Shown here: positions 1 through 64,000 of the stretch, piece by piece | Layout of the letters: each line of letters opens with the position of its first letter | Numbering within the stretch: position 1 is the first letter of the stretch | Source of the DNA: an uncultured Prevotellaceae bacterium | GTDB lineage: Bacteria; Bacteroidota; Bacteroidia; Bacteroidales; Muribaculaceae | Direction: 5' to 3' | Assembly: GCA_947165675.1 (NCBI GenBank) | Contig: CAMVBJ010000017.1 | Coordinates: 1 to 64,000 of the forward strand | DNA: 64,000 nt | Translations under genes and position numbers: made by a program | Notes under the pieces: generated by a model | Databases searched by the model: none | Told to the model about the DNA's origin: nothing | The model's input: only the letters and a program-made list of their open reading frames with translations

Positions 1-2
1 TG

Positions 3-65
3 TACAGCAAGCAGCTGAGCAAGGAACAACTCCTGGAAGACGGATACAAGACCGACACCAAATAA
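3..65 (+). CDS. C-terminal end of an upstream gene (partial)
   Basis: The frame is open from the window edge to a TAA at 63-65 and would encode about 20 hydrophilic residues ending in YKTDTK. It stops seven bases before the first possible start of the next gene, which fits two genes in one operon. It is too short to assign to a family, and an open frame of this length could occur by chance. Confidence 0.35.
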   Translation, partial: YSKQLSKEQLLEDGYKTDTK

Positions 66-71
66 AGCGGA

Positions 72-1844
72 TTGCCCGACACCGTTGTGATAGCGTATCG
101 TCCCATAACATTCGGAGATCTGGAGGTTATTGCCCCCTACATGAGGTGGGAAGACCTGCAGGGCTGCGAGTGGAGCAGTGTGAACCTGCTCACGTGGAAC
201 CGTTATGGGCTGGAATATGCCATCGTCAAGGGATACCTGGTGCTGCGGTTCATCCTTGACGGGCAATATACCCACACCATGCCACTGCCACCCGTCCCCG
301 ATGGAGTGGAGCACCCCCGACTGGCCGAGGCGGGCGAGGGATGCCTGGAATGCGTCATCCGCGCCTTGAGAGATGAGTCGTTTGCCCATCATCAACCCTT
401 CAGCATCACCAACTTGAACCAGCGGGACATCGACTTCTTGCAGCGCACATTCCCGGGGGAGTTTGAGTTCAGCGAGCCGATGACCGAGCGCTATGACTAC
501 ATCTGCCTGAGGGAGAATATCATCAATCTGCCAGGACACGCGTTGCGGCCCAAGCGGCAGCATCTGTCACAATTTCCCAAGTTCTACCCCAACCATGAGT
601 ACCGCCCCCTGGAGCCGTCGATGTTTCCCGAGTGCCTGCAACTGTTGCAGCGCTGGAGCGACAACGCCGAGGCCATCGGGCACATCCAGGGTGCCGACAG
701 CAAGGTGATGGAGCGAGAGTCCATCAGCCAGGTGTTTGACAACTGGGAACGCTTTGGCACCATGGGTGGTGCACTGTATGTTGACGGCAAGATAGCCGCA
801 TTCACCTATGGTGTCCCCATCAACGGCAACACGTTTGACCTGTGTGTCGAGAAGGGAGACATCTCCTATAAGGGCATTTATACTGTCGTGCGCCACGAGT
901 TCATGCGACAGATTCCCGAACAGTTCACCTATATCAACCTGGAGGAAGACATGGGCTTGCCTGGACTGCGGCGTGCCAAGTCATCTTATCATCCCGCCTA
1001 TCAGATCAAGAAGGACGGAGCCATCTCACGGCCCGAGCACTCCATCAGGGAGGAGGAACGCAAGCGTGAAGGTGTGCGCCAGCTGATGAAGACCGTGTTT
1101 AACGACCGTGACGATGCCCTCGATATCTTCTTCTCGCACGTATATGACCCGGCAGGCAACTATTGCCGCAGCCATGAGGGCCAAATCGTGACTGCGGCCC
1201 AAGCACTCCCCTATCAACTGAATTATCATGGCCAGCAGGGCAAGGCCGTCTATTTGTATGCCGTGGGTACCCTGCCCCACTTCCGCGGCCAGCACCTCGT
1301 GTCGCGTCTGTTCGAGCACATGCACCGTGGGCTCCTGTGCCAGGGTGTGGTATTCACTACCTTGCTGATAGAGCAGGCTGGTTTACAGCAGATGTATGAG
1401 AAATTTGGTTATGCCCAAGTGGGCACTTGTCCATTGCTGGATGAAAATGTGGTGGAAAATGGCTTTGAGACCTATGACAAGTGGCAGCGTTCCCGCCCGT
1501 GCGTGCTAATGCAAGATGAGCGTCGATGGGAAGCGCTGAAGTCCTATAGCCACTATGACAAGGCCTACTACCTTGTCAAGCCACATTACAAGGGGATGGT
1601 GCGAGTCATCAATGTCATGGAAGCCTTGAGGACCTATGCCACAGCTCATGCCGACACATCGCTCAACCTGCGGATTACCGGAGACCATCACATCAGTGAG
1701 AACAACGGCTGCTACAGGATTGATGGCGGTACCGTCCAACGCATCGCAAGATGTGCCAGCATCAAGACGGTTTTCACCATCAACCAGTTAGCCGAATTCA
1801 TCTTTCAGGACAATCAACTCGAGATGCCCTTAATGCTGCTATAA
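72..1844 (+). CDS. DUF2156 (LPG-synthase-C-like) and GNAT acetyltransferase fusion protein
   Basis: This 590-residue protein has two acyl-transfer modules of the GNAT fold. Residues about 10-310 resemble the DUF2156 / phosphatidylglycerol lysyltransferase C-terminal domain. Residues about 330-480 look like a GNAT N-acetyltransferase, with the acetyl-CoA loop read in LPHFRGQHLVSRLFEHM. The last 100 residues could be a small accessory domain. No membrane segment is visible, so this is a soluble protein and not a full MprF. The ORF track starts at a TTG (72). A GTG at 87 is an equally plausible start, because the family usually begins just before the ITFGDLEVI segment. The substrate is unknown. 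It converges on the acyltransferase gene at 1938, and the 93 bases between them hold nothing I recognise. Confidence 0.75.
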   Translation: MPDTVVIAYRPITFGDLEVIAPYMRWEDLQGCEWSSVNLLTWNRYGLEYAIVKGYLVLRFILDGQYTHTMPLPPVPDGVEHPRLAEAGEGCLECVIRALRDESFAHHQPFSITNLNQRDIDFLQRTFPGEFEFSEPMTERYDYICLRENIINLPGHALRPKRQHLSQFPKFYPNHEYRPLEPSMFPECLQLLQRWSDNAEAIGHIQGADSKVMERESISQVFDNWERFGTMGGALYVDGKIAAFTYGVPINGNTFDLCVEKGDISYKGIYTVVRHEFMRQIPEQFTYINLEEDMGLPGLRRAKSSYHPAYQIKKDGAISRPEHSIREEERKREGVRQLMKTVFNDRDDALDIFFSHVYDPAGNYCRSHEGQIVTAAQALPYQLNYHGQQGKAVYLYAVGTLPHFRGQHLVSRLFEHMHRGLLCQGVVFTTLLIEQAGLQQMYEKFGYAQVGTCPLLDENVVENGFETYDKWQRSRPCVLMQDERRWEALKSYSHYDKAYYLVKPHYKGMVRVINVMEALRTYATAHADTSLNLRITGDHHISENNGCYRIDGGTVQRIARCASIKTVFTINQLAEFIFQDNQLEMPLMLL

Positions 1845-1937
1845 ACCCATAGCTGAATGCGCCGTTGCTGCACCACCTCGGATCGCACTGAAGCACCTGC
1901 GGTCCCAAACATAATCACAGGAAACAGGGTCCTCGCT

Positions 1938-2969
1938 TTACAAATCCTTGTTTCGCCAAGTAACTGCATCAATAGATTGCTGTACCATTCTGGCGATCCA
2001 CATAACCACAACCGCCAGTAAATAGCTGACCACCGCTAACCCAATAAAAATCAACACAGGGTACTTGAGGGAATAGACCTGAGGTTGGAACAAGTAATAA
2101 GCCAGCCAACAATGAATCATCCATATCGGCATCGATTTACGGCCCAATTCCAATAGTATCATCTTGATTACCTTGGGGAAATGCAGCTGGGACAACAATA
2201 TCACAATCAATGGTGTATTGTACATATATCCCATACCAAAGCCGATAACACATTGCAGAATCACCAAACCGATAATACACAGCACCATCATGACCTGGCA
2301 TCGCACAGAGGCCTGCTTGAGATTCAATGGAAGCGATGTGCGCCTTAATGAGACTCCGAGAGTGAAAGAATATAGCATGTGGATGAAGAGCAGAGGCTGA
2401 TAGGCCAACATGTGGGTGTAGAAAAAAATTCCACACTTGCTGATCATGAAGCTCGTGAACAATTGTAAACAAGCCGTGATGAGCAACGACCACAATAAAC
2501 CGATCTTGTCAATGACGCGAATGATGTACAGGCTAAACAGACTGACTAACGCATAGGGCAAGAGAAACCACATCTCGGAACAATAGTCGGTATTCCAGCC
2601 CGATGCATTAGCAATCAATTGGCTCAAACGGCCTGGATATCGAGTCGGGTAAAGCACATGACCAATAACCAGGAATATAGCCAACACTATCCAGTAATGC
2701 ACGTATAGATTGAAGATGCGACCAGATTGATATCGAGGACTGAGTGTGCCTTGCTCATATTTGCAAGCCAAGCCATAGCCACTGAGTAACAGAAAAAATG
2801 ACACTGGATTACAAGCCTGAGTTAGCCACAACGCAAGCGGGACATCTCCTATATAGAATAAGTTGGTGCACAAGTCCGTGTGTTGCCCATTAAAGAGATG
2901 CAAGAAAAGCATCATCGATATAGCAACACCCTTGATTATGGTACTTTGCTCTCTGGATACATCTAACAT
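1938..2969 (-). CDS. Membrane acyltransferase, acyltransferase-3 family
   Basis: This 343-residue protein is strongly hydrophobic, with about ten membrane helices from residue 12 to the C-terminus. The first helix carries the histidine (MMLFLHLFNGQ) seen near the N-terminus of acyltransferase-3 (OafA/NolL-like) proteins, followed by SFFLLLSGYGL, typical of their second helix. Such enzymes move acetyl or other acyl groups onto cell-surface polysaccharides or lipids, and the substrate here cannot be read from sequence. A good Bacteroidetes promoter lies 27 bases upstream of the start. The gene has no obvious operon partner. An integral-membrane sugar acetylase role is inference from the family. 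Confidence 0.75.
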   Translation of the reverse strand: MLDVSREQSTIIKGVAISMMLFLHLFNGQHTDLCTNLFYIGDVPLALWLTQACNPVSFFLLLSGYGLACKYEQGTLSPRYQSGRIFNLYVHYWIVLAIFLVIGHVLYPTRYPGRLSQLIANASGWNTDYCSEMWFLLPYALVSLFSLYIIRVIDKIGLLWSLLITACLQLFTSFMISKCGIFFYTHMLAYQPLLFIHMLYSFTLGVSLRRTSLPLNLKQASVRCQVMMVLCIIGLVILQCVIGFGMGYMYNTPLIVILLSQLHFPKVIKMILLELGRKSMPIWMIHCWLAYYLFQPQVYSLKYPVLIFIGLAVVSYLLAVVVMWIARMVQQSIDAVTWRNKDL

Positions 2970-2995
2970 GAAAAGGCATTAAACAAATTGGTTTG

Positions 2996-3026
2996 CAAAA
3001 ATAACCTTTTTGATCCAAATAGCAAA
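2996..3026 (-). promoter_or_regulatory. Bacteroidetes-type promoter for the acyltransferase gene
   Basis: On the minus strand a TATTTTTG box (2996-3003) is preceded, after exactly 19 bases, by TTTG (3023-3026). This matches the -33/-7 arrangement of the primary sigma factor of Bacteroidetes. Confidence 0.65.
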
Positions 3027-3090
3027 CTAATACACGCACATTTCAGGGTCACCAATCACAATACAATGATCCACATCCCATCAAGACAAC

Positions 3091-3156
3091 GAGGCGTTAA
3101 AACATGCTGAAAGGCGCCCGCCAGCGCAAAAAGGGGGAGCGCACGCATCCCCGAAG
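3091..3156. repeat. GC-rich palindromic repeat, copy A, downstream of DUF4143 locus 1
   Basis: About 66 bases beginning GAGGCGTTAAAA and containing GCGCAAAAAGGGGGAGCG are repeated, with a few substitutions, at 4767-4833 in the same orientation. The core GGGGGAGCGCACGCATCCCC is nearly self-complementary. The two copies lie on either side of the ATPase gene. In plus-strand translation such repeats give short junk peptides with a GGAYAPP motif. Confidence 0.8.
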
Positions 3157-3179
3157 AAATCTCTCTCGTTCTTTTCTTT

Positions 3180-4529
3180 TTATAACAGTGAGGTCATATA
3201 GACTGGCAGCAAAATGGTTTCGCCATCGGTATGCAGGTCCTTAGTGTAAACCAAAAAGCGTTTTGACACTTTGTCTGAGAATTTCTTGCAGAACTCGTCA
3301 AGCGAAGCATGTTTTTTATAACCAGATGACTTGACCTCGATAGGACAAAGTTTATTACCACGTGACAGCAGGAAATCCACCTCATAATTGTGTTTGCCAC
3401 TGGGGGTTGGCCAGGTGTAATAGTACAATTCATTTCCAGCGGTTTTAAGCATTTGAGCTACCACATTTTCATAGACATAGCCCAAATCGGCACTCAGTTT
3501 GTCTGACAACAGTTTCTGATAGATGATATTCTCGGTCACTTGCTTATCCCAAAAAGCAAGCGTAATAAACAATCCCGTGTCTGCGACAAACATTTTGTAT
3601 CTGTCCCTATCCTTATGCAGGGCCAACCCCACAGACGGGTCATTGGCATGGTAGGCGAAGTTGACACAAAGGCTGTCTTCCAAGTCGGCAAGCAATTCGC
3701 CTGCATTAACATACTCGGCGGTACGTCCCAACGCACTTGAGACCTGATATCGGGATGCATTGCCAGTCAATTGCGAGGGTATATCCATAAAAAGGCGGGA
3801 GATATTACCACTCGAATCAATCTTACGGAAATCATCGGCATAAAGTTCCAATATCTCACGCTTGGTTTGATCCACCTCACTCAGATTATTGGTGCTGAGG
3901 TAAGTATTTACAGCTTGAGGCATACCGCCCACCAGCATATACAGGCGAAAATCCCTCAGCAGTTTGCGGTTGACTTGGTCCCCTAAAGGGTGTCGCCTCT
4001 CAAACGCTTCGCCAAGCATCGGCAAAGTGGTTGTGTCCCCTAACGCCCAGCGGAACTCTTCATAATCCATTGGGTACATTGTCAAGCGGGTCTCTTCACT
4101 CGGAATGGTGATGTCTTTAACGTTCTTCTTGATGGATAACAGCGACCCTGTTTCAATATAGTCATAGCGATGATCCTTCACCAAATATTTAATGGCTTGA
4201 CGGACAAGTGGGGCCTTCTGGATTTCATCAAAAATGATAACCGATTGGCGCTCTATCAGTTTAACATTATAGATAAATTGAAGTTTCACAAAAAAGTCAT
4301 TCAGGTCGGCAATATTGTCAACGGCTTCCCACAGGGCCCGAGGCGCATCGTCAAAGTTTACCACGATGTAAGAGGCATACTCCTTTCGAGCAAATTCCTC
4401 GGCAATCGTGGATTTACCGACACGACGGGCACCCTTAATCAACAACGCCGTCTCGCCATCCTTACTCCGTTTCCACTTGAGCATCTGCTCATAGAGTTTT
4501 CTCTTGAATATCCTTATCCCTTTCTCCAT
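3180..4529 (-). CDS. AAA_14 / DUF4143 family ATPase (locus 1)
   Basis: This 449-residue protein has an N-terminal P-loop ATPase domain with Walker A GARRVGKST (about residue 33) and Walker B SVIIFDEIQ (about residue 95). It also has a C-terminal DUF4143 region. Near residue 385 the pattern EVDFLL followed by PIEVKSSG gives a D-x(n)-ExK signature, like that of restriction-endonuclease-fold nucleases. The cellular role of this widespread family is not established. A second member lies at 58181-59530 with matching architecture (KRKLY, GARRIGKS, EIDFLL, IEVKSG). The gene lies alone between two palindromic repeats, and an array of three 33-bp repeats starts about 50 bases upstream of the start codon. 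The start MEKGIRIFKRKLYEQ is supported by the homologous start of the second copy. Confidence 0.88.
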   Translation of the reverse strand: MEKGIRIFKRKLYEQMLKWKRSKDGETALLIKGARRVGKSTIAEEFARKEYASYIVVNFDDAPRALWEAVDNIADLNDFFVKLQFIYNVKLIERQSVIIFDEIQKAPLVRQAIKYLVKDHRYDYIETGSLLSIKKNVKDITIPSEETRLTMYPMDYEEFRWALGDTTTLPMLGEAFERRHPLGDQVNRKLLRDFRLYMLVGGMPQAVNTYLSTNNLSEVDQTKREILELYADDFRKIDSSGNISRLFMDIPSQLTGNASRYQVSSALGRTAEYVNAGELLADLEDSLCVNFAYHANDPSVGLALHKDRDRYKMFVADTGLFITLAFWDKQVTENIIYQKLLSDKLSADLGYVYENVVAQMLKTAGNELYYYTWPTPSGKHNYEVDFLLSRGNKLCPIEVKSSGYKKHASLDEFCKKFSDKVSKRFLVYTKDLHTDGETILLPVYMTSLL

Positions 4530-4575
4530 TTCCTCAAAATCTTTGCTTGTTTTGAGCGCAAAATTAAGCCATTTT

Positions 4576-4661
4576 GGGTAAATCTCAAAATGTTTTTAGG
4601 TAAATCATGTAGAAATCTCACAATTTATTTCGTCAAATCCTGTAGAAATCTCGCAATGTTT
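4576..4661. repeat. Three iterons with 33-bp period, core AAATCTC
   Basis: The plus-strand core AAATCTC occurs at 4580, 4613 and 4646, exactly 33 bases apart. The two distal units are longer and better matched (TGTAGAAATCTCRCAATKT). The array lies immediately upstream of the DUF4143 gene, so it could be an operator for that gene or a site on which the protein acts. The same core, in a 34-bp array, lies upstream of the second DUF4143 gene. Confidence 0.8.
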
Positions 4662-4766
4662 GACATTGTATTACACCAGACCTTCAAATTAGGACTCCGG
4701 TTCGCACCTCCCAAAACCTTTAAAACCTCCCGAAGCCTAATTGACAGCGTTTTTCTGCAAGCCGAT

Positions 4767-4833
4767 GAGGCGTTAAAATGCGCGGAAAGACGTCCAACGG
4801 CGCAAAAAGGGGGAGCGTACGCACCCCCCGAAA
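4767..4833. repeat. GC-rich palindromic repeat, copy B, upstream of DUF4143 locus 1
   Basis: This is the second copy of the repeat at 3091-3156, in direct orientation 1,676 bases away. Its core GGGGGAGCGTACGCACCCCC is a palindrome apart from one A/A mismatch. The rest of the 4530-4918 gap holds the iteron array and no convincing gene. The ORFs called here on both strands (4625-4909, 4170-4904, 4778-4993) translate the repeat. Confidence 0.8.
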
Positions 4834-4918
4834 AGGGTGCGGAATTGTCACGAGGAACGGGGCAATGTGCCTTAACTCCATCGCTATCGGCTGCTATGGC
4901 CTGAATCAATATTGGCGC

Positions 4919-5326
4919 TTATACACAGATGGATTTCAATTCGTCGGCGAGTGTGGCGATTTCTTTCAGGATGAGGGTTTCACGTTCTTTTGAGGGCTTT
5001 TTCATGCCGTTAATGTATTGAGCCATGAGGCTTTGGCTGATGCCAAGTCTGCGACCGATGGCCGCGGCATTCAATTCGGGGTGAGACAAGAACACCTTAG
5101 AAACCCCAACAGGTTCCGGGTCATCATATTCAAAACTCTCGAACGACACATCCTCATCCAATTTTTCCCAATGGATGCCCTCGTCATCCATCTCGTAGTC
5201 ATTACGCTCCTCGTCGGTTGCATTCCTCAACCGACGATAATAGAGCAGCGACTGCCACAACGTGCGGCCATCATCAGTCTCTCCATAGATGCGGTCATCC
5301 GCAAACCAAATCCTGTTAATCTTCAT
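4919..5326 (-). CDS. DUF2442 protein with C-terminal Xre-like helix-turn-helix (candidate antitoxin)
   Basis: The true start is the ATG of MKINRIWFADDRIYGE at 5326. The longer 183-residue ORF in the track runs out of frame through the DUF4160 gene. The 135-residue product has an N-terminal DUF2442 region (about 1-80) and a C-terminal DNA-binding helix-turn-helix (LNAAAIGRRLGISQSLMAQY). It overlaps the end of the DUF4160 gene by 11 bases. DUF4160-DUF2442 pairs are common in Bacteroidetes and have the look of toxin-antitoxin modules, with this partner as DNA-binding antitoxin. That role is inferred from the arrangement and is not shown by the sequence. Confidence 0.75.
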   Translation of the reverse strand: MKINRIWFADDRIYGETDDGRTLWQSLLYYRRLRNATDEERNDYEMDDEGIHWEKLDEDVSFESFEYDDPEPVGVSKVFLSHPELNAAAIGRRLGISQSLMAQYINGMKKPSKERETLILKEIATLADELKSICV

Positions 5327-5574
5327 CGTTAACGCTTTTACCAAAATACTCATTCCACTTCTCAATAGCCAATTCCTTGTTCTCTTCAAGGACCATTTCG
5401 GCGGCTTTGATATCCTTAATCTTAATACCTTTGTTCTCAGCGAGAACAATGTCCTCTGGCAGAATATCAAACTTCGCCTTCCCCATCGGCATTCTTCACA
5501 TGCACATGAATCGGTTCATGTTCCCTCGAATAGAAGAAAAACCGCATTCCAAACATTCTAAAAATCTCAGGCAT
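5316..5574 (-). pseudogene. DUF4160 gene broken by a one-base frameshift
   Basis: From the ATG at 5574 the frame reads MPEIFRMFGMRFFFYSREHE and on to HVHVKNADGEGEV, then hits TGA at 5467-5469. If one base is skipped near 5475-5484, the next frame continues AKFDILPEDIV and runs to a TAA at 5316, giving a normal 86-residue DUF4160 protein. The 259-base length (3 x 86 + 1) fits a single inserted base. The rest of the frame is intact and there are no other stops. This means the change is recent, a sequencing error, or a recoding event. The promoter upstream is intact, so the downstream DUF2442 gene can still be transcribed. Confidence 0.8.
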
Positions 5575-5601
5575 AATCTAATATTTGTGATTTCACTACT
5601 G

Positions 5602-5632
5602 CAAAGATAGGTAATTTTTTCATTACCTCAAA
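5602..5632 (-). promoter_or_regulatory. Promoter of the DUF4160-DUF2442 operon
   Basis: On the minus strand, TATCTTTG (5602-5609) follows TTTG (5629-5632) after exactly 19 bases. The start codon of the DUF4160 gene lies 27 bases downstream. Confidence 0.7.
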
Positions 5633-5668
5633 GCATTTTGTAAATAATATCATGTAATTGCATATAAA

Positions 5669-5700
5669 AATGTCAGATGACTATAAAATCACCTGACATT
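5669..5700 (-). terminator. Hairpin terminator after tRNA-Leu
   Basis: A 12-bp inverted repeat (AATGTCAGGTGA with its complement, one G-T pair) closes an eight-base loop and is followed on the minus strand by a short T-rich run. It begins six bases after the tRNA. Confidence 0.6.
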
Positions 5701-5705
5701 AAACG

Positions 5706-5790
5706 TGGTGCGCCTGATAGGACTCGAACCTACACAACCGGAGTTACCAGATCCTAAGTCTGGCGCGTCTACCAATTTCGCCACAGGCGC
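5706..5790 (-). tRNA. tRNA-Leu (anticodon TAG)
   Basis: The 85-base minus-strand sequence folds as a class II tRNA. The acceptor stem is GCGCCTG with CAGGCGC, the anticodon stem is CCAGA/TCTGG with loop CTTAGGA, and a variable arm and GTTCGAGTC T-loop are present. The anticodon TAG gives leucine. The terminal CCA is encoded in the gene. Confidence 0.95.
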
Positions 5791-5812
5791 GGGCATTTTT
5801 GTTTTGCGGGTG

Positions 5813-5820
5813 CAAAGGTA
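5813..5820 (-). promoter_or_regulatory. -7 box for tRNA-Leu
   Basis: TACCTTTG on the minus strand lies 22 bases before the tRNA. The expected -33 position holds no clear TTTG, so only the -7 element is supported. Confidence 0.5.
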
Positions 5821-5828
5821 GTGAAAAG

Positions 5829-5856
5829 TTTTTAGTTATCAGTTGTCAGTTGTCAG
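5829..5856 (-). repeat. Four heptamer repeats at the xseB 3' end
   Basis: On the minus strand the sequence reads CTGACAA, CTGACAA, CTGATAA, CTAAAAA without gaps. The first units supply the last codons and the stop of xseB. Related heptads occur at 10021, 25573 and 36150. Confidence 0.6.
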
Positions 5857-6058
5857 TTTTTTGGATGTCGGCGAGGATTTGCTTGAGTTGCTCGTCGGCA
5901 GCGGTGAGTTTCTTGCGGCAGATGTCGAGGAGTTCTTTACTGCGCTTGGTATAGGCCGTCAGGTTGTCGATGCTGCACTGGGGGTCCTGCATCTTCTGGA
6001 CGAGCTGTTCGAGTTCGGTCACGGCCTGGGTATAAGTCATCTGGTTATTATCTTCCAT
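5846..6058 (-). CDS. xseB: Exodeoxyribonuclease VII small subunit
   Basis: This 70-residue protein is the small helical subunit of exonuclease VII, which degrades single-stranded DNA to oligonucleotides in repair. The pattern YTQAVTELEQLVQKMQ, then a long helix ending KQILADIQK, is the family signature, and the length is usual. It follows xseA by 12 bases on the same strand, so the two subunits are co-transcribed. Its last residues and stop fall in a heptameric repeat. Confidence 0.93.
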   Translation of the reverse strand: MEDNNQMTYTQAVTELEQLVQKMQDPQCSIDNLTAYTKRSKELLDICRKKLTAADEQLKQILADIQKTDN

Positions 6059-6070
6059 TGTTTTAAGTTA

Positions 6071-7402
6071 TTAGTTGTTATTAACTGTTGCGGTTGTGGT
6101 GCCGGTGGCAAAGTGGATGGTGATATGGTCACCGGGCTGTAGCTGGCTGGCCGAGGTGACACATTGGTCACCGGTCCTCACCAGGGCATAGCCGCGTCGC
6201 AGGGTGTTGAGGGGTGATAGCAGAGTTGCCTTGTCATCCAGTGCCTGGAGGCGCTGCTGCTCTCGTTGCATGGTGCGCATCACGCTCTCCCCTATCCTCT
6301 CACCAGCCCGTTCCAGTCGTGTGCGCTGGGTTGCAATGAGACCTGTTGCGGCAAAGGGGATGCTTGTGGCATAGTTGTCGAGGCGAATGCGGTTGGTGTC
6401 GATGAGGCGGCGTGCGGTAGCAGGAATCATGCTGGCGAAAAAAGCCAAATGCTCCCTCGCCTGGCCCACTGTCTCGCGGACAGCCGTGACCACCGCATCC
6501 TGTAACTCATCAAGGCGAGCCAGGGCATTGGCGCCCTGCTGTATGAGCCACTCGGCAGCAGCGGTAGGGGTCTTTACCCTGATGGCAGCCACATAGTCGA
6601 GCACCGTCTCGTCACGCTCATGACCGATGCCCACGATGACGGGAAGGGGAAAAGTGGCTACACTGGAGGCAAGGTCATAGTTGTCAAACGAGTTGAGCTC
6701 GGACGTTGCTCCGCCACCACGGATGATGACCACACAATCAAACAAGTCGGCATACTGGTTGATGCGGTCCAGGGCGGCCATGACAGTAGGGACAGTCTGC
6801 GCTCCCTGCATGACAGCCTGGAACAGGCAGGTATAGAACTGCAAGCCGTATGGGTTGCCCTTCAATTGATTCATGAAGTCGCCATAGCCCGCAGCCCCCG
6901 CTGCCGAGACGATAGCGATGCGCTGCGGCACCTCGGGCCAAGGTAGCCGCTTATTCCTGTCAATGAGATCATTGGCCGCAAGACGCTTGAGGATTTCCTG
7001 ACGCTGGCGCTCCATGTCGCCCATGGTGTAACTGGGGTCGATGTCGTTAATGACCACCTTGATACCATACAGGCGATGGAACGATGCCGTGACATTGACC
7101 AGCACCTTCATGCCTGTAACGAGCACCTGCCCAGTTGAGTTCAGGAATTTCTCATACAGTTTCCTGTAGGTACCAGCCCAAATGGCAGCCCCGATGCGGG
7201 CGATGGTGGTGCCCTGTTCATCCTTCTCAATGAGCTCTGTGTAACAATGCCCGCTGCGATTGAGGCGCATATCGCTGCACTCGGCAATGACCCACTGGCT
7301 CTGAATATCGGCCTGGCCATTCAGGTGCCCCTCGATGCGTGCATTGAACTCACTCAACATCATGCCTTGAGGGCGTGGGGTGAAAAGTGACGGCTGCTGC
7401 AT
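6071..7402 (-). CDS. xseA: Exodeoxyribonuclease VII large subunit
   Basis: This 443-residue protein has the expected order: an N-terminal OB-fold (about 15-120), then the catalytic domain with IAIVSAAGAAGYGDF, IIRGGGATSELNSFD and VIVGIGHERDETVLD. These motifs are diagnostic of XseA. A coiled-coil stretch (about 285-380) precedes a short beta C-terminus. Together with XseB it forms exonuclease VII, which cuts single-stranded DNA in both directions and acts in mismatch and damage repair. It follows the DUF3256 gene by six bases, and its C-terminal VNNN and stop run into heptad-like sequence leading to xseB. Confidence 0.96.
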   Translation of the reverse strand: MQQPSLFTPRPQGMMLSEFNARIEGHLNGQADIQSQWVIAECSDMRLNRSGHCYTELIEKDEQGTTIARIGAAIWAGTYRKLYEKFLNSTGQVLVTGMKVLVNVTASFHRLYGIKVVINDIDPSYTMGDMERQRQEILKRLAANDLIDRNKRLPWPEVPQRIAIVSAAGAAGYGDFMNQLKGNPYGLQFYTCLFQAVMQGAQTVPTVMAALDRINQYADLFDCVVIIRGGGATSELNSFDNYDLASSVATFPLPVIVGIGHERDETVLDYVAAIRVKTPTAAAEWLIQQGANALARLDELQDAVVTAVRETVGQAREHLAFFASMIPATARRLIDTNRIRLDNYATSIPFAATGLIATQRTRLERAGERIGESVMRTMQREQQRLQALDDKATLLSPLNTLRRGYALVRTGDQCVTSASQLQPGDHITIHFATGTTTATVNNN

Positions 7403-7408
7403 GATTAC

Positions 7409-8047
7409 TTACTTGACTCGCTTGATCTTCAGTCCCTTGAAAGCGAAATTGATGGACGGCCTAAGATAAGGCTCAAAACGCTTGTACTCGCTGGGCACAA
7501 GGAACTGCTCCAAGCCATGTGTTGCCTCAATGGTGTCATGTTTATCCCCCTTGAAGGCAAGCCGTACAAGCGGGAAAATCATTGCGTCCTGCAAGTCAGC
7601 ACGAAGGTCACGCGGCATCTTGTCGACGATGAAATCATCCATCGAGGGCATCGCGAACAGACGATCGCTCGTGTATCGCTGCCAGTGGCTGTTCCACTGG
7701 CTGAGGCGGCTGTCGGGCACAGGCGTTTTCACAGTTTCAATTACCGTAATCACGGTATCCTTGCCCACCGTCCTCATGCTCATTTCCACCTCACGGCTCC
7801 CGCTGGTCTGCACCTTGAGATAGGTGCTATCCATAACGAGCAGTTGACTCTCGCCGGTTAAGTTGTTGGTGACAGACACCATCTGGCCACTGTTGTAGTA
7901 GTCCATCATGTCGAGACGATGGGTGCGGGTGAGCAAGGGAAAAATGTTCCCTGGCTCACTCGCAAAAAAGTCACCAATGGTGCGTGCCACACCTGTCAAG
8001 GGCAACAATGCCAATGACAAAGCGACGATGCTTAAGATGCGCTTCAT
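7409..8047 (-). CDS. DUF3256 family exported protein
   Basis: This 212-residue protein has an N-terminal signal peptide (MKRILSIVALSLALLPLTG then VARTIGDFF). The remainder matches the Bacteroidales DUF3256 family in its opening (GDFFASEPGNIFPLLT) and its DMMDYYNSGQM segment. No function has been established. It lies between the M48 protease gene, directly adjacent upstream with no gap, and xseA, so it is part of the trmB-to-xseB run. A periplasmic location is inferred from the signal peptide. Confidence 0.8.
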   Translation of the reverse strand: MKRILSIVALSLALLPLTGVARTIGDFFASEPGNIFPLLTRTHRLDMMDYYNSGQMVSVTNNLTGESQLLVMDSTYLKVQTSGSREVEMSMRTVGKDTVITVIETVKTPVPDSRLSQWNSHWQRYTSDRLFAMPSMDDFIVDKMPRDLRADLQDAMIFPLVRLAFKGDKHDTIEATHGLEQFLVPSEYKRFEPYLRPSINFAFKGLKIKRVK

Positions 8048-8845
8048 TTACTTGCCGCCGTACTGCTTTTTAACCTCGGGAAGCCACTTCTGGATATCAG
8101 AGATGCGGGTAGCATGGCTCGGGTGCGAACTCATGAACTCGGGAGGCTCTTGAGTGGTGGTAGCCTGCATCTTCTGCCAGAAGGTGACAGCCACATCAGG
8201 GTTATAACCAGCGATGGTCATCAGCACCAGACCCATCTTGTCGGCCTCGCTCTCGTGCTTGCGCGAGAAGGGTTGCATTACGCCGTACTGGGCACCCAGG
8301 CCATAGACCTGCTGCGCAATCTGCTGGGTGGCAGCACTCTTGCCACTGGTGAGGATACCGATGGCGTTGGCACCATACTGAGCCAACACCTGCTGACTCA
8401 TGCGCTCATTGCTGTGCTTTGCCACCGCATGAGCGACCTCGTGACCAATAACCACAGCCAACTCATCGTCGCTGCCGACAAGGTTCATGATACCCTCATA
8501 AACCACAATCTTGCCACCAGGCATACACCATGCGTTGACATCATCACTCTTAACCAGATTGAACTCCCAAGCAAAATTCTGCAACTCACTCTCGAGGCCG
8601 GCATACTTGAGGTAGGCCTCAGTTGCAGCGGCAATGCGCTGACCCACTCGGGTCACTTGGGCACTCTGAGCCTTCTGGCTCGAGATAGTTGCCGACTGCA
8701 TGAAGCTGGAATACTGCTGGAGACTTGCAGCCAGCACTTCCTGGTCGCTGACGAGATTCAACTGTTTGCGGCCCGTAATGGGAACCGAACCACAGCTGGT
8801 GAGCAGCATCGCTGCAACAGCCAGCATCGCGATAATCTTTTTCAT
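8048..8845 (-). CDS. M48 family metalloprotease lipoprotein
   Basis: This 265-residue protein is a zinc endopeptidase of the M48 family, similar to LoiP/YggG. The lipobox LLTSC at the N-terminus predicts a lipid-anchored periplasmic protein. The zinc site HEVAHAVAKH lies near residue 135, and the third ligand is in ESEADKMG near residue 200. A PITGRKQLNLVS segment after the lipobox is typical of the family. These enzymes degrade misfolded envelope proteins. It abuts the DUF3256 gene without spacing. A hairpin (CCTGAAAATCAGG) lies upstream, before the end of the mrp gene. Confidence 0.92.
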   Translation of the reverse strand: MKKIIAMLAVAAMLLTSCGSVPITGRKQLNLVSDQEVLAASLQQYSSFMQSATISSQKAQSAQVTRVGQRIAAATEAYLKYAGLESELQNFAWEFNLVKSDDVNAWCMPGGKIVVYEGIMNLVGSDDELAVVIGHEVAHAVAKHSNERMSQQVLAQYGANAIGILTSGKSAATQQIAQQVYGLGAQYGVMQPFSRKHESEADKMGLVLMTIAGYNPDVAVTFWQKMQATTTQEPPEFMSSHPSHATRISDIQKWLPEVKKQYGGK

Positions 8846-8913
8846 AATCGATAGATTTTACTGTTATTTACAAATCCTGAAAATCAGGTGAATTATTGCC
8901 TATTCTCGATGAA

Positions 8914-10017
8914 TTAATGCGTCTGGACAACCTCGGTGGGAGGCAAGGTCTCGTTGCGGCGGTCGATGGCCTCGACCACACGGGTGGCGAGCTGCTTAAA
9001 TGCCACGCCACTCACGTCGCTCATGCGCACCACGGGAAGCCCGTCATCACTACCCTTGCAGATGCCAGCTACCAGGGGTATCTGACCCAGCAGTTCCACG
9101 CCCAGTGTCTCGGCCAACTGCTTGCCACCGTCACGGCCGAAGATGAAGTACTGCTCATCGGGGTGAGTGGCAGGCGTGAACCATGACATGTTCTCGACGA
9201 TACCCAGCACGGGAACGTTCACATGCTCACCCATGAACATGCTGATGCCCTTGCGAGCGTCGGCCAGAGCCACCTGCTGTGGAGTCGTCACCACGATAGC
9301 ACCCGTGATGGCAAGTGTCTGTACCAGGGTCAAATGGATGTCACTGGTACCAGGTGGCAGGTCAATGACAAAGTAGTCCAGCTCGCCCCAATCGGCCTCG
9401 TTGATGAGCTGGCGCAGGGCATTACTGGCCATGGCTCCGCGCCACAGGATAGCTTTCTCCTTATCCACAAGGAAACCCAGGGATAGCATCTTCACGCCAT
9501 ATTTCTCAAGAGGAATAATCAGGTTCTTGCCGTCCACCTCGTGCATATAGAGTTGCTCGTCCTCGGCGCCAAACATCTTGGGCATCGAGGGGCCAAAGAT
9601 GTCGGCATCAAGAAGACCCACGCGGTAGCCCTGCATGGCAAGCGCCACGGCAAGGTTGCAGGCAATGGTTGACTTGCCCACGCCGCCCTTACCCGAGCTC
9701 ACGGCGATGATGTTCTTTACTCCAGGTAGAGGTTTCTCGATTTTGCGCACGGGATTGTCTTGAGCGGTTTTCACTCCGATGTTCCCTTTGATATCCACCT
9801 CATTGCCCACATGGGCAAGAATAGCAGCCTCGGCAGCTTTTACTACACTCTTGATAAAAGGATCAGTGGGTTTCTCAAACGTTAATGAGAAGCTCACACG
9901 GTTGCCGTCGATGCGGATGTCGTCATTCACCATGCCCATTTCCACGATGTCTTTTCCCGTGCCGGGATAGCGGACCGTGCGAAGGGCATCCAGTACCAGA
10001 TTTGGATAGATGGTCAT
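8914..10017 (-). CDS. mrp: Mrp/NBP35 family iron-sulfur carrier ATPase
   Basis: This 367-residue protein has an N-terminal DUF59/MIP18-like domain (about 1-85) and a ParA-like P-loop ATPase with the deviant Walker A motif SSGKGGVGKST (about 107). It continues GLLDADIFGPSMPKM and IDLPPGTSDIHL, both typical of Mrp/ApbC. Such proteins bind and deliver iron-sulfur clusters to apoenzymes in the cytoplasm. A CxxC pair is not obvious near the C-terminus, unlike many members, so cluster binding should not be assumed. It follows trmB by 20 bases filled with heptad repeats that run to the start codon. Confidence 0.93.
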   Translation of the reverse strand: MTIYPNLVLDALRTVRYPGTGKDIVEMGMVNDDIRIDGNRVSFSLTFEKPTDPFIKSVVKAAEAAILAHVGNEVDIKGNIGVKTAQDNPVRKIEKPLPGVKNIIAVSSGKGGVGKSTIACNLAVALAMQGYRVGLLDADIFGPSMPKMFGAEDEQLYMHEVDGKNLIIPLEKYGVKMLSLGFLVDKEKAILWRGAMASNALRQLINEADWGELDYFVIDLPPGTSDIHLTLVQTLAITGAIVVTTPQQVALADARKGISMFMGEHVNVPVLGIVENMSWFTPATHPDEQYFIFGRDGGKQLAETLGVELLGQIPLVAGICKGSDDGLPVVRMSDVSGVAFKQLATRVVEAIDRRNETLPPTEVVQTH

Positions 10018-10020
10018 ATC

Positions 10021-10054
10021 TTAGTTGTTAGTGTTGGTTAGTTGTTAGCGTTAG
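10021..10054 (-). repeat. Heptamer repeats at the trmB-mrp junction
   Basis: Read on the minus strand, units of the form CTAACAA / CTAAGAT lie directly 5' of the mrp start. They overlap the last codons and stop of trmB. They are related to the repeats at 5829, 25573 and 36150. Confidence 0.6.
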
Positions 10055-10829
10055 TGGTCGGTTCTTGATCAGGCATGAGCTGGGGCATCTGGATGTAGCC
10101 ACGATTGTAGCTGCGGTAAGTGTCTGGCTCGATGTCGATGTCTGGCTCGATGAGATCCACGCCATGAGGTAGGGCAAAGCGGATGTACTTGATTGTCAAA
10201 CCGCGCTGCAGCCACTGCATCTCGTAGTGCGTCTTGATGTCCAGGATGTCGCCGGCAAGGCCACTGGCATACAGGTCATCGGTGTCGGCCTCGACGGGAA
10301 GATGGTTCTCCTCGACAAGGGCGTGGGTATAGGTGTAGAGAAAGGGACTGTCGGTCTTGAGATGAACGATACCTCCATCACGCAGGATGTGGCGGTAGTT
10401 GCTCAGGAAGCGGGTCGAAGTCAAGCGCTTGTTGACTTTCTTCATCTGCGGGTCGGGGAAGGTAATCCATATCTCGGACACTTCATCAGGGGCAAACATG
10501 CGGTCGATCAGCTCGATGCTGGTGCGCAGAAAAGCCACGTTAGGCAAGCCGAGTTCAGTGGCCAGCTTAGCTCCAGTCCACATGCGTGCTCCCTTGATAT
10601 CCACGCCGATGTAGTTCTTGCCGGAGAAGCGCTGAGCCAGCCCCACTGCATATTCCCCCTTGCCGCAACCCAATTCCAGCACGATGGGGTTGTCATTCTT
10701 GAAGTATTGCTCGTTCCACTTGCCACGCATGGGACAACCTCCCTGCTGGGTCACGACCGCAAAGGGAAACTGGAAAACGCACTCCATGCGCTCCATGTCG
10801 GCAAATTTCTTGAGTTTATTCTTTCCCAT
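10038..10829 (-). CDS. trmB: tRNA (guanine-N7-)-methyltransferase
   Basis: This 263-residue enzyme methylates N7 of G46 in the variable loop of tRNAs. The SAM-binding motif [11 protein letters not shown] (about 52) is followed by [13 protein letters not shown] and [13 protein letters not shown], the last being the TrmB-specific motif. The C-terminus has about 25 extra residues ending in TTNANN, encoded by heptad repeats. It is the first clear gene of the minus-strand run that includes mrp, M48, DUF3256, xseA and xseB. Confidence 0.95.
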
Positions 10830-10870
10830 TCTATTAAATAAAAAATAAATATTGTTTGTCGTTAGCTGGA

Positions 10871-12835
10871 TTATTTGATGGCGATTTTGTAACTCCTGGC
10901 ATTCAAGGTAACGACATAGAAGCCAGGCTCTAACTCATGACGGTTGACGCCCTGCTCCACAGCGATATCGCGTGTGCTTCCATTGATGGCTGTGATCAAC
11001 GCAGTGCCGGCATTGCGGGTCTCAATGCACAGGATGCGACCCTCAATCCACACGTTATCGGCATTGGCAGTCAAGTCCTCGACGCCTGTGCTATTGGTCA
11101 CACGGGAAGCATAATTAGCGACATGCCATCCCACATTGTCGTCATCGGCAAGCACGACGTGGGTGAGTTGAATCTCGGACTCGGAGGCAAGTGCAGCGTC
11201 GGCAAGCACGGTGATGGTGAGGACCCGATTGCTTGTAAACGGCTGCTTACTCATCGAGTACAGAGCCACACGCGAGGTCAATGCGTCGATGTCATCGCTT
11301 TTCACCACCTGGTCCTTGCCAGCCTTGACATCAACCAGCGACAAGCCTTGCGGCAGCGTGATGTCACACTGCAACGCACTATAATTCTCGGCATTGTCCA
11401 GCAAGATATCCAGGGTACGTTGTTCGCCAGGCTGCATCGACACTTCGTCGAGACGCAGAGCATCGTCGGTGTCAACCCTTAGAGACAACATGAGACTCGG
11501 ATTCAGAATCATGTCAACAAGGGCATTCACGTCGGCAATATTCACCTCGCCATCCCCATTGACGTCGGCACGCATCATGGTATCGGAATCGGCAGGATTA
11601 CCCAAGATGATATCCACCAGAGCATTGATGTCAGCAATGTTCACCTCTCCGTCAGCGTTCACATCACCCTTGGTCCAGGTTTTAGCAAACTTGAATTCCT
11701 TCCACTGTTCAGCGGCCTTGTAACTATTGATGGCAGCCACAGGCACCGTCAGGGGGACGTTAGGCTGGTCCACTCCAGCCCACACATTCTCACCCAGGGG
11801 GGGGACCTTAACGGCATTGCTAACCATTGATGTCATGCCTGTCATACCTGCCATGGCATAGGCGCCTATCCACGTGACAGTAGAAGGCAATTCAACGACC
11901 GACATCGTCGAAACATTATACAGCGCATAATCGCCCAGCGAGGTCACTCCAGTCAAGTCGAGATCACCATTGAGGCTTGTTCCCGCAAACGTGTAGTTAT
12001 CCAGTTGAGTCAAGTGGTTTCCAAGCTTAACGGTTGTTAGATTAGTATCGTATAGAAAGGCGCCATCGCCCAGTTGAGTCAAGCTTGAAGGCAGTTGAGC
12101 ATCTTGAACTGGTGTCTGAACCATTACCCACTTGCCCATGGTCGTCAATTTGTTGCTACTGTTCAGGTTCAATCGAGAAATGCCAGTGCCCGCAAAGGCT
12201 CGATCACCGATTTCCTGCACGCCAGTGCCCAGGCTCACGGTCTTCAGCGAAGTGCATTCAAGCATAGCCGCATTGCCTATGCTACGCAACTTGCTGGACG
12301 AGGCGACCGACAGACTTGTGAGAGCCTTGCAACGCATAAATGCGCCATCGCCCACAGTCTCTACGCTGGCAGGCAAAGCAATACTGCGCAACGCCGTACA
12401 ACCCGCAAACGCATAATCGCCTATTGCCGTCAATGTCGAGGGCAATGTAATCGACGTCAACTTGGTACAGCCAGTAAACGCACCCTCACCGATTGTCTTG
12501 AGGCCAGATGGCAGCTTCACGCTTGTCAGATCCATGCCGGCAAATGCGCCTACGGGCAATAAAGCAGCCTCGAAGTCGCGCAGCCAGTAATGCATCTTGC
12601 CTGTCTGACAAGCAAGCACTTCGACCTGGGACAAGTCGACGGTCGTCAGCTTGGTGAGTTTTTCAACGATGAAGTAAAAATCGTTGGCATCCATTGTTCC
12701 CTTGACAGTCAAGTCGGCTATACTATAATTAGTCACCTTGCTGCTGAGGTGCCCGGCGGTATTCTCTACCTCAAGCGCCTGGACCTGTATCGCAACAAGG
12801 ACTGTTAACGTGATCAGTATTATTCTCTTTATCAT
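10871..12835 (-). CDS. BspA-like leucine-rich-repeat surface protein with dockerin- and cohesin-like parts
   Basis: This protein of about 654 residues is preceded by a signal peptide. The track's TTG start at 12844 is less likely than the ATG at 12835. Residues about 60-370 are BspA-type leucine-rich repeats ([15 protein letters not shown]). Two dockerin-like EF-hand repeats follow ([19 protein letters not shown] and [19 protein letters not shown]). Next comes a beta-rich segment resembling a cohesin-like domain (about 455-585) and a C-terminal beta domain of about 60 residues. That last part resembles a type IX secretion sorting domain (ends [17 protein letters not shown]). It is probably a secreted adhesin. 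Whether the type IX system encoded nearby exports it is inference. Confidence 0.82.
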
Positions 12836-12866
12836 AGCCTGCAATTAATGACATGTGTTAAACATG

Positions 12867-12874
12867 CAAATATA
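12867..12874 (-). promoter_or_regulatory. -7 box for the BspA-like gene
   Basis: TATATTTG on the minus strand lies 32 bases before the ATG at 12835. A TTG is found 16 bases farther upstream, a little closer than usual. Confidence 0.5.
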
Positions 12875-12983
12875 GTCCAATTTCATGAAACAATGGCCTA
12901 TTTTAACAAAAAATACCACCAATCGTGTTTTTTACGCACTTGGCAGCATCATTAATTTTCGGGGCTTATCAGGTTCCCTCTTT

Positions 12984-13460
12984 TCATCCTCCCTGGCGCA
13001 ACTTGAGTTCTTGCAGCATCTGCGCAGCGGTGAGGCCTGTGACAGGATGCCTCCAGCATGGAGCCAACTCCATCATGGGAACCAGGAAGAATTCCCGTTG
13101 AGACATGCGCGGATGAGGCACTTGCAACACGGGCAAGTCAATAATCTGACCATCAATGGCTACGATATCTATGTCCACAAGGCGGTCCACATAGTTGCCA
13201 TGGGCATCACGATGGGCAGCGCTACCCAATTGCCGCTCAATGTCATGAAGACGATCCAGCATGGCAAGCGGGGCGTCGTCCGAGTCAATGACAAGACCCA
13301 AATTCAAGAAGCGGTTATCACTCTCATAGCCCCACGGCTCGCTCTCGACAATGCGTGACACTGCAGCTCCACTCGAGCCAGCAACAAGAGCAACAACGGC
13401 GCGATAGAGATGATCGCGCCGGTTGCCTATGTTACTACCTACATTCAGGTAATATTTCAT
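12984..13460 (-). CDS. folK: 2-amino-4-hydroxy-6-hydroxymethyldihydropteridine pyrophosphokinase
   Basis: This 158-residue enzyme transfers pyrophosphate from ATP to hydroxymethyl-dihydropterin in folate synthesis. Diagnostic motifs are LNVGSNIGNRRDHL at the N-terminus and VLQVPHPRMSQREFFLVPM near residue 115, with the usual conserved aspartates in VDIDIVAIDG. The length is normal. It starts 12 bases after infB on the same strand and is probably co-transcribed with rimP-nusA-infB. Confidence 0.95.
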   Translation of the reverse strand: MKYYLNVGSNIGNRRDHLYRAVVALVAGSSGAAVSRIVESEPWGYESDNRFLNLGLVIDSDDAPLAMLDRLHDIERQLGSAAHRDAHGNYVDRLVDIDIVAIDGQIIDLPVLQVPHPRMSQREFFLVPMMELAPCWRHPVTGLTAAQMLQELKLRQGG

Positions 13461-13472
13461 ATCCTTAAGGAA

Positions 13473-16319
13473 TTACAAGGTCTTGTGAACCTCGATTTCC
13501 TCAAATGCCTCAATGATATCACCCTCTTGCAGGTCATTGTAAGACTTGATGCTAAGGCCACAGTCATAGCCACTGGTGACCTCCTTGGCGTCGTCCTTGA
13601 AGCGCTTGAGCGAAGCCAACTCGCCCGTGTGGATAACGATACCGTCGCGAATCAAGCGCACCTTGCTCTGGCGCTTGACTTTGCCCTCGGTAACCATAGC
13701 ACCTGCAATGGTTCCCACCTTGCTGATGTGATAAACCTGGCGAACCTCGGCAGTACCTGTTACCTCCTCCTTGATATCGGGCTGCAACATGCCTTCCATT
13801 GCGCTCTTGACCTCCTCGATGGCGTCATAGATGATGGAATACAGGCGGATGTCAACACCCTCTTGCTCGGCAGCACGCTTGGCTGAGCTCGACGGACGCA
13901 CCTGGAAACCAATAATGTAGGCATCGCTTGCAGCAGCCAGAGTAACATCACTCTCGGTAATGGCACCCACAGCCTTGTGGATCACATTGACCTGAACCTC
14001 GGGAGTGGACAACTTGATGAGTGAGTCGCTCAACGCCTCAATCGAACCATCCACATCACCCTTGACAATACAGTTGAGCTCGTGGAACTCACCCAAGGCA
14101 CGGCGACGACCGATATCCTCCAGGCTGACACGATGCTGAGTGCGGCGGCTCTGCTCACGCTGCAACTGCTCACGCTTGTTGGCAATCTGACGAGCCTCCT
14201 GATCGGAATCCATCACGTTGAACTTGTCACCAGCTGTCGGGGCACCGTCCAGACCCAGGATCAGAACAGGCGTCGAGGGGCCACTCTCGGTGATGCGCAC
14301 GTTACGCTCGTTGAACATAGCCTTAATCTTACCGAAGTGAGTACCAGCCAACACGATATCACCCACATGGAGCGTACCATTGTCGATGAGCACGGTTGCG
14401 ATATAGCCACGACCCTTATCAAGAGAAGACTCAATGACCGAACCCGTTGCCTTACGGTTGGGGTTAGCCTTGAGGTCGAGCATGTCGGCCTCAAGCAGCA
14501 CCTTCTCCATCAGCTCGTCAACACCTATACCCTTCTTTGCCGAAATATCTTGGCTCTGGTACTTACCACCCCAGTCCTCGACGAGGTAGTTCATCTGGGC
14601 CAGTTCCTCCTTAATCTTCTCGGGATTAGCGCTGGGCTTATCAATCTTGTTGATGGCAAAGATGATGGGCACGCCAGCTGCCGAAGCATGGTTCAGCGCC
14701 TCGACAGTCTGTGGCATGACGTTATCATCGGCAGCGACAATCACAATGACGATATCCGTGACCTTGGCACCACGGGCACGCATAGCGGTGAAAGCTTCGT
14801 GACCAGGGGTGTCAAGGAAAGTGATGCGACGACCATTGGGCAGCTTCACGTTGTAGGCACCGATGTGCTGGGTAATACCACCAGCCTCACCTGCGATGAC
14901 GTTTGAGTTACGGATATAGTCAAGCAATGAGGTCTTACCGTGGTCAACGTGACCCATGACAGTCACAACGGGAGGTCGCTGAACGAGATCTGCAGGATCA
15001 TCCTCCTCGTCGCTGATAGCCTCGGCCACCTCGGCACTGGTATATTCGGTCTTGAAGCCAAACTCATCGGCCACAATATTGATCGTCTCGGCATCCAAGC
15101 GCTGGTTGATGCTCACCATGACACCCAGATTCATACAAGTGGCGATAACCTTGTTGATGGGCACATTCATCATGCTGGCCAAGTCATTGGCTGTCACAAA
15201 CTCGGTGAGCTTGAGCACCTTGCTCTGAGCTGCTGCCTGAGCTGCTTCTTCACGCAATTCCTCACGGAATTCCTCGCGCTTCTCGCGACGACGGGCAGCG
15301 GCAGCTTTCTTGCTGTTCTTGGCGGTGAGGCGTGCCAGCGTCTCCTTCATCTGGCGCTGAACGTCCTCCTCGCTCACCTCAGGCCTGAGTGGCCTGCGGT
15401 TCTTATTCTTGTCTTTGCGCTTGCCGCCCTGGTCGTCCTTGCCACCACGGCCCCTACCCTGTGACGGGGAGGGCTGATTGCCGGCGCTCTCAATATCGAC
15501 TTTTTCCTTGCCGATGCGCTTGCGTTTCTTCTTTCCGGCATTTTCGGCCTGAGCCTTGGCAATTCGCTCGTTACGCTTTTCTTCCTTGCTCTTCTTGCGC
15601 GGACGTGTCTGTTGATTGATAGAGGTCAAGTCAACCTTGCCCACCACCTTGAGTTGTGGACCGCCAACAGTTTCAGATACAGGCTTGAAGACGTCATCAT
15701 CCTTGTCCTTCTGAGCTGGTGAATCAGCTTGCACGGGCTGGGCTTCAACAACTGGCTCTTCGACCTTGGGAGCGGGCTGAGGCTCGGGAGCAGGCTGAGG
15801 CTCAACCTTGGGTTCAGGCTGAGGCTCGGGAGCGGGCGCAGGGGCAGGTTGAGGCTCCTTCTTCGGCTCGAGCTCGACCTTAGGCTCGGGCTCGACCTTG
15901 GGTTCTGCTTTGGGTTCTGCAGGTTTCACTTCAACCGGCTTCTCCTCTACAGCCTTTTCCACCTTAGGTGCGGGCTCACTGGCAGGCTTTTCGGCAGGTT
16001 TGGGCTTGCCAGCGGTAGCTAAATCAATCTTACCTAAAATTTTAGGCTTCTGACCAGGCAAGACAGTCTTGATCTCATGCGACTCCTTGGCTGCGTTCTG
16101 CTTAGCTTTCTCCTTCTGGCGTTCGTTGGCCATTTTCTCCGACTTGTTTTTGAGGTCCATGTCGGGTTTAAATTCCTTGACAAGCATCTCATAGACATCA
16201 TCATCGATGCGCGCATTGATGTTGGCGCCGATTTCGATGCCCTTCTTGTGCAGGAACTCTTCAATGGTCTGCCTACCCACATTTAAATCTGCGATGACTT
16301 TACTGATCTTTATCGCCAT
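13473..16319 (-). CDS. infB: Translation initiation factor IF-2
   Basis: This 948-residue GTPase places initiator tRNA on the ribosome. The N-terminal IF2_N motif ([20 protein letters not shown]) is followed by a long low-complexity linker (about 90-215) of alternating proline, lysine and glutamate, then a basic segment. The G domain has [20 protein letters not shown] and NKIDKPS in order. Domain II, III and C2 regions run to the end. The linker is longer and more repetitive ([14 protein letters not shown]) than in many relatives, so its exact length may vary between strains. A second IF2_N region is not obvious. Confidence 0.97.
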
Positions 16320-16438
16320 ATAATCTGTTTTATCGGTTCGCTTTCAGCAATATGCTTTCGGCTTGAATATTTATTTGCTAATGAGAAGTTTATATGAATT
16401 ACATAGATGTGTAGATAGATTGATGAACCGCATCAATA

Positions 16439-17695
16439 TCAGTCCTCAAACTCGGCACGGAGCACAGCCAGCAGGTTGTCAACAGTGTCCTCCTCAAGGT
16501 CAGCCCTATCGATAAGATCCTCACGCGGCGTGCGCAGCACACTCTTGGCTGTGGCAAGGCCCACATTCTTGAGTGCCTCGATTACCCACTCGTCCACCTC
16601 GTCCTTGAATTCGTCCAGGTAGATGTCTTCCTCACCCTCGGTCTCAACATCACGGTAAACGTCAATGCTGTAACCAGTGAGAATGCTGGCAAGCTTGATG
16701 TTCAAGCCGCCCTTACCGATGGCGAGTGACACCTCCTCGGGGCGCAGGAACACCTCGGCATGCTTGTGCTCATTGTCCAGGCGGATAGAGGATATCTTGG
16801 CAGGACTCAAGGCGCGCTGGATGAGCAGCTGCGGGTTACTGGTGTAGTTGATCACATCAATGTTCTCGTTACGCAACTCACGCACGATGCCATGGATGCG
16901 CGCACCCTTGACACCGACACAAGCGCCGACGGGGTCAATGCGGTCGTCATAGCTCTCAACGGCAATCTTGGCACGTTCACCGGGGATGCGGGCAACGGAA
17001 CGGATGACGATCAAGCCATCATGAATCTCGGGCACCTCCTGCTCGAACAGGCGGCGCAGGAAGTTCTGGCTCGTGCGCGACACGATGACTTTGGGATTAT
17101 TGTTGGTGTTGTCCACTCGCTCAATGACAGCCCTCACCACATCACCCTTGCGGTAAATGTCGGTAGGAATCTGCTCGTCCTTGGGCAGGAGCAGCTCGTT
17201 TTTATCATCATCAAGCAGCAGCACTTCACGCTTCCACACTTGATATACCTCGCCAGCCACCAACTGACCCTCAAGGGCCTTGAACTTGGTGTAGATGGCG
17301 TCCTTCTGCAAGTCAAGTATCTTGCTGGCCAGTGTCTGGCGCAGATTCAGGATGGCGCGACGGCCAAACTTGGCGAAGTCGATTTTGCGGGTGTGCTCCT
17401 CGCCCACCTCACAGTCGGGATCATCATCAGCCTGGGCATCACTCAACGAGATCTGCTTGTTGGGATTCTCCACCTCGCCGTCGTTAACGACCTCCAAGTT
17501 CTGATAGATTTCACAGTCACCCTTGTCGGGGTTGACAATCACGTCAAAGTTATCGTCGTTGCCAAACATCTTGGACAGCACACTGCGGAACGACTCCTCG
17601 AGCACACTGATGAGTGTGGTCTTATCGATGTCCTTGAGCTCTTTAAACTCGGCAAATTGTGCGGTCATGTTAACCGCTTCTTCTCTTTTAGCCAT
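16439..17695 (-). CDS. nusA: Transcription elongation/termination factor NusA
   Basis: This 418-residue protein binds RNA polymerase and nascent RNA and affects pausing, termination and antitermination. It has an N-terminal domain (about 1-135), an S1 domain (about 140-210) and two KH domains with GVKGARIHGIVREL and LAIGKGGLNIKLAS. It ends with a short helical region (about 375-418) and lacks the full acidic repeats of the E. coli protein, as is usual in Bacteroidetes. It lies 12 bases downstream of rimP. A 476-residue plus-strand ORF across it is an antisense shadow. Confidence 0.96.
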   Translation of the reverse strand: MAKREEAVNMTAQFAEFKELKDIDKTTLISVLEESFRSVLSKMFGNDDNFDVIVNPDKGDCEIYQNLEVVNDGEVENPNKQISLSDAQADDDPDCEVGEEHTRKIDFAKFGRRAILNLRQTLASKILDLQKDAIYTKFKALEGQLVAGEVYQVWKREVLLLDDDKNELLLPKDEQIPTDIYRKGDVVRAVIERVDNTNNNPKVIVSRTSQNFLRRLFEQEVPEIHDGLIVIRSVARIPGERAKIAVESYDDRIDPVGACVGVKGARIHGIVRELRNENIDVINYTSNPQLLIQRALSPAKISSIRLDNEHKHAEVFLRPEEVSLAIGKGGLNIKLASILTGYSIDVYRDVETEGEEDIYLDEFKDEVDEWVIEALKNVGLATAKSVLRTPREDLIDRADLEEDTVDNLLAVLRAEFED

Positions 17696-17707
17696 AATGT
17701 TGTAATG

Positions 17708-18172
17708 TCAAACTTTGATGATATTCTTGGTGTATTTAATGTCATTGTAATTGAAACGCTCCTGCTCTTCGACCAATTCAGGACGCTTCTTACCTTCGAG
17801 CTTGCGCTTGACGGTCATCGTCAAGACGAAGCCCTCGTCGTCAGCATCGGCAAGGACGCCCTTGAGTTTGCGTCCATCAGCGGTGAGCACCTCAACCTCG
17901 TAGCCAACGTTCTTGCTATACTGGCGAGGCAACAGCAAGGGAGAAGTGATGCCATAGGAGCCCACGGTCAGCTCGTAGTCCTCGACATCGCGGTCAAACG
18001 CGTCAAGGACTGCGTCGTTCACCGCCACGCAATCGTCAATAGTAATATCCTCATCACTATCGAGCTGCACATCGATGATGTTATCCTTGCTCACCTTCAG
18101 GGTGACCAGGAACATCTTAGTGCCCTCAAGAGCCTCATTGATCACTTGTTCCAGTGCCTTCTTGTCAATCAT
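17708..18172 (-). CDS. rimP: Ribosome maturation factor RimP
   Basis: This 154-residue protein is needed for 30S subunit maturation. The signature ITIDDCVAVNDAVLDAFDRD and the following EDYELTVGSYGITSPLL are typical of RimP (usually EVSSPGLDRPL; slightly divergent here). It is the first gene of the rimP-nusA-infB operon, the classical order, and a promoter lies 63 bases upstream. Confidence 0.93.
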   Translation of the reverse strand: MIDKKALEQVINEALEGTKMFLVTLKVSKDNIIDVQLDSDEDITIDDCVAVNDAVLDAFDRDVEDYELTVGSYGITSPLLLPRQYSKNVGYEVEVLTADGRKLKGVLADADDEGFVLTMTVKRKLEGKKRPELVEEQERFNYNDIKYTKNIIKV

Positions 18173-18234
18173 TGTTTCAATTTATTATAATAAAAACGAG
18201 GAAGCCCTTATGCCCCCTCTCACGAATGCTGGTG

Positions 18235-18265
18235 CAAAAGTACTCATTTTCCCGCATTCACGCAA
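18235..18265 (-). promoter_or_regulatory. Promoter of rimP-nusA-infB
   Basis: On the minus strand, TACTTTTG (18235-18242) is preceded after 20 bases by TTG (18263-18265). The rest of the 286-base gap (18173-18458) contains a short hairpin near 18380 (GCCTTCGGC between T runs) and the promoter of the divergent gene. Confidence 0.65.
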
Positions 18266-18422
18266 TATTTAATGTATCAAACCTCCACAAAACCAAAGAA
18301 ATATTCACAATATTTAACGTTAATTAACTCATTCGGCATTTTTTACAACCCGCTGGAATGGTCTTTCATGGCGTTTTTTGCCTTCGGCTGGCTTTTTAGT
18401 CACCTAATTCAGAATTATTTTG

Positions 18423-18430
18423 TACTTTTG
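18423..18430 (+). promoter_or_regulatory. -7 box upstream of the small acidic membrane protein and porW
   Basis: TACTTTTG lies 28 bases before the ATG at 18459. No good -33 element is seen at the expected distance. Confidence 0.5.
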
Positions 18431-18458
18431 GAGCCCAAAAATGACTGAATAAGGAACG

Positions 18459-18899
18459 ATGAAACCAGCAATTATACTATTGACCATACTGGTAGTCGGG
18501 GGAGCCATTGTGTGGCTCATCGACAAGCTGTTCTACCACAAGCAGGCAGCCGAAAATGTCGATGAAGCCGAGCAAAACGCCGCGGATTCCAGCCCTTCAC
18601 AAGGATGTGCCGATGAGTCTTGTGGCATACGCTCCATCTGCCCGAGCGAGCAGATTCTCAAAGGCGAGTGCCAGCAGGAAATCACCTACTACGAGGATGA
18701 AGAGCTGGACGCATTCATCGGCCGTGACGAGAATGACTACTCGGCCGACGAGGAAGAGCAATGGCGCGATGTGCTTTACACCTTGCAGCCAGCCGATTTA
18801 CTGGGCTGGGGACAGAGCATCAAGCATCGCGGCCTGGTGATGCCGGCTGCCATCCGGCAGGAATTCATGCAACTTGCCGCTGAACATCATGCCCCATAG
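18459..18899 (+). CDS. Small conserved Bacteroidales membrane-anchored acidic protein
   Basis: This 146-residue protein has one N-terminal membrane helix (IILLTILVVGGAIVWLIDKLF), then an acidic soluble part. The middle holds four cysteines in the order C-x4-C-x5-C-x9-C (GCADESCGIRSICPSEQ and GECQQEITYYEDEELDAF). The C-terminal half (DVLYTLQPADLLGWGQSI) looks folded. I recall similar proteins in other Bacteroidales but know no established function. It starts the group that includes porW and porX, 48 bases upstream of porW, so a link to the type IX machinery is possible but unproven. Confidence 0.7.
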   Translation: MKPAIILLTILVVGGAIVWLIDKLFYHKQAAENVDEAEQNAADSSPSQGCADESCGIRSICPSEQILKGECQQEITYYEDEELDAFIGRDENDYSADEEEQWRDVLYTLQPADLLGWGQSIKHRGLVMPAAIRQEFMQLAAEHHAP

Positions 18900-18947
18900 G
18901 GCAATAAATCAGCCGATGACTCGTTCTATAGATACTAAAATACAAAT

Positions 18948-21900
18948 TTGGCCAATTTGAACAAGACACGACGATTCATACCAGTAATGATGTTAGCGAT
19001 GATAATCTTGCTTGCTGCTTGCAGCAACAAGACTAACACCGCAAGGTCACGTTTCTGGCAATCCTTTACCACCAAGTATAACGTCTATTTCCACGGCAAG
19101 ACCAACTATGACGAGCAGGAAAAGGCGATGTTGACCGCCTACGAGGACGACTACTCACAACGCCTGTTCATGCACCCAGCCGAGGCCCGTTCCAACCCTA
19201 AGGCGCCACAGCCCACAGGCAGCTTTGAGCGCACCATCGAGAAGATGGAAAAAGCCATCACCCTGCACTCCATCAAGAAGAAGCCCAAAAGGAAAAGTGG
19301 CAAGAACCGTGACCCCAAGTACCGCGAGTGGCTGGCCAGGGACGAGTACAACCCCTTCCTGCACAATGCATGGTACTTGCTTGCCAAGTCACAGTACATG
19401 AAGGGTGACTTCCTGGATGCGGCTGCCACCTTCCGCTACATTGCACGCCACTTTACCTGGAAGACCGACCTGGTACAGGAGTGCCAAGTGCGCGAAGCCC
19501 TGTGCTACTGCGCCATGGGCTGGCCTACTGAAGCCGACAACGTGCTTGCCCACGTCCACATGGATGAAATCACCAACAAGCGAGTGCGCGCACTGGCCAA
19601 TGCGGCATTTGCTGACTATTATATCAAGGCACAACGGCCCGAGGAGGCCATCCCTTACCTGGCCAAGGCCGTCAAGGGATTCAAGGGCAACGAGAAAGTG
19701 AGGATGAACTTCCTGCTCGGTCAACTCTACGAAGAGGTGGGCGACAAGCACAATGCCTATCTTGCCTACAAGCAAGCCGGCAGCAGCAGCGGCTCGACCT
19801 ACCGCACCAAGTTCAACGCCCGCATTAAGCAGAGCGCTGTCTATGAGGGAGCCAACATTGCCAGCGAGGTCAGGGCACTAAAGCGCATGACCCGATATGA
19901 CCGCAATAAGGATTACCTTGACCAGATTTACTATGCTATCGGTAACCTGTACCTCACGCACGGCGACACCTTGAGTGCAATCGAGAACTACAGACTCGCC
20001 GCCAAGAAGAGTACCCGCAACGGTGTGGACAAGGCCATCAGCCAGCTGACCCTGGGAGGCATCTACTTCAACCGCCGACAGTATGACGAAGCACAAGTCT
20101 GCTATGCCGAGGCCATCCCACTTGTCAACGAGGACTACCCCAACTACAACATGCTCAAGAAGCGCAGCGACGTGCTCGACGAGCTCGCCGTCTATTCCCA
20201 GAACGTCACGCTGCAAGACTCGCTACTCAGACTATCAGCAATGACTCCCGAAGAGCAAAAAGCCGTCATTGCCAAGATCATCGAGGAACTCAAGAAAAAA
20301 GAGAAAGAGGAGGCCGAGAATGCCGCACGTGAGGAATATCTGGCACAGCAGAACGCCAAGGGCAGCCAGCTCAAGGACAACAAGAACGATCCCGCAAGCT
20401 ACAATATCAACACCGACAATTCATGGTACTTCTATAACACCGCTACCAAGAATGCTGGTAAAACCCAGTTCCAGAAACAGTGGGGCAGCCGCAAACTTGA
20501 GGACAACTGGAGACGCAGGATCAAGACCACATTCTCGTTTGATGACGAGGAGACAGACAGTGCCATGCTTGCCCTTGCTGACAGCATGGTCGTCAATGAA
20601 AACGGCGACACAGTGAAGGTCGATGTTGAAGCACTCAAGCGTGCCGAAGACCCCCACTATGAAGAATATTACCTCAAACAGATTCCAAAGACCGAGGAAG
20701 AGATTCAGTCAGCCCATGAGATTATTCAAGAGGGCTTGTACAACATGGGTACCATCCTCAAGGACAAGATGGAGGACTATAATGCGGCGGCCTACGAGTA
20801 CAACCAGCTGCTCGAACACTATCCCGATAACACTTACCGTCTGGATGTCTATTACAGTATGTACATGATGTACATGCGCAATGGACAGGTTGCTGACGCT
20901 GAGCCCTACCGCGATAGTATTCTCATTCATTTCCCCGACTCCAAGTATGGTCAAGCCATGCAGGATCCCAACTATCTGGAGAATCTCAAGAACATGACCC
21001 GCGACCAGGAGAACATGTACGAGGCAGCTTATGCCGAATACCTTGCCAACAACCACAACGGCGTCCACGACGCCTATGCCGAGATGATGCGCAAGTACCC
21101 GCTCTCCAAGATCATGCCCAAGTTCATGTTTATCGATGCACTGAGCTACTTGACCGAGAAGAATTACGACAAGTTCAAGGAAACGCTCAAGGACATGTTG
21201 CAGCGTTATCCCCAGACCGATATCACTCCCACTGCATCCGAGATTATCAAACAGCTCAACCAGGGCCGACGCTTGGAGGGTGGTGGCAGCAACGTGCGTG
21301 GCATGTTGTGGACTACCCGCTTGAGCAACGACACAACACCACAGGCTATTGAGCGCACCTTCACTCCGTTTGCCGAGGACAACGACAAGCCACAAGTCTT
21401 CATCTTGCTCTATCCCATTGACAGCATCAACAGTAACATGCTGCTCTATGAGGTGGCTCGCCACAACTTCAACTCATTCCAGGTCAAGGACTATGACATC
21501 GAGCAGATGAACTTTGGCACATTAGGATTGCTTGTCGTTAAGGGCTTGGACAACTTCAAGGAGGCGATTAACTACCGCTCGGTATTCGAGAACGACCAGA
21601 GTATCAATATTCCGCGACAGGTGCACTATGTCATCATCAGTGTCGATAATTTCAACCTGCTCTTGAACGAGGGCCGCACCTTTGAGGACTATTTCAACTA
21701 TCTGCAAGAAAAGAACGACAAGGAGCACAGCGACCTCGAGAAGAAGGAACTAGACGAGGCCGAGAAGAAGGCTATGGAAGAAGCTGAACGTGAGGCTGCC
21801 GCCGAGCGCGAGAAAGCCCGCATCGAAGCCGAGCGAATCGAACGTGAGGCTGCTGAACTTGCCAAACGTGACGCTGAGGAAAAGGCCAAGGAAATCGCCG

Positions 21901-22742
21901 AGGAAAAGGCTCGACTCGAAGCCGAAGCTGCCGAACAGGCACGCATCGAGGCCGAGGAGAAAGCACGCCAAGAGGCCGAGCGCAAGCAGATCAAGGCCAG
22001 CGACTACCGCAACAACTCCACTGCCACCAGCCCCCAGAAGACCTTGACCGACAAGGAGCTCAAGGCTCAAGAACGTGCCGAGGAAGAGCACCTCAAGCAG
22101 CTCGAACGTGAAGCCAAGGCCCGAGAAAAGGCCGAACGCAAACGCCAGAAAGAGATTGACGACAGCATCAAGAAAGAGCAGAAGCACCAGCGCAAGTTGG
22201 CACGCATCCAGGAGATTGCCGAGCAAGACTCTATCGAGCAGGCCGAACGCGAGAAGGAAAAAGAGCGTGACTTCCGCTACAAGTGGCGTGAAGACTCAGC
22301 CAAGGCTGCCTACAAGGCTGCTGAGCAAGCCAAGAAGGATGCCAAGAAGGCTAAGGAACAGGCCCGCAAGGAAAAGGCTAAAGAGCGCAAGGAACTGGCT
22401 AAACAACGCGAGAAGGAGCGGAAAGAAAAGGCCAAAGAGCGTGAACGCGAACGCAAAGAGAAGGCCAAGGAACGCAAGGAGCAAGCCAAGGCCCGTGAGC
22501 AAGAACGCAAGGAGCGCCAGAAAGAGCGTGAACGCGAACGCAAGGAAAGGGCTGAACAGCGCAAGCAAGAAGCCCGTGACCGAGAGAATCAGCGCAAGGA
22601 GCAAGCCGCCCAGAGGAAAGCGGAAGCTAACGACAAGTCCAATTCACAGGGCAAATCCACCGATTCCACCAGTCCTGATAATAACGGCGACGACAACGAT
22701 CCTTCACAACACTCCGTCAGACCAAACAAGAAGAACAACTAA
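18948..22742 (+). CDS. porW: Type IX secretion lipoprotein, PorW/SprE family, with long charged tail
   Basis: This 1264-residue TPR-rich lipoprotein has the lipobox LLAACSNKTN (cysteine near 25). A conserved opening follows (SRFWQSFTTKYNVYFHGKTN) that identifies the PorW/SprE family. Members are outer-membrane-associated lipoproteins of the type IX secretion system and of gliding motility in related phyla. TPR-like helices fill about 120-420 and 575-760. From about residue 925 to 1225 the chain becomes highly charged (Glu, Lys, Arg, Ala), a predicted long coiled coil, before a hydrophilic end. This tail makes the protein much longer than P. gingivalis PorW. The start is TTG (18948 or 18957); the first ATG (18987) would remove the basic signal-peptide region. 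Confidence 0.88.
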   Translation: MANLNKTRRFIPVMMLAMIILLAACSNKTNTARSRFWQSFTTKYNVYFHGKTNYDEQEKAMLTAYEDDYSQRLFMHPAEARSNPKAPQPTGSFERTIEKMEKAITLHSIKKKPKRKSGKNRDPKYREWLARDEYNPFLHNAWYLLAKSQYMKGDFLDAAATFRYIARHFTWKTDLVQECQVREALCYCAMGWPTEADNVLAHVHMDEITNKRVRALANAAFADYYIKAQRPEEAIPYLAKAVKGFKGNEKVRMNFLLGQLYEEVGDKHNAYLAYKQAGSSSGSTYRTKFNARIKQSAVYEGANIASEVRALKRMTRYDRNKDYLDQIYYAIGNLYLTHGDTLSAIENYRLAAKKSTRNGVDKAISQLTLGGIYFNRRQYDEAQVCYAEAIPLVNEDYPNYNMLKKRSDVLDELAVYSQNVTLQDSLLRLSAMTPEEQKAVIAKIIEELKKKEKEEAENAAREEYLAQQNAKGSQLKDNKNDPASYNINTDNSWYFYNTATKNAGKTQFQKQWGSRKLEDNWRRRIKTTFSFDDEETDSAMLALADSMVVNENGDTVKVDVEALKRAEDPHYEEYYLKQIPKTEEEIQSAHEIIQEGLYNMGTILKDKMEDYNAAAYEYNQLLEHYPDNTYRLDVYYSMYMMYMRNGQVADAEPYRDSILIHFPDSKYGQAMQDPNYLENLKNMTRDQENMYEAAYAEYLANNHNGVHDAYAEMMRKYPLSKIMPKFMFIDALSYLTEKNYDKFKETLKDMLQRYPQTDITPTASEIIKQLNQGRRLEGGGSNVRGMLWTTRLSNDTTPQAIERTFTPFAEDNDKPQVFILLYPIDSINSNMLLYEVARHNFNSFQVKDYDIEQMNFGTLGLLVVKGLDNFKEAINYRSVFENDQSINIPRQVHYVIISVDNFNLLLNEGRTFEDYFNYLQEKNDKEHSDLEKKELDEAEKKAMEEAEREAAAEREKARIEAERIEREAAELAKRDAEEKAKEIAEEKARLEAEAAEQARIEAEEKARQEAERKQIKASDYRNNSTATSPQKTLTDKELKAQERAEEEHLKQLEREAKAREKAERKRQKEIDDSIKKEQKHQRKLARIQEIAEQDSIEQAEREKEKERDFRYKWREDSAKAAYKAAEQAKKDAKKAKEQARKEKAKERKELAKQREKERKEKAKERERERKEKAKERKEQAKAREQERKERQKERERERKERAEQRKQEARDRENQRKEQAAQRKAEANDKSNSQGKSTDSTSPDNNGDDNDPSQHSVRPNKKNN

Positions 22743-22766
22743 CACGATAAAAGTGAGACAAGCCAC

Positions 22767-24311
22767 ATGAGCAAAGAAAGAATCTTATGGGCCGACGACG
22801 AGATTGACCTGTTGAAACCTCACATCCTGTTCTTGCAGAACAAGGGCTATGAGGTAGAGACCGTCACCAATGGTCGTGATGCCCTCGACGCATTGAACAA
22901 CCAGATTTTCAACCTCATCATCCTGGATGAAAACATGCCAGGCATCAGCGGGCTTGAAGCCTTGCAGCGCATCAAGATCCTGCAACCCAATGTCCCTGTC
23001 ATCATGATCACCAAGAGTGAAGAGGAGGACATCATGAACCAGGCCATCGGCAGTGAGATCGCTGACTACCTCATCAAGCCCGTCAATCCCATGCAGATTC
23101 TGTTGTCCATCAAGAAGAATCTGCACAGCGAAGCTCTCATCAACGAGAAGGTCACTGGTGATTACCAACAGGAATTCATGCGCATCAGCCAGATGATCAA
23201 TTCAGCACAGAGCATCGAGGACTGGTATGAACTCTACTCCACACTCGTCAGGTGGGAGCTCACACTCTCCAATGCCGACACCAAGATGGACGAAATGTTG
23301 AGGATGCAGAAGGTCGATGCCAACAACGCGTTCGCCAAGTTTGTCAAGCGCAACTACGAGAACTGGATGACCCAGCCTGAGCACCCCCTGCGCAGCAATG
23401 AGTTGTTCAAGACCAAGGTGTTACCCCTGCTGGATAAGGGAGAGAAAGTCTGCTTTGTGGTTATCGATAACTTCAGGCTCGACCAGTGGAAGACTGTCAG
23501 TCCGTTGCTATCAGAGTACTTCAATATCGAGAGCGATGAGCTATACACCACGATCCTGCCCACTGCGACACAGTATGCACGCAATGCTATCTTCTCGGGA
23601 CTGATGCCCGTGGACATCGAGCGCATGTTCCCCGACCTGTGGGTCGATGAAGAGAGCGAGGAGGGCAAGAACCTGAACGAGGCCCCACTCATCCAGACCC
23701 TCCTCGACCGCTACCGTCGCAAGATTCACTTCTCCTATAGCAAGATGAATGACAGTGCTGCCGGCGAGAAACTGATGCAGAACTTCGGCATGTTCAAGAA
23801 CTACGAGCTCAACGTGCTGGTGTTCAACTTTGTGGATATGCTGTCACACGCACGCACCGAGTCCAAGATGATACGTGAGTTGGCCAACAGCGACGAGGCT
23901 TACCGCTCGGTAACCGTGTCGTGGTTCAAGAATTCCAATGTGCTCGACATCTTCAAGCTCATGGCCGACAATGGTTACAAAGTCGTGCTTACCACCGACC
24001 ACGGCACCATCAAGGTGGATCGCCCCATCAATGTCATCGGCGACAAGAACATCAACACCAACTTGCGTTACAAGGTGGGCAAGAGCTTGACCTACAACGG
24101 CAAGCAAGTCTATGAGATCAAGCAACCCAAGCGTGTGGGCTTGCCTGCTCCTAACATCTCGAGCACCTACATCTTTGCGATGAACAAGGATTTCTTTGCT
24201 TACCCTAACAACTATAACTACTACGTCTCCTACTATAACGACACGTTCCAGCACGGTGGCATTTCCATGGAAGAGATGCTTGTGCCCGTCGTGACACTCT
24301 CTCCCAAGTAA
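22767..24311 (+). CDS. porX: Response regulator PorX (receiver plus PglZ domain)
   Basis: This 514-residue protein joins a CheY-like receiver (about 1-120) to a PglZ/alkaline-phosphatase-like domain (about 160-505). The phosphorylatable aspartate is D54 in [10 protein letters not shown], with the acidic pair ADDE at 9-12 and K in YLIKPVNP. In the PglZ part, HARTESK and TTDHGTIKV fit metal-binding phosphodiesterase residues. Such proteins regulate type IX secretion with the sensor PorY, and P. gingivalis PorX is an oligonucleotide-hydrolysing enzyme. The sensor gene is not in this window. The gene follows porW by 24 bases, consistent with co-transcription. Confidence 0.93.
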
Positions 24312-24361
24312 TTCCATCAAGACTATCTACATTATACCGATCATCTAAACTATCAACTACA

Positions 24362-24805
24362 ATGAAAACAATCGAGATACCGATTCCCGACCTGGATGCT
24401 ATCGACAGTGCTGCCTACAAGTTCATGACCGAAATGGGCGACATGACCGTTTTTGCCTTCTATGGTGAGATGGGCGCCGGCAAGACCACATTTATCAATG
24501 CCCTGTGCAAGCAATTAGGCGTCGAGAGCGACATGACCAACTCGCCCTCGTTTGCCATCATCAACGAGTACCGTAGCGACACCACCGCCGAGCTGATTTA
24601 TCACTTCGACTGCTACCGTCTGGAGAAAGAGGAAGAAGCTATGGACCTGGGAGCCGAGGATTACTTTGACAGCGGTGCCCTGTGCTTCATCGAGTGGCCC
24701 GAACGCATCGACGGACTGCTGCCCGACGACACCGTGCGGGTAGATATCACAGTGAACGAGGACGAGAGCCGCACATTGAAAATGACATTCCCTGCTACCG
24801 TCTGA
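24362..24805 (+). CDS. tsaE: tRNA threonylcarbamoyladenosine biosynthesis ATPase
   Basis: This 147-residue P-loop protein works with TsaB and TsaD to make t6A37 in ANN-decoding tRNAs. The Walker A motif is in [15 protein letters not shown] (about 37), followed by [18 protein letters not shown] and FIEWPERID, the standard TsaE series. It starts 50 bases after porX, and birA begins two bases after its stop, so these genes form one transcription unit. Confidence 0.96.
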
Positions 24806-24807
24806 CC

Positions 24808-25560
24808 ATGCCACATTACATCAAGGTCAGCCAGACGGCGAGCACCAACACCTACCTATCCCGCTTGGCAGCTACTCTGCCAGGCGGTACCGTCATTTAT
24901 ACACCCCGACAGACCGCTGGACGGGGTCAGAAAGGTAATTCCTGGGAAAGCGAGGACGGCAAGAACCTCACCTTCTCGATGCTGATCAAGCGCCCACCCG
25001 TCAAGGCCCGCGACCAGTTCTACCTGAGCGAGGCTGCCGCCCTGGCGGTTGTTGAGGCACTCACTGCCGAGGCTGGAAACGGGTTCACAGTCAAGTGGCC
25101 CAACGACATCTATTGGCAGGATAAGAAGATCTGCGGCATGTTGCTGGAAAACTCCTTGGATGGCAGCGATATCGCCCACTGTATCGTGGGCATCGGCCTT
25201 AACGTCAACCAGGAACGCTTCCTGAGCGATGCGCCCAATCCCGTGTCACTGATCAATATCACAAGCCATGAGCATGACCTGATGGCACTGCTCAAGCGCG
25301 TCTGCTCCCGCATCGAGGAACTGGTGGACTCACTGGGTAATGAGGCAGACCGCCAGCAATTACACAGCCAATACATGACAGCACTCTATCGCAACGACGG
25401 CCTGCTGCATCCCTTCGAAGACGCCAGTGGCAACCGCTTCATGGCAAGCGTGGCTGACATCGCCCCAGATGGCACCCTGACACTCCAGCACGAGGACGGC
25501 ACCAGTCACGCCTACCTCTTCAAGCAAGTCAAGCACATCATTTCAGGCTACAGCCTTTAA
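24808..25560 (+). CDS. birA: Biotin--[acetyl-CoA-carboxylase] ligase
   Basis: The real start is the ATG at 24808 (MPHYIKVSQTASTNTYL); the longer ORF in the track extends out of frame through tsaE. The 250-residue enzyme attaches biotin to carboxylase carrier domains. Diagnostic motifs are ASTNTYL, TAGRGQKGNSWES, FTVKWPNDIYWQDKKICGML and IVGIGLNVNQE. It has no N-terminal DNA-binding domain, so it is a ligase only and not a repressor. Confidence 0.95.
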   Translation: MPHYIKVSQTASTNTYLSRLAATLPGGTVIYTPRQTAGRGQKGNSWESEDGKNLTFSMLIKRPPVKARDQFYLSEAAALAVVEALTAEAGNGFTVKWPNDIYWQDKKICGMLLENSLDGSDIAHCIVGIGLNVNQERFLSDAPNPVSLINITSHEHDLMALLKRVCSRIEELVDSLGNEADRQQLHSQYMTALYRNDGLLHPFEDASGNRFMASVADIAPDGTLTLQHEDGTSHAYLFKQVKHIISGYSL

Positions 25561-25572
25561 GTTCTGGAGGTC

Positions 25573-25660
25573 ACTGAAAACTGAAATAAAAGGCTATAGG
25601 TTATAGGCTGTAGGTTATAGGTTTTAGCTGACAACTGAAAACTAAAAACTGAAAACTAAA
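25573..25660 (+). repeat. Heptamer repeats in the leader of the LOG-family gene
   Basis: The gap between birA and the next gene is almost entirely tandem sevens. There are four units like CTATAGG / TTATAGG / CTGTAGG, and then CTGACAA, CTGAAAA, CTAAAAA, CTGAAAA, CTAAATA running up to the start codon. The strand matches that of the downstream gene. Confidence 0.75.
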
Positions 25661-25664
25661 TAAA

Positions 25665-26213
25665 ATGAACATCGTCGTTTATTGCAGTTCACAGCAAGGG
25701 CTGGAGGAGAAATACCAGCAACTGGCCCGAGAGTTGGGCACATGGATTGGCCAGCATGGACATACCCTCTTGTATGGTGGCTCCAACGCAGGCTTGATGC
25801 ACATCACCGCCAGTGCCGTTCACGAGGCGGGCGGGCGTGTCACGGGCGTGATTCCCGCCATGTTCAAGCACCGCCTCGATCCCGTGTGCGACAATGCGGT
25901 ACACACGGCCAACCTGGGCGACCGCAAACAATACATGATCGAGCATGGCGACGTGTTCGTCGTCATGCCAGGCGGTATCGGAACCCTCGACGAGTGGATG
26001 TCCACCCTTGCCGTGATGACCATCGCCGGTGATGACCCGCGCCCCATTGTCGTGGCCAACCTCGACGGACTGTACGACGCTACCATTCAGCAACTTGCTG
26101 ACATGTCCCTCACCCCATTTGCCCGTGGAAAGAACCTCTCCCGCACCCTCGTCACCACCAGCGCCATGGAACTGCTTCACACCATGTCCGAAGTAACGCC
26201 TTCGGCTTCATAG
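25665..26213 (+). CDS. LOG family protein (TIGR00730), nucleoside-5'-monophosphate phosphoribohydrolase-like
   Basis: This 182-residue Rossmann-fold protein has the LOG signature PGGIGTLDEWMS (about 104), with R and K residues upstream in DRKQYMIEHGD. The opening VYCSSQQGLEEKYQQ and YGGSNAGLM are also typical. Characterised members remove ribose 5-phosphate from cytokinin nucleotides or related nucleotides, and the bacterial substrate is usually uncertain. The heptad-repeat leader reaches to four bases before the start. Confidence 0.9.
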   Translation: MNIVVYCSSQQGLEEKYQQLARELGTWIGQHGHTLLYGGSNAGLMHITASAVHEAGGRVTGVIPAMFKHRLDPVCDNAVHTANLGDRKQYMIEHGDVFVVMPGGIGTLDEWMSTLAVMTIAGDDPRPIVVANLDGLYDATIQQLADMSLTPFARGKNLSRTLVTTSAMELLHTMSEVTPSAS

Positions 26214-26256
26214 TCTCTTTTTTAGAAAAAAAATTGCCATTTGGGGTTTAGTAAAT

Positions 26257-26271
26257 GACACGTCACGTGTC
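26257..26271 (+). promoter_or_regulatory. Perfect palindrome upstream of the ECF sigma gene
   Basis: GACACGTCACGTGTC is a 7-bp perfect inverted repeat around a central C. It is followed by TTAATAG and preceded by an A/T-rich stretch and TTTGGGGTTTAG. No primary-sigma TAnnTTTG box is seen, so this may be the autoregulated ECF promoter or an operator. GTGTCT also occurs at the -33 position of the two barrel promoters at 55 and 59 kb. Confidence 0.5.
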
Positions 26272-26346
26272 TTAATAGTGAACACTTGTGTAAGCCGAAC
26301 GCAAATGAGCTTGCTCGATTTGCTGAGGCGCAGTCAAGTTTATTCA

Positions 26347-26838
26347 ATGGCAATCGATAATAGTCATATTGAACCGCTCTTTAAGGCACATTATCACGAG
26401 ATGTGCCGACTGGCTATCATGCTCCTGCATGACGAGGATGAGGCCAGGGATATCGTGCACGATATCTTTGCCCAGCTACTTGACGGAGAGATTCGTTTTG
26501 ACCAGGAAAAGGCAAGGAGTTTCCTGATGACTTGTGTTCGCAACAAGTGCTTGAACGTCATGCGCAACCTCGACGCCCGCCAGCAGGCATTACGATTCTA
26601 TCCGCTTGATGATGAGGCACAAGCGTTGATCACTCATGAGCAGAACATACAAGCCCTGCAGGACGGTATCCAGCGACTCGCGCCACCCATCTGCCGTGAC
26701 ATTGTACTGATGCATTATCGTGACGGACTGACTTTCAAGAGAATCGCCGCCCACTACAACGTGAGCGAGACAACCATCTATAAACACCTGCGTGAAGCGA
26801 TGAGACAACTACGTTTAACATTAAAACAATTGGGATGA
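26347..26838 (+). CDS. ECF RNA polymerase sigma factor (FecI-like)
   Basis: This is a sigma-70 family factor with region 2 (FKAHYHEMCRLAIMLLHDED then DIVHDIFAQLL) and region 4 (RDGLTFKRIAAHYNVSETTI). It would steer RNA polymerase to one or a few envelope-related promoters when its anti-sigma is inactivated. I prefer the ATG at 26347 (MAIDNSHIEPLF, about 163 residues). The track starts at a GTG at 26278, and an ATG at 26305 is also possible. Its stop overlaps the start of the FecR-like gene (ATGA), so the two are translationally coupled. The target is probably the downstream barrel gene and the sigma operon itself, by analogy with FecI/FecR systems. Confidence 0.92.
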   Translation: MAIDNSHIEPLFKAHYHEMCRLAIMLLHDEDEARDIVHDIFAQLLDGEIRFDQEKARSFLMTCVRNKCLNVMRNLDARQQALRFYPLDDEAQALITHEQNIQALQDGIQRLAPPICRDIVLMHYRDGLTFKRIAAHYNVSETTIYKHLREAMRQLRLTLKQLG

Positions 26839-27521
26839 TGGACAAGACTGAATTGCTGTTCCGCATGATGGAACAACCCGAGAAATATGATGACGGGCAG
26901 TGGCGCGAAATCCTATCGGACAAGGAGTGTCACGAGCTCTACACGATGATGACAGCCACCAGGAGCGCCCTGGATGCTGAACGCTATGACCAGCAGTCCG
27001 ATGACACAGTCATCCAGCAGGAATGGGAACGATTTGTGGCACAGCACCCTCGAGCAGTCACGTCCACACGCCCCATCTGGCGCAGGATAGCAGCAGTAGT
27101 GGCAATCATCGTCATCGCTGCCGGCATTGTGGTGGCAGCAGTACACACTCGCGGCTTTGGGTTACTGCATGAGCAGCAGGCGATCAACCTTGACGGACAG
27201 CAAGCAACCATCAGCAGCACCACCATCGACGTTTCAAGCGATGTCACCGAGGCTCAAAAGGAGATTTCCACGTTGCAGGACGAGGCACATCTCTATGACG
27301 ACGTGCCTCTGGAACAAATCATTGACGATATGACCACAAGGTACAACATCCAGGAAGTGGAATGGCGGTCGGAAGAGGCCAAGTCGTTGCGCCTCTATTA
27401 CCGCTGGGAGCCGTCATACTCTATCGACAAGGTGGTGGACATGCTCAACAGTTTCCAGTCCTTCACCATCAGTCGCACGGGTAACAAACTCATCATCAGC
27501 GACATCGACAACAACCAATGA
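26835..27521 (+). CDS. Short FecR-like anti-sigma factor with DUF4974 domain
   Basis: This 228-residue protein has a cytoplasmic part (about 1-75), one membrane helix (about 78-100, IAAVVAIIVIAAGIVVAAV) and a periplasmic DUF4974 domain (about 150-225, PLEQIIDDMTTRYNIQEVEW). Only about 45 residues separate the helix from DUF4974, whereas typical FecR anti-sigmas have a full FecR domain of about 90 residues there. It would hold the sigma factor inactive and respond to the STN domain of the barrel encoded next. It overlaps both neighbours by four bases, so all three proteins are made together. Confidence 0.85.
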   Translation: MMDKTELLFRMMEQPEKYDDGQWREILSDKECHELYTMMTATRSALDAERYDQQSDDTVIQQEWERFVAQHPRAVTSTRPIWRRIAAVVAIIVIAAGIVVAAVHTRGFGLLHEQQAINLDGQQATISSTTIDVSSDVTEAQKEISTLQDEAHLYDDVPLEQIIDDMTTRYNIQEVEWRSEEAKSLRLYYRWEPSYSIDKVVDMLNSFQSFTISRTGNKLIISDIDNNQ

Positions 27522-30187
27522 TCAAGCGGTGGTACATATTGCTGCTCGTGTTGTGCCTCACGGCAATGATTGCCCAGGCGCAACGAATCACTCACCGGTT
27601 TGACAACGTATCGATGAGCGACGCATTGCGATACTTGCAAGAACAGACCGACAAGTATCAAATCGTATTCATCTTCAATGAGCTGGAGGATTTCAGCGTT
27701 ACCGCCAACGTCAAGAATCAGACCATTCCTGATGCCATCAGACAACTCATCGGCTTCTACCCCATCGCCATGACCACCAAGGGGGATGGCCGTGAAATCT
27801 ATGTCGAGTGTACCCACAAGACCGAATATCGCCTGATTGGCCGACTGGTGGATGAGAAATCCCAGGCCCTGGAGTTTGCCAACGTGATGCTGTTCAATCC
27901 AGCCGATTCGTCCTTTATCACTGGTGGCGTGACCAATGGCAGCGGCGTGTTTGTCATTCCAGTGGAACTATCCACGGTCATCGCCCGCATCAGCCATGTG
28001 GGCTACAAGACGGTGTATAGGCGCTGCAAGTCCAGCAGAATAGGCACCATCAAGATGGAACGCTCCATCACGCCCCTCATGGGAACTCAAGTCATGGCCC
28101 CGGTCATCAACCTGCAACATGAAGGCACCAGTTACGTCTTGACCAACCTGGGTGGCACGCTGATGGGTCATGCAGGCACTGCAATCGACCTGTTGCGGTG
28201 GACTCCAGGGGTGGTGATTGACGCTGGAGACAACATCGGGGTCATCGGCCGCGAAGCCACACTTGTCTATATCAACAACCGCCTCATCCACGACGCAGCC
28301 GAACTCTCGATGCTCAATTCCCAGGACATCAAGCGCATCGAGGTCATCCGCGACCCTGGCGCCCAATATGCCTCCACAGCCGATGCCGTCATCAAGATCT
28401 ACACCCACAGTTCTCTCAAGAACTACCTGGGCGCCAGCGTGACCGATGTGGTCGATTTCAAGCACAAGGTGTCGAACGCCGCGACCCTCACCATCGACGG
28501 CAAGTACAACAAGCTGTCGGGTAACATCTCGATGAGTTACAACCATTACAACTCGCGCAGTTCCAACACGCAGCACACCCACATCTACGACAGCAACAAG
28601 GACGACACCATCCACTATGTGGGCAACGGTAACGATTACCGCGTGTTTGCCGGCATCAACTATGCCTTGACACCGAGAAGTGTGCTCGGCCTGCAATACA
28701 ATGGCGGCTACAGCAAGACGGGGCTTGACCTGCAAGTGACGCGGCAATTCCAGCACACCAGCGGCAACTCTTACTACATCATCCGCACAGATGATGACAA
28801 CGCGATGAAACTGGGCTCGGTGAACAACAATTTCTCGGCCAGTTACTCGTGGCAGCCCAGCGATGATGCCCAGCTGCTGGTCATTGCCGACTATGCCACC
28901 TCGCGACAGACCAACGACCAGAAGATTGTCGACCGGTATTTCCAGCAAACCAAGAAGATTCACTATTCCAACGACTATGACATCACCACGGCGACGGCAA
29001 GATATGACTTTGCCACCCGTGGCTGGCAGCACAAGACCGGACTGGAATGGGGACACGCGGGCAACAACGGCGAGGCGACCAAGGACCACGACACGCAACA
29101 GATCAACCGCAACAACGATTGGGCTGCCGCCTATTATTCTGTCGCCTGGCAATGGAAGCGCTGGCGCGTCAGCGCGGGTTTGCGCTACGAGTATGACCAC
29201 ACGAGTAGCATCCAGGACGTCGTCATCCGCTACAAGAAGGACTACCATGACTTGCTGCCCCATGTCAATGTCGGGTACCGTGTGAATCGCGACTTTGACC
29301 TCACAGCCAATTACCGTCGCACCCTCGTGCGCCCGTCCTACAACCAGTTGCGCTCAACATTTTACTTTAACATCCTGCCCTACAGCAGCCTGGGCTACTC
29401 GGCACTGGCGGGTACCGATTTCATGGTATTTCCCACCCAGTCACAATCCGTTTCTCCCAGCAACAGCCTGTCGCCCGGCGTCACCTATGTCTATGCCGAC
29501 GACATATCTACTGGAAATCCCCTGTTACGTCCCACGGTGACCAATCGCGTCAGCCTCGCGGCACATTATCGCCACTTCAACGTCCAGGCCTCCTATCGGC
29601 ACGTGAAGAATGGCATCCAGACGATACACCAGTTGCTCCAGTGGGGAACGTTGCGCCAGAGTCCCATCAATATCAACCCCTACCACGCCTGGACGCTCGA
29701 CCTGGACTACTCGCTCAGCACCGACAGGCTCAGTCTCTACCTGCTGGCATCGGGCACGCTGCCCCACATCACCATCCCCATGCTGGGACTGGAGACCGAG
29801 AAGCGGCCCTGTGGCCTGCTGCACGGCAACGTGCAGTACAACGTGCTGCGGCAGTTGATGTTGGGCTGCAGTGTGCTCTACTCGACACCGTGGACGATGG
29901 GCTATACCCGCTGCAACTCGATACTGGGATTGAACCTGAGCGTGAGGGCCACCTTCTTCAAGGGCAGGCTCATGCTGGGCGCCAACTATCACGACGTGCT
30001 GAACCGCAGCATGAGCACCCGCAGCGAGACCAACTACCTGGGCGTGATCAACAACGTCGAGATCAACAACGACTCCCGCAGCATCCAGGTCATCGCGCGG
30101 TGGACGTTCAACACCATCAACAACCCCTTCAAGCGCCGCAGCGGCAACGACGCCCCCCTGCAGCGCACCCAAGAAACCGTCAATTAA
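27518..30187 (+). CDS. Outer-membrane barrel protein with STN signalling and carboxypeptidase-like domains
   Basis: This 889-residue protein has a signal peptide ending near AQAQR. An STN domain (about 25-95, VSMSDALRYLQEQTDKYQIVF) contacts the anti-sigma. A carboxypeptidase-regulatory-like beta domain (about 105-185) and a plug-like region follow (LLRWTPGVVIDAGDNIGVIG, LVYINNRLIHDAAEL), then a large barrel of the OMP_b-brl family (about 300-880). It belongs to the same family as the two barrels at 55-62 kb, which have no STN domain. The imported or sensed ligand is unknown. No SusD partner is encoded nearby. Confidence 0.87.
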   Translation: MIKRWYILLLVLCLTAMIAQAQRITHRFDNVSMSDALRYLQEQTDKYQIVFIFNELEDFSVTANVKNQTIPDAIRQLIGFYPIAMTTKGDGREIYVECTHKTEYRLIGRLVDEKSQALEFANVMLFNPADSSFITGGVTNGSGVFVIPVELSTVIARISHVGYKTVYRRCKSSRIGTIKMERSITPLMGTQVMAPVINLQHEGTSYVLTNLGGTLMGHAGTAIDLLRWTPGVVIDAGDNIGVIGREATLVYINNRLIHDAAELSMLNSQDIKRIEVIRDPGAQYASTADAVIKIYTHSSLKNYLGASVTDVVDFKHKVSNAATLTIDGKYNKLSGNISMSYNHYNSRSSNTQHTHIYDSNKDDTIHYVGNGNDYRVFAGINYALTPRSVLGLQYNGGYSKTGLDLQVTRQFQHTSGNSYYIIRTDDDNAMKLGSVNNNFSASYSWQPSDDAQLLVIADYATSRQTNDQKIVDRYFQQTKKIHYSNDYDITTATARYDFATRGWQHKTGLEWGHAGNNGEATKDHDTQQINRNNDWAAAYYSVAWQWKRWRVSAGLRYEYDHTSSIQDVVIRYKKDYHDLLPHVNVGYRVNRDFDLTANYRRTLVRPSYNQLRSTFYFNILPYSSLGYSALAGTDFMVFPTQSQSVSPSNSLSPGVTYVYADDISTGNPLLRPTVTNRVSLAAHYRHFNVQASYRHVKNGIQTIHQLLQWGTLRQSPININPYHAWTLDLDYSLSTDRLSLYLLASGTLPHITIPMLGLETEKRPCGLLHGNVQYNVLRQLMLGCSVLYSTPWTMGYTRCNSILGLNLSVRATFFKGRLMLGANYHDVLNRSMSTRSETNYLGVINNVEINNDSRSIQVIARWTFNTINNPFKRRSGNDAPLQRTQETVN

Positions 30188-30209
30188 CCATTTAAACGAC
30201 AATAGAGTT

Positions 30210-31052
30210 ATGAAAAAGAAAATGATTTCAATGGCCCTGATGGCCCTGATGGCCCTGACAGCCTGCACGACCGACGATCCTGAGCCCGTCATCCAGGACG
30301 ACCCTGCGTCGCCTGTAATGCCCGTAGGGGACTTCAAGATGTGGCCCACGCCCACCATCGACGACAGCAACCTGCAGGGCGAGGGCTACACGTTTGACTA
30401 CTGGCAGGCGCACAAGGGTGAGGCCCAAACGGGCGACGAACTCATGGCCATGTGCAATGTCCCCAACGATCTGCTCAAGAACATGTCAACGGCCAATCTG
30501 GCCTGGACCTGCTTCAACCACCCTTACCATTTTAATTGGGAACTTTTTAACGACATCTATGACGGCATTCTGTCGGTCATAACGAGGTTTAACGGCTATG
30601 AGGAACTCATGAAGCGTAAAGGCGGTGCACAGTCCTTGATTGACCTGTACTGCCGATTAGGCTGCAAGAGGGTCGAGGCCGAACGTGATGGCATCACCCT
30701 GGTTGACGAGATCGACCTGGCATCATGGGTAATGGTCATGTGCACCGCAGCCGATTACCAGGCGTTCAGCCAAGACCAAGTCACAGAACTGGCCAAAGAG
30801 ATGCTCCACAAGAGACGCATCCACGCCCCCAGTTCCAACTCTCATTTCACGCTTGATTATTCTTCTTATTTACTGGGCGGCTTTATGGCTTACCACTATG
30901 ACAAGACACTACCCGTGGAGCAGCAAGTCCTGCTGGCCAATTTCATCAAGTTCTGCTGCAAGCAGCAAGGCGTGGGTGGCGACATGAGCCGCTCCCATGA
31001 CATCATCTTGACCAGCCTGCAACGCCTCTCTGGACAGTCCCTCTGGCAATAA
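30210..31052 (+). CDS. Lipoprotein of unknown function
   Basis: This 280-residue protein has a signal peptide with the lipobox LTACTTDD. I do not recognise a domain in the mature part, which is alpha-helical with many Trp, Tyr and Cys residues (NLAWTCFNHPYHFNWELFND). It starts 22 bases after the STN-barrel gene and is probably part of the same transcript. It could be an accessory surface or periplasmic partner of that barrel, taking the place where SusD would be expected, but it shows no SusD features. The signal peptide contains a three-copy nine-base repeat. Confidence 0.7.
   Translation: MKKKMISMALMALMALTACTTDDPEPVIQDDPASPVMPVGDFKMWPTPTIDDSNLQGEGYTFDYWQAHKGEAQTGDELMAMCNVPNDLLKNMSTANLAWTCFNHPYHFNWELFNDIYDGILSVITRFNGYEELMKRKGGAQSLIDLYCRLGCKRVEAERDGITLVDEIDLASWVMVMCTAADYQAFSQDQVTELAKEMLHKRRIHAPSSNSHFTLDYSSYLLGGFMAYHYDKTLPVEQQVLLANFIKFCCKQQGVGGDMSRSHDIILTSLQRLSGQSLWQ
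30231..30257 (+). repeat. Three tandem copies of ATGGCCCTG in a signal peptide
   Basis: The repeat encodes Met-Ala-Leu three times in the hydrophobic core of the lipoprotein signal peptide. Copy-number changes would stay in frame and alter only the core length. Confidence 0.85.
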
Positions 31053-31073
31053 CATTGATTAAATGAGAATAAG

Positions 31074-32138
31074 ATGAAAAAGATATTTTTCTTACTGCTG
31101 GTGGGGCTCGTCTCCCTGGCGGCCTGTGACGATAATGGCAAAGACGGGCCCGGTGGGGACAAATCGGCACGCATCTATCTGGAGATATTTACCGGAAGCC
31201 TGGGAGGGTACTATATCTATGACTCCAATGGTAAACTGATATTTGAGTGCCCCAAGGGCTATGGCATCACCCAGTTGACAGGCGAGGGCAAGAACTGGTA
31301 TGGCGTGCTGCAGTCCAACAGCGACTCGATCTACCGCATCTTGAAGAACGGCAAGGTCGTCATCTCCACGCCCAACGAGATTATGGGTCTCGCCGTGGAA
31401 AACGGCGACATCTACACCCTGCAGTGGGACAAGGAACCTAACTTTAAATACAGCGGTCACTACACGGCAAGAATCTTCAAGAACGAGCGGCAACTCTATG
31501 AGTACGACAGCGAGGAACTGTTCATCTACGGCCTCAGCGTGGACCACGGCGACCTCATTGCCAGGGCTTATTATAACGGGCACTACGGCACGCCCACCTA
31601 CTGGCTCAACGGCAAGATTTATTCACTCCCGATTCAAGTCGATCGGGACTACACACCTGTCGAAGAAATCGTTAAAAACGGGAAAGACACACTGGCGTTT
31701 ATCGGCAATGGCAACTACCAGTCGCCCTACTGGTGGCTCAACGGTGAAGCGCACCAGTTACCCCAAGATTTTGCCCTTGACAATAGAGCCAGGTATTCCT
31801 ACCCTAGGCCCAAAATCGCGATTGCCGGTGGCATCCCCTATATGGCTGGCTATCGGCGCAGCGGATTGGTGCTGATGGTCAATGGCCAGGAATATCCGCT
31901 TAATGCTCCTGAAGGTAATACAATCATCGAGGTGCAACGCCACGGCAATGACGTCTATACGCTCACCGGCAGTTACTTTGGCGATTTACCGCCCAGAGGA
32001 AATACAAGCATCTTCAAGGGGACTGAACCTGTTGAAATAAACGGCAAGATCAGTAGCAGAGACGTTGGTTTATCTGGCAATGATTCGGTTTATCTTAACC
32101 AGTTCTCGGTCGATGACTTCGTCGTCCTGGACAAGTAA
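31074..32138 (+). CDS. Lipoprotein with beta-propeller-like repeats
   Basis: This 354-residue protein has the lipobox SLAACDDN. The mature part contains repeated beta-strand units with the pattern x-YW-LNGK or x-SG-LV-M-VNGQ (THYWLNGKIYSLP-like), consistent with a beta-propeller. I know similar proteins as Bacteroidales lipoproteins of unknown function. It follows the previous lipoprotein by 21 bases and probably belongs to the ECF-controlled group. Surface exposure is likely but not shown. Confidence 0.72.
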   Translation: MKKIFFLLLVGLVSLAACDDNGKDGPGGDKSARIYLEIFTGSLGGYYIYDSNGKLIFECPKGYGITQLTGEGKNWYGVLQSNSDSIYRILKNGKVVISTPNEIMGLAVENGDIYTLQWDKEPNFKYSGHYTARIFKNERQLYEYDSEELFIYGLSVDHGDLIARAYYNGHYGTPTYWLNGKIYSLPIQVDRDYTPVEEIVKNGKDTLAFIGNGNYQSPYWWLNGEAHQLPQDFALDNRARYSYPRPKIAIAGGIPYMAGYRRSGLVLMVNGQEYPLNAPEGNTIIEVQRHGNDVYTLTGSYFGDLPPRGNTSIFKGTEPVEINGKISSRDVGLSGNDSVYLNQFSVDDFVVLDK

Positions 32139-32258
32139 GCATGAGGGGACAGAATGATTCCCTAAAAACAGTAGTGAACACGTCCACGACATCAGACAAA
32201 AAAGAGGAATACGCACTAATTTTTTTGGAAAATCACACGTGGATGTGTTCACTTTTTA

Positions 32259-32266
32259 TACATTTG
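32259..32266 (+). promoter_or_regulatory. -7 box for the small barrel protein
   Basis: TACATTTG lies 43 bases before the ATG at 32309. No good -33 element is found 19-21 bases upstream. The box suggests that this gene is transcribed apart from the ECF group. Confidence 0.5.
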
Positions 32267-32308
32267 CACTGTAAAAATCAGCCAATAACCCGATAAACCG
32301 TAATAATC

Positions 32309-33163
32309 ATGAAAGGGATTGTCTTTATCCTGATATTGTGCCTGCTGGGAGGCATGACCGCCCAGGCACAGGCCCCCAAGGGCAAGAAAGAGAAACAGGA
32401 GGTGGTGAAGTTAAAAAACGGCCACCGCGTGAGGGGCAAGATTGTGACCTATGCTCCGCTGGATTCGCTGGTCATCCAGGAGGAAGACGGCACACTGCAG
32501 ACCATCTATTGGAACAGCATCAAGCAGATCACCAAGGAGGACTGGCAGCCGCAGCAGGCGATGGGCGGCGACTTCACCCCAGGCAAGGGCCCGCAGAAGG
32601 GTTACCGCGGCTTCGTTGACCTGGAGTACTATCTTTCTATCGATGCGGTGTCTAAGGATCACTTGGGTTTCAGCACCTCCCATGGCTATCAGTTCAAGCC
32701 ATGGTTGTACATCGGCGCTGGTGTGGGTATGAGATACATTCACAAAAAACATCTCAAGGCCCCTCCATTTAATATATATACTTCTGTACCGAGCTCAATA
32801 TATGGCGATTATGTTGATGCTGTTAATGGTTACATGAGTAAAAAATCTGACTTCTATATCTTTCCCGTGTTTGGTGACATCAGGCTCGACCTGTTAAAAA
32901 GCAGGTTCTCTCCTTACTTGGATTTCCGAGTGGGCTATACCTTCGGTGGCAAAGCATTCGGCATGATGCTCAACCCCTCGCTGGGTTGCCGCATCGGCCT
33001 TAACGACAGATTGGCTATCAATCCCTCGTTGGGGTACAGCATGCAGAGTACCGATATTGTGGCTTTCAACCACGAGACATCAGCCATCTGGCACCATGAG
33101 GGCGGCAACGAGCAGAACAATCCCTATCACTGCCTATCGTTCAAACTGGGCATCGAGTTCTAA
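32309..33163 (+). CDS. Exported outer-membrane beta-barrel protein
   Basis: This 284-residue protein has a signal peptide ending near AQAQA and a short beta segment (VKLKNGHRVRGKIVTYAPLD, then a SLVIQEED strand) common at the N-terminus of Bacteroidetes envelope proteins. From about residue 90, alternating aromatic strands (FKPWLYIGAGVGMRYIHKK; SPYLDFRVGYTFGGKAF) and a C-terminal SFKLGIEF suggest an eight- to ten-stranded barrel. The closing Phe fits the outer-membrane insertion signal. Function is unknown, and it has no clear operon partner. Confidence 0.75.
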   Translation: MKGIVFILILCLLGGMTAQAQAPKGKKEKQEVVKLKNGHRVRGKIVTYAPLDSLVIQEEDGTLQTIYWNSIKQITKEDWQPQQAMGGDFTPGKGPQKGYRGFVDLEYYLSIDAVSKDHLGFSTSHGYQFKPWLYIGAGVGMRYIHKKHLKAPPFNIYTSVPSSIYGDYVDAVNGYMSKKSDFYIFPVFGDIRLDLLKSRFSPYLDFRVGYTFGGKAFGMMLNPSLGCRIGLNDRLAINPSLGYSMQSTDIVAFNHETSAIWHHEGGNEQNNPYHCLSFKLGIEF

Positions 33164-33198
33164 GGCACCAATCGCCAAAATCGACAACAATAATATCT

Positions 33199-33277
33199 AA
33201 CACGAATGACCGTAAAAACTCACGAATGGTCATCAATTGTTTATTATAATTCGTGGAGATTTACGACCATTCGTGTT
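33199..33277. repeat. Imperfect inverted repeat of CACGAAT units
   Basis: Two 29-base arms (33199-33227 and 33249-33277), both reading AACACGAATG then CGTAAA in their own strands, differ at only a few positions and enclose 21 bases. The unit CACGAAT also occurs as a direct repeat inside the first arm. It may be a strong hairpin or a member of a dispersed palindromic family. The rest of the 33164-33426 gap shows nothing else clear. Confidence 0.7.
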
Positions 33278-33426
33278 TAAATATCACCAAGAGGATTTGA
33301 TGGGCATTGATATGTCATTACGTCAGTTATCGACGTGATGGCATGTTTCTTGCTGAGGGATATAACATTGACGGGCATTTGTCCGTTATTGTAATACTAA
33401 CACAACAACAATAAAAAAGATACACT

Positions 33427-33981
33427 ATGATTACCAAAGTTTATACCCGCACCGGCGATGCCGGCATGACGTCGCTGGTGAGCGGCAACCGCGTGAGCAA
33501 GGATGACGTGAGGGTCGAGGCCTATGGCACGGTCGATGAGCTGAACAGCAACATCGGCGTGCTCATGCACAGCTCCAAGCTTGATGACCCCGATATCGTT
33601 GCGCTGTTGCGCAAGGCACAGAATAAGCTCTTCAACATCGGCGCCTACCTGGCCAACGACCGCGAGGATGCCACCCTGTATGGTCTCACCCAGGAAGATG
33701 TCAAAGCGCTGGAAAAGATGATGGACGAAATGAACGAGGAACTACCGCCCATGACGGGCTTTGTCCTCCCAGGCGGAACACGCTTGTCGGCCCAGGCCGA
33801 CCGCTGCCGCACTATCACCCGCCGCGCCGAGCGTCGCGTGGTGACCCTGACCCGCCAAGCTACCGTCAACCCTCTCGTGCTTGAATACTTGAACCGATTG
33901 AGCGACTTCTTCTTTGTTTTTGCAAGATTTAACAATATCCACAACCAAGTCGAGGAAATTTATTGGGATAAAGATGCTTGA
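33427..33981 (+). CDS. Cob(I)alamin adenosyltransferase, PduO type
   Basis: This 184-residue enzyme makes adenosylcobalamin from cob(I)alamin and ATP. The N-terminal motif YTRTGDAGMTSLV and the C-terminal helical motif RRAERRVVTL with NRLSDFFFVFARF are diagnostic. The length matches a single-domain PduO enzyme. The cofactor feeds methylmalonyl-CoA mutase and other radical enzymes. The MeaB chaperone gene for that mutase is found at 51058. No cobalamin riboswitch is seen upstream. Confidence 0.93.
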   Translation: MITKVYTRTGDAGMTSLVSGNRVSKDDVRVEAYGTVDELNSNIGVLMHSSKLDDPDIVALLRKAQNKLFNIGAYLANDREDATLYGLTQEDVKALEKMMDEMNEELPPMTGFVLPGGTRLSAQADRCRTITRRAERRVVTLTRQATVNPLVLEYLNRLSDFFFVFARFNNIHNQVEEIYWDKDA

Positions 33982-34005
33982 ATTCCCAAGAATGTATTAC
34001 TTTTG
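33978..34005 (+). promoter_or_regulatory. Promoter of the DUF2795 gene
   Basis: TTG (33978-33980) and TACTTTTG (33998-34005) are separated by 17 bases, slightly short. The ATG lies 55 bases downstream of the -7 box. Confidence 0.45.
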
Positions 34006-34060
34006 CGCACAATTTTAAGACACAGGATATTTTCATAAAAAAACACAACAAGAAAAGACT

Positions 34061-34285
34061 ATGTATTGGACACTTGAATTGGCAACCAAACTCGAGGATG
34101 CTCCATGGCCTGCAACCAAGGCCGAGCTCATCGACTATGCCGTGCGCAGTGGCGCACCTCTCGAAGTGATAGAGAACCTGCAGGAAATCGAGGACGAAGG
34201 CGACACCTATGAGTCAATAGAGGACATCTGGCCTGACTATCCGACCAACGATGACGACTTTTTCTTTGACCCTGACGAGTACTAA
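34061..34285 (+). CDS. DUF2795 family small acidic protein
   Basis: This 74-residue protein matches the Bacteroidetes DUF2795 pattern (PATKAELIDYAVRSGAPLEV then NLQEIEDEGDTYESIEDIW). It is very acidic at the C-terminus (NDDDFFFDPDEY). Family members are small, soluble and of unknown function. The gene is followed by a hairpin terminator and seems to be transcribed alone. Confidence 0.85.
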   Translation: MYWTLELATKLEDAPWPATKAELIDYAVRSGAPLEVIENLQEIEDEGDTYESIEDIWPDYPTNDDDFFFDPDEY

Positions 34286-34320
34286 CCATCATCTTCTGAG
34301 ATACAGTAAAAAAAACGATA

Positions 34321-34352
34321 ACGGCAGTCCGGCACACCAGCGGGACTGTCGT
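34321..34352 (+). terminator. Hairpin after the DUF2795 gene
   Basis: ACGGCAGTCC and GGACTGTCGT pair around a twelve-base loop. They are followed by CATTTTAC, a weak T run. It lies 35 bases after the stop codon. Confidence 0.55.
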
Positions 34353-34418
34353 CATTTTACACTTGTCGGGAATAGCGGCACGATTTTTGCAGCATTTTCC
34401 CAATAGCGCAATGATTGC

Positions 34419-34426
34419 TAACTTTG
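34419..34426 (+). promoter_or_regulatory. -7 box for the zinc-ribbon gene
   Basis: TAACTTTG lies 19 bases before the ATG at 34446. No convincing -33 element is present at the normal distance. Confidence 0.45.
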
Positions 34427-34445
34427 TAAATAATAACAACCGATT

Positions 34446-35111
34446 ATGATATACACCTGTCCCAAGTGCGGCAAGAAGATGGAACTGAGCACCGAGGTGC
34501 TCATCAACAGCGATTACAAGGTGATCTGCCCACAGTGCCTGAGCCAACTGCAGATTGTGGGAGACTATGCTTACATCCCCGAGGAAGGTCTTGAGCTGGA
34601 CACCAGTATCGAGCCCTCACGCACAATCAATTGCCCAAAATGCGGGCATGATGTAAACACTGGGGTCCACTTCTGCCCCAACTGTGGCACGAGCCTTGAC
34701 TCGACAACCACGGCAGTGGATACAGCCCCCGACGAGGTAACTGTCCTGCCACCACCCCTGCCCAATAGTGACCCCCTCTATAACGATGCCGTGCAGTTCC
34801 TCATGACCTGCACAGCAATCACACCGATGATGCTGCGCGACCACTTCCACATCAGCGACGAGCGAGCTGCCGAGCTCATCCGCCAGCTTGAACAAGGTGG
34901 TGTCATCGGTCCTTACAACAACGGCGGTCCACGACAGATCCTGATTCCCCATCGCACCATCTATTCTTATCCGCGATCCTACCCAGTCAACGGAGGGAAC
35001 GATAACCCACAGAATGACAATCCCACGGCCCAGCGCCGCGGCCCTGGCTGCATCATGTGGTTCATCATCATCATGTTTATCATCATGGTTGTCAAGTCTT
35101 GTGGTGGATAA
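34446..35111 (+). CDS. Double zinc-ribbon protein with FtsK-gamma-like winged helix and C-terminal membrane anchor
   Basis: This 221-residue protein begins with two zinc ribbons: CPKCGKKM and CPQCLSQ (first), then CPKCGHDV and CPNCGTSL (second). Residues about 110-165 resemble the FtsK gamma winged-helix domain (YNDAVQFLM, ITPMMLRDHFHISDERAAE then LIRQLEQGGVIGP). A basic, Pro-rich linker leads to a C-terminal hydrophobic helix (GCIMWFIIIMFIIMVVKSC). The domain set suggests a membrane-tethered DNA-binding protein. The FtsK-gamma likeness is my own pattern match. The gene is followed by a strong bidirectional terminator. Confidence 0.78.
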   Translation: MIYTCPKCGKKMELSTEVLINSDYKVICPQCLSQLQIVGDYAYIPEEGLELDTSIEPSRTINCPKCGHDVNTGVHFCPNCGTSLDSTTTAVDTAPDEVTVLPPPLPNSDPLYNDAVQFLMTCTAITPMMLRDHFHISDERAAELIRQLEQGGVIGPYNNGGPRQILIPHRTIYSYPRSYPVNGGNDNPQNDNPTAQRRGPGCIMWFIIIMFIIMVVKSCGG

Positions 35112-35132
35112 CACATTCATCGCTACGCACAC

Positions 35133-35174
35133 ACAACGAGGGGCCTGGAGTAACATTTCCAAGCCCCTCGTTGT
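35133..35174. terminator. Bidirectional terminator between convergent genes
   Basis: ACAACGAGGGGC pairs with GCCCCTCGTTGT around an inner loop. It sits in the 92-base gap between two convergent stop codons and has T-rich tails on both sides. Confidence 0.7.
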
Positions 35175-35203
35175 ATCATTGACGCGCGCGTTGATGACTC
35201 AAT

Positions 35204-36148
35204 TCATTTGCCCAGCTTGTCGATTTGCTGCTTGGCCCATTCTTTGGCCATCTTCATAGCCTCGTTGGCCATCTGGTTGACCATGCTGTCCATACCCTCA
35301 GGCACCTCGATGCCCATCACACTATCAGGAAGCATTCGAGGGTCGGGCATCACATCCTCTTGCTCGTCTTGGGGAGCATCGCTCTCGTCATCCTGCTGCT
35401 GAACTGGCGGCGCGGGCGTGATGTGATGGTTAGCCTCGTAATCGTCCATTGCACGGGTCCACGCCTTCTCGATATCCTCCTTACCGAAGGTGAACACGTG
35501 GCCAAACACGCCCAATGAAACCATCTTGCTCTCGTTCTCGCCCAGCGTGACATTGCCCACCGAGCAGATGACATAGTTCTTGACATCCAGGTAACTGGAT
35601 ACGATCTTGTCGGTGCCTGTACCCGTGAGTTCCTTGATGGCCTTGTTGATCAGGTCACCAAAAACGCCTCCGATGCCTGTAATTCCGCCTAAATTGTCAT
35701 CGACCTTATCACGCACCCAAGCCTTGGTCACCTCCTGGATGGCCGCCTCGTGGGCTGATCGGTCAGGGCAAGTAAACACCATCGTGGCAAACATGATGGC
35801 AAGAATCAGTGCAGCGATGAGCCACGGTGTGCAACCGCTCTTCTTCTTGGTCTCATCCTGCACGGGAACACGCGGAGGTACTGGAGGCGGAACCTGGCCT
35901 GGATTCACAGCAGGCTCATAGGGCTGACCCATGGCAGGTTGATTCTGGGCAGCACGAGCTGCTTGCTGTGCCGCCTCAAACTCGGCACGTTGCAGCACAG
36001 CGGTCAATTCGGGCACGTCACCAGCCTGCATCCAGTCGGCCATGCCTGGTGCCCACACTTCACTCTCGGGCGTTATTCCTTGCTGGGATAATTCCTCGAC
36101 GGTGAACGGTCCTTCTTGTTTCCCATTTTTAATCAGATGAAATTCCAT
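35204..36148 (-). CDS. GYF_2 / DUF4359 membrane protein
   Basis: This 314-residue protein has an N-terminal GYF_2 (DUF4339) domain (about 1-52: FHLIKNGKQEGPFTVEELS and VWAPGMADWMQAGDV). A Pro-rich linker (about 70-98) and one membrane helix (about 107-126) follow. Next comes a DUF4359-like region (about 128-230, TFGKEDIEKAWTRAM). The C-terminal region is acidic. GYF_2 domains bind proline-rich or hydrophobic peptides, but here no partner can be named. Its function is unknown. The start ATG directly follows a heptad repeat. Confidence 0.75.
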   Translation of the reverse strand: MEFHLIKNGKQEGPFTVEELSQQGITPESEVWAPGMADWMQAGDVPELTAVLQRAEFEAAQQAARAAQNQPAMGQPYEPAVNPGQVPPPVPPRVPVQDETKKKSGCTPWLIAALILAIMFATMVFTCPDRSAHEAAIQEVTKAWVRDKVDDNLGGITGIGGVFGDLINKAIKELTGTGTDKIVSSYLDVKNYVICSVGNVTLGENESKMVSLGVFGHVFTFGKEDIEKAWTRAMDDYEANHHITPAPPVQQQDDESDAPQDEQEDVMPDPRMLPDSVMGIEVPEGMDSMVNQMANEAMKMAKEWAKQQIDKLGK

Positions 36149-36149
36149 A

Positions 36150-36177
36150 TTTTTAGTCGTTAGTTCTTAGTTGTTAG
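36150..36177 (-). repeat. Four heptamer repeats before the GYF-domain gene
   Basis: On the minus strand the sequence reads CTAACAA, CTAAGAA, CTAACGA, CTAAAAA, then T and the start codon. The orientation matches the downstream gene, as at 5829, 10021 and 25573. Confidence 0.7.
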
Positions 36178-36237
36178 TACTGATGTGGATGACAACTGAA
36201 AGGATGATTACAAAAACCGTGCCATCTCGCTGGGTCA

Positions 36238-36963
36238 TCACTTGGCATTGATGAAGTCCTGGAAAGCCTGCTTATAACTGTCACCGATGGGGATATACAC
36301 ATCGCCAAAGACGATGCGGTTCCTCTCGATCTCACGGATCTTGCTCTTCTGCACAATGAATGAGCGATGCACCCTGATGAAGCGCGAGGCGGGCAACATC
36401 TGCTCGATGGCCTTCATGTTCATCAACGACAGGATGGGATGTGGCGACTGCTCGGTGTAGATTTTCACATAATCCTTCAAGCCTTCGATGTAACGGATGT
36501 CATCCAGATTGATCTGCAACAGCTTATACTCACTCTTGACAAAGATGCTGCGAGGCTCCTCCTCGACCGTTGCCACGGGAGCCGTCTGCTCACTCTGCTG
36601 CACAAGTTGGAACCACTGCAGGGCCTTGTTGCACGCCTCCATAAAGTCGGCATAGCTGATGGGCTTCAACAAGTAATCAAGCGCATTGGCACGGAAACCG
36701 TCAACAGCATACTGGTCAAAAGCCGTGGTGAACACGATGCGTGTATCCTCTGGTACCATGCGACTCAGTTCCAGACCATTCAATTCGGGCATCTGGATAT
36801 CGAGGAACAACAGGTCAACAGGCGCCTCACCGATGCCGTGCAAGGCATCGGTCGCGTTATTATACTTACCGCACAACTCCAGGAACGGTATCTTCTTGAC
36901 ATAGCTTGCCAGCAACTCAACTGCCAACGGCTCATCGTCAACTATGGCACACTTGATGATCAT
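36238..36963 (-). CDS. LytTR family response regulator
   Basis: This 241-residue protein has a CheY receiver with acceptor D55 in LLFLDIQMPELNG and a C-terminal LytTR DNA-binding domain (about 140-240, SRFIRVHRSFIVQKSKIREI). It is the partner of the sensor kinase whose gene overlaps its start by four bases. LytTR regulators usually bind two direct repeats, and no such pair was found near any gene here. Target genes are therefore unknown. Confidence 0.94.
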   Translation of the reverse strand: MIIKCAIVDDEPLAVELLASYVKKIPFLELCGKYNNATDALHGIGEAPVDLLFLDIQMPELNGLELSRMVPEDTRIVFTTAFDQYAVDGFRANALDYLLKPISYADFMEACNKALQWFQLVQQSEQTAPVATVEEEPRSIFVKSEYKLLQINLDDIRYIEGLKDYVKIYTEQSPHPILSLMNMKAIEQMLPASRFIRVHRSFIVQKSKIREIERNRIVFGDVYIPIGDSYKQAFQDFINAK

Positions 36964-38057
36964 TTCTCTTCTTTTTTAATGGTGATGATTGAATAATACA
37001 ACTTACCGTCAGGGGTTGTCCCCTTCTCCCACGTGTAGCGGTCGGGGTACATAAGCTCCAGCCGGCGGCTCACCTGCTCCAGCCCTATGCCCGAGCCACT
37101 CTTGTCGTTCTCACGCTTCGGGTAACAGGTGTTCCTGATTTCACAGGTGATGTTCCCGTCGGTCTGTGACAAGTCTATCTTGATGTGGCCTGCACCTTGT
37201 GGTGAAATGCCATGCTTGAAGGCATTCTCGATGAGCGAGATGAAAATGAGCGGAGCCACGGGGGTTGAGTCGTTAGGTTGAATGTTGATGCTGGTGTCGA
37301 TCTTCACGTTGTCGGTCACGCGTATCTTCATCAACTCAATATAATTCCTCATAAAGTCGGCCTCCTTGCACAGTGGCACGAAGTCCTGCTGGTTCTCATA
37401 GAGCACGTGACGCAACAGTTTGCTCAGCTCCCCGACCGCAATCTGTGCCTTTTCCTGGTCAAAGGCGATCAAGGCATAGATGTTGTTCAACGTGTTCAAC
37501 AAGAAGTGGGGATTCAACTGATTGCGCAGGTTGCTCAACTCGGCCTCGGCACGGGCAGCCTCGGCCTCCTTGCGCACGTCCTCGACATGCTGCCACCGCT
37601 GATACATGCGCACAGCAACCGTCAAAGCGATGAACATGCACAGTATTAACACGGCCCAGAAGTATCGCGGCACCCGGGACGGACGTCTGGCAGGATTCTG
37701 TCGCACCTGATCAGGCAGCTCGGTCAGCAGGTTTTGACTCACAACGTGCCACACGTCTATAGCACACAAGCCCAGAGCGATAACACCCACATTGATGAGC
37801 AGGAACATCTTCCAGTCCTTCTTCTTAATCAAGTAGCGAGGAACCACCCACAGGTAATTGATGTAAAACACCAGCATGTAAGCCAGTGGCGTGCCCAGCC
37901 ACCGCATGTAGCGGGTCCACACGTGAGACCACGGATCATCAGAGCTGTGGAAGAAGAGTGGCACAACTATCAGCACAGCCCAGCCCAGGACATGCAACAC
38001 CAGGTTGCGGTATCTGAATTTCGTTTTATCGAGTTTGGCAGTCATCTTTGATTGCAT
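36960..38057 (-). CDS. LytS/YehU-type sensor histidine kinase
   Basis: The track's start (38144) lies upstream of the promoter, so I use the ATG at 38057; the ATG at 38045 is equally possible. About 365 residues: four membrane helices (about 25-170), a coiled coil (about 190-215), a His_kinase domain with NPHFLLNTLNNIYALI and a GHKL-type ATPase domain (SLIENAFKHGI, SGSGIGLEQVSRRLELM). It phosphorylates the LytTR regulator encoded next. The signal is unknown; a membrane or lipid cue is possible. Confidence 0.93.
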   Translation of the reverse strand: MQSKMTAKLDKTKFRYRNLVLHVLGWAVLIVVPLFFHSSDDPWSHVWTRYMRWLGTPLAYMLVFYINYLWVVPRYLIKKKDWKMFLLINVGVIALGLCAIDVWHVVSQNLLTELPDQVRQNPARRPSRVPRYFWAVLILCMFIALTVAVRMYQRWQHVEDVRKEAEAARAEAELSNLRNQLNPHFLLNTLNNIYALIAFDQEKAQIAVGELSKLLRHVLYENQQDFVPLCKEADFMRNYIELMKIRVTDNVKIDTSINIQPNDSTPVAPLIFISLIENAFKHGISPQGAGHIKIDLSQTDGNITCEIRNTCYPKRENDKSGSGIGLEQVSRRLELMYPDRYTWEKGTTPDGKLYYSIITIKKEEK

Positions 38058-38071
38058 TTTGTAACATATCG

Positions 38072-38103
38072 CAAAGATAATCAAGTATTCCCGACATAAC
38101 AAA
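38072..38103 (-). promoter_or_regulatory. Promoter of the LytS-LytTR pair
   Basis: TATCTTTG (38072-38079) on the minus strand is preceded by TTTG (38100-38103) after 20 bases. It sits just before the ATG at 38057 and rules out the longer start. Confidence 0.7.
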
Positions 38104-38177
38104 TAATCTCGACAAAAACGCATTACAGCTCGACCAAACAACAATCAGGCAGAACCGGCCACCAGTGGGTTACGACT

Positions 38178-38215
38178 GACAAGGGACAGGCAGCTTGGAT
38201 GTGCCTGTCCCTTGT
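38178..38215 (-). terminator. Strong hairpin after the exonuclease-phosphatase gene
   Basis: ACAAGGGACAGGCA pairs perfectly with TGCCTGTCCCTTGT around a short loop. It lies 31 bases after the stop of the 38246-39322 gene. There is no long T run, so it may also stabilise the transcript end. Confidence 0.55.
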
Positions 38216-38245
38216 GTGGTGATAAGAAATAGATATTTCCTTGGG

Positions 38246-39322
38246 TTACTTGACCTCTTTCACCAGATAGATCATTGTGGGGAAGTGGTCGCTGTAACCG
38301 TTCAAGAAGATACCAGATGAGAAGGTGCGCAGCGGGTAACCCTGGCGGTCGCCCTCGCTGGAGCGCAGGAACTTGCGGTTGAGCACCTCGGCGCGCGAGA
38401 AGGTCAAGGTGGGCTTGTCCTTGCTGTCATAGTGCTTCAAGAAGTAGTCGGTGAAGATAATCTGGTCAAACAGGTTCCAGTTACCCTTGTAACCTAAGGT
38501 ACCAATACCCTTATTCAAGATATTCCACCAGGGGTTGAAGCAGGTACCGTCACCAGGACAGTCCTTAATCTCACGCTTTGCACCCAGTGCCTCGCTGCAA
38601 GACTTGTTCTGCGGGTCATCATTCAAGTCACCCATGAAGATAATGCCCTGGTTGGGGTCGTCACGCAGCAGCGAGTCAATGGTCTCGCGAGCCATGCGTC
38701 CGGCAGCCTCACGCAAGTAGCTTGACTGCTCCTCGCCACCCAGTCGTGAGGGCCAGTGATTGACCAGCACCGACACCTTCTCGCCCGCGAGCATACCCGT
38801 GACACACAACTGGTCACGGCTACGGAACTCGGGATAATCGGGCAAGTACTTGTTGACGCGCTGGTTGGTCACGTTGAGCACCTTGAAGAAACGCGGATTG
38901 TACAACAGACCCACGTCCACACCACGCCTGTCGGGGCTGTCGTGATGGACAATACGGTAGTGGCGGTCCTTGATCTCGGGTTGGCGCACAAGATCCTCAA
39001 GCACGGTGATGTTCTCGATCTCGCTCACACCGATGATGACCGGACCGTTGGCAGGAGAGCCATTGACCTCCATCTGACTGATAGCATAGGCCATGTTGTG
39101 TTGCTTCTGCCAGTACTTGGTACCGTTCCACTGGCGGGCACCCTGAGGCGAGAACTCCTTGTCATACTGCCCGTTGTTGTTGATCGTGTCGAACAGGTTC
39201 TCAAGGTTGTAGAACATCACGCCATACATCGTGTAGCGGCGTTCCTGCTGCTCTTGACTAAAGGCCTGCACTGGCAGTAAAGCTGCCAGCGCCAGGGCCA
39301 TAAATAATGCTTTCTTAATCAT
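38246..39322 (-). CDS. Exported endonuclease/exonuclease/phosphatase family protein
   Basis: This 358-residue protein has a signal peptide (LAALLPVQAFSQ). The EEP fold is supported by MFYNLENLFDT, GVSEIEN (metal-binding Glu), VLVNHWPSRLGG, IIFMGDLNDDP (Asn-Asp pair) and a C-terminal SDHFPTMI. Family members hydrolyse phosphodiester or phosphomonoester bonds in nucleic acids or phospholipids, with Mg2+ or Mn2+. It lies 29 bases downstream of the DUF5689 lipoprotein gene, so it shares the operon with that gene and the TonB receptor. A role in extracellular nucleic-acid breakdown is plausible but inferred. Confidence 0.9.
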   Translation of the reverse strand: MIKKALFMALALAALLPVQAFSQEQQERRYTMYGVMFYNLENLFDTINNNGQYDKEFSPQGARQWNGTKYWQKQHNMAYAISQMEVNGSPANGPVIIGVSEIENITVLEDLVRQPEIKDRHYRIVHHDSPDRRGVDVGLLYNPRFFKVLNVTNQRVNKYLPDYPEFRSRDQLCVTGMLAGEKVSVLVNHWPSRLGGEEQSSYLREAAGRMARETIDSLLRDDPNQGIIFMGDLNDDPQNKSCSEALGAKREIKDCPGDGTCFNPWWNILNKGIGTLGYKGNWNLFDQIIFTDYFLKHYDSKDKPTLTFSRAEVLNRKFLRSSEGDRQGYPLRTFSSGIFLNGYSDHFPTMIYLVKEVK

Positions 39323-39351
39323 GATGATGATGATTTATGCAGTCAAGATAA

Positions 39352-41601
39352 TCACTGTGCCGAATCCCAGTTCACGTTCCAGATCGAGACGCGGTCGCGG
39401 GTATTACCCGTTGCGCCCGACGGACACAGGTTAGTGAACTCGATGGTGAAGTCACCATTGACATTAAGTGCTTCCTCAAAGGCGTAAGACGTCTTCTGAG
39501 CCACATTGTCGTTAGTAACTGTCCAGGTCTTCACCACACTACCGTTCTGCTTCACATCAACGCGGAACGAGAGCAACTTGCCCGAGTAAGCGCAACCATA
39601 GTTGAAGCGCAGCTTGGAGATACCGCCTTTCAGTACGGGAGACTCAATAGTGCCTACCGAACTGGTGCCGCCACACATGGTGGGAGCCTTGGCATACTCG
39701 CTGGTGGAACCAAAAGCGTAACCGATGAAGGTGAACACGGGGTTACCGTCGGCTGCACCACCCTCGAGCAGCGTGCAGTTCTTGGCCACCCAACCAGCGG
39801 TTGAGGTATAGGTGCCTAAAGTTGTGGTGCGACCAGGCATGGTCTCGAAGTCGGACGTAGTGGCCAACTTAGGAGCTTGACCGAAAGTCACATCGTCAAC
39901 GCACCAGGTAGCATAGTTGGCATCCTGTGTTGCATAGAAGCGGAAACCGATGTAATAAGCGCCGTCAGCCCACTGGCTCAGGTCAACGTCACCCGACTCC
40001 TTCCAGTCGCTGTAAACGGGAGAGCCACCTGTGGGTGTGGCGATAGCGGGATTGAGCTTCACCTTGACGGTAGCATCCTCTGGATTCTTGGAGTTGAGGA
40101 TATAGACCTCAAACTTGCTCGTCGTGCTGCCATAGCCGGCAACCTGGGTGCGGAAAGTGAGGATCTTGTTGGCTGCATTCTGGATGTCCAGGCAGGGAGT
40201 GATCAGCCATGCGTCAAAGGGAGGATTGGTTCCCTTGTAGCCCGTCATGGCGGCATAGCCGTTACCTGTCGAGGTGAATACCGTCTGATACCATGACTTG
40301 TCACCGGTCACCGTCACATTGTACCAGTTGTCGGGCAAGGCGGTGTCAAAGCTCTCCTCAAGCGACAGAACAGGAATATCGGGGCGTTCCCAAGATTCGA
40401 TGTCAACAATGCCTGATTGACCCATAAAGGTCTCAAAGCGACCCTTAACCTTGATCTGCTTCTTGTATAATGCGGGATAATCCTTGATATTGAGTTCCTC
40501 ACGAGCCTTTGAGCCCTGGGGCAGCGGAACGATAACACACTTGCTGATATCGGTGCAGTTGGGGTCATCGGCCAGCACAATCGTGTTGTCGATGGTAGAG
40601 GGAGCCTTCCACTCAATGTCGGCATTGCTGGTCACAGTGGTAATACCCGAAGCCACAGCACCAACGATATAGCCGGTTGCCCAACCCTTAACGCCAGAAT
40701 TCTGGGCACCAATCACTTCACCAATGCTGTAAGGATTGCTACTGCTTCCAGGGCCTCCGCCACCGATCACGTCCTGAGCACTGCGCAGGTAGAACTGCCA
40801 CGTACCCGATGAATTCTGACGTGTGGCATAGAAGCTGAGCAGACCGACAACATCCACGGTACCGTCAGGGAGAATATCAGCACGGAAATCAGCATAATTG
40901 CTGTTACGGACAACGAGCTGATTGCCTTCTTCGTCGGCGATGGTACGGTTAGTTGTCGCACTGGCTTCGGCATAGGTAGTCGTACCATTAGCCTCCACAA
41001 AATGAACACCACTGATGCGCACCAGCTTGCCCTGATACTTAAGCAGGGTCTCGACATCATACTTTCCCTGGAAGTCACTGATGTTGACATCAACGGTATC
41101 GACCTTGCTCAAGTCGGGCAATCCGTTGATCTCGACCAGCGATTCCCACATGGCCTGGGGCAGGAAGGTTGCCTCCCACACGTTGCCACTGGCATACCAT
41201 GCAGGATAACCCAACTGCTGCTGACCATTGTACTTACCAACGAAGTACCCCTTCATGGGCAGGACGATTTCCTGACCGATGCGGTAGTTGTTGTACAGGC
41301 TATTCTGGTTAATCGAGATGTTGATACCAGCACCCGACTCATCCATGATGTAAAGTGACTTGTAGATGTTGCCACTCTCGTCACTGCTGGTTACCCAACC
41401 GTGAATGATCTCATCCTCGGTCACGGTGTCAATGTAGTTGACTGCGTCTTGCCAGTGCTTGGCCTTGAATTCAGCGATGGTCATGTTAGCCTTGTGCTCG
41501 GCCGTGGGAATTACCATGGGCGGCTGGTCAAACTCATCACTGCAAGCAGCGGTGAACACCAACAGGAGCATCAAACTGAGATAAAAATTAAAACGTTTCA
41601 T
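39352..41601 (-). CDS. Lipoprotein with DUF5689, OB-fold-like and choice-of-anchor J domains
   Basis: This 749-residue protein has the lipobox FTAACSDE. An N-terminal DUF5689 domain (about 45-280) contains a DEIIHGWVTSSDESGNIYKS opening. A DUF6359-like OB-fold follows (about 285-400, YIVGAVASGITTV). Then come a choice-of-anchor J domain (about 415-580, WYQTVFTSTGNGYAAMTGYK) and a final jelly-roll-like part. It is probably held on the outer membrane and binds ligand for the receptor encoded upstream. The OB-type folds would suit nucleic acid or nucleotide binding, but this is speculative. It lies between the TonB receptor and the EEP enzyme. Confidence 0.82.
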   Translation of the reverse strand: MKRFNFYLSLMLLLVFTAACSDEFDQPPMVIPTAEHKANMTIAEFKAKHWQDAVNYIDTVTEDEIIHGWVTSSDESGNIYKSLYIMDESGAGINISINQNSLYNNYRIGQEIVLPMKGYFVGKYNGQQQLGYPAWYASGNVWEATFLPQAMWESLVEINGLPDLSKVDTVDVNISDFQGKYDVETLLKYQGKLVRISGVHFVEANGTTTYAEASATTNRTIADEEGNQLVVRNSNYADFRADILPDGTVDVVGLLSFYATRQNSSGTWQFYLRSAQDVIGGGGPGSSSNPYSIGEVIGAQNSGVKGWATGYIVGAVASGITTVTSNADIEWKAPSTIDNTIVLADDPNCTDISKCVIVPLPQGSKAREELNIKDYPALYKKQIKVKGRFETFMGQSGIVDIESWERPDIPVLSLEESFDTALPDNWYNVTVTGDKSWYQTVFTSTGNGYAAMTGYKGTNPPFDAWLITPCLDIQNAANKILTFRTQVAGYGSTTSKFEVYILNSKNPEDATVKVKLNPAIATPTGGSPVYSDWKESGDVDLSQWADGAYYIGFRFYATQDANYATWCVDDVTFGQAPKLATTSDFETMPGRTTTLGTYTSTAGWVAKNCTLLEGGAADGNPVFTFIGYAFGSTSEYAKAPTMCGGTSSVGTIESPVLKGGISKLRFNYGCAYSGKLLSFRVDVKQNGSVVKTWTVTNDNVAQKTSYAFEEALNVNGDFTIEFTNLCPSGATGNTRDRVSIWNVNWDSAQ

Positions 41602-41660
41602 AGTCAGTATTGTATTGTTTGTTATTATTATCTGGTTGATTAAGTTGTTGAAACGGATGA

Positions 41661-44423
41661 TTAGAATCGCAGACCCAAGTTCAAGAACATCTTGAAGCCC
41701 TGTGCATAGTAGTACTTGTTGGGGAACTTGTTTGCCGTGTTGGTGATATCCTTGGTGTCGATACGACCCTGCTGGTAACCACCCGTCTGGATGTTCTTGT
41801 TGTCGAGAATGTTGTTCAGGTTCAAGTTGATGTTGAACGATGCACTGCGGTTGATGTAAATCACGTGACCGATGCTGGCATTGATGATCAATGCCTCGTT
41901 CAGTTTCTCCTGTTGGGTGATGTCCTTAATCATCTGCTGGAGTTGCTCCTCGCTATTGGCCATCGTGTACAGGGTAGGCATTTCCTCGTGGCGCACAGGC
42001 GAGATGTTCACATAGGAGCGGTTCATCCAAGCGCCATTCACCTCAACAAACCACTGCTTGGGACCAGCCCAGTTAAAGGCCAGCATGTAGCATTCCTGAG
42101 GGGTTCCTCCCACATAGAAGTTCTTCAGATAAATCGTCGAGGCCACATCGGGGCTGGTACCATTCTCATAGCTGCGGGTACCGGTGGGACGGTTCTTATA
42201 CTGGTAGCGGGCGATATTGGCGGCAGCGCTGACGGTCAACGACGGTGAGAGCTTGTAGCTCAAGCCCACCTCGACACCCTTATACTGCTTGTGGATGCCG
42301 GTAAGCGCAAAGTTCATAAACGTGCTGTGCACGTCATCGTAGTAGGCCGTACGCTCAACGTTGTCACGCTGGTCGGTAAAGAAGGCAGTGACAACGCCCT
42401 TGAAGTTGCGGTAGTTCATCGCATAGCTCAGGTCGGCCGAGAAGATTTTCTCCACCTTGAGTTCGATGACGTCATCCTTGGTGCGGGACGAGATATAGGC
42501 GTCATAGGGGCGGGGAGCCTCGGTGCCATAGAAGGCATGGCCCGTGAAGCTATTGCGGCCATCCAGTTTGAATGTGATACCGGCCTTGGCGCCATAGGTA
42601 AAGAAACGGTGCATTTCACCCTTGCCATAAGAGTTCTCGGGAGCACGGCCATTGCGCATCTTACCGTCGCGCTGGAACTGGAAGTACTCACCCTTGACAC
42701 TGGCAAACATCTCCCACTTGGCCAGGTTGAGCACCCACTGATTCCACAACTGGGTCTTGAGGGTGAGGATGTCGTAGTCATAACCGAAACGGTCACCCTT
42801 GACCACCTTGCGATCGGGATTGTCCATGTCGTTCTGGGCCATGTCGGGATTCTCGGGGAAGTCGCGCTCGCTGAAGTTGTCAATATCCAGCCAATAGCGT
42901 CCACCCAGCAGGTCCTTGATGGTCTTGTAGTAGGATGATAAGGTATAGTTGGCGTTAGCGCCTGTCTGCATTGACAGCTGGTTGGAGAAGCGCTTGTTAA
43001 GCACACTCGACAACGTGAAACTCGACTGGTTGCTGTGTCGCTTTTCCAGAATGTAGGTTGAACCCCGTTCCACGCCTGTCTCATCAGCGTGCATGTTATT
43101 CAAGTAGTTAGTCTGATACAGGTTGTCCCAGCGTATCTGGGTATATTCGCTCCCACTGGTCCACCTTTCTGTATAGAAGTCGATAATCTCGGGTTCGGTG
43201 TAATAGGAGGGAAGATAACGATAATAGTCGGGACGTGGGTCAGCAGCCTTGTGCCAGTTGAGAGCAGCCTTGCTGTAGAACGACTTGTGATAAGCCAAGC
43301 CCGTATTCAGTGAGGTTCCCTCGTTGGGCTTCCACAACCAGTTGAGGATAGCCGTGGGGTCAAACGACTCGACTACACGCGAGTTGCGCTTCTTGCCTTC
43401 CTGCCAGCCCCAGTCAGGGTTGTACATGTTGCTACCCACCAGCTGACAGGCTTCCTCATAGACGGCCGAGTTGGCGGCACGCTTGGTGGGAGCGCCAAAG
43501 GTGGTCAACGTCAACGAGTGCTGCGGGTTGAACACCTTCTGCAACGCGAGGAAGTAGCCCCAACTGTTATAGAACGAGCCAGGATACACACCCTCGTCGG
43601 CATAGCGGGCTACTGCCGAAACGGTCATTGCCCAGCCGTGCTTGTTCAAGCCCGTTGCATGGGTGACCATGCCGCGCCAGCGGTAGTTACCGTTAGTATA
43701 AGCGAGACTCAAACGGGTACCTGGAGCATAGTCAGCAGCAAAGGTCTTGATGTTATTGGCTCCGCCAATGCCACCAAAGCCGTAAGCGTTGTCCTCCAGA
43801 CCCATGCCGATGGTCTTGTTCCTGAAGGCCTGGTTCAAGCCACCTGTCATCGAGTAGTTGAACGAGAAGCGGATCGCATCATTGAATGGCACTCCGTTGA
43901 TGTAAGTCTCGGTCTTGTTGTTCTCGTAACCACGGATGCGGAAACGCGCCGTGCTGAAGGTGTAACTTGAAGCCTGATAGAAGGGATTGTCGGTCGCACC
44001 GCTCAATAGCGCCACTTCCTGCGTATTGCCTTCCTCGTCCTCGAGTTGCGACTCCGAGAGTGCCATATCAGCTACGGCATTGCGGAACTCCAGGGCTTGA
44101 GCACTCTCAAAGGAGACGGGCTCTACCTGAATTGTGCCCAGATTCTCTACCATTCCAGCGACGATAGTGACGGCACCAGACCAGTCATTGTAGCCATAAG
44201 CAAGAACAAGCAGCTGGTCAGGACCGGGATTGGCATCATCGATGATGAAGGAACCCTCGGTGTCCGTCGTAGCTGCATTGCCTTGATTGTCGAGAATTAC
44301 GGTCGCACCCACAACGGGCTGCCCGCTCTTGGCATCAATCACCACGCCTTGCACACCCGCGCGCTGCGCCAGCATCGGCAAGGTGGCAAAGAGTGCTAAT
44401 AGCAAAAACAGTTTAAGTCTCAT
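41661..44423 (-). CDS. TonB-dependent receptor with carboxypeptidase-like domain
   Basis: This 920-residue outer-membrane protein has a signal peptide (FATLPMLAQ), a carboxypeptidase-regulatory-like beta domain (about 22-100) and a plug and barrel typical of TonB-dependent receptors. The plug includes ARFRIRGYENNKTETYINGV and GLEDNAYGFGGIGGANNIKT. The C-terminus ends KMFLNLGLRF, a proper outer-membrane signal. It starts the operon with the DUF5689 lipoprotein and EEP enzyme. The arrangement recalls SusC with a non-SusD partner. A promoter lies 118 bases upstream, leaving an unusually long leader in which I find no known riboswitch. Confidence 0.9.
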   Translation of the reverse strand: MRLKLFLLLALFATLPMLAQRAGVQGVVIDAKSGQPVVGATVILDNQGNAATTDTEGSFIIDDANPGPDQLLVLAYGYNDWSGAVTIVAGMVENLGTIQVEPVSFESAQALEFRNAVADMALSESQLEDEEGNTQEVALLSGATDNPFYQASSYTFSTARFRIRGYENNKTETYINGVPFNDAIRFSFNYSMTGGLNQAFRNKTIGMGLEDNAYGFGGIGGANNIKTFAADYAPGTRLSLAYTNGNYRWRGMVTHATGLNKHGWAMTVSAVARYADEGVYPGSFYNSWGYFLALQKVFNPQHSLTLTTFGAPTKRAANSAVYEEACQLVGSNMYNPDWGWQEGKKRNSRVVESFDPTAILNWLWKPNEGTSLNTGLAYHKSFYSKAALNWHKAADPRPDYYRYLPSYYTEPEIIDFYTERWTSGSEYTQIRWDNLYQTNYLNNMHADETGVERGSTYILEKRHSNQSSFTLSSVLNKRFSNQLSMQTGANANYTLSSYYKTIKDLLGGRYWLDIDNFSERDFPENPDMAQNDMDNPDRKVVKGDRFGYDYDILTLKTQLWNQWVLNLAKWEMFASVKGEYFQFQRDGKMRNGRAPENSYGKGEMHRFFTYGAKAGITFKLDGRNSFTGHAFYGTEAPRPYDAYISSRTKDDVIELKVEKIFSADLSYAMNYRNFKGVVTAFFTDQRDNVERTAYYDDVHSTFMNFALTGIHKQYKGVEVGLSYKLSPSLTVSAAANIARYQYKNRPTGTRSYENGTSPDVASTIYLKNFYVGGTPQECYMLAFNWAGPKQWFVEVNGAWMNRSYVNISPVRHEEMPTLYTMANSEEQLQQMIKDITQQEKLNEALIINASIGHVIYINRSASFNINLNLNNILDNKNIQTGGYQQGRIDTKDITNTANKFPNKYYYAQGFKMFLNLGLRF

Positions 44424-44540
44424 AAAATCATAAATTGTATTTAAAGTAACAGATATAGAGCAAATAGATAGCTGACACTTTTTTAAGTTAATTTAATATA
44501 AAACCAAGTCATACAATCACTTGGGCGGGTAAAAATTTGT

Positions 44541-44571
44541 CAAAAGTACAATTTTTTTTTGACCTGTCAAA
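44541..44571 (-). promoter_or_regulatory. Promoter of the TonB receptor-DUF5689-EEP operon
   Basis: On the minus strand, TACTTTTG (44541-44548) follows TTTG (44568-44571) by exactly 19 bases. The 5' leader to the start at 44423 would be about 110 bases. Confidence 0.65.
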
Positions 44572-44589
44572 ACAAAAACTCCACTCTTT

Positions 44590-44877
44590 TCACTTTTTCT
44601 TGAAATAGTCGTTATACATCTTGATGCCAAACACGATGCCACTCGACACTGTGGTGATGACATTAGTGATGAACAGAGGCCAGTTCTTGAGCAGTAAACC
44701 CTGGATGGCAAAGAAGATACCACCCAGTCCCATCATGAGGAAAGTGGGGAGCGCAATGCCATCGGTGTCATGGGTACGGATGGTGTAAATCGCTTGGGGC
44801 ATGTAACCGAGAATCAAGCAGATCGAAGCGGTGTAACCGATGATGTCAGTCAAGTGAGTAGAAATAAAATCAATCAT
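44590..44877 (-). CDS. SemiSWEET family transporter
   Basis: This 95-residue protein has three membrane helices and the PQ-loop motif in GYMPQAIYTI, so it is a half-size SWEET protein that works as a dimer. Characterised members move sucrose or glucose by facilitated diffusion in the inner membrane. The length is normal for the family. It is transcribed alone on the minus strand, between the S41 protease gene and the TonB operon. No sugar gene adjoins it, so the substrate is not suggested by context. Confidence 0.9.
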   Translation of the reverse strand: MIDFISTHLTDIIGYTASICLILGYMPQAIYTIRTHDTDGIALPTFLMMGLGGIFFAIQGLLLKNWPLFITNVITTVSSGIVFGIKMYNDYFKKK

Positions 44878-44906
44878 TGTAGTGTTGAATTATAATAATT
44901 ATTAAA

Positions 44907-44935
44907 AGTGTGGGACCCTTTTCAGGTCCCACACT
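44907..44935 (-). terminator. Terminator after the S41 protease gene
   Basis: AGTGTGGGACC and GGTCCCACACT form a perfect 11-bp stem with a loop of seven, followed on the minus strand by TTTTAATAA. It starts 12 bases after the stop of the protease gene. Confidence 0.75.
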
Positions 44936-44947
44936 GGTTAGTGTTCA

Positions 44948-47900
44948 TTATTTCAGTCCGCACTCGCGCATCAGTTCCTCGACTGCGGCCTTGAGTTGCA
45001 GGTCTTCGCCACTGACCACGGTCTCGGGGTTGTTAGCAACCTTGATGTCGGGCTCGAGCTGCGTGTTCTCGAGGTAGTTGCCCTCGGGCAGCAGGTAACC
45101 GATGATGGGGATGCCAAACACGAGTGACGAGTCTTGCAGCCTCTCCCAGGAGACGCTGCTCATGGTGCCGGGAACAGGCATACCCACGAGCTTGCCCAGC
45201 TTGTCGTGGCTGTAAACCCAGGGTGTACCGTGGGCGTTGCTGTAATTGGCCTCGCATTGCAGCATGATGCTGGGCTTGTTCCAGCGGCGGCTGGGCATGT
45301 CACAGGCCTCGCGGCCACGCACCACCTGGGTGAAATACTTCTTGCCGCTGAAGAACATCTCGATGTCCTCATGCAGGCGGCCACCGCCGTTGAAGCGGGT
45401 GTCGATCACGATGCCGTCGCGCTTGTTGTACTTGCCCAGCACGTCGCTATAGAGGTCACGGAAGCTGGCGTCGTTCATCGACTCCAGGTGCACATAACCC
45501 AAGCGGCCACCCGACAAGCTGTCAACAATCTGGGCATTGCGCTTTACCCAGCGCTTGTACATCAGGTCACTCAAGGCTCCCTTGCTGATGGGCTTCACCA
45601 CCTCTTCCCAGCGCTTGCCGGTCTTGGGATTGTAGAGCGAGAGCAGGGTCTTCTTGCCAGTCTGGCCATTCAGCAGCTCGGTATAGTCATTTTCCTCGTC
45701 GATGGCTGTGCCGTTAATCTTCTCCAGGATAGTACCGGGCTTGATCTGGCTCTTGGCCTTGGCCAGGGGACCATCCGCGATAATCTCGTCAATCTTCAGA
45801 CCGTTACCAGTGTAGTTCCAGTCATAGATGAGACCCAAGTCGGAAGTCGTCTCGCCTCCGTTGGGATAATAACGGCCACCAGTATGGGAAGCATTCAGCT
45901 CGCCCAGGAGCTCACTCAACAGGTTAGCGAAGTCCTGGTTGTTGTTGATGTGGGGCAGGAACTTGCGGTAGGTCTCCACATTAGCCTTCCAGTCACAGCC
46001 GTGGTAGGTGAGGTTGTAGAAGCGCTTCTCGATCTGCTTGTCCACGTGGTTGAACATGTATTCACGCTCGGCAAACAGATCCATCTTCATGTCAGCAGTA
46101 TAGGTGATAGGAGTAAGTTTGTCACTGGCTACCGCGAGCTTCTGCATCTTGCTGCCACCCAACACAAACAGCGTCTTGCCGTCCTTGCTGGCCTGGATAT
46201 CGGCGCCACCGCCACCCATTTTGTTCAACAGCTTGGTCTCATGCTTGCGCAGGTCCATCTTCCACAGGTCATAACCGCTCTCAAATGCCGAGAGATAGTA
46301 CAGCGACTCACCGTCAGGCGTGATCATGCAGCCCGAGATGTTACTCGAGTTGGGGGTAACACGCACGATGCGGTCCTCGATACCATCCAGTTCCACCTTG
46401 ACGGACTTGTCATCGGCCTTGGGCGCAGCAGCGGCTTTGCCTTTCTTCTTGCTGTTCTTAGCAGCCTCGGCGGCCTTATCCTCGGCCTTCTTAGCCTCCT
46501 TTTCGGCCTCGGTCAGCAATTCGTAGTCCTCCTTGTTGAGGTTATAGCGGTCGAGAGCCTCCTGGTTGACAAAGGCCAGGAAGACGTCGTCCTGAGAGCC
46601 CCACGAGGCATGGCTGCGCATACCATAACGGTTGCTGCGGAACATGATGGCGTTACCTTCCATGACCCAACGGGGATCCTCGCTGATGTAGGCGCTACCC
46701 GTGATGTTGGTAATCTTGCCACCAGTGGCAGGAACAATGCCGATGTCGGTGTAGGGGTCGCGCTGGTTACCGATGAACTCGAGGGCAAACCACTTGCCAT
46801 CGGGTGACCAGGAGTAGTTAAATTCGCCGTTAGTCTCATACCATGTCGAGCCGTCGGTCACTTGGGTTACCTGCTTGGTCTTGAGGTCAAGCACCTTGAG
46901 GCTGAAGCGGTCCTCAATGAAGGCCAGCTTCTTGCCGTCGGGCGACAGGCATGGACGGGTGCGCTCAACGGTAGTCGAGGGCAACAGGATTTCTTCCTTG
47001 ATGAGGGTTGCATTGGCAAAGTTCGGGTCATCCTTGCGCTCGATAGTGGCCAGGACAAGCTGCCAGTTGCCGTTGCGCTCGGTGGCATAGGCCAGTGTGC
47101 GGTTGTCGGCGCCCCACGATACCCAGTTCTCGGCCTCGGGAGTGCTGGTGATGCGCTTGGTGGTGTTATATTCTACCGATGTCACAAAGACCTCGCCGCG
47201 AACGACAAAGGCCACCATCTTGCCGTCGGGCGAGACGGCAGCATCGGTAGCGCCACGGGAAAATGACAAGCGCTGAATCTGGTCGCTATCGTCGTGCCAC
47301 AGGCTGACGTTCACCTTGCTGGGCTGACCGCCCTGACGCATGGTATAGAGTTCACCATCCTGAGTAAAGCACAGGGTGCCGTTGTCAGCAATCGACAGGA
47401 AACGCACGGGATTGACCGTGAAGTTGGTCTCGGCCTTAAGTTGGCTGGGGCGGTCGAGGGGCATCGAATAGACGTTCATCGAGCCACCATTACGCTCACT
47501 CAGGAAATAGACGGTCTTGCCATCGGGGCTGAGAACGGGATTGCGGTCCTCGCCGCCGATGTTGGTCAGGTTAGTATGCTTCTTGGTCTTGGCATCATAG
47601 CACCAGATGTCGCGTGTGATCGACGAGGTGTGATGCTTGCGGTACTCGTCCTCACCGCCCTTGCGGTCCTGATACACGAAGTAGTCACCGGTCTTGTTCC
47701 ATGTGATATACTCGGCGGGAGTGCCCAGCTCGCGGGTGGAGCGGCCACCCTCGACGGGCACCTTATAGACCTCGGTCAAGCGGCCACTCGGGAAGAGCAT
47801 GCTGCTGGCGGGATCCTGAATGGAAGCGCTATAGTAGATGTACTTGCCGTCGGGACTGAAAGTCCACGGGGTCTCGGCAGCGCTGTTGCGCGTCAAGCGC

Positions 47901-48199
47901 TTGGGCTGACCACCGGTCGAGGGCATCACATAGATGTCGTTATTGCCCTTGCGGTCGCTGGCAAAGGCCAGCGTAGCGCCGTCGGGTGACCACACGGGCA
48001 TGGATTCATAACTCGACTGTGAGGTCAATTGCACAGCCTGTCCGCCAGCAGCGGGAACGACATAGATGTCACCCTTGTAGCAGAACGCGATCTTGTTACC
48101 GTCAGGCGAGATGCTCGCATAACGCATCCACAACGGCGTGTCGGCCATCGCGGTCATCGCCGTCACTGCGGCGAGAGAGAGCAAGATTTTTTTCATCAT
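44948..48199 (-). CDS. Tricorn-like S41 family serine protease
   Basis: I use the ATG at 48199; the TTG at 48232 in the track overlaps the promoter box. This protein of about 1083 residues has a signal peptide (SLAAVTAMTAMA). WD40/PD40 beta-propeller repeats follow (about 20-330 and 330-580; repeated SPDGK motifs). A charged insertion, a PDZ-like domain (about 740-830) and an S41 protease domain (about 860-1080) come next. The catalytic serine lies in the stretch CEANYSNAHGTPW. Tricorn-like proteases degrade oligopeptides; this exported form should act in the periplasm or at the surface. Confidence 0.9.
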   Translation of the reverse strand: MMKKILLSLAAVTAMTAMADTPLWMRYASISPDGNKIAFCYKGDIYVVPAAGGQAVQLTSQSSYESMPVWSPDGATLAFASDRKGNNDIYVMPSTGGQPKRLTRNSAAETPWTFSPDGKYIYYSASIQDPASSMLFPSGRLTEVYKVPVEGGRSTRELGTPAEYITWNKTGDYFVYQDRKGGEDEYRKHHTSSITRDIWCYDAKTKKHTNLTNIGGEDRNPVLSPDGKTVYFLSERNGGSMNVYSMPLDRPSQLKAETNFTVNPVRFLSIADNGTLCFTQDGELYTMRQGGQPSKVNVSLWHDDSDQIQRLSFSRGATDAAVSPDGKMVAFVVRGEVFVTSVEYNTTKRITSTPEAENWVSWGADNRTLAYATERNGNWQLVLATIERKDDPNFANATLIKEEILLPSTTVERTRPCLSPDGKKLAFIEDRFSLKVLDLKTKQVTQVTDGSTWYETNGEFNYSWSPDGKWFALEFIGNQRDPYTDIGIVPATGGKITNITGSAYISEDPRWVMEGNAIMFRSNRYGMRSHASWGSQDDVFLAFVNQEALDRYNLNKEDYELLTEAEKEAKKAEDKAAEAAKNSKKKGKAAAAPKADDKSVKVELDGIEDRIVRVTPNSSNISGCMITPDGESLYYLSAFESGYDLWKMDLRKHETKLLNKMGGGGADIQASKDGKTLFVLGGSKMQKLAVASDKLTPITYTADMKMDLFAEREYMFNHVDKQIEKRFYNLTYHGCDWKANVETYRKFLPHINNNQDFANLLSELLGELNASHTGGRYYPNGGETTSDLGLIYDWNYTGNGLKIDEIIADGPLAKAKSQIKPGTILEKINGTAIDEENDYTELLNGQTGKKTLLSLYNPKTGKRWEEVVKPISKGALSDLMYKRWVKRNAQIVDSLSGGRLGYVHLESMNDASFRDLYSDVLGKYNKRDGIVIDTRFNGGGRLHEDIEMFFSGKKYFTQVVRGREACDMPSRRWNKPSIMLQCEANYSNAHGTPWVYSHDKLGKLVGMPVPGTMSSVSWERLQDSSLVFGIPIIGYLLPEGNYLENTQLEPDIKVANNPETVVSGEDLQLKAAVEELMRECGLK

Positions 48200-48229
48200 G
48201 ATTTTATAATTTGATTGGGTTTTATCCTG

Positions 48230-48237
48230 CAAATTTA
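48230..48237 (-). promoter_or_regulatory. -7 box for the S41 protease gene
   Basis: TAAATTTG on the minus strand lies 30 bases before the ATG at 48199 and overlaps the TTG at 48232. No strong -33 element is seen. Confidence 0.5.
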
Positions 48238-48315
48238 CAAAAAAGTCGGCACGTGACCCACATCTTAAACAATAAATCTCCCAAAATGGCCAAGTTTATA
48301 AAGTTTATAAATGCT

Positions 48316-48355
48316 GCCAGCCGCTGTGTCCTGATCATCGGTAACAGCGGCTGGC
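48316..48355 (-). terminator. Hairpin after the DUF2059 gene
   Basis: GCCAGCCGCTGT pairs perfectly with ACAGCGGCTGGC around a 16-base loop, 20 bases after the stop codon. T-rich sequence follows on the minus strand at some distance. Confidence 0.6.
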
Positions 48356-48375
48356 GGATATGGGGTACGAGAGAA

Positions 48376-49287
48376 TCACTTGCCAGGATCCTCCTCACTG
48401 TCTCCCAGCAGTGCCTTGTAGAATTCTAACGAGACCCTGGGATCCTCGCTGAGTTTTGCGCCATGTTCCTTCATCCAATCCACGTAGTTCAGATTTTGAG
48501 TAGCCGTTTGAGTGGCTTCATCATCGGAGCCGGCGTAAGTCATCAATTTGCTATAAGCCTGATTGGAATAGAGTTTTGCAGCATAATCAATATCTTCAAG
48601 AGTCAGATTGCCGTAAGCGCTATTCAGCAATATCGCGGGCAGGCTCTTTAATATCATGTCCTTAGCATCCTCAGTCGCCTCTGTCAAGTCGGGATCAATA
48701 GAGGTGGATTGATCCATCCTCTTGATCATTGCTTCCTTCATGCTCTTGACCACAGGCGACTCCAGCATCACTTTATTGAATTTTTCGGCATAAGCGGGGT
48801 CGATGTCGGGATTGGGTTGAACAGTCTGCAGACGTTCAGCCATTCCTGTATCCTTGTACACGCCTTCGGAAGCATTCTTCATCATTTCCATGAGCGGCTC
48901 CATCAAGTAAGCAACAAAATCAACCATCCACGCCTTCTGGCGGACTTCAAAGGCCTTATACTCGGGCATAGCATACAACGAAGATAATTCTTTCAAGTCG
49001 ACCTCGGTCATGCCGCAGGATTTCAACAAGGGCACGGAAATGTCCAGATAGACCTCATCAAGGCGTTCATCTATAAAACGCTTTGTCAACTGGTCAATGT
49101 CCACATCACCGCTCCTGTCAAACAACATGCTCATCGTTGTAACGAGCGACTTGGCATTCTCGAATTGGCCACTAACTGCCATAAAGTCCTTCACAGCCTC
49201 GCGGTAACTGTCCTGAGCATTGCTGCTGGCGGCAACCATCATCGCAAACAGCACAATAAGTAATACTGGTCTTTTCATAATATTCAT
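48376..49287 (-). CDS. Exported DUF2059 family protein
   Basis: This 303-residue protein has a signal peptide (VLLIVLFAMMVAASSNAQ). The helical mature part matches DUF2059 twice in loose form (about 60-140 and 180-250; SLYAMPEYKAFE and KLYSNQAYSKLMTYA). DUF2059 proteins are periplasmic and of unknown role. An alternative ATG lies three codons in (MKRPVLLIV). The gene has its own promoter and terminator. Confidence 0.8.
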   Translation of the reverse strand: MNIMKRPVLLIVLFAMMVAASSNAQDSYREAVKDFMAVSGQFENAKSLVTTMSMLFDRSGDVDIDQLTKRFIDERLDEVYLDISVPLLKSCGMTEVDLKELSSLYAMPEYKAFEVRQKAWMVDFVAYLMEPLMEMMKNASEGVYKDTGMAERLQTVQPNPDIDPAYAEKFNKVMLESPVVKSMKEAMIKRMDQSTSIDPDLTEATEDAKDMILKSLPAILLNSAYGNLTLEDIDYAAKLYSNQAYSKLMTYAGSDDEATQTATQNLNYVDWMKEHGAKLSEDPRVSLEFYKALLGDSEEDPGK

Positions 49288-49323
49288 CTTTTATTAGGTT
49301 TAACATCATTCTCATTCTTGTCG

Positions 49324-49355
49324 CAAAGATATATAACTTTTTTTTTGTACCGCAA
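49324..49355 (-). promoter_or_regulatory. Promoter of the DUF2059 gene
   Basis: On the minus strand, TATCTTTG (49324-49331) lies 21 bases after TTG (49353-49355), and 36 bases before the start codon. Confidence 0.55.
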
Positions 49356-49480
49356 TATCCAGTGATTTTTTGGGGGATAACTATTCGCCTAATACGCATA
49401 ATTACCAATTCAGGCCAGGTCGCTGAATAGATATTTTTAAGGTCGTAATATAAAATAACATTAAAATTCCCCGCTTTCAG

Positions 49481-49511
49481 TTTGCGCCACCAGAAAATGT
49501 TCCTAACTTTG
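49481..49511 (+). promoter_or_regulatory. Promoter of the DUF1573-MeaB operon
   Basis: TTTG (49481-49484), exactly 19 bases, then TAACTTTG (49504-49511). The ATG at 49545 is 33 bases downstream, which supports it over the TTG at 49539. Confidence 0.75.
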
Positions 49512-49544
49512 CAGATTAGACTTAAAACCAATAGATAATTGACA

Positions 49545-49937
49545 ATGACTAAACGTTTTTTTATAGCGGTTGTTGCAGTGTTCATGGTGGCACTGAGCGC
49601 CGTGGCCGACGGCAAACAGGCCGAAGCCACTTTCTCGATCAAGAGTCACGACTTCGGCACCATCCAGGAGGCTAAGGGTCCTGTAAGTTGCACCTTTGAG
49701 TTCACCAACACGGGCGACAAGCCGCTGTTGATCATCGATGCGACAGCATCCTGCGGTTGCACCCGTCCCGAGTATCCCTCCAAGCCCATCAAGCCAGGCA
49801 AGAAGGGCAAAATCAAGGTGACTTATAGCCCCATCGGACGCCCCGGCGCTTTCAAGAAGACCGTTAAGGTCAAGACCAACGGCAAGGAGCGCACAACCAC
49901 ACTGCACATCCAGGGCACCGTCATTCCCAAGAAATAG
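49545..49937 (+). CDS. Exported single-domain DUF1573 protein
   Basis: This 130-residue protein (ATG at 49545) has a signal peptide followed by one DUF1573 beta domain: HDFGTIQEAKGPVSCTFEF, then DATASCGCTRPEYPS and PIGRPGAFKKTVKV. The SCGCT motif is typical of the family. DUF1573 is an immunoglobulin-like or ASH-type fold of unknown function, found mostly in exported Bacteroidetes proteins. The gene is followed two bases later by a larger DUF1573 protein. Confidence 0.9.
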   Translation: MTKRFFIAVVAVFMVALSAVADGKQAEATFSIKSHDFGTIQEAKGPVSCTFEFTNTGDKPLLIIDATASCGCTRPEYPSKPIKPGKKGKIKVTYSPIGRPGAFKKTVKVKTNGKERTTTLHIQGTVIPKK

Positions 49938-49939
49938 AA

Positions 49940-51043
49940 GTGATACGGGCGTTGTACATAGTGACATTGCTTGTCACAACTGTGATTTCGCTTGCCGCTC
50001 AGCCCCAGGCTACATGGCTTGAACGCAAGCATGACTTCGCCGTATTCAAGGAACAGGACGGCAAGGTCACCTGCCAGATGAGGTTGGTGAACTCGGGTAA
50101 CCAGCCATTGCTTATTGTCAAAGCCCAGGCTGGATGTGGCTGTACCGGGGTCCATTACCCCGAAGAGGCCATCGCCCCTGGCGACACAGCGACTGTGAGC
50201 ATCACCTACAATCCATCGGGAAGGCCAGGACAGTTCACCAAGCAGGTACTGATTTTCACCAACACCACGCCCAAGCGCTCCATCCTGGAAATTACCGGAA
50301 ACGTCATTCCCACCGAATCGACACTCAACAAGCAGTACCCGCTACAAGCCGGGGCCTTGCGCATCAGCCAGCGCGACATCCCCATGGGGGAACTCGTCAA
50401 GGGCAAGAACAAGACCGAATACCTGAGCGCCTATAATGCCTCGACCGACACATTGCTGGTGAGCGTGCAGGGTGGCAACTCCCACATCAAGCCCGCTGTC
50501 GTCCCCGACACGGTGCCACCGGCCAAGGTCACGGCTCTCACCGTACATTACCTATCGGGCAATGCGCCCCTGTGGGGACTGAACACCGACACGTTGACGC
50601 TTTCCTGTCAACCATTGAGGGCAACATCAGCAACTTCGGCTGGAGAGGCTGACATCCACGTGATGGCCCAAGTCATCGAGTCATTTGACAACCTCACCGA
50701 CCAACAACGCGCCTGCGCCCCCATCATCTCAGTGGACTGCGGTGACCGACTTGACTTCGGGACCCTGACAGCGGGCGAAGTGGCAACGTGCACCTTCACC
50801 ATCACCAATAGGGGCAAGGATAAACTGACCCTGCGCCGGCTGTGGGCACCCGATGGCGAAGGTGTCACCATCAAGGCCGACAAGCAGGAAATCAAGCATG
50901 GCAAGAAGGCACAGGTCACGGTAAGCATTGACACATCCTTCCAGCACGGCGACATACTTAACGTGCCCATCACGCTGATGAGTAATGACCCCGATTCTCC
51001 ACGGGTCATCATTCGGCTGGTAGGCATCATCGATAAGAAATAA
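49940..51043 (+). CDS. Exported protein with two or three DUF1573-like domains
   Basis: This 367-residue protein starts with GTG two bases after the previous stop. A signal peptide precedes one clear DUF1573 domain (about 25-125; KHDFAVFKEQDGKVTCQMRL, AGCGCTGVHYPEE) that closely resembles the single-domain neighbour. A degenerate beta region (about 130-250) and a further DUF1573-like unit (about 255-365, LDFGTLTAGEVATCTFTITN) that lacks the CGC motif complete it. The tandem pair looks like a duplication. MeaB follows after 15 bases. Confidence 0.85.
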   Translation: MIRALYIVTLLVTTVISLAAQPQATWLERKHDFAVFKEQDGKVTCQMRLVNSGNQPLLIVKAQAGCGCTGVHYPEEAIAPGDTATVSITYNPSGRPGQFTKQVLIFTNTTPKRSILEITGNVIPTESTLNKQYPLQAGALRISQRDIPMGELVKGKNKTEYLSAYNASTDTLLVSVQGGNSHIKPAVVPDTVPPAKVTALTVHYLSGNAPLWGLNTDTLTLSCQPLRATSATSAGEADIHVMAQVIESFDNLTDQQRACAPIISVDCGDRLDFGTLTAGEVATCTFTITNRGKDKLTLRRLWAPDGEGVTIKADKQEIKHGKKAQVTVSIDTSFQHGDILNVPITLMSNDPDSPRVIIRLVGIIDKK

Positions 51044-51057
51044 CATAGAAAATATAT

Positions 51058-52212
51058 ATGGCAGACAAAACGAGAATCATACAGCACACCGAGGAATGTC
51101 CCAGCATGAATCATCCCGAAAATGATGACCAGTTTGCTGGATTGCAAGTCAATAGCGGCGTCGAGCAGCCGCCCATTGTTAATCCTTACCTCAAGCGCAA
51201 GCGCAAACCACAGTTGACGCCCGCCGAATATGTTGAGGGCATACGCAAGGGCAACCGTGCCGTGCTTGGGCAGGCGGTAACCCTGGTCGAGAGCCGCAAC
51301 GCCGAGCACCAGATCATCGCCCAAGAGGTCATCGAGAAGTGCCTGCCCTACACGGGCAACTCGCGCCGCATCGGCATCACTGGCGTGCCTGGAGCGGGCA
51401 AGAGCACATCGATTGACTCCTTCGGCATGCACGTCATCAAGCAGGGGCACAAACTCGCCGTCCTGGCCATCGACCCCAGCAGTGAACGCTCCAAGGGGTC
51501 CATCCTGGGCGACAAGACGCGCATGGAGCGCTTGGCCATCGAGCCCGACGTGTTTATCCGCCCTTCCCCCTCGGCAGGTTCGCTGGGCGGTGTGGCACGC
51601 AAGACGCGCGAGACCATCGTGCTGTGTGAGGCAGCCGGCTACGACACCATCTTTGTCGAGACCGTCGGCGTGGGACAGAGCGAAATCGCCGTCCACTCGA
51701 TGGTGGACTACTTCCTGCTCATCCAGCTTGCAGGAACCGGCGACGAGCTGCAAGGCATCAAGCGTGGCATCATGGAGATGGCCGACGGCATCGTCATCAA
51801 CAAGTGTGACGGTGACAACGTGGAGCGCGCCAAACTGGCTGCAGCCCAGTTCCGCAACGCCCTGCACCTCTATCCCCTACCCCCCAGCGGTTTCTTGCCC
51901 GAAGTCATTACCTACTCGGGCTACTACGACCTGAACATCGATGGCGTGTGGGACATGATTGATCGCTACTTCAAGCACGTTAAGGAGAGTGGCTACTTTG
52001 ACGAGAAACGCCATGAACAGGAGCGCTACTGGATGCGTGAGACCATCAACGAGCAGTTGCTGGCACGATTCTACTTTGACCCCGAAATCGAACGTCTGCT
52101 CTCCATCAAGGAGGACACCGTGCTGGCGGGCAAGCAGACCTCCTTTGTCGCTGCCAGCGATGTGCTCAACTTCTACTACAGCAAGATTATTCACGAACAT
52201 AACAAGTCATGA
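51058..52212 (+). CDS. meaB: Methylmalonyl-CoA mutase-associated GTPase MeaB
   Basis: This 384-residue G-protein chaperone protects and reloads adenosylcobalamin-dependent methylmalonyl-CoA mutase. The Walker A motif is in GITGVPGAGKSTSIDSF (about 102), with DPSSERSKGSILGDKTRM, DTIFVETVGVGQSE and VINKCDGDN (G4) after it, a series typical of MeaB/ArgK. An N-terminal extension of about 40 residues precedes the family start (PQLTPAEYVEGIRKGNR). The mutase genes are not in this window; the adenosyltransferase at 33427 supplies the cofactor. Confidence 0.95.
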   Translation: MADKTRIIQHTEECPSMNHPENDDQFAGLQVNSGVEQPPIVNPYLKRKRKPQLTPAEYVEGIRKGNRAVLGQAVTLVESRNAEHQIIAQEVIEKCLPYTGNSRRIGITGVPGAGKSTSIDSFGMHVIKQGHKLAVLAIDPSSERSKGSILGDKTRMERLAIEPDVFIRPSPSAGSLGGVARKTRETIVLCEAAGYDTIFVETVGVGQSEIAVHSMVDYFLLIQLAGTGDELQGIKRGIMEMADGIVINKCDGDNVERAKLAAAQFRNALHLYPLPPSGFLPEVITYSGYYDLNIDGVWDMIDRYFKHVKESGYFDEKRHEQERYWMRETINEQLLARFYFDPEIERLLSIKEDTVLAGKQTSFVAASDVLNFYYSKIIHEHNKS

Positions 52213-52676
52213 AAAAGTTTGCAATCATCTTATCCGTTACGCTTGCAGTACTGCTTTGTTGCCAGTGCGCCACTTCACAGTATGCACGGGCCAAGAAGGG
52301 TGCCAAGTCCATCCCCTTTGTGACCCTGGACAACTACTATGTGCGCAACGACATCGACTGCAGCAAGCAGCAACGGCTCATCATTGACAATGAGCGGGAC
52401 TTTAACGCGGTATTTGGTTATGCGGCTGTCATGGGCGGGCTTCCCACCGACATCAACTGGAAGAAGCAGTTTGTCATTGCGATTATCCTGCCCGAGACCA
52501 ACCGTACAACCAACGTGATTCCTCAAGACGTGAAGCAAAGTCCCGGTAATATCATTTTCAAGTACCAGCTGAACCGTGGTCTCAAAACAGGCTACCGCCA
52601 AGTACCCTTTGCAGCCGTCGCGCTCAACAGAGCCGAGGATCCGCAACAAATTGCAGTATTCTTTATAGAAAAGTAA
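52209..52676 (+). CDS. Small lipoprotein of unknown function
   Basis: This 155-residue protein has a lipobox at LLCCQCATS. The mature part is a compact alpha/beta domain (DNYYVRNDIDCSKQQRLIID and TDINWKKQFVIAIILPETN) that I have seen in other Bacteroidales but cannot name. It overlaps the end of meaB by four bases (ATGA), so it is translationally coupled to it, although no functional link is evident. Confidence 0.65.
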   Translation: MKKFAIILSVTLAVLLCCQCATSQYARAKKGAKSIPFVTLDNYYVRNDIDCSKQQRLIIDNERDFNAVFGYAAVMGGLPTDINWKKQFVIAIILPETNRTTNVIPQDVKQSPGNIIFKYQLNRGLKTGYRQVPFAAVALNRAEDPQQIAVFFIEK

Positions 52677-52688
52677 AAAACCACTGAA

Positions 52689-53210
52689 ATGGAAGGAAAT
52701 TTCTGTTATCGATATCCGCATCCCGCTGTCACGACCGACTGCGTCGTTTTTGGTTACGATGGATTAAAACTCAACGTGCTACTCATCGAACGTGGCAATG
52801 AGCCCTACAAGGGATGCTGGGCGTTCCCTGGTGGATTCCTCAACATCGATGAGGATGCACCCGACGGTGCCCGTCGCGAGTTGTTTGAGGAAACCGGACT
52901 CCATGTGACCAATATCGAGCAACTGGGCGCTTTTGCCACACCCGATCGAGACCCGCGCGAGCGTGTCATCTCAATCGCCTTTTTCACTCTCACTCATGTG
53001 CAGGACGTCAAGGGAGCCGATGATGCCAATGTCGCCCGCTGGTACCCCATCAACCAACTGCCCGAGCTGGCTTTTGACCATCAGGAGATGTTCAACATGG
53101 CATTGCAACGCCTCTCGGATTACCTCAAGCTTAAGACGGGTAACTTCTTCAGCGGTGACTTCTCTTATGAGGAAATCGACATGATTTACTTTGCCACACT
53201 CACACGGTAA
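52689..53210 (+). CDS. NUDIX hydrolase
   Basis: This 173-residue protein contains a complete Nudix box (GGFLNIDEDAPDGARRELF, then EETGL), matching GX5EX7REUXEEXGU. It hydrolyses a nucleoside diphosphate linked to another group. The opening TTDCVVFGYDGLKLNVLLIE resembles the NrtR/ADP-ribose pyrophosphatase group, but the DNA-binding domain of NrtR is absent. It is the last gene of the DUF1573-MeaB run and is followed by a clear terminator. Confidence 0.92.
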   Translation: MEGNFCYRYPHPAVTTDCVVFGYDGLKLNVLLIERGNEPYKGCWAFPGGFLNIDEDAPDGARRELFEETGLHVTNIEQLGAFATPDRDPRERVISIAFFTLTHVQDVKGADDANVARWYPINQLPELAFDHQEMFNMALQRLSDYLKLKTGNFFSGDFSYEEIDMIYFATLTR

Positions 53211-53240
53211 TCACGGCTGGTTAAATTGCTAACAAATGTA

Positions 53241-53277
53241 AAAATTCACAGTAACGGTTGCGTTACTGTGAATTTTT
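53241..53277 (+). terminator. Terminator after the NUDIX gene
   Basis: AAATTCACAGTAACG and CGTTACTGTGAATTT form a perfect 15-bp stem with a GTTG loop and a T run. Confidence 0.9.
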
Positions 53278-53312
53278 GTTAATTATTGACCACTTCGTGT
53301 TAGAAAAGTATG

Positions 53313-53341
53313 TTGTAAAACATATTTTGATACTATCTTTG
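53313..53341 (+). promoter_or_regulatory. Promoter of the candidate small RNA
   Basis: TTG (53313-53315), 18 bases, TATCTTTG (53334-53341), with no protein gene directly downstream. Confidence 0.6.
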
Positions 53342-53344
53342 CAT

Positions 53345-53506
53345 CGGTTTTTCATGGTATTAGTTTTTAAGGTTATGAGAAGTCGAGTGTCGTGAGGCAG
53401 TTGTCTTTCTCAGAAAAAACAGAAAAGAATGTTTTAAGGTTTATGTTAATGGTATTAGAAGGTTAATTAGTTAAGCAATCCCCGACGTGAGTCGAGGATT
53501 TTTTTT
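53345..53506 (+). ncRNA. Candidate small RNA of about 160 nt
   Basis: A transcript would start just after the promoter at 53313-53341 and end at an intrinsic terminator (ATCCCCGAC, loop GTGA, GTCGAGGAT, eight T). It contains only a 13-codon open frame (MVLVFKVMRSRVS) that has no clear leader. Its middle is A- and U-rich with a GUGUCGUGAGGCAGUUGUC segment that can fold. This accounts for most of the 361-base gap between the NUDIX and DUF3298 genes. Family membership is unknown; it could also be a leader attenuated before the DUF3298 gene. Confidence 0.6.
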
Positions 53507-53539
53507 GCCCTTACCTGAAGAGTTATTGGCAATAATCGT

Positions 53540-53547
53540 TACCTTTG
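53540..53547 (+). promoter_or_regulatory. -7 box for the DUF3298 lipoprotein gene
   Basis: TACCTTTG lies 24 bases before the ATG at 53572. A -33 element is not clear. Confidence 0.5.
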
Positions 53548-53571
53548 CAACCCACAACACTAAACAACTGA

Positions 53572-54426
53572 ATGACTATGAGCAAGAACTTTATTTTCGT
53601 CCTTCTGGCAATGACCGCTCTCTGGTCTTGCGGTAACAATGGTAACACCAACCAAGTCAGCGATGACCCCAAGGTCACTGATAGCACTTTGTGCCAGTTC
53701 AGTAATCTTGATGTGGAGAAAATGTTCTCCTACGTCGATGATGACGGCGACACGCTGTATTATGACAACTCTTTCTCGGCGTTCTGGCCCCTGGCCATCA
53801 ATGGCAAGCCCTGCCCTCAACTACAGCAGGCCCTTTACAGAGCAATGACCGACAGTGCTGAACTCAATCAGTTGGACAAGGTCATTGATTTCCTGCTGAA
53901 TCCAGCCAACTACACTGAGATTGAAGCCGAACGGTTTACTCCCGTCAACGCCGTCATGCAGGATGATCGCAAACTCTCGACTAACGAGATTGACGTGGTC
54001 ATGCAGAGCATGAACGACCGCCTGCTCCTCTACCACCTGGCTACATTCTCCTACATGGCTGGGGGTGCCCATGGCACCTATGCCCACAACTATGTGACCT
54101 ATGACCTCAAGACCGAGAAAGCGGTTGAATTTGATGACGTGATTGCCGACACAACCCTGCTGCGCACTGCAATCCTCAAGGCCATCAAGAACACCTACAA
54201 CTATGACAAGGATGACCTGTTCATCCCCGACAACGGACTGCTACCCCTGCCGCGCGACTTCTACATCGAGGGCAGTGTATTCCACGCCGTTTATCAGGTC
54301 TATGACATCGCCAGCTATGCCCAGGGTGCCATCGATGCTCCCATCTACCCCTACCTGCTCAAGCCCGAGGAGATGAAACGCCTCTACACCCCCTACGGCC
54401 AAGAACTCATCGACTACACGGACTAA
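53572..54426 (+). CDS. DUF3298 (RsiV-like) lipoprotein
   Basis: This 284-residue protein has a signal peptide and lipobox (LWSCGNNG). Residues about 50-180 look like DUF4163, and about 195-280 like DUF3298 (VTYDLKTEKAVEFDDVI and YDIASYAQGAI). The pattern YMAGGAHGTYAHNYV is a hallmark of this family, whose fold includes lysozyme-binding RsiV of Bacillus. The function in Bacteroidetes is unknown. A lone ATG at 53572 is followed by a second at 53578. It ends 13 bases before the convergent LuxR-type gene. Confidence 0.85.
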   Translation: MTMSKNFIFVLLAMTALWSCGNNGNTNQVSDDPKVTDSTLCQFSNLDVEKMFSYVDDDGDTLYYDNSFSAFWPLAINGKPCPQLQQALYRAMTDSAELNQLDKVIDFLLNPANYTEIEAERFTPVNAVMQDDRKLSTNEIDVVMQSMNDRLLLYHLATFSYMAGGAHGTYAHNYVTYDLKTEKAVEFDDVIADTTLLRTAILKAIKNTYNYDKDDLFIPDNGLLPLPRDFYIEGSVFHAVYQVYDIASYAQGAIDAPIYPYLLKPEEMKRLYTPYGQELIDYTD

Positions 54427-54439
54427 CAATACCTGGGCT

Positions 54440-55195
54440 CTACAACAGTCCCTGATTGGTGACAACGGTCAGTGCCTCGGTAATGCTGCGCACGCCCAGC
54501 CGCTCAAACATCGCCCGCTTGTAGGTCTTGACAGTATCTAACGCACGACACATCTTGTCGGCAATCTGCGGTACGGTATAACCCTGCGCACTCAGGATGA
54601 GTACCTGCTTTTCCTGTGGGCGCAGGGTAATGCTTTTGCGCTCTTGCCAGCGGTGACTGTCAATGTCATACTCCCAATAGACCGGCTGTCCTTTCTTGCG
54701 AAATTCGATGTGACCAGGAGTATCGTGATGAGACAACGACACCACGCACATGGCCAGCCACGCCCGACCGTCGGGCGCGAGGGCAAACGGCGTGATCTTG
54801 TGGTTTACCAGATAGCAATCTTCACCGTTCCTGATATGGAAGTCATAGCTCATGAAGCAGCGACTGCGATCATCCAAGGGTTCCTCGTTGAAGCGCTTGA
54901 AACCCACTTCGTTGATCTCGGTCAACATGGGTTGTTCCTCGGCTGGTACATGGTCGATATACAGGCGGTAGCCCATCTGCTTCACCTCCTCGGCAGTATG
55001 ACCGCACAGGAACAACGGATTGCTCGCCACGTGCAGGAAACCTTGCCGGAGGTAGTCGATGACGTATATACTCTGGTAAGTGGCATTGGCCATCGCATCA
55101 ATGGCGCGTATCATGGGATCGAGATGCTGGTATCGATCGTCATCAATACCCTCAACACTGTTGGTCAACGTAAAAAAGTCCTCAACTTTAGCCAT
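54440..55195 (-). CDS. PAS-LuxR type helix-turn-helix regulator
   Basis: The track's start (55219) lies within the promoter; the ATG at 55195 (MAKVEDFFTLTN) is preferred, giving 251 residues. A PAS-like sensor region (about 30-155) precedes a LuxR-type helix-turn-helix (about 185-250: LRPQEKQVLILSAQGYTVPQ and RALDTVKTYKRAMFERLGV). It has no receiver domain, so it is not a classical response regulator. It diverges from the first barrel gene, and the twin sites at 55312 and 55362 lie between them. This position makes it the best candidate to bind those sites, which is inference. Confidence 0.87.
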   Translation of the reverse strand: MAKVEDFFTLTNSVEGIDDDRYQHLDPMIRAIDAMANATYQSIYVIDYLRQGFLHVASNPLFLCGHTAEEVKQMGYRLYIDHVPAEEQPMLTEINEVGFKRFNEEPLDDRSRCFMSYDFHIRNGEDCYLVNHKITPFALAPDGRAWLAMCVVSLSHHDTPGHIEFRKKGQPVYWEYDIDSHRWQERKSITLRPQEKQVLILSAQGYTVPQIADKMCRALDTVKTYKRAMFERLGVRSITEALTVVTNQGLL

Positions 55196-55220
55196 ATCGG
55201 TTTTCAGGTTTATAGTCATG

Positions 55221-55251
55221 CAAAGTTACCCCAAAAGCCTCGCCCAGCCAA
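55221..55251 (-). promoter_or_regulatory. Promoter of the PAS-LuxR regulator
   Basis: On the minus strand, TAACTTTG (55221-55228) follows TTG (55249-55251) by 20 bases. The start codon at 55195 lies 26 bases downstream. Confidence 0.6.
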
Positions 55252-55311
55252 GCGATGAAACTTAAAAAGCCTTATCATTAAGAAGCAGTAACTCAAACCC
55301 AGGATTTTTAA

Positions 55312-55407
55312 CACCCTAAAGTGTGAAAATGCGGTATCATTAGCCGGGAATTGCAACTTTTCACCCTTTAGTGCGTGTCTCTATTGTACTTGGTCTCGAT
55401 AATTTTG
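55312..55407 (+). promoter_or_regulatory. Twin-site regulated promoter of the first barrel gene
   Basis: CACCCTAAAGTGTG (55312) and CACCCTTTAGTGCG (55362) are direct repeats spaced exactly 50 bases. TAATTTTG (55400-55407) lies 38 bases after the start of the second. The expected -33 position holds GTGTCT, not TTTG, so activation by a bound protein is likely. The same layout is found at 59707-59801. Confidence 0.75.
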
Positions 55408-55431
55408 CCATCGAACAACCAAAACAGAGAC

Positions 55432-57753
55432 ATGATTATGATCCAAAGATTAATTTCAATTATTCTAACTATCATAGCGGCACTCGCCGCTATGGCTGGT
55501 ACAATTACCGGTCGTGTACTGGACGAGAACCAAGTGCCGATGCCCTATGCCAACGTGGTGTTGATGAATCGCGTTGACTCGGCATTTGTGCAAGGTACGG
55601 TGACCGGCGAGGATGGTATATTTTCCCTAACGACCGATTGCGATGACTGCCTGTTGAAGATTTCCAGTGTGGGCTATGCCACCCGCTGGGTGGAAACGAA
55701 TGGCGCAAGTGCTGGCGACATCGTGATGCAGCCCGATGCCGCGTTGCTGGGCGAGGTGGTAGTGGAGGGGGAGCGCCCCGTCCACAAATTGGGTAGCGAG
55801 GGATTGCTCACGAGTGTTGAGGGCACCATTCTGAGCAAGCTGGGCACCGCCGAGGATGTGCTGCGCAACATCCCGGGCGTGCTGAAGAAGGACGGTGGCA
55901 AGCTGGAAGTCTTCGGCAAGGGCACACCGCTCATCTACATCAACAACCGCCTCATGCGTGATGCCAGCGAACTCAATGAGTTGAAATCACAAGACATCGT
56001 CAGCGTTGAGGTAATTACCAACCCTGGCGCAAAATATGATGCATCGGTGCAGAGTGTCATCCGCATCAAGACGCGCAAGGTGCAAGGCGAGGGATGGGGC
56101 GGACACCTGCGCAGCAGTTTCTATCAGGGCGAAATGTCGCGCACCTACAATGCCTTCCTCTGGAACTACCGCCACCATGGATTAGACATCTTTGGTACGG
56201 TCAGCGACTTTGAGAACGGCTGGTTGCAGAAGTACCGCATTACCCAGGACGTTGCAGCCGACACCATCTGGCATCAGGACAATCACGGCCGCAGCCAGGG
56301 TAATTACAACATCTTGCGTTTGGTTTTGGGAACCAATTACCAGTTCAATGACAAGCACTGGGTGGGCTTCCAATACACCAGCAGCATCAGGATCTATGAT
56401 AAGAGCACTGGCCGTTTTGTGGCCGACGTGCTGGCCGATGGCAATTTCTATGACCACCTCGAGACTAACAATGTGGAGGAAACGTCCCATAACATGCCAC
56501 ACTCGCTCAACATCTATTATAACGGCGAGGTGGGCAAGACCAGCATCGACTTTAATGCCGATTACTACTTCAACAAGACGCATGCACGCAACAGGGATGT
56601 TGAGGAAAGCCAGGAGTGGGACGACCGCTCGCTCCACAGCGTGAACAACGTGAGAAATGAACTCTTTGCCAGCAAACTCGTCCTCTCGTGGCCCCTGTGG
56701 AACGGCACGCTGACTGCGGGTGGTGAGGCCAACTACACCCACCGCAACGATGACTACTTCAACTCCTTCCACCTGGTGCCCAGCAGCGAAACCGAGGTCA
56801 AGGAGCAGAACTACAGCGTTTTTGTCGAGTATAGCCGCATGACGCCCATTGGGCAAGTTCGGGGAGGCTTGCGCGATGAGTATGTCAAAACTGGCTACTA
56901 CAGCCAGGGCGTCCTCATCGACGGCCAGAGCCGCCACTTCAACCACCTGTTTCCCAGCGTGTCGCTCTCGACCCGAGTGGGCAACGTCAAGGGGTTATTG
57001 AGTTATGCGATGAAGATACGCCGCCCCACCTACTTTGAGTTGAGCAACATGACCTACTATTCCAACCGATTTACCTGGCAGTCAGGCAACCCTTATCTGA
57101 AGCCCACGATTATCAACAACGTGTCACTCGACGCGACCTGGAAGTTCCTCTCGCTCAACGTGAGTTATTCCCACCTGCGAGACGTGGTCATGCAACTAGG
57201 CCGCCAGGTCGAGGGACACGAATCCACCACGCTCATCTATCAGGACAATATCGACAAGAAGGATGTCCTGAGTGCCAGCCTGACTGCTGCGCCACAATTT
57301 AGCCTCTGGCACCCGCAATTGACCCTCTCGGTCATGAAGGAATGGATGAGGATTCCCATGCCCACTGGCTATTACAGCCCCGAGCGACCCATCTGGAGTG
57401 CCCAGTGGAGCAACACCTTCAAGTTCTCGCCATCGTGGACAGGCTCGCTCTCCCTTGACTGGCAAGGAAAGGGAGACATTGAGAACATCAGCAGCCGTAG
57501 CCATCAATTTGACTTGTACATTGGCCTGACCAAGACATTCCTGGATGACCGTCTGTCGGTCAAGGTAGCAGGACATGACCTGTTTCACCGCAATGGTCAG
57601 GACGTACTGGTGCACTTCGGCGAATTGACCTTGTGGCAACACCGTACCAACGAGACCCGCTATGCCGAGGTGACCGTGCGCTACCACTTCAACTGGACGC
57701 GCAACAAGTACAAGGGCACTGGTGCCGGAAATAATGAGAAAAACAGACTATGA
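55432..57753 (+). CDS. Outer-membrane barrel protein, paralogue 1
   Basis: The start at 55432 (MIMIQRLISIILTIIAALAA) follows the promoter; the track's 55375 is upstream of it. This protein of about 773 residues has a signal peptide, a carboxypeptidase-regulatory-like domain (about 20-110) and a plug-like region (LRNIPGVLKKDGGKLEVFGK and PLIYINNRLMRDASELNEL). An OMP_b-brl barrel follows to the end. It closely resembles paralogue 2 at 59836 (same domain order, ends YKGTGAGNNEKNRL versus YKGTGAGSSEKERL). No STN domain is present, unlike the barrel at 27518. The ligand is unknown. Confidence 0.88.
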   Translation: MIMIQRLISIILTIIAALAAMAGTITGRVLDENQVPMPYANVVLMNRVDSAFVQGTVTGEDGIFSLTTDCDDCLLKISSVGYATRWVETNGASAGDIVMQPDAALLGEVVVEGERPVHKLGSEGLLTSVEGTILSKLGTAEDVLRNIPGVLKKDGGKLEVFGKGTPLIYINNRLMRDASELNELKSQDIVSVEVITNPGAKYDASVQSVIRIKTRKVQGEGWGGHLRSSFYQGEMSRTYNAFLWNYRHHGLDIFGTVSDFENGWLQKYRITQDVAADTIWHQDNHGRSQGNYNILRLVLGTNYQFNDKHWVGFQYTSSIRIYDKSTGRFVADVLADGNFYDHLETNNVEETSHNMPHSLNIYYNGEVGKTSIDFNADYYFNKTHARNRDVEESQEWDDRSLHSVNNVRNELFASKLVLSWPLWNGTLTAGGEANYTHRNDDYFNSFHLVPSSETEVKEQNYSVFVEYSRMTPIGQVRGGLRDEYVKTGYYSQGVLIDGQSRHFNHLFPSVSLSTRVGNVKGLLSYAMKIRRPTYFELSNMTYYSNRFTWQSGNPYLKPTIINNVSLDATWKFLSLNVSYSHLRDVVMQLGRQVEGHESTTLIYQDNIDKKDVLSASLTAAPQFSLWHPQLTLSVMKEWMRIPMPTGYYSPERPIWSAQWSNTFKFSPSWTGSLSLDWQGKGDIENISSRSHQFDLYIGLTKTFLDDRLSVKVAGHDLFHRNGQDVLVHFGELTLWQHRTNETRYAEVTVRYHFNWTRNKYKGTGAGNNEKNRL

Positions 57754-58094
57754 AACAGCAATTGAGATATATCGATTTGTCCTGGGCCGTCGTGGCTGTG
57801 TGCGAGAGCGAAACGTTCACGTGGCAGAACCTCGTACGTGAGGGGAATCCCATATTTAAGGTGGAACAATATGTGTTGGGCTACATGTCCTTCTGGCATT
57901 TGGCATTCATTGATAAAGAGGCGCTTGTCCCCTGTGAAGATGAGCCATTGCGGCACGCAGCCCGCCACAAGATTGAGCGATACATCGCCGAGCACCCGCC
58001 AGTGCAGCCCCTGCCGCGCTTCTACATCGTTCTGCTCGCGCAACCTTTCACACCGCTTGAGGCCGACGGGATGACCCAGGTCTATCAAATGTAG
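57750..58094 (+). CDS. Small protein of unknown function coupled to barrel paralogue 1
   Basis: This 114-residue protein starts inside the stop of the barrel gene (ATGA overlap) and must be co-expressed with it. No signal peptide or membrane helix is seen, so it is likely cytoplasmic. It contains an aromatic-rich first half (YIDLSWAVVAVCESETFTW) and I cannot assign a domain. There is no counterpart after paralogue 2, which suggests loss at that copy or a gain at this one. Confidence 0.7.
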   Translation: MKQQLRYIDLSWAVVAVCESETFTWQNLVREGNPIFKVEQYVLGYMSFWHLAFIDKEALVPCEDEPLRHAARHKIERYIAEHPPVQPLPRFYIVLLAQPFTPLEADGMTQVYQM

Positions 58095-58130
58095 ATAGTG
58101 ATGTTTTATTAATAATAGTTTCTTTTTACT

Positions 58131-58165
58131 GCTCCGTAACGCCTTAAAAAAACGGGTTACGGAGC
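58131..58165. repeat. Palindrome GCTCCGTAAC, copy A, downstream of DUF4143 locus 2
   Basis: GCTCCGTAAC and GTTACGGAGC form a perfect 10-bp stem around CGCCTTAAAAAAACG. It could terminate the barrel operon. A mutated copy lies at 59662-59694, so the two bracket the ATPase gene as the GC-rich repeats do at locus 1. Confidence 0.8.
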
Positions 58166-58180
58166 ACTATTTTTCTGATT

Positions 58181-59530
58181 CTACAATAAGGGTGTCATGT
58201 AAAGAGGAAGATAGGTTACACCATCCTCTACTTTATAGTCGGCTGCATGAAGCAAAGTAGGAGTAGCCACGTATTCACCAAACTTGTTCATACACTTCGT
58301 TAAGGACGATAACGTGTAGTTCTTGCCGCTTTTGACTTCTATTGGACGGATATTGTGGCGGCTGGTCACTTTGTCCTTTTGAAGCAAGAAGTCGATTTCC
58401 ATACGCTCTTCAGCTTTCTCTGATGACTTACTATAGAAAAAGAGCTTGTTGCCGCTGGCTATCAGCATTTGAGCCACGATATTCTCAATGAGCATTCCCT
58501 CGTTCACCTCCAGCTTACCAAAGAGCAGCTTCTGGTAAACCTCAGACGAAACAATGCCCTTTTCATCGAATGCATGACTGATCAACAAGCCCGTATCGTT
58601 CATGTAACACTTCATTGTCGTGCGGTCTTCGTTCATCTTCAACCCTATATTTGGCTCAGTCGAATTGTAGCAGATGTTGACAACTCTTGCGTCCTTCAGC
58701 CAGAAGAACGCATCGTCCCAGTCGCGATATTTCGCACCAGGCTTGAGGGCCGACAACCGAAACTTCTTTTCATGCTTGGATAGTTGAGGAGGAATCTGGT
58801 CGAAGATTGACACAACCTTGTCGGCTATCTCACCTGCATAATTAAAGATGTCATTACGATAGATAGTCAACACATCACGCTTTGCAGCATCTACAGCATC
58901 AAAGTCCTTAGTCTCAACGTACTTCTTGACTGCTTGAGGCATTCCGCCCACTATCATATAGAGCCGGAAAGCATCCATAGCCCGACGATGGAAAGTCTGC
59001 CCCATTGGCTTATGCTCTGCATACATCTTCCGTATCAAGTCCATCAGCATGTCGTTTCCTGTAGCCCAAAGGAACTCTTCAAAGTCCATCGGGTACATTT
59101 GTATAGAACGCTCTTCTGATGGGAGCACGATGCCCTGTGTATTTTTCCTGATGCTCACCAGCGAGCCAGTCTCAATATAGTCATATCGACCATCAGCCAC
59201 CAGAAACTTGATGGCTGCTCTCGCCCTGGGACATAACTGTATCTCGTCGAGGATGATTAGCGATTTGCGTTCATGGAGTCTCACCTTGTAGTGCTGACTC
59301 AGATAGAGGAAAAGCGTATCGAGGTCTTCCAGATACAGGTCAAACCAGTCTCTGACCATCTGGGGAGCCTTATTGAAGTCGATGAGGATATATGACTCGT
59401 ACTCATTCTTGCCAAACTCCTCTACGATATAACTCTTTCCGATGCGCCGAGCGCCCTCTACGAGTAGTGCTACTTCACCGTTTCTTTTCTCCTTCCAGTC
59501 AAGGAGTTGCTGATAAATTTTACGTTTCAT
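58181..59530 (-). CDS. AAA_14 / DUF4143 family ATPase (locus 2)
   Basis: The start MKRKIYQQLLDWKEKR at 59530 matches the KRKLYEQML region of the locus 1 protein; the track start (59569) adds 13 residues from the repeat region. About 449 residues: P-loop GARRIGKSYIVEEFG (about 26), Walker B LIILDEIQLC (about 93), and a C-terminal DUF4143 part with EIDFLLQKD and IRPIEVKSG, again giving a D-x(n)-ExK pattern. The gene is on the minus strand, between the plus-strand barrel paralogues. It therefore interrupts their tandem arrangement. The two DUF4143 proteins are related but well diverged, so this is not a recent local duplication. Confidence 0.88.
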   Translation of the reverse strand: MKRKIYQQLLDWKEKRNGEVALLVEGARRIGKSYIVEEFGKNEYESYILIDFNKAPQMVRDWFDLYLEDLDTLFLYLSQHYKVRLHERKSLIILDEIQLCPRARAAIKFLVADGRYDYIETGSLVSIRKNTQGIVLPSEERSIQMYPMDFEEFLWATGNDMLMDLIRKMYAEHKPMGQTFHRRAMDAFRLYMIVGGMPQAVKKYVETKDFDAVDAAKRDVLTIYRNDIFNYAGEIADKVVSIFDQIPPQLSKHEKKFRLSALKPGAKYRDWDDAFFWLKDARVVNICYNSTEPNIGLKMNEDRTTMKCYMNDTGLLISHAFDEKGIVSSEVYQKLLFGKLEVNEGMLIENIVAQMLIASGNKLFFYSKSSEKAEERMEIDFLLQKDKVTSRHNIRPIEVKSGKNYTLSSLTKCMNKFGEYVATPTLLHAADYKVEDGVTYLPLYMTPLL

Positions 59531-59546
59531 AACGATACCTTCTGTA

Positions 59547-59632
59547 CCTTTTTGAGATTTCTGTTCCAATATATTTTACACCTTTTTGAGATTTTTTGAC
59601 GATGCAAATATACACCTTTTTGAGATTTCTCG
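59547..59632. repeat. Three iterons with 34-bp period, core GAGATTT
   Basis: The plus-strand core GAGATTT occurs at 59554, 59588 and 59622, exactly 34 bases apart, in the context ACCTTTTTGAGATTTCT. The array abuts the ATPase start. The core is the complement of the AAATCTC core at locus 1, so relative to the gene the array is inverted between the two loci. Confidence 0.85.
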
Positions 59633-59661
59633 CAACAAGATTGCTATTTTATGTTTTTGCT

Positions 59662-59694
59662 CCTCCGTAACGGCAAAAAAATGGGATTACGGAT
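59662..59694. repeat. Palindrome CTCCGTAACG, copy B, upstream of DUF4143 locus 2
   Basis: CTCCGTAACGGC, AAAAAAATGGG and ATTACGGATC align with copy A at 58131-58165 with small changes. It lies 1,531 bases from copy A, directly before the promoter region of barrel paralogue 2. Confidence 0.75.
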
Positions 59695-59706
59695 CGGCCA
59701 TTTTAA

Positions 59707-59801
59707 CACCCTAAAGTGTGAAAATGCGGTTTCGTTAGCCCCGTGTTGCAACTTTTTGCCCTTTAGTGTGTGTCTATAGGGTAAACGGCTGGATAATTTT
59801 G
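59707..59801 (+). promoter_or_regulatory. Twin-site regulated promoter of barrel paralogue 2
   Basis: CACCCTAAAGTGTG at 59707 and TGCCCTTTAGTGTG at 59757 are spaced 50 bases. TAATTTTG (59794-59801) follows 37 bases after the start of the second, and GTGTCT lies at the -33 position. This matches the first barrel promoter nearly base for base. Confidence 0.75.
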
Positions 59802-59835
59802 CTGCCGACACGATGACAACTCAAAAAAGACCTAT

Positions 59836-62151
59836 ATGACAATGAAACGAAACCTTTTCACTCTGATGATGGCAATACTGGTCGCGATAACGACCGTTGC
59901 CCAAACGTTTAGGGGCTGTGTGGTCGATGAGAAGCAGGCCCCGATCCCCTTCGCTAATGTGGTACTGCTCAATGCCAGTGACAGCGCCTTTGTGGCTGGT
60001 ACGACGACCGACACCGATGGCCGATTCACCCTCATGAGTAGCACAGCCAATCCATTGGTTAAAATTTCCTATCTTGGTTACAAAACGCGAGTGCTTATGA
60101 CCACGGGCATTGACCTGGGCACCATTGTGCTGGAACCCGAGGTGACTGAGTTGGGCGAGGTCGTTATCAAGGCACAGCGTCCCGCCTTTAAGCTGACGGC
60201 CGAGGGCCTCAAGACCGAGGTGGAGAACACCCTGCTGAGCAAAGTGGGTACCGCCAAGGCTGTGCTCGAGAACCTGCCTGGCGTGCAGCGCAAGAAGGAT
60301 GGCCTGGAGGTCTTCGGCAAGGGCACACCGCTCATCTATATCAACGGTCGGAAACTGCAGAACCAGACGGAACTGGACCAACTCAGCAGCGAGGACATCC
60401 AGAGCGTGGAACTAATCACCAGCCCGGGTGCCAAGTATGACGCCACGGTCGAGTCGGTCATCTTGATCAAGACCAAGCGGCCTCAGGGCGAGGGCTTCAG
60501 CTTCAATACCCAGGCGAGCTACTATGTGGGCAAGGGTCCCGACTTGGCACTGGGTCTGAACTGGAACTACCGCCACAAGGGGTTGGACGTGTTTGGCAGC
60601 GTTTGGTACAACGATAACCGGAACATCGAGGACGACGACTTCACCTTTGATGTGCAGGCCGACACCGTGTGGCGTCTGAATGAGCATTCCGACATCAAGA
60701 GCCACTTCAACTCGATTTACACCTCAGCGGGCGTGAACTACATCTTCAACGACCGGCACTCAATGGGGTTCAGGTATGACACCAAGGCTTATTTCCTGCA
60801 ACGCACCCGCGGCTCCTTCACCGCCGACGTGATGGCCAATGGCGCTTTCTATGACCACCTGGACAACAAGATACACATGTCCACTAAGTCCAATATGCCT
60901 CACACGCTCAATGTGTATTACAACGGCAAGGTGGGCAGCACCTCAATCGACTTCAACACCGATTACGTCTTCTACAAGGACCGAAAGAGACAGCTCAACG
61001 ACGAGGTGAGCCAGCAGCAGGAAAGCCGCACGGTGACCAGCACCAGCATCGTGCGCAACCAGCTATGGGCAGCCAAGCTCGTCCTCTCGTGGTCGCTCTG
61101 GGGTGGCAACCTGCAAGTGGGCACCGAGTATGACCACACGCGCCGCAACGACGACTATATCAACCCCGAGCAGGTCGTCCCCACGTCCTACACAGAGCAG
61201 AAGGAGCGCAATTACATCTTCTTTGCCGAGTATGCCCATCCGTTGCCCTTCGGCCAGTTGAGGGTGGGGGTGCGCAACGAGAACGTCTCCAGCAACTACT
61301 ACAGCCAGGGCAAGCTCATGGCCGAGCAGAGCCGCAACTACCACCATTTCTTCCCCAGTGTGGGGCTGATGGCGCGGGCAGGCAATGTGCAACTCATGCT
61401 GAACTATGCAATGAAGATCAAGCGTCCCAGCTACTGGCAACTGCGTGGCAGCGTCACCTATGCCAACCGCTTCACCTGGGACAGCGGCAATCCTCTGCTC
61501 AAGCCCACCATCAACAACGAGGTGTCGTTCATGGCGATGTTCAAGTGGGTGAATCTGATGGTGGGCTACAAGCATGACCGCGACGTGATCGTCAATGTAG
61601 CACATGAGATACCAGGCAGCGAGGCCACCACGCTGATGAGCAATGAGAATGTGGATCATGAGGATGCCATGCGCGTGATGCTCACGCTCTCGCCTCGATG
61701 GGATTTCTATCAGCCGTCACTCACCTTGGGCATGATCAAGGATTGGATCAAGATTCCTTCACCCATTGGCTTCATCTCACCCAAGAGCCCCATCTACCTC
61801 GTGCAGTTCAACAACAATTTCCAGATTCTACCGACCCTGACAGCCAATGTCAATTTTGATTTCACGAGCCGTGGCACCATGCAGAACGTCACACTTACAA
61901 AACCAATCTATCGACTCAACATTGGAGCCACCAAGACATTCTTGAACGACCGCCTGTCCGTCAGTATAACTGGTTACAACCTACTCAATGCCCAAGAAAA
62001 CGTTAAGTTGCAATACGGCCTGCGCACCATGTGGCACAGCCAGCACCGCGACACTCGCGAGGTGGAGTTCACAGTGCGCTACAAGTTCAATGCCGCCCAG
62101 AGCAAGTACAAGGGCACCGGCGCAGGCAGCAGCGAGAAAGAACGCCTGTAA
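59836..62151 (+). CDS. Outer-membrane barrel protein, paralogue 2
   Basis: This 771-residue protein has a signal peptide (MAILVAITTVAQ), a carboxypeptidase-regulatory-like domain (about 22-110), a plug-like region (ENLPGVQRKKDGLEVFGKGT) and an OMP_b-brl barrel. It is a paralogue of the protein at 55432, with the same length, the same ending (YKGTGAGSSEKERL) and the same upstream sites. A DUF4143 ATPase unit lies between the two genes. It has no downstream partner gene; after its stop there are about 130 bases without a gene before the tRNA-Asp promoter. Confidence 0.88.
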   Translation: MTMKRNLFTLMMAILVAITTVAQTFRGCVVDEKQAPIPFANVVLLNASDSAFVAGTTTDTDGRFTLMSSTANPLVKISYLGYKTRVLMTTGIDLGTIVLEPEVTELGEVVIKAQRPAFKLTAEGLKTEVENTLLSKVGTAKAVLENLPGVQRKKDGLEVFGKGTPLIYINGRKLQNQTELDQLSSEDIQSVELITSPGAKYDATVESVILIKTKRPQGEGFSFNTQASYYVGKGPDLALGLNWNYRHKGLDVFGSVWYNDNRNIEDDDFTFDVQADTVWRLNEHSDIKSHFNSIYTSAGVNYIFNDRHSMGFRYDTKAYFLQRTRGSFTADVMANGAFYDHLDNKIHMSTKSNMPHTLNVYYNGKVGSTSIDFNTDYVFYKDRKRQLNDEVSQQQESRTVTSTSIVRNQLWAAKLVLSWSLWGGNLQVGTEYDHTRRNDDYINPEQVVPTSYTEQKERNYIFFAEYAHPLPFGQLRVGVRNENVSSNYYSQGKLMAEQSRNYHHFFPSVGLMARAGNVQLMLNYAMKIKRPSYWQLRGSVTYANRFTWDSGNPLLKPTINNEVSFMAMFKWVNLMVGYKHDRDVIVNVAHEIPGSEATTLMSNENVDHEDAMRVMLTLSPRWDFYQPSLTLGMIKDWIKIPSPIGFISPKSPIYLVQFNNNFQILPTLTANVNFDFTSRGTMQNVTLTKPIYRLNIGATKTFLNDRLSVSITGYNLLNAQENVKLQYGLRTMWHSQHRDTREVEFTVRYKFNAAQSKYKGTGAGSSEKERL

Positions 62152-62279
62152 GAGAAATACCTGTTTCATTTTTCGTTATCACACCATCTACCCGAATGAT
62201 TTTACTTAATTTATTACATTGTATATCAAGTATTTAAAAGATGGTGTGATATTTTTTTGAAAAATTTATCGCAAAATCC

Positions 62280-62310
62280 TTTGCCAATTCAAAATCTTGC
62301 AGTACCTTTG
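62280..62310 (+). promoter_or_regulatory. Promoter of tRNA-Asp
   Basis: TTTG (62280-62283), exactly 19 bases, then TACCTTTG (62303-62310). The tRNA begins 42 bases after the -7 box. Confidence 0.75.
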
Positions 62311-62352
62311 CAGTCGCTTTGAGAAAGAAATGACTCTTGGCAATCACATGTT

Positions 62353-62426
62353 GGTGCGTTAGTTCAGTTGGTTAGAATACCTGCCTGTCACGCAGGGGGT
62401 CGCGTGTTCGAGTCACGTACGCACCG
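62353..62426 (+). tRNA. tRNA-Asp (anticodon GTC)
   Basis: The 74-base cloverleaf has acceptor GGTGCGT/ACGCACC and anticodon stem CCTGC/GCAGG with loop CTGTCAC, so the anticodon is GTC. The T-loop is TTCGAGT. The CCA end is not encoded (GCA follows). Confidence 0.95.
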
Positions 62427-62443
62427 CAGTGGAGAGAGGATTT

Positions 62444-62482
62444 GGGTGACCATGCTTCGGCTGGTTGCCCATTCTTTTTTTC
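62444..62482 (+). terminator. Terminator after tRNA-Asp
   Basis: GGGTGACCATGC, loop TTCG and GCTGGTTGCCC form a stem with G-U pairs, followed by ATTCTTTTTTT. Confidence 0.8.
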
Positions 62483-62501
62483 GCCCCCACCATGACACAT
62501 G

Positions 62502-62553
62502 CTAAGCCGCCAAAGCGAGAAGCTTCATGTTTTTTCTCGCCTTGGCGGCTTAG
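62502..62553. terminator. Long hairpin downstream of the GH97 gene
   Basis: CTAAGCCGCCAAAGCGAGA and TCTCGCCTTGGCGGCTTAG pair with one mismatch around a short loop. It lies 24 bases after the GH97 stop and has no long T run. Confidence 0.55.
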
Positions 62554-62576
62554 TGTGAGCCACATCCTTTTGCCTG

Positions 62577-64000
<1,424 letters not shown>

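Follow-up and report, generated by a model that had tools for sequence, protein, structure and literature searches.

Proteins in which an ATPase is fused to a PD-(D/E)XK domain, listed as PDC-S01, rank fourth in frequency among defence calls in prokaryotes, with the status of an unvalidated candidate and about 39,000 copies detected in one survey (PMC12988326). In rumen genomes, AAA_14-DUF4143 (PDC-S01) is the most frequent single defence locus (PMC13356809). The family ranks with the most abundant of all uncharacterised gene families. The open-access literature on DUF4143 and PDC-S01 gave us no description of arrays upstream of the genes, of self-recognition or of a specificity for DNA sequence; the single paper, out of 5.39 million, that mentions DUF4143 by name is silent on repeats.

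Further described systems resemble the loci studied here in part. Autoregulated repressors with tandem operators include phage CI, the antitoxins of toxin-antitoxin systems and plasmid Rep proteins on iterons. DUF4143 loci share with them several phased sites over the gene's own promoter and a private operator per paralogue, by which cross-talk would be avoided; they differ in that the putative base-reading loop lies in a catalytically intact PD-(D/E)XK domain fused to an AAA+ ATPase. Orc1/Cdc6 and other initiators which combine AAA+ and winged-helix (wHTH) domains at origin repeats are similar in fold, in the order AAA+ then wHTH and in the use of several recognition sites, whereas DUF4143 proteins add a nuclease-fold domain and have their sites at their own promoter, one set per paralogue. 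DUF4143 genes are single chromosomal genes, 15 of them in the home genome of the window, and no replicon or nearby replication genes were noticed in a non-systematic look. MuB and other AAA+ DNA filaments likewise give a fold match (8xvb) and form cooperative oligomers on DNA. MuB binds DNA with little sequence specificity, whereas the DUF4143 sites are sequence-specific and directional.

Here we describe tandem arrays upstream of DUF4143 genes, which we consider likely to be operators that are directional, private to one gene and recognised by the product of that adjacent gene, which would thus regulate its own expression. Such operators would supply the family with a predicted DNA ligand and a simple binding test, and the recognition code derived from covariation can be checked by single-residue, single-base swaps. 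Moreover, the arrays let paralogues be matched to their own sites and offer a case of insulation among many paralogous DNA-binding proteins within one cell.

Results and Discussion

The window, i.e. the whole analysed stretch of 64,000 nucleotides, contains two AAA_14-DUF4143 genes on the minus strand, L013 (58181-59530) and L014 (3180-4529), each encoding a protein of 449 amino acids; the two products share 42% identity. Both show AAA_14 and DUF4143 above the curated Pfam cut-offs (1.4e-22 and 5.5e-21 for L013) and match the PADLOC profile PDC-S01 (Pfam AAA_14-DUF4143; COG1373; AAA ATPase plus PD-(D/E)XK) over its full length (8.9e-114 for L013, 5.5e-96 for L014), whereas no arrays or DNA specificity were found in the open-access descriptions of PDC-S01. 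As a preceding sequence-only reading of this DNA had claimed, three repeat units with a period of 33-34 bp lie upstream of each gene. The L013 array (59543-59628, spacing 34/34 bp) consists, on the minus strand, of two units AAATCTCAAAAAGGTGTA (59611-59628 and 59577-59594, each scoring 17.9 nats with the family weight matrix) and a third unit, AAATCTCAAAAAGGTACA, ending in GTACA (59543-59560, 12.8 nats). In the L014 array (4575-4660, spacing 33/33 bp), the units called on the minus strand are AACATTGCGAGATTTCTACA (4641-4660), TAAATTGTGAGATTTCTACA (4608-4627) and AACATTTTGAGATTTACCCA (4575-4594). Read in gene direction, the L013 unit is AAATCTCAAAAAGGTGTA and the L014 unit is of the type AACATTGTGAGATTTCTACA.

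That reading had also proposed a common core, placed in opposite orientations relative to the two genes, and had argued from a conserved core with free orientation for a recognition site. GAGATTT is indeed present in all six units, but the 9-mer GAGATTTCT in only four of them (4611-4619, 4644-4652, 59554-59562 and 59622-59630), the other two having GAGATTTAC (4578-4586) and GAGATTTTT. For the raw 9-mer the reversal is correct: the gene strand carries it at 4.6 kb, the other strand at 59.5 kb. It does not, however, reflect a shared element of free orientation. The units of L013 and L014 each match those of their own relatives in the same orientation. Across 4,560 array pairs, same-strand unit similarity climbs with protein identity, from 0.476 between unrelated proteins through 0.58 (50-60% identity) to 0.90 (above 90%), while opposite-strand similarity is flat at about 0.475 at every protein identity. 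With the L013-family weight matrix AAATCTTGAAAAGGTGTA, 231 matches in gene orientation and 1 on the other strand were found in the 230 bp upstream of the relatives' genes; thus unit orientation is fixed within the subfamily. The match density is 9.1 per kb in the gene-oriented upstream 230 bp and at most 0.15 per kb elsewhere. Together, the flat opposite-strand similarity and the 231 to 1 ratio lead us to reject the idea of a freely oriented common core: each gene has its private core, in a fixed orientation.

One could nevertheless regard GAGATTTCT as a true common site of both window arrays, usable in either orientation, as the 9-mer is enriched in the window (5 matches versus 0.4 expected) and the opposite-strand score of the L013/L014 pair, 0.698, lies at about the 99.9th percentile; at least nine bases are common in opposite orientation in 17 of 3,846 comparable array pairs. 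We give this explanation practically no credence. An opposite-strand signal sought in the 523 pairs at 40-50% protein identity was absent (0.475, i.e. background), and relatives of both genes keep their arrays yet lose the 9-mer, which refutes the common site as a general rule. Neither the L013 relatives' units AACCTCCGTTTGGTGTA, AACCTTGATTTGGTGTA and AATCTAAGAAATGTG nor the L014 relatives' units TTTTGAGATTTCGGTA, TTTTGCGGAAACGG and TGGGATTTTGGAATATTT show the opposite-strand likeness of the window pair. The likeness of the two window arrays in GAGATTTCT is an uncommon coincidence, repeated in neither subfamily.

Across the family, an array was called stringent when all three copies agreed at 10 or more of 14 positions. 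By this measure, 45 of 104 DUF4143 genes (21 genomes) have an array no further than 160 bp from the start, as do 5 of 87 control upstreams, namely the L013 locus itself, one DUF4143 fragment, two neighbouring ORFs on the far side of a DUF4143 array and one unrelated gene. An origin of the arrays as a chance product of AT-rich DNA is rejected by shuffles and by these controls. In a larger set of 222 distinct DUF4143 genes, a stringent array of three units is present at 129; the mean period is either 22-23 bp (32 genes) or 31.5-34 bp (97 genes), with none in between. The period is conserved across relatives, as the sequence-only reading had wished to see checked, and follows the subfamily: 30 of 34 L008 relatives have arrays, all with 23 bp. 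In some subfamilies there are only two units, or palindromes, or no array at all.

Of the 15 DUF4143 genes of the home genome, ten have a stringent array of three units and one more (L009) comes close. The units differ between paralogues (e.g. ATTCCCGAAAAAACATGAATT, CCTTGGATTTTGTC, TTGGAAAAGTGTA, GGAAAAAGTCCC and TTTTGTGCAATCAATTGA), and a pattern search at one mismatch found the L013 unit in this genome in its own array only. In 96 arrays, identity between units is 0.93 in the 14-nt core and 0.50 in the spacer, a contrast that is partly built in, as the core was picked for likeness between units. Cores differ widely from gene to gene, yet are alike within an array; a relative with AAATCTCAAAAACGTG, for example, has this alteration in each of its upstream units. 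Such concerted change points to one changing reader, since recent tandem duplication alone would not leave that pattern. As separate observations, subfamilies that lack direct-repeat arrays apparently have short promoter palindromes instead (upstream regions of L018-L024, L077 and L102; e.g. around AAAGTACTACTTTAC and TTATGCAATAAG), and at the L013 relative L108 (G057:C24, about 6291, downstream region) array units are repeated on either side of the gene, together with a hairpin, AAAGGGGACAGTCCCCT.

The Bacteroidota -7 box motif TAnnTTTG occurs within 230 bp upstream of 214 of 222 DUF4143 genes (about 26 expected). In 102 of the 127 arrays with a -7 box, the array spans the box, follows it or is located no more than 40 bp upstream of it. 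At L013, the box TATATTTG (59605-59612, minus strand) overlaps the end of array unit 1, and units 2 and 3 are located between the box and the start codon; at L014, the box TAATTTTG (4559-4566, minus strand) lies directly downstream of the array. DUF4143 genes thus have tandem sites at their own promoter, and the earlier statement that the array is not a simple promoter element needs rewording: the units lie on or beside the gene's own promoter, as expected of an operator. An RNA element was rejected, as 77 of 127 arrays are located upstream of the -7 box and would therefore not be transcribed from that box. The end of a mobile element was rejected because the sites are one-sided, with 231 L013-family units in the 230 bp upstream and 3 in the 230 bp downstream.

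To evaluate which protein reads the arrays, operator and protein divergence were compared. The two are correlated in two subfamilies (Mantel r = 0.525 for 72 genes and 0.632 for 30 genes, 0 of 2000 permutations reaching these values, whereby the permutations ignore phylogeny), and the correlation holds in the same orientation only. When overall identity is removed in a partial Mantel test, the L013 family shows a peak at amino acids 241-282 (0 of 200 permutations), which corresponds to the wHTH of the AlphaFold model and drops to second place when the set is restricted to relatives of at least 38%. The L008 family peaks at residues 253-267 (1 of 200 permutations), i.e. the third helix of the wHTH (252-265). 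In L013, this domain, delimited by AF2 secondary structure, comprises codons 233-310 (58601-58834, minus strand), and its variation tracks the operator. A base-by-base test on 85 L013 relatives revealed the strongest couplings in a loop of the PD-(D/E)XK domain (codons 368-372; 58415-58429, minus strand) just before the catalytic E378/D380. At residue 369, Tyr occurs with G at base 9 in 23 cases and Ser, Ala, Asn or Pro with A; at residue 371, Arg or Lys occurs with G at base 8 in 49 cases and Glu or Asp with A or C. Of 11,200 tests, these two residue-base couplings take the first three ranks. When the tree is built with residues 355-385 left out, 11 of 11 independent changes are concordant for Tyr369 and G at base 9, and 9 of 9 for Arg/Lys371 and G at base 8, with none opposed. 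The starred branches alone provide four independent pairs per coupling, all concordant and too few for significance. In the L014 family (83 genes), the top two couplings fall into the same loop (residues 374 and 369, z 7.7 and 6.3), the base being shifted relative to L013 and the alignment gapped at the loop. Residue-base pairs in the wHTH are weaker than the loop pairs. Single wHTH pairs at base 13 were suggestive by mutual information and on all branches and were rejected, their direction being inconsistent on supported branches.

Base changes in the repeat go along with changes of single amino acids, which makes it very probable that the protein reads its own promoter, and on the strength of this covariation we expect with high confidence that the encoded protein binds its own array directly. 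The same data argue firmly for base reading by the nuclease-fold loop, which would contact the central positions 8-9, and make the wHTH a probable reader of other bases. A separate host regulator could also be imagined to bind the arrays, the likeness to the protein tree reflecting shared ancestry only; a Mantel correlation alone is compatible with inheritance. This is hardly tenable, as the covariation is concentrated in DNA-binding-like segments, with the 11/11 and 9/9 co-changes following plausible chemistry (Arg/Lys with G), and the arrays persist across phyla. Moreover, such regulators would have to be many, because the paralogues of one genome carry different units. Thus, the recognition site proposed by the sequence-only reading is strongly supported as a protein site, by the conserved period, the concerted cores, the residue-base covariation and the occurrence in phyla with other promoter types, rather than by the argument originally given for it.

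Returning to direct reading by the adjacent gene's product, the protein would bind three (2-6) tandem sites at its own promoter, about 33 bp apart (23 bp in one subfamily), and an ATP-dependent oligomer, bound side by side, could occlude the promoter. The gene would be kept low until the DUF4143 protein is titrated or switched, and since each unit diverges along with its protein, many paralogues could share a cell free of cross-talk. Judged from geometry and promoter overlap, autorepression appears on balance to be the probable outcome of array binding. The bound array may instead give autoactivation or have a non-regulatory role, and several observations sit uneasily with the operator reading: array placement relative to the -7 box (upstream, spanning or downstream) is not constant, the nuclease motif is invariant although a pure repressor would not need it, and some subfamilies lack a three-unit array.

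The mean spacing in the L013 family, 33.3 bp, corresponds to 3.17 turns and places successive units 62 degrees past three turns; a spacing of 23 bp leaves 69 degrees. A six-fold AAA+ spiral on phased units would give 60 degrees per unit. Such a spiral is conjectural and agrees poorly with the 32-bp subfamilies, for which the value is 17 degrees.

The AAA_14-DUF4143 protein consists of an Orc/Cdc6-like AAA+ domain, a wHTH and a PD-(D/E)XK nuclease-fold domain. For L013 (AF2 model, pLDDT 85), the best PDB matches in a fold comparison are of the Orc1/Cdc6 type (1w5s, 2qby, 2v1u; E 4e-5 to 3e-4) with low TM-scores of about 0.25-0.3, and Apaf1 and MuB (8xvb) are also found with modest scores; a PDB sequence search and NCBIfam gave no match for the DUF4143 protein. 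The Walker A/B residues (K32, D95-E96) and the nuclease motif at codons 378-400 (58331-58399, minus strand; E378-x-D380 and E398-V-K400) are intact in L013 and invariant among 24 aligned relatives. The invariance of both ATPase and nuclease residues suggests that the protein probably does more than repress.

One way to account for this is that the array is chiefly a nuclease substrate: the protein would cut or nick either its own array or the corresponding array on DNA that enters the cell, as a means of self-recognition, of incompatibility or of homing by a single-gene element, with regulation being secondary. The position of the base-covarying residues within the nuclease-fold domain, just before E378/D380, the invariant nuclease and Walker motifs, the spread of gene and array over phyla and the existence of gene-less arrays would all agree with this. 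We consider it improbable, however, as the array persists on its own chromosome next to an intact gene, the units lie near the promoter, at one end of the gene instead of both, and for the two units scanned viral contigs have single 18-mer matches only and no arrays. Alternatively, the array could be an anchoring or sequestration platform which keeps the bound protein inactive at its own locus, whereby release through phage, ATP state or loss of the array would free a toxic nuclease, as in an addiction-like or abortive-infection device. PADLOC lists the family as a single-gene defence candidate, the active-site motifs are conserved and the AAA+ fold resembles switches of the Apaf1/NLR and Orc types. 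Yet the defence role of PDC-S01 is a candidate one with validation pending (PMC12988326), and gene-less arrays as well as array-less members occur, so that we regard this possibility as quite improbable. A broader proposal takes DUF4143 to be a fast-diversifying, sequence-reading nuclease module with a residue-base code, in which the ATP-driven AAA+ spiral of each paralogue on its own 33- or 23-bp iterons forms a tripwire, silent when array-bound and freeing an active nuclease as immunity upon disturbance. This may be so, but we think it unlikely.

Apart from Bacteroidota, L013 relatives with 33-34 bp arrays occur in the isolates Faecalicoccus acidiformans DSM 26963 and Bifidobacterium jacchi, so that array genes are found in Bacteroidota, Bacillota and Actinomycetota. 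MAGs add other phyla, with L013-type arrays in Lachnospiraceae, Clostridia, Spirochaetales, Kiritimatiellae, Alphaproteobacteria, Myxococcales and Flexilinea, the taxon labels being those of the depositors. In this survey, 62 of 77 loci of L013 relatives have a stringent array. The array travels with the gene, independent of any one promoter type. Co-occurrence, the other check that had been named beforehand, was likewise borne out: full arrays are found at DUF4143 genes, barring a small number of arrays without a gene, at least one of them with a truncated gene start. At this locus, L136 (1350-1800), ATGAAGCGAAAAATTTATCAGCAACTACTTGATTGA comes after four units and represents the initial codons of a lost L013-type gene, ending in a stop. 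Two units without a DUF4143 gene are seen at L135, at L151 and, in the home genome, at L207 (G000:C4:130187). These gene-less arrays look like relics. Viral decoy arrays were rejected, as viral contigs scanned with two units gave only single 18-mer matches to the units tried and no arrays.

A 24-nt element, GTCTACTTTSAAGGTCTGGTRCAA (4671-4684 in the window, minus strand), lies directly upstream of several DUF4143 arrays from different subfamilies in gene orientation, as holds for 11 of its 15 matches in 101 genomes (loci L007, L009, L011, L106 and L234-L248). The element forms the right end of an IS3-type insertion sequence in L236 and L243, probably also in L246, and was rejected on this ground as a part of the array system; the subterminal repeats of this insertion sequence have a period of 42 bp.

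With respect to the surroundings of L013, two paralogous OMP_b-brl_3 outer-membrane proteins with similar upstream regions lie on either side of the gene (55375-57753 and 59836-62151), and L013 seems to be located within a tandem duplication. A hairpin repeat, CTCCGTAAC...GTTACGGAG, flanks the L013 gene and its array on both sides (58123-58184 and 59644-59693), and the same hairpin is present in several upstream copies at the L013 orthologue of genome G036 (L106).
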